A DNA stretch of 15,154 nt from Kiritimatiellia bacterium (GTDB taxonomy: Bacteria; Verrucomicrobiota; Kiritimatiellia; CAIQIC01; Lenti-01). The first letter of the stretch is position 1; every line of letters starts with the position of its first letter. Of the stretch, positions 1 to 15,154 are shown in pieces. A program made the translations under genes and the position numbers. The notes below the pieces were generated by a model that made no database searches, was not told the origin of the DNA, and saw only the letters and a list, made by a program, of their open reading frames with translations. The DNA is taken from the NCBI GenBank assembly GCA_018432565.1, contig JAHDSS010000552.1:1-15154 (forward strand). The letters are read 5' to 3'.

Positions 1-69
1 GAAGGCGCCCCACGCCAGCGGAATCGCCAGCGGCAGCCAGGTGAGCAGCTGGATCTGGCCCCACTTCAC
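1..69 (-). CDS. Second VWA/BatB-like protein, N-terminal fragment (cut by window edge)
   Basis: Only the first 23 codons are present. They start at a GTG (69-67) and read MKWGQIQLLTWLPLAIPLAW and onward, a short polar start followed by a hydrophobic span. A strong Shine-Dalgarno (GGGAGGC on the minus strand, 74-80) lies 5-6 bases upstream, which supports the GTG. The start overlaps the stop of the preceding BatA-like gene by four bases (GTGA), so translation is probably coupled. In Bat operons the gene after batA is usually batB, a second membrane-anchored von Willebrand A protein. The family call rests on this context and the N-terminal membrane segment, because no VWA motif is visible in the fragment. 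Confidence 0.6.
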   Translation of the reverse strand, partial: MKWGQIQLLTWLPLAIPLAWGAF

Positions 70-1049
70 GGCAGCCTCCCGAGGCGGGTGAAGCCCAGCA
101 GCGTTTCCAGCGCCAGGCACAGCAGGCCCAGCACAAGAAACGGCGCGAAGCGCTCTTCGTAGCGCGTGTACTGATCGAGTTCGATCTCCGTCTTTTCCAT
201 CTCGTCAATGGCCCGGTAGGTGTCTTCGAGGCTGGCGAGATCGGTGGCGCGGAAATAGCGCGCGCCGGTCAGCTCGGCGATTTTCGTCAGCATGGCCTCG
301 TCGATCTCGGGCCCGAGGGGGGCGAACTGGAACAGGCCCATGCCGCGGCGGGGCTGGCCGGAGGCGGCGCCGACGGTGTACACCTTGATGTCGAGGGCGG
401 CGGCGGCGCGGGCGGCGTCGAGCGGGGTGAGGCGGCCGGCGTTCTGGATGCCGTCGGTGAGCAGAATGACGACCTTGGATTTGGCCCGGGAGTCGCGCAG
501 GCGGTTGACGCCGGAGGCGATGGCGTCGCCGATGGCGGTGCCGTCTTCGAGCATGCCGGTCTGCAGGCGGTCCATCTGCAGCAGCAGCCAGGCGTGATCG
601 GTGGTGAGCGGCGCGATGGTGTAGGGCATGGCGGCGAACGTCACGATGCCGATGCGGTCGTCGGTCCGCGCACGGATGAACGGCTCCATGACGGATTTGG
701 CGGCGTCGAGCCGGTTCAGGCGGCGGGCGGCGGTGGAGAAATCCTCTTCGCGCATCGAGGTGGACGTATCCACCAGCAGGACGATGTCCACGCCTTCGGT
801 TTCGACGCGCGACTCGCTCAGGCCGGCCTGCGGGCGGGCGGCGGCGAGGATGACCAGGGCCAGGCCGGCGGCGAAGAGGGCGGGAGGCAGCCACCGCAGG
901 GCGAGCCACGGCGACGGCGGCAGGGCGGCCAGCGCTTCGCCGTCGGGGAAGGTGAAGGCGGCCCGGCGGCGGCGGGCATGGCGCAGCCAGACCAGCGCCG
1001 GCACCAGCAGGAGCAGCAGCAGGATCCAGGGATGGAGGAAACGGATCAT
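66..1049 (-). CDS. batA: BatA-type von Willebrand factor A membrane protein
   Basis: A 327-residue protein with two N-terminal membrane spans (about residues 7-22 and 54-71), a VWA domain from about residue 87 to 285, and a C-terminal span (about 302-320). The metal-ion-dependent adhesion site is intact: DTSTS at 94-98, a later DGTAIGDAI segment supplying the MIDAS threonine, and the LLTDG strand. This layout is that of BatA/BatB proteins of the MoxR/Bat ('aerotolerance') operons, which present the VWA domain on one side of the inner membrane and are thought to work with the MoxR ATPase on envelope or stress-related substrates. The start ATG overlaps the stop of the upstream lipoprotein gene by four bases (1046-1049), and the stop overlaps the next VWA gene. 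Family confidence is high; the physiological substrate is unknown. Confidence 0.9.
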   Translation of the reverse strand: MIRFLHPWILLLLLLVPALVWLRHARRRRAAFTFPDGEALAALPPSPWLALRWLPPALFAAGLALVILAAARPQAGLSESRVETEGVDIVLLVDTSTSMREEDFSTAARRLNRLDAAKSVMEPFIRARTDDRIGIVTFAAMPYTIAPLTTDHAWLLLQMDRLQTGMLEDGTAIGDAIASGVNRLRDSRAKSKVVILLTDGIQNAGRLTPLDAARAAAALDIKVYTVGAASGQPRRGMGLFQFAPLGPEIDEAMLTKIAELTGARYFRATDLASLEDTYRAIDEMEKTEIELDQYTRYEERFAPFLVLGLLCLALETLLGFTRLGRLP

Positions 1050-2254
1050 GGGGCGGGGGATGAAGGAGGTGAGGGTTGTGGGGAGGCGCCGGCGGGCGGA
1101 GCGAACTGATTCACCCGCCCCGCAAGGGGGCGGGGGTCTCGAACCGATGCACCTGCCTGCTCAAGGGGGCGGGGGTCTCGAACCGATGCACCTGCGTGCT
1201 CAAGGGGGCGGGGGTCTGAAGCCGGTGCAGCAGGGGGGCGGGGGTCTGGCGACGGCATGGTTTCGCGCACGAGGCGGGCGGCGGAATCAAGGGCGTTGCG
1301 CATGTCGCCCGGGCCGGGGGCGTGACGGGCGAATTTCACCAGATCGCTTTGTTCGAGGAATCCGCCGACGAGGTCGCGGTGGGCGTCGGAGAGTTTCTTC
1401 GAGGAGAGGGCGTCGCGGATGAATTCCTCGGTGGTGCGTTCGGGGGCGCGCAGGCCGAAGCGGGCTTCGAGGTAGCGGCGGACAATGGCGGAGAGCTCGA
1501 CATAGAACGGCTCGATGTTCAGGGCTTCGATCCAGCCTTTGGCGCGGAGGGCTTCGATGGCGTCGAGGGCGGCCTGGTGCGGCGGGACGGGCGGGGGCAT
1601 GTGGAGGATGGTGCGCGGCGCGGTCAGGACCCGGTGCAGGGCGGCGACGGCGGCGGCGAGCAGGGCGAGGGCGGCGAGGGCGATCCAGATCCAGCGGGAC
1701 GGCGGCGCGGGCCAGCGCGCAAGTCCGCCTTTGGCGGGGCGCGGATCGGTTTCGCCGGGGGCGAGCGACGATTCGACCTCCAGGGCAGCGAAGGGATAGG
1801 GAAGGGTCCAGTGCAGGCCCTGGGGGGTGGCGATGGTGAGTTGCTCGCCGTCGCCGATGACGTGGTTGGTGACGGTCATCGAGGTCAGGCGCAGCATCTG
1901 TTCGGTTTTGCACAGATCCCCGGGCAGGTCGGTCTGCATCGTGTCGCTGTCGCGCACGATGATGTCCTTGCCCCGGGCGACGGACGGGAATTCAACGAGC
2001 GTGCCGTCGCGGTGGAGGACTTTGACGGTCAGGCGAACGGGATCGCCGATGCGGATGCGGTTGGTGGACAGCGTGGCGGTGGCGGAGGCATCCTGGCCGG
2101 CGGGGAGTTCGGGGACGGCGGGGGGCGTCTCGGAGCAGCCGGCCAGGAAAGACAAACTAAGAATTAAAAATGAAGAATGAAGAATGGCGGCAGTTTTCCA
2201 CAGCGTGGAAAAAAACTTTCCATGGCGTGGAAAATCCGGGAAAAATTTTTCCAT
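1046..2254 (-). CDS. Membrane lipoprotein of the Bat operon (BatD/DUF4381-like architecture)
   Basis: Start chosen at ATG 2254-2252, giving 402 residues. The frame is open further to an ATG at 2374 that overlaps the DUF58 stop, but the extra 40 codons lie wholly in repeat DNA. From 2254 the protein has a long signal peptide with lipobox LAGC (Cys at about residue 40), then a probable beta-sandwich domain (about 50-185), one membrane span (about 190-208), a helical domain (about 225-335) containing the AALDAIEALRAKGW and EPFYVELSAIVRRYLEARFG segments, and a Pro-rich tail. Such a periplasmic-TM-cytoplasmic protein commonly sits between DUF58 and batA in these operons; the family name is by analogy. 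The signal-peptide core and the tail are both encoded by repeats. No clear Shine-Dalgarno precedes 2254, so the start is uncertain. Confidence 0.65.
   Translation of the reverse strand: MEKFFPDFPRHGKFFSTLWKTAAILHSSFLILSLSFLAGCSETPPAVPELPAGQDASATATLSTNRIRIGDPVRLTVKVLHRDGTLVEFPSVARGKDIIVRDSDTMQTDLPGDLCKTEQMLRLTSMTVTNHVIGDGEQLTIATPQGLHWTLPYPFAALEVESSLAPGETDPRPAKGGLARWPAPPSRWIWIALAALALLAAAVAALHRVLTAPRTILHMPPPVPPHQAALDAIEALRAKGWIEALNIEPFYVELSAIVRRYLEARFGLRAPERTTEEFIRDALSSKKLSDAHRDLVGGFLEQSDLVKFARHAPGPGDMRNALDSAARLVRETMPSPDPRPPAAPASDPRPLEHAGASVRDPRPLEQAGASVRDPRPLAGRVNQFAPPAGASPQPSPPSSPAP
1123..1249 (-). repeat. 39-bp tandem repeats in the 3' end of the lipoprotein gene
   Basis: On the plus strand, CAAGGGGGCGGGGGTCT begins at 1123, 1162 and 1201, exactly 39 bp apart. 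A related shorter unit starts near 1231. The repeat between the G-rich blocks contains CGAACCGATGCACCTGC. Because 39 is divisible by three, the unit adds 13 residues (DPRPLEQAGASVR type) to the lipoprotein tail without shifting frame. The sequence resembles an intergenic repeat that has entered the reading frame rather than a designed protein repeat. Confidence 0.85.
2156..2187. repeat. Low-GC simple-sequence word inside the signal-peptide region
   Basis: The plus strand carries a short-period word, with GAAGAATGAAGAATGG preceded by AAGAATTAAAAAT. It is strikingly AT-rich against its surroundings. Read on the minus strand in frame it encodes ILHSSFLILS, the hydrophobic core of the lipoprotein signal peptide, directly upstream of the LAGC lipobox. 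Confidence 0.7.
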
Positions 2255-2294
2255 GGCGTGGAAAATCCGGGAAAAATTTTTCCATGGCGTGGAA
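2196..2294. repeat. Four palindromic TTCCA-N5-TGGAA units, three with exact 31-bp period
   Basis: Units read TTCCATGGCGTGGAA at 2218-2232, 2249-2263 and 2280-2294, spaced exactly 31 bp apart. The spacer between them includes AATCCGGGAAAAATTTT. A variant, TTCCACAGCGTGGAA, lies at 2196-2210. Each unit has TTCCA/TGGAA arms able to pair. The array lies between the DUF58 gene and the lipobox of the next gene, and the middle unit supplies the ATG proposed as the lipoprotein start. Confidence 0.9.
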
Positions 2295-2298
2295 AACA

Positions 2299-2364
2299 GT
2301 AAATCATAGGACTGCCCCCTTTGGTGATCCGGGGCGGCAAAGTGAATATTTACGGTCTGACCCC
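2299..2364. repeat. REP-like inverted pair (GTAAAT...GCCCC / GGGGC...ATTTAC)
   Basis: GTAAAT (2299-2304) followed by CTGCCCC is mirrored by GGGGCGG and then ATTTAC (2348-2353), and the block ends in GGTCTGACCCC. Two diverged inverted copies of one word give a foldable unit of about 60 bp starting seven bases after the DUF58 stop codon. From memory, words such as 'tacggtctgacccc' occur at REP sequences beside Y1/IS200-like (RAYT) transposases; no transposase is present here. The link to RAYTs is an inference. Confidence 0.5.
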
Positions 2365-2370
2365 GCCCGT

Positions 2371-3246
2371 TCATCGGCGGCGCTCCCGGGTGCGGAAGAA
2401 GCGGACGAGCTGGCGGTCGTAGGGTTCGCCGGCATAGAGTTCGACGGCGTCGGATCGGGCGGCGCGCAGGGAGCGAAGGAGGGCGGTTCGGCGGGCGGAC
2501 TGGGCGGCGAGGAGGGCGCGGCGGGCGGGGGCGTGGGAGGTGTCGAGGAGGACGCGGCGTCCGGTTTCGGGGTCCTGGAAATCCACGAAGCCGGCGGCGG
2601 GCAGGGAGAGTTCGCGCTTGTCGCCGATGACGAGGCTGACGAGGTCGTGGCGGCGGGCGGTGACGCGCAGGAGGCGGTCGCAGGGCGGCGCGAGGAAGTC
2701 GGAGACGAGGAAGGCGACGGAGCGGCGGCGGACGACGTGGTTGAGGTATTCGAGGGCGGGGGCGAGATCGGTGCGGGGGGAGGCGGGGCGCGCGGCGAGG
2801 ATTTCGGAGATGACGCGCAGGACGTGGGTGGGCCCCTTGCGGGGAGGGATGTGCTTTTCCACGCGGTCGGTGAAGAGAATCAGCCCGACGCGGTCATGGT
2901 TGGCGATGGCGGAGAAGGCGAGGACGGCGGCGATTTCGGCGGCGAGGTCGCGCTTGAGCTGGGGCGTCGAGCCGAACCGGTTCGAGGCGGAAATGTCCAC
3001 CAGCAGCATGACGGTCAGTTCGCGTTCTTCGGTGAATTTCTTGACGTGGGGGGCGCCGGTGCGGGCGGTGACGTTCCAGTCAATGGAGCGGATGTCGTCG
3101 CCGGGGACGTATTCGCGGACTTCCTGGAACTCCATGCCCCGGCCCTTGAAGACGGAATGGTAGCGTCCGGCGAAGACATCGTGGACGGACCGCCGGGTGC
3201 GGATTTCGATCCGGCGGATTTTTCGCAATGTGTCGCGGGGGATCAT
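2371..3246 (-). CDS. DUF58 family protein of the MoxR/Bat operon
   Basis: A 291-residue protein. The family signature is clear: FAGRYHSVFKGRGMEFQEVREY at about 25-46, PGDDIRSIDWNVTARTG at 48-64, then the VWA-like LLVDISAS at 81-88. DUF58 proteins have a degenerate VWA fold and nearly always lie next to moxR, where they are thought to be partner or adaptor proteins of the ATPase. The start was set at ATG 3246-3244 because similarity to the family begins immediately there. The frame stays open 31 codons further to ATG 3339, but those codons are a low-complexity repeat. The chosen start has no purine-rich Shine-Dalgarno, since the upstream minus-strand DNA is pyrimidine-rich (CTCCCTCCTCCC). It lies 114 bases after moxR. 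Confidence 0.9.
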   Translation of the reverse strand: MIPRDTLRKIRRIEIRTRRSVHDVFAGRYHSVFKGRGMEFQEVREYVPGDDIRSIDWNVTARTGAPHVKKFTEERELTVMLLVDISASNRFGSTPQLKRDLAAEIAAVLAFSAIANHDRVGLILFTDRVEKHIPPRKGPTHVLRVISEILAARPASPRTDLAPALEYLNHVVRRRSVAFLVSDFLAPPCDRLLRVTARRHDLVSLVIGDKRELSLPAAGFVDFQDPETGRRVLLDTSHAPARRALLAAQSARRTALLRSLRAARSDAVELYAGEPYDRQLVRFFRTRERRR

Positions 3247-3345
3247 GGGAGGAGGGAGGGGGGAGGAAGGAGGGAAGAATGGAATGATGGAATAGTGGAA
3301 TGATGGGGAGATCGGAATTCCATTATTCCATTTTTCCAATCTTTC
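3247..3345. repeat. Low-complexity 'GGAATGATGGAAT' word block between moxR and DUF58
   Basis: The plus strand has a purine-rich run (GGAGGAGGGAGGGGGGAGG), then GAATGATGGAATAGTGGAATG, and after 3317 ATTCCATTATTCCATTTTTCC, which is roughly the reverse complement of the preceding block. The two halves could pair as an imperfect hairpin. The composition differs sharply from neighbouring coding DNA. The block fills the space where the DUF58 ribosome-binding site would be expected. Confidence 0.7.
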
Positions 3346-3360
3346 ACGTCTCCGGCTCCG

Positions 3361-4356
<996 letters not shown>

Positions 4357-4374
4357 GGGGGGTCTCCTTCGGGG

Positions 4375-5073
4375 TCAACGCGACGCCGTGGCGGAAGCGG
4401 ACTCCGCTTCGGGTTTGGGGATGCGGATGAGGATCCGCCCGGTTTCGTTGGTGATGTGCAACAGGGCGTCCGGCGCGACGGGGCCTGGCAGCAGGAGACG
4501 CGAGCTGAAGTGCTGCGAGGAGGACGCCTGGGGCGTCCGGGTGTCTTGGTGCGAGGAGACGCTGAGCAGGCGCCCGTCGAGCCGGACATCGAACGTGCTG
4601 GGATCGGCCTCGGGGATGGCGAGGGTGATTTCGTAGGCCTGGGGGGTTTCGGCCATGTTCATGGAGGGCGACAGGGGGAGGGACGCCCAGGAGGGATCGG
4701 GGGAAAAGAGCGAATCGAAATCGGCGAAGGCCTGATTGGCCTCGGCCATCATGCGTTCCATTTCGGCGTGGAGGCGGCTGGCGGGGTGGCGCGAGAGGCG
4801 CCGGGGCAGGGGGGGGACGGGTTGGAACCAGGAGAGCCGCGGGGGGCGGGAAAAAGATGACGGGGCATTCGGTACGGCGGGCTCCAAGGAGGGAGGAGAT
4901 TCCGCTGAGGTTGCGACCGCAGTGGGTTGGTTGTGGCTGCTGCGGTTGAATGCCCCGTCAAAGTGGTTCTTGGCCAGCCAGCCAAGGATTATGATTTGCA
5001 GAACGAGAACCCAACGTACCATACGCCGGTCGCGTGTCAAGCGGGCCTGCAGATTTTGGTTTGCATCGCTCAT
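4375..5073 (-). CDS. Membrane-anchored Hsp20/alpha-crystallin-like protein
   Basis: Start at ATG 5073 gives 232 residues: a basic N-terminus, one membrane span (about 19-34, VRWVLVLQIIILGWLA), a Ser/Pro-rich linker (45-95), a helical segment (about 97-123), then an alpha-crystallin-like beta-sandwich (about 141-220). Hallmarks include YEITLAIPEADPSTFDVRL and the terminal strand TGRILIRIPK, which matches the usual 'G-x-L-x-(I/V)-x-IPK' ending of Hsp20 domains, followed by a short tail. Hsp20 proteins hold unfolding clients; here the domain would be tethered at the membrane. As first gene of the MoxR/DUF58/Bat operon it may hand substrates to the ATPase (inference). The frame continues 53 codons upstream, but that part is Arg/Pro-rich shadow sequence. 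No strong Shine-Dalgarno is seen. Confidence 0.75.
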   Translation of the reverse strand: MSDANQNLQARLTRDRRMVRWVLVLQIIILGWLAKNHFDGAFNRSSHNQPTAVATSAESPPSLEPAVPNAPSSFSRPPRLSWFQPVPPLPRRLSRHPASRLHAEMERMMAEANQAFADFDSLFSPDPSWASLPLSPSMNMAETPQAYEITLAIPEADPSTFDVRLDGRLLSVSSHQDTRTPQASSSQHFSSRLLLPGPVAPDALLHITNETGRILIRIPKPEAESASATASR

Positions 5074-5304
5074 GGCGACTGGACTGGTGCAGATGCCGTG
5101 CCAAGAGGGAGGCCGAACGGGAGCCCGCGTGTTTCGGGCCGGTCTGTCTGGACGAACTCGGCGGCGGGGGGAAGCGGGGCCGGGGTGCGGGGGCAGAAGT
5201 CTGCGACAAATTGCCCGGCTCGGGTGCGACATTTTGTCTATGGGCGCTCGATTCGGAGCTTTCCGCTTGCTTTCTCAGGGGGCGGGGAGCAGGGTGGCGC
5301 GCTT
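5074..5304. promoter_or_regulatory. Gap between divergent genes, with inverted repeats but no clear promoter
   Basis: These 231 bases separate the minus-strand Bat operon from the plus-strand repeat protein, so promoters for both should lie here. I see GCAGA-N2-TCTGC at 5193-5204 and GACAAA (5205-5210) mirrored by TTTGTC (5233-5238). A weak plus-strand candidate is TTGCCC (5211-5216) with GTCTAT (5236-5241), at a 19-base spacing. None is convincing alone. Confidence 0.3.
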
Positions 5305-6036
5305 ATGCAAACGCCTCCGAGCCCGGATTCCTATAATAACTTTGGCTATCGAAAGAAAAAGAAGCCGGCGGGGGATGCCCGTCGGCCGTACGGGCCGCGT
5401 CCGGGCGGCGGAGCGGCGAGGCCGCCGCGCCGGGACGAGGGCGAAGGCGGGGAGCCCCGCAAGCCGCAGGGCACACGCCCGCCGCAGTCGTTCCGGAAGC
5501 CCTATGGGGAGCGGGAGGCGGGCGGCGAGGGCGGATTTCGGAAACCGTACGGTCCGCGCAAGCCCTATGGGCCGCGGCGGGACGAGGGCGAAGGCGGAGG
5601 ATTCCGCAAGCCCTATGCGCCGCGCAAGCCGTATGGGGAGCGGGAGGCGGGCGGCGAGGGCGGATTTCGGAAGCCGTACGGACCGCGCAAGCCCTACGGT
5701 CCGCGTCGGGACGAGGGCGAAGGCGGAGGATTCCGCAAGCCGTATGCGCCGCGCAAGCCGTACGGGGAGCGCGAGGCGGGCGGCGAGGGCGGATTTCGGA
5801 AGCCGTACGGACCGCGCAAGCCCTATGGGCCGCGGCGGGAAGAAGGCACGGGCGGAGGATTCCGCAAACCGCAGGGCCCGCGCAAGCCCTACGGCCCGCG
5901 CCGGGCAGAGGGTACAGGCGGAGGATTCCGCAAGCCGCAGGGACCGCGTCCGCCGCGCGGCGATCGGCCGCCGCAAAGCGGCGGCGTGCGGCCGGTATGG
6001 CGGAAGCCCGGCGAACGGCGGACGGATGACGAATAG
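5305..6036 (+). CDS. Intrinsically disordered Arg/Lys/Gly/Pro/Tyr-rich repeat protein
   Basis: Start chosen at ATG 5305 (243 residues), the point where the biased composition begins; GGGAGCAGGGTGG lies 7-20 bases upstream. No folded domain or known family is recognised. The body is built of a 43-residue unit (first copy at 5506, then 5635 and 5764, exactly 129 bp apart) containing GGFRKPYGPRKPYGPRR, an acidic DEGEGG patch, and FRKPYAPRKPYGEREAGGEGG. The first two units differ at several third codon positions, all synonymous, so the protein sequence appears to be under selection. Similar RKPYG tails occur on some bacterial RNA helicases and pseudouridine synthases, so RNA binding or condensate formation is plausible. 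Here the tail stands alone. Function unknown. Confidence 0.75.
   Translation: MQTPPSPDSYNNFGYRKKKKPAGDARRPYGPRPGGGAARPPRRDEGEGGEPRKPQGTRPPQSFRKPYGEREAGGEGGFRKPYGPRKPYGPRRDEGEGGGFRKPYAPRKPYGEREAGGEGGFRKPYGPRKPYGPRRDEGEGGGFRKPYAPRKPYGEREAGGEGGFRKPYGPRKPYGPRREEGTGGGFRKPQGPRKPYGPRRAEGTGGGFRKPQGPRPPRGDRPPQSGGVRPVWRKPGERRTDDE
5506..5892 (+). repeat. 129-bp in-frame tandem repeat
   Basis: Three units begin with GGGGAGCG at 5506, 5635 and 5764. Units one and two are nearly identical, while unit three is diverged (REEGTGG replaces RDEGEGG). A partial fourth unit follows to about 5950. Within each unit, an RKPYGP hexapeptide is itself repeated. Confidence 0.9.
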
Positions 6037-6065
6037 CGGAGGGTCCTGCACATCGCAGGAAACCA

Positions 6066-6094
6066 TTGACCGCGCGGGGCGGGCATTCTAGACT
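6066..6094 (+). promoter_or_regulatory. Sigma-70-type promoter for the HAD-mazG-tsaB cluster
   Basis: TTGACC (6066-6071), a 17-base spacer, then TAGACT (6089-6094): five of six and four of six matches to the consensus at optimal spacing. Transcription would start near 6101, leaving about 30 bases of leader with an AGGAG ribosome-binding site at 6121-6125, six bases before the ATG. Confidence 0.6.
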
Positions 6095-6130
6095 GCCCCG
6101 GATTTTTACGTTTCAACCCCAGGAGAACTC

Positions 6131-6844
6131 ATGGCCGCATCGAAGAAAGACAAGGCAGTGGAAGGCGCTTCCGCCAAGAGCGCGCTGATTTTCGAAATGG
6201 ACAACGTGGCCTTGGGCGCCCGGCAGATCCGCTACGACGTGCTGGCCGGCATTCTGAAGGAGCAGGGCATCGCGTTTTCGCCCGTGCTGTTTTCGCGCTA
6301 TTGCCTGCATCCGGCTCCGTCGGCATTCATGCCCGAATTCCTCAAAATCATGAAGGTCAAGTCGGCCACGCCGGAGCAGGTGGTGGACCGGCTGACCGGC
6401 GAGACCGTCTCGCGCCTGATGCAGAAGACGACGCTGGTGAACGGAGGCCTGGTCAAGTGGATGGAGGCGGCGGTGGCCCGCGGCGCGGTGGTCGCCTGTG
6501 TCTCGATGCTGCCCCAGGAATCCGCCGAGGCCGTTGCCTCGCACCTCGGCTTTGACCGCTGGGGCGTGCAGGTGTTCTCGGGGCTGCCGTCGGCGGCGGA
6601 CCGGAGTTTTCCCCGGGCGGAACACTGGCTGCGCATGGCGAAGGCCATTGACCGCAATCCGAAGCGCTGCCTGGCGCTGGTCAGCAGCATGGCCACCGCG
6701 AAGACCGCGCTGGCCGCGATGATGCATGTCGTGGCCGTTCCCGATGCGTTCACCGAATACCAGGATTTCTGCGGGGCGAATCTGGTCTGCGCGGACCTGA
6801 AAGAAGTGAAGCCCAATGAGTTCTTCGAAGAAATCAGCTTCTAA
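6131..6844 (+). CDS. HAD-superfamily-like protein with degenerate catalytic motifs
   Basis: A 237-residue protein with strong start evidence (AGGAG six bases upstream). The fold resembles beta-phosphoglucomutase-type HAD proteins: ALIFEMDNVALGARQIRYDVL (18-38) aligns with the usual FDMDGV motif I, VVACVSMLP (120-128) with motif II, and CLALVSSMATAKTALAAMMHVVAVPD (180-205) with the motif IV region that normally reads 'FEDS...GM-VVAV'. The nucleophilic Asp is replaced by Glu22, the motif IV acidic pair by Val-Ser, and the motif III Lys is absent. It is therefore probably a non-catalytic or altered HAD protein. Its last 29 bases overlap the mazG start, implying co-expression. The family call rests on motif layout and is moderately secure. 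Confidence 0.65.
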   Translation: MAASKKDKAVEGASAKSALIFEMDNVALGARQIRYDVLAGILKEQGIAFSPVLFSRYCLHPAPSAFMPEFLKIMKVKSATPEQVVDRLTGETVSRLMQKTTLVNGGLVKWMEAAVARGAVVACVSMLPQESAEAVASHLGFDRWGVQVFSGLPSAADRSFPRAEHWLRMAKAIDRNPKRCLALVSSMATAKTALAAMMHVVAVPDAFTEYQDFCGANLVCADLKEVKPNEFFEEISF

Positions 6845-7721
6845 GTCCGCGAACGTCCCGGCCCGTTCCCGGAAACCGAAGGCGAAAGCCGCGGTCCGCA
6901 AGGGGGCGTCGCCGGCCCGGGTTGCGGCGGCCCGCCGCCGGGGGGTGGAGCAGCTGGCGCGGCTGCTGGAGATCATGGCGCGCCTGCGGCGTCCCGGCGA
7001 CGGCTGTCCCTGGGACCTCGAGCAGACGATCGACACGATCAAGTCGAACCTGATGGAAGAGGCCTACGAGGCGCTCGACGCGATGGAGAGCGGCAACCGC
7101 GACCATCTCGCGGAGGAGCTGGGCGACCTGCTGCTGCAGATCGTCTTTCAGTCGCAGATCGCGTCCGAAGAGGGCAGCTTTGATTTTGCGGACGTCGCGC
7201 AGGGGATTTCGGACAAGCTGGTGCGTCGGCATCCGCATATCTTCGGCGACGTGAAGGTGGCGGACTCGAAGGAAGTGCTGCGCAACTGGGATGCGATCAA
7301 GAAGACGGAGAAAAAGGCGCGGGTGTCGGCGCTGGACGGGGTGCCCAGGCACGTGCCGCCGCTGCATCGCGCCTGGCAGCTCCAGAAGCGCGCCGCGCGC
7401 GTCGGGTTCGACTGGAGCGACATCGGGGATGTCTTCGTCAAGCTGGAGGAAGAGATCGGCGAGCTTCGCGAGGCGATCGACCGCAAGAGCCGAAAGCACA
7501 TCATCGAAGAGCTGGGCGATCTGATGTTTTCCGTGGTGAACGTGGCGCGGTTCATGAAGGTGGATCCGGCCTACGCGCTGGAGCTGACCAATGCCAAGTT
7601 TTCGCGCCGGTTCCGGGTGGTCGAGGAAGAGATCACCGGAAGCGGCCGGCGGATGAAAGACTGCACGCTGGCGGAGATGGATGCGATCTGGGACCGCCTG
7701 CGGGCGGAAGACAAACGGTAG
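6816..7721 (+). CDS. mazG: Nucleoside triphosphate pyrophosphohydrolase MazG
   Basis: A 301-residue protein with two MazG domains. The first carries GDGCPWDLEQT (61-71), EEAYEALD (81-88) and EELGD (100-104). The second carries KLEEEIGELREAI (209-221) and EELGD (231-235). These acidic clusters bind Mg2+ and hydrolyse NTPs or dNTPs to the monophosphate and pyrophosphate, a housecleaning and stringent-response-modulating activity in E. coli. An extra N-terminal tail of about 42 residues, rich in Lys, Arg, Ala and Ser, precedes the usual start. The true start could be one internal to this tail, but the ATG at 6816 is the first available and gives translational coupling with the upstream gene. tsaB follows eight bases after the stop. 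Confidence 0.93.
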   Translation: MSSSKKSASKSANVPARSRKPKAKAAVRKGASPARVAAARRRGVEQLARLLEIMARLRRPGDGCPWDLEQTIDTIKSNLMEEAYEALDAMESGNRDHLAEELGDLLLQIVFQSQIASEEGSFDFADVAQGISDKLVRRHPHIFGDVKVADSKEVLRNWDAIKKTEKKARVSALDGVPRHVPPLHRAWQLQKRAARVGFDWSDIGDVFVKLEEEIGELREAIDRKSRKHIIEELGDLMFSVVNVARFMKVDPAYALELTNAKFSRRFRVVEEEITGSGRRMKDCTLAEMDAIWDRLRAEDKR

Positions 7722-7729
7722 GGGGGGCG

Positions 7730-8353
7730 GTGAACGTCCTGGCGCTGGAATGCTCGACGGAGCAGGCGGGCGTGGCGCTGCTGTCGGACGGACACCTGGT
7801 GGTTTCGCGGCCGGTGGAGACGGGGCGCCGGCGCAGCCAGGGGCTGTTTGATGCGGTGGAGAAGCTGTTGCAGGACGCGGGGTGGACATGGGGGGATGTG
7901 GAAGCGGTTGCGGCGGGGCGCGGCCCCGGTTCCTACATGGGGTTGCGGGTCAGCCTGACGGCGGCGCAGGGCTGGGCCCTGCCCGGACACAAGACGGTAT
8001 GGGCCGTCAGCAGCGCGGCGGCGCTGGCGGCGGAATGGCTGGCGGAGCATCCCGACGAAACGAAGGCGGTGGCCTCGGGCGCGTCGCGTCGCGGCATGAT
8101 CTGGGCGGGATGCTTTGAACGCGCCGGCGGTCCTGCGGTTCGCCGGATCGGCGACTGGCGTCTCCTGCCCGCCGAAGAGCGCGCCGCGGCCTGGCCGGAT
8201 GCGCCCTGGATCGAATCCGGCCGCGTTCCCCGCGCCGAATGGGTCGGCAGGCTGTTCGCGGCCGGCGTTCCCGGCGAAGAACTCCAGCCCATCTACCTGA
8301 ATCCGGCCGTGGCCATTGCGCCGCGCTTTGACGCAACAGGACGGCCTCTGTGA
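7730..8353 (+). CDS. tsaB: tRNA threonylcarbamoyladenosine biosynthesis protein TsaB
   Basis: A 207-residue protein of the ASKHA fold. The N-terminal LALECSTEQAGVALL and the GRGPGSYMGLRVSLTAAQGWAL segment (compare GPGSFTGLRIG in the family) are diagnostic. TsaB pairs with TsaD (and TsaE in bacteria) to transfer threonylcarbamoyl to A37 of ANN-decoding tRNAs; it does not itself carry the catalytic metal site. The start is GTG 7730 with a G-rich stretch immediately upstream; it begins eight bases after the mazG stop, so it belongs to the same transcript. It is slightly shorter than E. coli TsaB (231). Confidence 0.9.
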   Translation: MNVLALECSTEQAGVALLSDGHLVVSRPVETGRRRSQGLFDAVEKLLQDAGWTWGDVEAVAAGRGPGSYMGLRVSLTAAQGWALPGHKTVWAVSSAAALAAEWLAEHPDETKAVASGASRRGMIWAGCFERAGGPAVRRIGDWRLLPAEERAAAWPDAPWIESGRVPRAEWVGRLFAAGVPGEELQPIYLNPAVAIAPRFDATGRPL

Positions 8354-8394
8354 GTTTTCCTCCGTCCCGACTCCTTCCCCGGGAATATGTTAAA

Positions 8395-8425
8395 AGACGG
8401 TAAAATATGTCTAAAAAGGCAGACA
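8395..8425. promoter_or_regulatory. AT-rich regulatory candidate with AGAC/GTCT half-sites upstream of the Fur-family gene
   Basis: In an AT-rich island (8384-8418) lie AGAC at 8395-8398, GTCT at 8409-8412 and AGAC at 8421-8424. TGTCT (8408-8412) and AGACA (8421-8425) form an inverted repeat with an 8-base gap. TAAAAT at 8401-8406 could be a -10 box. This might be the operator for autoregulation of the adjacent regulator. Confidence 0.3.
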
Positions 8426-8481
8426 ATCGGGGCAAAATGAGGTATCTTCAGCTTAAATCGTTGTCCCCGGAACCCATCCCC

Positions 8482-8940
8482 ATGAAAGCCAAGTCTTCCC
8501 TACGCCGTGTCAACAAGAAAACCGCCATGCGCATGGCGTTTCATTCCTCGGGGCTGCGCCTGACCCGTCAGCGGCTGGCGATTTACCGGGAATTGACCGG
8601 GCGCTACGACCACCCGGACGTGGACATGCTGTATCAGGCGGTGCGCAAGCGCGTGCCCCGGATTTCGCTGTTCACGGTGTACCGGACGGTGAATGCGATG
8701 GAAACCGCGGGGCTGATCCGGCGGGTGGCGACCTGGAAGGGGCACGCGCGCTACGACGGAAACATCCGGACCCACGCGCATTTTCTGTGCGAGACCTGCG
8801 GCAAGATCGAGGACATGGACATCGGCGATGTGAGCGACCTGTGCCGGCGCGTGGAGGCGGAGACGGGCCTGACGGTCCGGCGGGTGGACTTGATCTTCCA
8901 CGGCGAAGAAACCGAGTGCGCCGCGAAAGAGATTTCCTGA
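8482..8940 (+). CDS. Fur-family regulator, PerR-like
   Basis: Start at ATG 8482 gives 152 residues; in-frame ATGs at 8407 and 8437 are possible but precede the family's normal N-terminus, and no start has a good Shine-Dalgarno. The winged-helix domain includes GLRLTRQRLAIYREL and ISLFTVYRTVNAMETAGLIRR. With a constant offset of seven, the regulatory metal ligands of B. subtilis PerR (H37, D85, H91, H93, D104) are all present as H44, D92, H98, H100 and D111. D104 rather than Glu is the usual PerR marker. Of the structural zinc cysteines, C103, C106 and C146 are kept, but the one expected at 143 is Glu. It is probably a metal-dependent peroxide sensor-repressor controlling oxidative-stress genes (inference). 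Confidence 0.85.
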   Translation: MKAKSSLRRVNKKTAMRMAFHSSGLRLTRQRLAIYRELTGRYDHPDVDMLYQAVRKRVPRISLFTVYRTVNAMETAGLIRRVATWKGHARYDGNIRTHAHFLCETCGKIEDMDIGDVSDLCRRVEAETGLTVRRVDLIFHGEETECAAKEIS

Positions 8941-8971
8941 CGCGGAGGGAACGGGGGAAGAGGCGGGGGGG

Positions 8972-9730
8972 TCAGATCCAGCCGCGGAAGCGGTAATACG
9001 CCAGTGCGGTCCATTCGCGCAGGACATCCAGCGAATAGTGCAGGTGGTTCCAGAACTGGTAGCTCAGCACCGGTGACGAACCGGCGCCGGACCGGGAGTG
9101 GTCCGGGGGCGTCCCGGGGGATTCCGGGGCCGTGGGCGGGACGGGGGGCGGCGGCGCGGGGGGGCGCCCGGGCAGGGGATCATCAATGGACAGCGAATGC
9201 GCGGGAAGGGCGGCGACTTGGGAAATGCCGGTCTTGCGCAGGGCGGCGGCGCAGCGGCGGATGTGTTCCGGATCGCTGACGATCAGCACCGACGACTCCG
9301 CGGCGCCGGCGCCCAGATGTTCCGCCAGCCGCATCGCCTGTTCGCGGGTGTTGGAGCCGTCGGGCAGAATGCGCATCCGTTCGGGCGGCACGCCGCGTTG
9401 CTCCATTTCCTCCAGATAGGCTTGCGAGGCATCCGATTCGCCGGCCGTCAGCGGCATCGCCACCAGCACCTCGGCCCGGGGATGCCGGCGGGCGGCCTCC
9501 GCGCCGTAGAAGGTGCGCATCAGGCCGGATTTTCCCGGGATGCCGCTGCCGCCCATCACCAGGATGTGCGTGGGCGGACCGGCGGAAGGATTCGGGCATT
9601 CGCCCAGCCAGCGGTAGGCCCGCCAGGGCAGGGGGGTGAATTGAATCGCGGTTCCCAGCAGCGCCGCGCCGCCTGCCAGCAGGACGAAGCCGTGTACGGT
9701 TCGACCGAGAAAACGAAGTCCGCTTTTCAT
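8972..9730 (-). CDS. YdcF/DUF218-family membrane-anchored protein
   Basis: Start at ATG 9730 gives 252 residues. An N-terminal signal-anchor (about 10-31, VHGFVLLAGGAALLGTAIQF) leads into a DUF218 domain: THILVMGGSG, the Arg/His-containing FYGAEAARRHP segment, SNTREQAMRLAEHL, and VLIVSDPEHIRRCAAALRKTG. DUF218 proteins such as SanA and YdcF are linked to envelope integrity and cell-wall metabolism, though no reaction is settled. A Pro-rich insert (about residues 184-214, containing RPPAPPPPVPPTAPE) interrupts the C-terminal part. The frame remains open upstream to 9904, but this runs through the inverted-repeat gap. The gene converges on the Fur-family gene with 31 bases between stops. Confidence 0.85.
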   Translation of the reverse strand: MKSGLRFLGRTVHGFVLLAGGAALLGTAIQFTPLPWRAYRWLGECPNPSAGPPTHILVMGGSGIPGKSGLMRTFYGAEAARRHPRAEVLVAMPLTAGESDASQAYLEEMEQRGVPPERMRILPDGSNTREQAMRLAEHLGAGAAESSVLIVSDPEHIRRCAAALRKTGISQVAALPAHSLSIDDPLPGRPPAPPPPVPPTAPESPGTPPDHSRSGAGSSPVLSYQFWNHLHYSLDVLREWTALAYYRFRGWI

Positions 9731-10028
9731 GACGCCGACGATAGCGCAGGGCATGGAACGGGAAAAGCCAATCTTTGGCGCCGCCGGGCATGAGGGCGCA
9801 TCTGCGATTGGGTATCGGCAGAATAGACCCTTGTAGCGCGGGGCCCCCGTCCCGCGCGGATCCTGCCCCCCGCACGCGACAGGAGCCGCGTGCCACGAAG
9901 GCAAGCCGTTACGTCCTTATGACGCCACGGATGCACCCCATCGCAGATACGCCGAAGGTGCGAAGACTGCCGGTGTCGCCACCGAAGCATCCGGAGACCA
10001 CGGGCTCCGGCTTCCCACCGACGGGAGA
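9731..10028. repeat. Gene-free gap filled with inverted repeats
   Basis: No credible gene is present. GGCGCATCTGCGAT (9795-9808) is matched in inverted form by ATCGCAGATACGCC (9940-9953), 13 of 14 bases, with weaker similarity continuing inward. Inside are two 7-bp perfect hairpins: GCGCGGG/CCCGCGC (9836-9842, 9851-9857) and GCACGCG/CGCGTGC (9872-9878, 9887-9893). To the right, CCGGAG and CTCCGG (9990-10012 region) form a further stem flanked by GAAG/CTTC. The nested layout suggests a small repeat element or a structured RNA; which one is not decided. Confidence 0.65.
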
Positions 10029-10307
10029 TCAGCGGATCTGGAAGCCGGTCAGGCCCTCGGCGGGGCCCCATTCGATCTGTTCGCGCTCGATGCCGTCGCC
10101 GAGCCGCGATACGCGGATCCGCAGCAGCAGCTGCTTCAGGACGTCTTCGGTTCCTTCCGCCAGGAGGCGGACGGAACCATCCGGCCGATTTTCGGCGCGG
10201 CCGGCCGCGCCGAGGTCTCCGGCGAGGCGCTGGACGGTGTAGCGGAACCCCACGCCCTGCACGGCGCCTTCGTAGCGCACGCGGACCTGGCGGACCGCCG
10301 TGCTCAT
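10029..10307 (-). CDS. acyP: Acylphosphatase
   Basis: A 92-residue protein of typical acylphosphatase length. It carries the signature YEGAVQGVGFRYTVQRLAGDLG, with the catalytic Arg at about residue 22, and GRAENRPDGSVRLLAEG, with the catalytic Asn at residue 40. The family hydrolyses acyl-phosphates such as acetyl phosphate or 1,3-bisphosphoglycerate in the cytoplasm. The ATG overlaps the stop of the upstream radical SAM gene by four bases (10304-10307), which fixes the start and implies coupled translation. Confidence 0.95.
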   Translation of the reverse strand: MSTAVRQVRVRYEGAVQGVGFRYTVQRLAGDLGAAGRAENRPDGSVRLLAEGTEDVLKQLLLRIRVSRLGDGIEREQIEWGPAEGLTGFQIR

Positions 10308-11251
10308 GGAGAGGCCACCCGGGCCATGCGGACGCCGTGATGATCTTCCAGAACGATTTGCCCCGCGGCGGCCAGCGGCGCCAGCCGGCGTTCGATGGCG
10401 GAAATTTCCACGCCGGCCGAGGCGGCCAGGGCGTCCAGCGCGAGGGGATGGCGCGCCAGCAGTTCGATCCAGGCGCGGTCCGACAGGCTGCCCGGCGCGG
10501 GGGTGCGGCCGGCGAACACGGGAATGTCCGCGGCGGGGGTGAACCACGGGGCCACGGTCCGCAGCCAGGCTTCCGGCACGCGCGGAACCTCCACGCCGGC
10601 CAGGGCCGGCCGCGTCACGGTGTTCAGGTGCACGGCGTCCGGACGGACGAGGGCCACCCGCTCGGCGATCGCCCGCACCTGATCCGGCAAATCGTTGTAG
10701 CCCGGCAGCAGCATCACTTCGACCCACAGCTGCCCGCGGAATTCCTCCCGCAGCGCGCGCTCGCCCGCCAGCAGGCGGTCGAAGCTCAGGCCTTCCGCGG
10801 GGCGGTGAATGCGGCGGAACGACTCTTCGTCCCAGGCGCTCAGCGTGACCTTGACGACGTCGGCGAGGGCGGCGTCGCGGCGCACCTCGGGCAGCGCCAT
10901 GAGCGATCCGTTGCTCAATAGGGCGGTGCGGAAACCGCCGGCGGCCCGGACATGCCGCAGGATGTCGCCGAAGCCCGAATGCATCGTGGGTTCGCCCGAA
11001 CCCGACAGCGTGACGAAATCGGCGCGGCCGCCCGTCCCGGCCCATCGGTCGAATTCCGCCAGCACGTCGGCGGTCGGCACCCATTCACGTCGTTCGAGGG
11101 TCAGTTCCGTGGTTGCTCCCACCTGGCAGAAGACGCAGTTTTCCGTGCAGACCTTGAGGGGATTAAGGTCCAGGCCCAGGGACAGCCCGAGGCGCCGCGA
11201 GGGCACCGGGCCGAACAGATAGCGATAGGTTTCCGACGGACTCATGCGCAT
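10304..11251 (-). CDS. Radical SAM protein with C-terminal winged-helix-like region
   Basis: Start at ATG 11251 (315 residues) with GGGGG five bases upstream; ATG 11245 is an alternative, and an earlier in-frame ATG at 11305 lies inside the terminator of the preceding gene. After YRYLFGPVPSRRLGLSLG comes the [4Fe-4S] motif CTENCVFC (Cys 35, 39, 42; CX3CX2C), then SGSGEPTMH and a TIM-barrel-like region. The last 60 or so residues (WIELLARHPLALDALAASAGV...IERRLAPLAAAGQIVL) look like a winged helix. It belongs to the COG0731-like set of 'FGPVPSRRLG' radical SAM proteins, whose reaction is not known to me; related members include wybutosine-type tRNA enzymes. It forms a two-gene unit with acyP. 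Confidence 0.88.
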   Translation of the reverse strand: MRMSPSETYRYLFGPVPSRRLGLSLGLDLNPLKVCTENCVFCQVGATTELTLERREWVPTADVLAEFDRWAGTGGRADFVTLSGSGEPTMHSGFGDILRHVRAAGGFRTALLSNGSLMALPEVRRDAALADVVKVTLSAWDEESFRRIHRPAEGLSFDRLLAGERALREEFRGQLWVEVMLLPGYNDLPDQVRAIAERVALVRPDAVHLNTVTRPALAGVEVPRVPEAWLRTVAPWFTPAADIPVFAGRTPAPGSLSDRAWIELLARHPLALDALAASAGVEISAIERRLAPLAAAGQIVLEDHHGVRMARVASP

Positions 11252-11303
11252 ACTTTCCCCCGGTCCGTCCCCGCTGTCAAACTCCGCCCGGGTGTTGGAA
11301 CGC

Positions 11304-11333
11304 AAAACGCCCGTCCCGGCGAAGGGACGGGCG
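11304..11333 (-). terminator. Rho-independent terminator after the small basic gene
   Basis: A perfect 10-bp stem, CGCCCGTCCC (11308-11317) with GGGACGGGCG (11324-11333), and a 6-base loop. Read on the minus strand the stem is followed by TTTT (11307-11304). It lies 26 bases after the stop of the 64-residue gene and before the radical SAM gene, separating the two transcripts. Confidence 0.9.
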
Positions 11334-11358
11334 GAGAGAACGGAGCCCGGGACGGGTC

Positions 11359-11553
11359 TTACTTGACGTACTGGGGAATCAGGGCGGGCTTGGCGATCAG
11401 CATGCGGATCCGGGCGTGGTCCATCTGCATGACCTTGGCCTCGGGAACGCCGAGGGCCACCAGGCGCCGGCGGTGTTCCAGCAGGCGGCGGTTCCGGGCG
11501 GCTCCGCTCTTGCGCGGGCGGGTCGTATCGTTGTTGCGTGCATTGCGGGACAT
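11359..11553 (-). CDS. Small basic protein of unknown function (64 aa)
   Basis: Start at ATG 11553 is well supported by AAGGAGTG eight bases upstream; an in-frame ATG at 11574 has no such site. The 64-residue product is strongly basic in its first half (MSRNARNNDTTRPRKSGAAR, then RRLLEHRRR) and ends in a probable helical segment (LVALGVPEAKVMQMDHARIRML) and LIAKPALIPQYVK. I do not recognise the family. Size and charge would suit a nucleic-acid- or ribosome-associated protein, but no motif proves this. It lies 33 bases downstream of tRNA-Glu on the same strand and is closed by an intrinsic terminator, so tRNA and gene may share a transcript. Confidence 0.8.
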   Translation of the reverse strand: MSRNARNNDTTRPRKSGAARNRRLLEHRRRLVALGVPEAKVMQMDHARIRMLIAKPALIPQYVK

Positions 11554-11586
11554 GATGTCACTCCTTGCGTTCAATCACTTCTAAAA

Positions 11587-11661
11587 TGGCGACCCCAACG
11601 GGAATCGAACCCGTGTTACCAGGATGAAAACCTGGTGTCCTGACCTCTAGACGATGGGGTC
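11587..11661 (-). tRNA. tRNA-Glu (anticodon UUC)
   Basis: The minus strand gives a full cloverleaf: acceptor GACCCCA pairing with TGGGGTC, discriminator G and an encoded CCA (11589-11587). The anticodon stem is CCAGG/CCTGG with loop TTTTCAT (anticodon TTC), and the T arm is CGGGTTCGATTCCCG. It is 75 bases including CCA. It lies between dapF and the small basic gene. Confidence 0.97.
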
Positions 11662-11690
11662 GGCGGCTGGCCACCAGCAAAAGTCCGCGC

Positions 11691-11719
11691 ACCATAGCCT
11701 ACCCGCCCCGCCAGCGCAA
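11691..11719 (-). promoter_or_regulatory. Candidate promoter for tRNA-Glu and the small basic gene
   Basis: Minus strand: TTGCGC (11719-11714), 17-base spacer, TATGGT (11696-11691). The fit to sigma-70 consensus is moderate (three and four of six), but spacing is optimal and the predicted start, near 11684, is about 20 bases before the tRNA. Confidence 0.4.
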
Positions 11720-11746
11720 ACGATTTTTTCGGGGGGGGGAGGGCCT

Positions 11747-12535
11747 TCAATCGGCGGGGAGTTCGCCGCGGAAGACAAACATGGCGGGGCCGGCGAGCGT
11801 CAGGGGGTCGGTTTGCACCACGAGGGAATCGCCGCCGGCGGCGGCCACCCGCACGGGGGAACGGACGCGGCCCAGCCGTTCCGCCGCGAGGGCGGCGGCG
11901 GCGATGCCGGTTCCGCAGGCCAGCGTTTCGGCCTCGACGCCGCGTTCGTAGGTGCGGATGGACAGCGAATCCGGGCCGGTGACCTGGACAAAGTCCGCAT
12001 TGGTGCCGTCCGGGGCGAACAGGGCATGGCGGCGGAGGAAGGCGCCGAGCGCGGCCACGTCGGTTTGGGCCAGGTCCTCCACGAAGCAGACGGCGTGGGG
12101 CACGCCGGTATGGACAGAATGGACGGGCAGGATCCGGCCCTGCCATTCCACGGACAGATCCAGCCGCCAGTTCCGGGGGGGCGGCAGGTGGATCCGGACG
12201 CCGGAGGCCAGGAGTTCGGCGCGGACGAGACCGGCGGCGGTTTCGATGCGCATATCGTCCGGCGCGGCGCCGATTTCGCGGGCCAGCCGGGCCACGCACC
12301 GCGCCCCGTTGCCGCACAGGTCCGCTTCCGTGCCGTCGGGATTGAAAAAGCGCATCCGGAAATCGGCGGCGGCCGACGGCTGAATCAGGATCAGGCCTTC
12401 GGCCCCGATGCCGCGCCGCCGGTCGCACCAGCGCCGGATCCGGGCGGCATCGCCGCAGGGAAAGATTTCGGCGCGGTCGTCGAGCAGGATGAAATCGTTG
12501 CCCGCGCCGTGCATTTTCCAGAAGGGAAAAGACAT
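11747..12535 (-). CDS. dapF: Diaminopimelate epimerase
   Basis: A 262-residue protein matching DapF throughout. KMHGAGNDFILLDD (7-20) is the N-terminal signature. The two catalytic cysteines are Cys74 in LCGNGARC and Cys207 in ETLACGTGIAAAA. It interconverts LL- and meso-diaminopimelate in the lysine and peptidoglycan pathway, in the cytoplasm. AAGG lies seven bases before the ATG. Length is slightly under E. coli DapF (274). No other lysine gene is nearby, and no hairpin-plus-U-tract terminator was found after the stop; the next feature is the tRNA-Glu promoter candidate. Confidence 0.97.
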   Translation of the reverse strand: MSFPFWKMHGAGNDFILLDDRAEIFPCGDAARIRRWCDRRRGIGAEGLILIQPSAAADFRMRFFNPDGTEADLCGNGARCVARLAREIGAAPDDMRIETAAGLVRAELLASGVRIHLPPPRNWRLDLSVEWQGRILPVHSVHTGVPHAVCFVEDLAQTDVAALGAFLRRHALFAPDGTNADFVQVTGPDSLSIRTYERGVEAETLACGTGIAAAALAAERLGRVRSPVRVAAAGGDSLVVQTDPLTLAGPAMFVFRGELPAD

Positions 12536-12543
12536 GCCGACAC

Positions 12544-12571
12544 CTTGCCACGGGGGGGGCGGCTTGGCAAG
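12544..12571 (-). promoter_or_regulatory. Hairpin overlapping the dapF ribosome-binding site
   Basis: CTTGCCA (12544-12550) and TGGCAAG (12565-12571) are perfect 7-bp inverted arms around a C-rich loop (minus strand). The arm nearer dapF includes part of its AAGG ribosome-binding site (12546-12543), so the fold could lower translation initiation. Confidence 0.4.
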
Positions 12572-12680
12572 CGGGGGGAGGGGGGGAGGTTCGAGGTCCG
12601 AGGTCCGGAACAGCCAACCAGCCCAACAGCCGAACTACGAAACACACGAAAGGCACGAAAAAAAGAGGGGAACAGCCGTC

Positions 12681-12762
12681 CTCTCGCCAAGGACGCGAAG
12701 ACCGCCAAGACGCCTCTGCATTATCTCAAAGCTCTTGGCGGACTTGGCGCTCTTTGCGAGAG
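12681..12762. repeat. Imperfect inverted repeat of the CGCAAAG/CGCCAAG word family
   Basis: CTCTCGCCAAGGACGCGAAG (from 12681), followed by ACCGCCAAG, is mirrored by CTCTTGGCGGACTTGGCGC (from 12732), followed by TCTTTGCGAGAG. About 24 of 30 positions pair across a loop of about 20 bases. The word belongs to a style of dispersed intergenic repeat (CGCAAAGACGCAAAG-like) that I recall from other bacterial genomes; copy number here cannot be judged. Confidence 0.75.
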
Positions 12763-12793
12763 GAAGTTTTTGGATCGAACAGCCAAACACAAA

Positions 12794-12816
12794 TCCCGAC
12801 CTCTGGAGAGTCGGGA
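12794..12816. repeat. Small hairpin TCCCGAC/GTCGGGA
   Basis: A perfect 7-bp stem (12794-12800 and 12810-12816) with a 9-base loop. There is no T-run on either side, so it is unlikely to be an intrinsic terminator. It sits within the repeat mosaic upstream of trkA. Confidence 0.5.
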
Positions 12817-12990
12817 CGGATTGAACGGATTCAAACCCATTCAACCCGGGGATCGAATCTGTCTCTTGCGCCTCTTGCGTTATGGATTTCATGTCCTATG
12901 ACCTCGATGTTCATGGATTTCTCTGTGCCCCTCTGTGGCCCTCTGTGGTTCATTCGGCTGTTCACCCCTTTTCCCGCCGTCCCTTCGCCC

Positions 12991-13018
12991 TTGCATGGGG
13001 TGGGGGGATTTGGATAAT
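12991..13018 (+). promoter_or_regulatory. Candidate trkA promoter
   Basis: TTGCAT (12991-12996), 16-base spacer, GATAAT (13013-13018). The -10 matches five of six consensus bases; the -35 is weak. The predicted transcript would begin about 25 bases before the trkA ATG. Confidence 0.4.
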
Positions 13019-13049
13019 GGGTGGACAGTTCGAGGGCAAAGAGAAAACC

Positions 13050-14396
13050 ATGCGCATTTTGATCATAGGCGGGGGCCAGACCGGCGCCCATCTGGCGGAA
13101 AAGTTCTGCGAGGACGACCACGACGTGGTGGTGGTGGACTCCGACGAGGAGGCGCTGGCGGAGCTGGACACCCATCTGGACCTGATGACGGTTCACGGCA
13201 ACGGGGCGGACCCCTCGGTGCTGGAGGAGGCCGACATCGAGCGGGCGGATCTGCTGGTGGCGGTGACGGACCGGGACGACACGAACATCCTGGCGTGCAT
13301 CTTCGCCCGGGCGCGGGGCGTGGGCCGGACGGTGGCGCGGGTGTCGTCGTCATCCTACTCCGCCAGCCGACACATCCATTTCGAGCGGCTGGGCGTGGAC
13401 CGGCTGGTGAACCAGTACGACGAATACGCCCGGGACCTCTACAACGTCCTGCGCCTGCCGGGTTCCATCGAGGTGGCGGACCTGCTGGACAACCGGGTCA
13501 TGGTGGTGGGCATGTCGGTGCACATGGACAGCCCCCTGCTGGGCTATTCGCTGAAGAACTTCGCCAGCCGCGAATGGCTGCGGAAGATCCGCTTCGTGGC
13601 CGTGGTGCGCGGCGACGACGTGATGACGCCGCACGGCGACACGACCTTCCTGGTGGGCGACGACGTGTATTTCGCGGGGGAGCCCGACGACATCGCGGAC
13701 TTCATGCAGTGGGCATGGCCCGAGCACAAGCGGTTCCAGCGCGTGGTGATCGCGGGCGGCGGCGAGCTGGGCCTGCAGCTGGCGCGGATGCTGGAGCGCT
13801 CCCGGATGCAGATCGTGCTGATCGAGCAGGACGAGGACCGCGCGGATCTCTGCTCGGCGGAACTCAACCGGACGCTGGTGATCAAGGGCGACGCCCTGGA
13901 CCAGGAGACCCTCGCCGGCATCGGCGAGGCCGAGGACATGGCCTACGTGGCCTCGACGGGCAGCGACGAGCACAACATCATCGGCTGCCTGGTGGCGGAG
14001 AAGTACGGTGCGCGCTTCACGGCGGCGCAGGTGGGCAAGAAGGAATACATCGGCATCGTCAACCAGCTGCGCCTGCTGGACCGCATCGTGGACCCGCACC
14101 TGGCCATGATCAATTCGATCCTGCATTTCGTGCGGGGCAAGAACGTGCAGGCCGCGGCGATCCTGGCGCGCCTGCCGGGCGAACTGATCGAGCTGAAGCT
14201 GTCGCCGGGGCACAAATGGGCCGGCAAGGCGATCCAGGACCTGCAGATTCCCGACGGGGTGATCATCGTGTCGGCGCTGCGGGGCGGGCAGGTGCGCACG
14301 GCGACGGGGGATCTGGCGCTGGCGGCGGGCGACCGCGTGGTGGCGTACTGCCTGCCGGCGGCGATGCCGAAGATGGAGGCGCTGTTCAGCGCGTGA
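13050..14396 (+). CDS. trkA: Trk potassium uptake regulatory subunit TrkA
   Basis: A 448-residue cytoplasmic protein with two tandem RCK units. The first Rossmann fold opens with MRILIIGGGQTGAHLAEKF and has the acidic strand end VVVVDSD. The second opens at about residue 230 with RVVIAGGGELGLQLARML and has VLIEQDED. Each is followed by an RCK_C-like domain. TrkA binds NAD(H) and nucleotides and gates the TrkH/TrkG membrane channel. Start chosen at ATG 13050, where the family N-terminus begins, with GAGAA upstream; ATG 13017 would add 11 non-conserved residues. Length matches E. coli TrkA (458). trkH starts 25 bases after its stop, so the two form an operon. Confidence 0.96.
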   Translation: MRILIIGGGQTGAHLAEKFCEDDHDVVVVDSDEEALAELDTHLDLMTVHGNGADPSVLEEADIERADLLVAVTDRDDTNILACIFARARGVGRTVARVSSSSYSASRHIHFERLGVDRLVNQYDEYARDLYNVLRLPGSIEVADLLDNRVMVVGMSVHMDSPLLGYSLKNFASREWLRKIRFVAVVRGDDVMTPHGDTTFLVGDDVYFAGEPDDIADFMQWAWPEHKRFQRVVIAGGGELGLQLARMLERSRMQIVLIEQDEDRADLCSAELNRTLVIKGDALDQETLAGIGEAEDMAYVASTGSDEHNIIGCLVAEKYGARFTAAQVGKKEYIGIVNQLRLLDRIVDPHLAMINSILHFVRGKNVQAAAILARLPGELIELKLSPGHKWAGKAIQDLQIPDGVIIVSALRGGQVRTATGDLALAAGDRVVAYCLPAAMPKMEALFSA

Positions 14397-14421
14397 ACGG
14401 AGCAGCTCAGGCGGCCCCCCG

Positions 14422-15154
14422 ATGAATTTCAAGAGCGTATTCCATGTCATTGCCTGGCTGCTGGCCGTGGTCGGAGCCCTGATGGGGGGATGCGGTCTCG
14501 TGTCGTTCCTGCACGGCGAGCCGGCCGCGGCGTGGCAGGCGCTGGCCGGTTCGTCCGCAGGTACGCTGGCGGCCGCGGCGGTGCTGTGGGTTCTCACGCG
14601 CAGTCCGCGCGAGCTGTCGCGCCGCGACGGCCTGGGCGTGGTGGCGTTCGGCTGGCTGCTGGCGGGAATGGCCGGCGCGGTGCCCTTCTACCTGGCCGGC
14701 GCGGCGGAAACCCCCGTGGCGGCGCTGTTCGAGACCATCTCGGGCATGACGACCACCGGGGCCACCGTCCTGACGAATCTCGAGGCGCTGCCCAAGGGGC
14801 TGCTGCTGTGGCGGGCGCTGACCCAGTTCATCGGCGGCATGGGCGTGCTGATCCTGGTGGTGGCCATTCTGCCCTTTGCCGGGGTGGGGGGCATGCAGCT
14901 CTACCGCGCCGAGATGCCCGGGCCCTCCAAGGACCGCATCGAGCCGCGCGTGGCGTCCACCGCCAAGATGCTCTGGGGCGTGTACATCCTGCTGACCGGC
15001 GTGCTGCTGCTGCTGCTGCGCGCCCTGGGCGTGAGCTGGTTCGACGCCGTCTGCCACGCCTTGACCACCATGGCCACCGGCGGGTTTTCCACGCACACCG
15101 CCAGCATCGCGGCGTTCGACAGCGCGGCGGTGGAGGGCGTCCTGATCGTTTTCA
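14422..15154 (+). CDS. trkH: Trk potassium uptake membrane subunit TrkH (cut by window edge)
   Basis: 244 complete codons are visible from ATG 14422, and the frame is open to the window end. Several membrane spans are evident (about 8-30, 43-58, 71-93, 141-156, 185-202). The first two pore loops carry their filter sequences: SGMTTTGATVL (108-118) and TTMATGGFSTHTA (215-227). WRALTQFIGGMGVLILVVAILP after the first filter is typical of TrkH. It forms the K+-conducting pore of the Trk system with TrkA. About half of the usual length of roughly 480 residues is present. No strong Shine-Dalgarno is seen (GGCGGCCCCCCG upstream). Confidence 0.95.
   Translation, partial: MNFKSVFHVIAWLLAVVGALMGGCGLVSFLHGEPAAAWQALAGSSAGTLAAAAVLWVLTRSPRELSRRDGLGVVAFGWLLAGMAGAVPFYLAGAAETPVAALFETISGMTTTGATVLTNLEALPKGLLLWRALTQFIGGMGVLILVVAILPFAGVGGMQLYRAEMPGPSKDRIEPRVASTAKMLWGVYILLTGVLLLLLRALGVSWFDAVCHALTTMATGGFSTHTASIAAFDSAAVEGVLIVF

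Follow-up and report, generated by a model that had tools for sequence, protein, structure and literature searches.

In-frame repeats in bacterial genes are already known, and the translation of those at N-termini has been doubted. The Rickettsia palindromic elements (RPEs) are palindromic repeats that have entered unrelated protein genes without disturbing the frame, and nearly half of those of R. conorii lie inside open reading frames (PMC10969869). The GTAG/CGTC REP elements are short and mostly intergenic palindromes, some of them at the N-termini of ORFs; Opitutus terrae, a member of the Verrucomicrobia, is rich in them (PMC3733652). Autotransporters are described as having signal sequences of unusual length at the N-terminus, i.e., extended signal peptides (PMC2805444). 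Our survey, which consisted mostly of records other than full texts, covered repeats in signal peptides, such repeats in Kiritimatiellae and Verrucomicrobia, and RPEs, and found no account of a leader built from repeats like the one described here.

The locus belongs to an uncultured bacterium with a genome assembly of 2.5 Mb in 604 contigs (82.9% complete), and the window, i.e., the whole stretch of DNA that was analysed, is one entire contig of 15,154 bases. The genes of interest lie as follows:

3361-4356, minus strand: MoxR-type AAA gene.
2371-3246, minus strand: gene for a DUF58/VWA protein (PF01882, E 1.7e-78), with its TGA stop at 2371-2373.
1046-2374, minus strand: lipoprotein ORF of 442 aa, opening at an ATG that overlaps the DUF58 stop.
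1046-2137, minus strand: mature part of the lipoprotein, up to the stop, BatD-like by operon position.
66-1049, minus strand: VWA/BatA-like gene.

The lipoprotein, which we take to be BatD-like from its place in the operon, gave only a sub-threshold match to DUF4381 when compared with Pfam (PF14316, E 0.0058, 17.4 bits vs. a cut-off of 27.2). A 39-bp tandem repeat of 3.3 copies (13 codons each) occupies 1102-1229 at the 3' end of its ORF; a short distance further on, the ORF overlaps the VWA/BatA-like gene at the next ATGA (1046-1049). Elsewhere in the window, simple words resembling GGAATGAT fill the interval from the MoxR-type gene to the start of the DUF58 gene (3247-3338), and tandem repeats of 63, 66, and 129 bp lie at 5497-5948 inside an open frame on the plus strand that is rich in Arg, Lys, Gly, and Pro.

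The leader of the lipoprotein and its surroundings are made up of the following parts:

2383-2386, minus strand: GGAG, a Shine-Dalgarno (SD)-like word in the 3' end of the DUF58 gene, 8 nt before the overlapping ATG.
2371-2374, minus strand: ATGA, the start of the lipoprotein ORF overlapping the DUF58 stop, as read in the sequence.
2138-2374, minus strand: leader of 79 codons from the overlapping start to the lipobox Cys, with one internal Met and no stop in frame 0.
2345-2364, minus strand: REP-like word GGGGTCAGACCGTAAATATT, a member of the family GGGGTCAGNCCNT.
2297-2319, minus strand: second REP-like word GGGGGCAGTCCTATGATTTACTG, in the same orientation, resembling a word that flanks the RAYT gene of locus L019.
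2195-2211, 2217-2233, 2248-2264, and 2279-2295, no strand: four TTTCCA-N5-TGGAAA palindromes, in an array spanning 2195-2295.
2156-2187 (unit run 2159-2186), minus strand: AT-rich word with the 7-bp unit AAGAATG, read as ILHSSFLILS.
2135-2146, minus strand: lipobox LAGC, recognised by motif, with the predicted acylated Cys80 at codon 2135-2137.

An earlier, sequence-only reading of this DNA had traced an unbroken frame from the ATG overlapping the DUF58 stop through the repeats into the lipoprotein, and we found the same: no stop interrupts frame 0 up to Cys80, while frames 1 and 2 of the leader hold two stops each. Of the 237 nt of the leader, 176 belong to a REP-like word, to a palindrome, or to the AT-rich word. 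Parts of the proposed geometry needed correction. An exact 31-bp period holds for three of the four palindromes, and the steps in plus-strand order are 22, 31, and 31. The REP-like inverted pair proposed at 2299-2364 had to be given up, as both words, each containing GGG(G/T)CAG, point the same way, and a search of 2296-2374 for inverted matches returned two 9-nt matches at 89% (one pairing 2296-2304 with 2348-2356, the other overlapping a palindrome) and no clear REP-type inverted pair. The low-GC simple word is present at 2156-2187 as described; it proved to be a rare word and not a high-copy repeat, with ATTCTTCATTCTTC occurring at two places in the host genome. A structured RNA family was also considered and rejected, Rfam giving two microRNA matches only, far below the gathering score.

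By a motif-based test, the end of the leader resembles a lipoprotein signal peptide, with an h-region followed by a lipobox with its Cys (AILHSSFLILSLSFLAGC, maximum KD11 2.25). The AT-rich word encodes most of the hydrophobic core. The n-region is not the short one usual in lipoprotein signal peptides, since use of the overlapping start would place about 60 residues ahead of the h-region. Judged by sequence, part of the predicted signal peptide is repeat-derived, with palindromes contributing the n-region side and the AT-rich word the bulk of the h-region; the earlier proposal that repeats supply the signal peptide thus applies to this part and not to the whole.

A genome-wide count of the repeats had been suggested as a check, and it showed that the palindromes are not unique to the locus: TTTCCANNNNNTGGAAA occurs at 249 places in the host genome vs. 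0 for a reversed-pattern control. It was found in 28 of 28 genomes of the order at 7 to 1363 copies per genome, although the counts of 7 in each of G001 and G002 may be due to chance. The palindrome core varies by lineage, being AYGGCGT-like in the host and AAGGCTT-like in G003 and G004 (genus g9, L142-L148; 244 to 1363 copies per genome), and in the stretches read, the g9 palindromes mostly stood between genes, alone or in pairs at 30-32 bp. Genomes that share the palindrome array are mostly titled as MAGs of Kiritimatiellae, Verrucomicrobia, Opitutia, or Lentisphaerae. The REP-like family GGGGTCAGNCCNT occurs at 40 places in the host genome (G000) vs. 2 for its control, and the search for a Y1/RAYT transposase, likewise suggested earlier, returned 12 matches. 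GGGTCAG words flank the RAYT gene on both sides in 7 of the 10 loci examined, as expected of RAYT-associated REP words, and the window leader contains two words of this kind. Palindromes were near just 2 of these 10 loci, and no RAYT link was shown for them.

The AT-rich word is present in 6 of the 28 genomes of the order and, judged by reading, forms a hydrophobic core or membrane segment at 10 of the 20 places seen (the window, L158, L151 twice, L162, L167 twice, L171, L174, and, less surely, L161); L166 is doubtful, and most other places are just upstream of a called gene. On the reverse strand of L167 (G025), near 3298 and 4033, two adjacent genes carry the word as hydrophobic core, each behind an overlapping start.

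Palindrome arrays are mostly intergenic: 73 of 76 in the named loci (including 49 between tandem genes) and 111 of 116 in the enlarged set, with genes placed by a purpose-built, uncalibrated caller, seeded on amino-acid composition, that trims repeat-coded N-termini and called the window lipoprotein from 2155. Array placement and the frame counts over all arrays took 80 of the 86 array loci, the other six being added later to the start-overlap frame counts. High copy number and intergenic location are thus shared with the GTAG/CGTC REPs; their tag, however, is absent, GTAG/CTAC being found within 8 nt of 1/449 palindromes (random rate 0.057) and CGTC/GACG of 10/449. The RPEs differ in that they are frequently intragenic, a location that the trimming caller found for few arrays here. 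Unit and sequence also look different by description alone, and the in-frame cases here sit between an overlapping start and a leader.

The spacing of the palindromes raises the possibility that the array is kept for a role in DNA or RNA, as phased protein-binding sites or as hairpins in the operon mRNA, its coding being incidental. Among distinct neighbour spacings, 334 of 338 fall at 21-23, 30-31, 41-43, 51-53, or 61-63 bp, close to whole turns of DNA as would be expected of a protein-binding array (R 0.87 at a period of 10.5 bp); the intergenic location of 111/116 arrays and an RNA fold of the window array at z -4.2 point the same way. The fit to 10.5 bp is loose, however, since two spacings dominate, and the best-fitting period is 9.85. 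Moreover, such a role leaves unexplained a bias toward frame 0 that is specific to overlapping starts (see below), and palindrome-free leaders (G021, G013, G012) also keep the frame. As the whole explanation we consider it improbable, and it may hold in addition to the preferred one, namely that the repeats are translated as part of the leader.

To follow the junction in relatives, we matched DUF58 in 37 of the 38 genomes searched (host included) and fetched 30 loci. An ATG or GTG overlaps the DUF58 stop at 28 of these 30 orthologous junctions, the exceptions (G001 and G002) ending in TAG, and one junction (G019) is cut by a contig end after 25 codons. All 27 testable junctions are in frame with the lipoprotein from the overlapping start, 11 of them with palindromes, and this in-frame insertion of palindromes into coding genes is the feature shared with RPEs. 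The host's family, f1, comprises 17 genomes, of which G019 (cut), G026 (no match), and G015 (unreadable bases) fall outside the whole junctions; all 14 whole junctions are open in frame 0 from the overlapping start, and G015, not counted, is in frame on both sides of the unreadable run as written. Palindromes occur in 11 of the 14, with one only in G027. The distance from the start to a conserved motif of the mature part differs in all 14 (39-201 codons), and no two of the 12 junctions with a lipobox Cys have leaders of equal length (range 43-174 residues). Therefore, at least 11 net length changes must have occurred, each a multiple of three. At the leader end of G027 (L038) and G012 (L040) the lipobox Cys is missing, so the protein may have become an ordinary secreted or anchored form there.

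The outgroups G003-G006, all of genus g9, keep the overlap with repeat-free leaders of about 20 residues, and other simple repeats, read by eye, occupy the leader position in G008, G021, G037, and G007. A DUF58 tree of the 30 loci confines the array to f1 and requires four changes of the array label; since sister genomes share arrays by descent, the leaders are not all independent. The leaders of G012 and G013 measure 18 and 43 aa, while their DUF58 proteins are nearly identical and 197 of 214 residues of the mature parts agree, and leaders can therefore turn over fast. Directly after the DUF58 stop of G013 (L039), the leader carries GACAATTCC/GGAATTGTC repeats that are absent from its close sister G012. 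Taken together, the overlap at 28/30 junctions, the retained frame, and the repeat-free g9 overlap bear out the earlier suggestion that repeats entered an ancestrally overlapping junction and that the frame was retained. The alignment of orthologous operons proposed with it found that orthologues do not share the N-terminal sequence, so the outcome that would speak against insertion was absent.

Since the arrays are stop-poor and no frame is favoured overall, an open frame as such says little. Among the 70 arrays with a same-strand gene downstream, frame 0 was open in 35, frame +1 in 33, and frame +2 in 28, and a genome-wide frame-0 bias of arrays was rejected. Stop-poor repeats beside a gene might therefore look coding in any frame by chance, as 30 of the 92 arrays with at least three copies (duplicates kept) have every one of the six frames open. 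The start, however, made a difference. Of the 36 arrays that followed a start with a 4-nt overlap, 12 were stopped before the called gene, 19 were open in frame 0, and 5 were open in another frame, whereas the 25 open arrays without an overlapping start lay in frame 0 in 5 cases and in other frames in 20. Frame 0 thus accounted for 19/24 open arrays behind an overlapping start vs. 5/25 without one (Fisher p 4.7e-5; p 0.0016 without the seven DUF58 junctions). A frame-blind sample, in which loci were picked by an ATGA near a palindrome, gave ratios of frame 0 to other frames of 5:0 behind an overlapping start and 0:5 without, two of the five in-frame cases (L264, DUF58, and L309, GspK) being already known junctions. 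In 25 array-bearing leaders (1704 codons) at the DUF58, DsbD-like, and GspK-like genes, stops in frames 0, 1, and 2 numbered 0, 29, and 15, the 14 non-DUF58 leaders having been picked as open in frame 0. Given the stops in frames 1 and 2, and the multiples of three separating the f1 leader lengths, we regard chance as very improbable. Palindromes of G012 and G013 hold a stop triplet in 25 of 43 cases vs. 130 of 449 elsewhere, and palindromes occur in none of their six leaders (three each); as a natural control for stop-bearing palindromes this is weak, resting on 7 arrays of at least three copies, partly one array in overlapping loci.

The same arrangement was found in other gene families. For the DsbD-like gene (DsbD_TM, E 4.8e-39), 7 of 8 array-bearing junctions are in frame from a 4-nt overlapping start (G020, G024, G022, G025, G023, G018, and G003); in G017, palindromes lie upstream and an overlapping start was not found. 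For the GspK-like gene (T2SSK_1st, E 1.6e-9; T2SS_GspK, E 5.3e-21, below its cut-off), 7 of 14 are in frame from a 4-nt overlap (G017, G016, G024, G025, G021, G003, and G008), G004 and, doubtfully at a contig edge, G015 are out of frame behind an overlapping start, and in G023, G014, G007, G011, and G005 palindromes lie upstream with no overlapping start found. The overlaps in G024 and G022 (DsbD) and in G016 and G003 (GspK) were taken from the junction comparison and not from the overlap detector, which had chosen an overlap farther away in the two DsbD cases and had detected none in the two GspK cases. The palindrome cores in GspK leaders of families f2, f3, and f4 do not resemble those of f1, which makes the arrays of these families lineage-specific. 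The DsbD and GspK examples are not independent of choice, because one member of each already looked in frame. Further in-frame cases are L062 (weakly TPR-like, 1-nt overlap), L310, L074 with its likely orthologue L271 and L096 with L305 (both paired by eye), L171 (the same as L083, a solute-binding protein), and L086 (pseudopilin-like, N_methyl below cut-off). A NusG-like gene, L087, is in frame too, but likely by chance.

If the array were an untranslated spacer, translation would begin at an internal ATG or GTG, often in the last palindrome, and the repeats would supply both the start and a short, ordinary signal peptide. Consistent with this, three DUF58-linked leaders (G017, G016, and G018) have an ATG inside a palindrome that precedes the lipobox Cys by 20-23 residues, and 18 of the 25 leaders have an internal ATG, GTG, or TTG 14-32 aa before the predicted cleavage; published REPs at the N-termini of ORFs were often judged extragenic for such a reason (PMC3733652). 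Only one of these 18, however, has an SD-like word. Overall, SD-like words precede 18 of 25 overlapping starts vs. 3 of 75 internal in-frame starts, the rate at random positions being 11.7%; 7 of the 25 overlapping starts lack one. The DsbD-like gene of G003 goes the other way, with an SD at the internal ATG and none at the overlapping GTG, and there the internal ATG looks like the real start, going by these words. Four leaders (G014, G020, G021, and G027) lack an internal ATG, and an untranslated spacer predicts no retention of frame from the overlapping start, as seen at 27/27 testable DUF58 junctions and in 19/24 open arrays. We consequently give the spacer a small share of the probability, above that of a DNA or RNA role. 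The only internal Met of the window leader (residue 41, inside a palindrome) lacks an SD-like word, and the idea that repeats supply the start codon is not upheld, the overlapping start being ancestral and usually preceded by such a word. The frame test from overlapping starts addresses the published doubt that N-terminal REPs are extragenic (PMC3733652), and here it favours translation.

We therefore think it probable that the window's 79 leader codons, largely genome repeats that share one frame with the start and the mature part, are translated as an oversized n-region, which is then cut off by lipoprotein signal peptidase. Sequence comparison establishes the identity of the repeats, the ancestral overlap, the retention of frame across genomes and gene families, and the SD-like words at most overlapping starts; translation and cleavage of the repeat-encoded leader are predicted, and likely. 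Coupled translation from the overlap would be followed by Sec targeting through the internal h-region, and cleavage at a lipobox, AxA, or prepilin site would discard the repeat peptide. In tight operons without an intergenic gap, we infer, repeats can survive only where inserted codons cost little, and the n-region of a cleaved leader would be such a site, leaving the upstream gene end, the coupled start, and the mature protein unchanged. Genes are likely to tolerate repeats in the leader, given its predicted removal during export. Initiation by ribosomes at the overlapping codon is the likely reason why the frame is kept; arrays out of frame would truncate expression of the downstream protein.

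The composition of the leaders agrees with such a role. Palindrome-encoded peptides mostly end in Lys (FSTxWK, FPxxGK, FHxxEK), and since the palindromes are also stop-poor, an in-frame array gives a stop-free, positive stretch that fits an n-region; K+R exceeded D+E in 25 of 25 array-bearing leaders. The AT-rich word would give residues of the ILHSSFFIL type, serving as hydrophobic core. A preference of arrays for genes of exported proteins is weakly supported: the hydrophobic-stretch threshold was passed by 10 of 14 array cases vs. 67 of 125 array-free genes with an overlapping start, and 8 of 9 families among the array cases were judged by eye to be exported (p about 0.03).

The extension of autotransporter signal peptides is a conserved region. 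The leader described here differs in being built from repeats and in turning over between sister species. One published repeat case, in the portion seen, involves one exported protein, whereas the arrangement described here extends over several classes of repeat, a number of gene families, and many genomes, and retention of frame was tested from the overlapping start. Overlapping starts provide a built-in frame test that is usable in any genome. More tentatively, cleavable leaders in general (Sec, lipoprotein, and prepilin) could be a landing pad that absorbs repeats as translated, disposable code, the repeats building working leaders with palindromes as charged n-region and AT-rich words as hydrophobic core; in exported proteins of this order, the turnover of repeats would then alter the leaders, with the frame preserved by the overlapping starts. 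If the repeats are indeed translated, gene callers that trim repeat-coded N-termini lose real leader sequence, as at 2155 here, cleaved leaders would be a low-cost sink for selfish DNA, and signal peptides could be built out of repeats and replaced from one sister species to the next.
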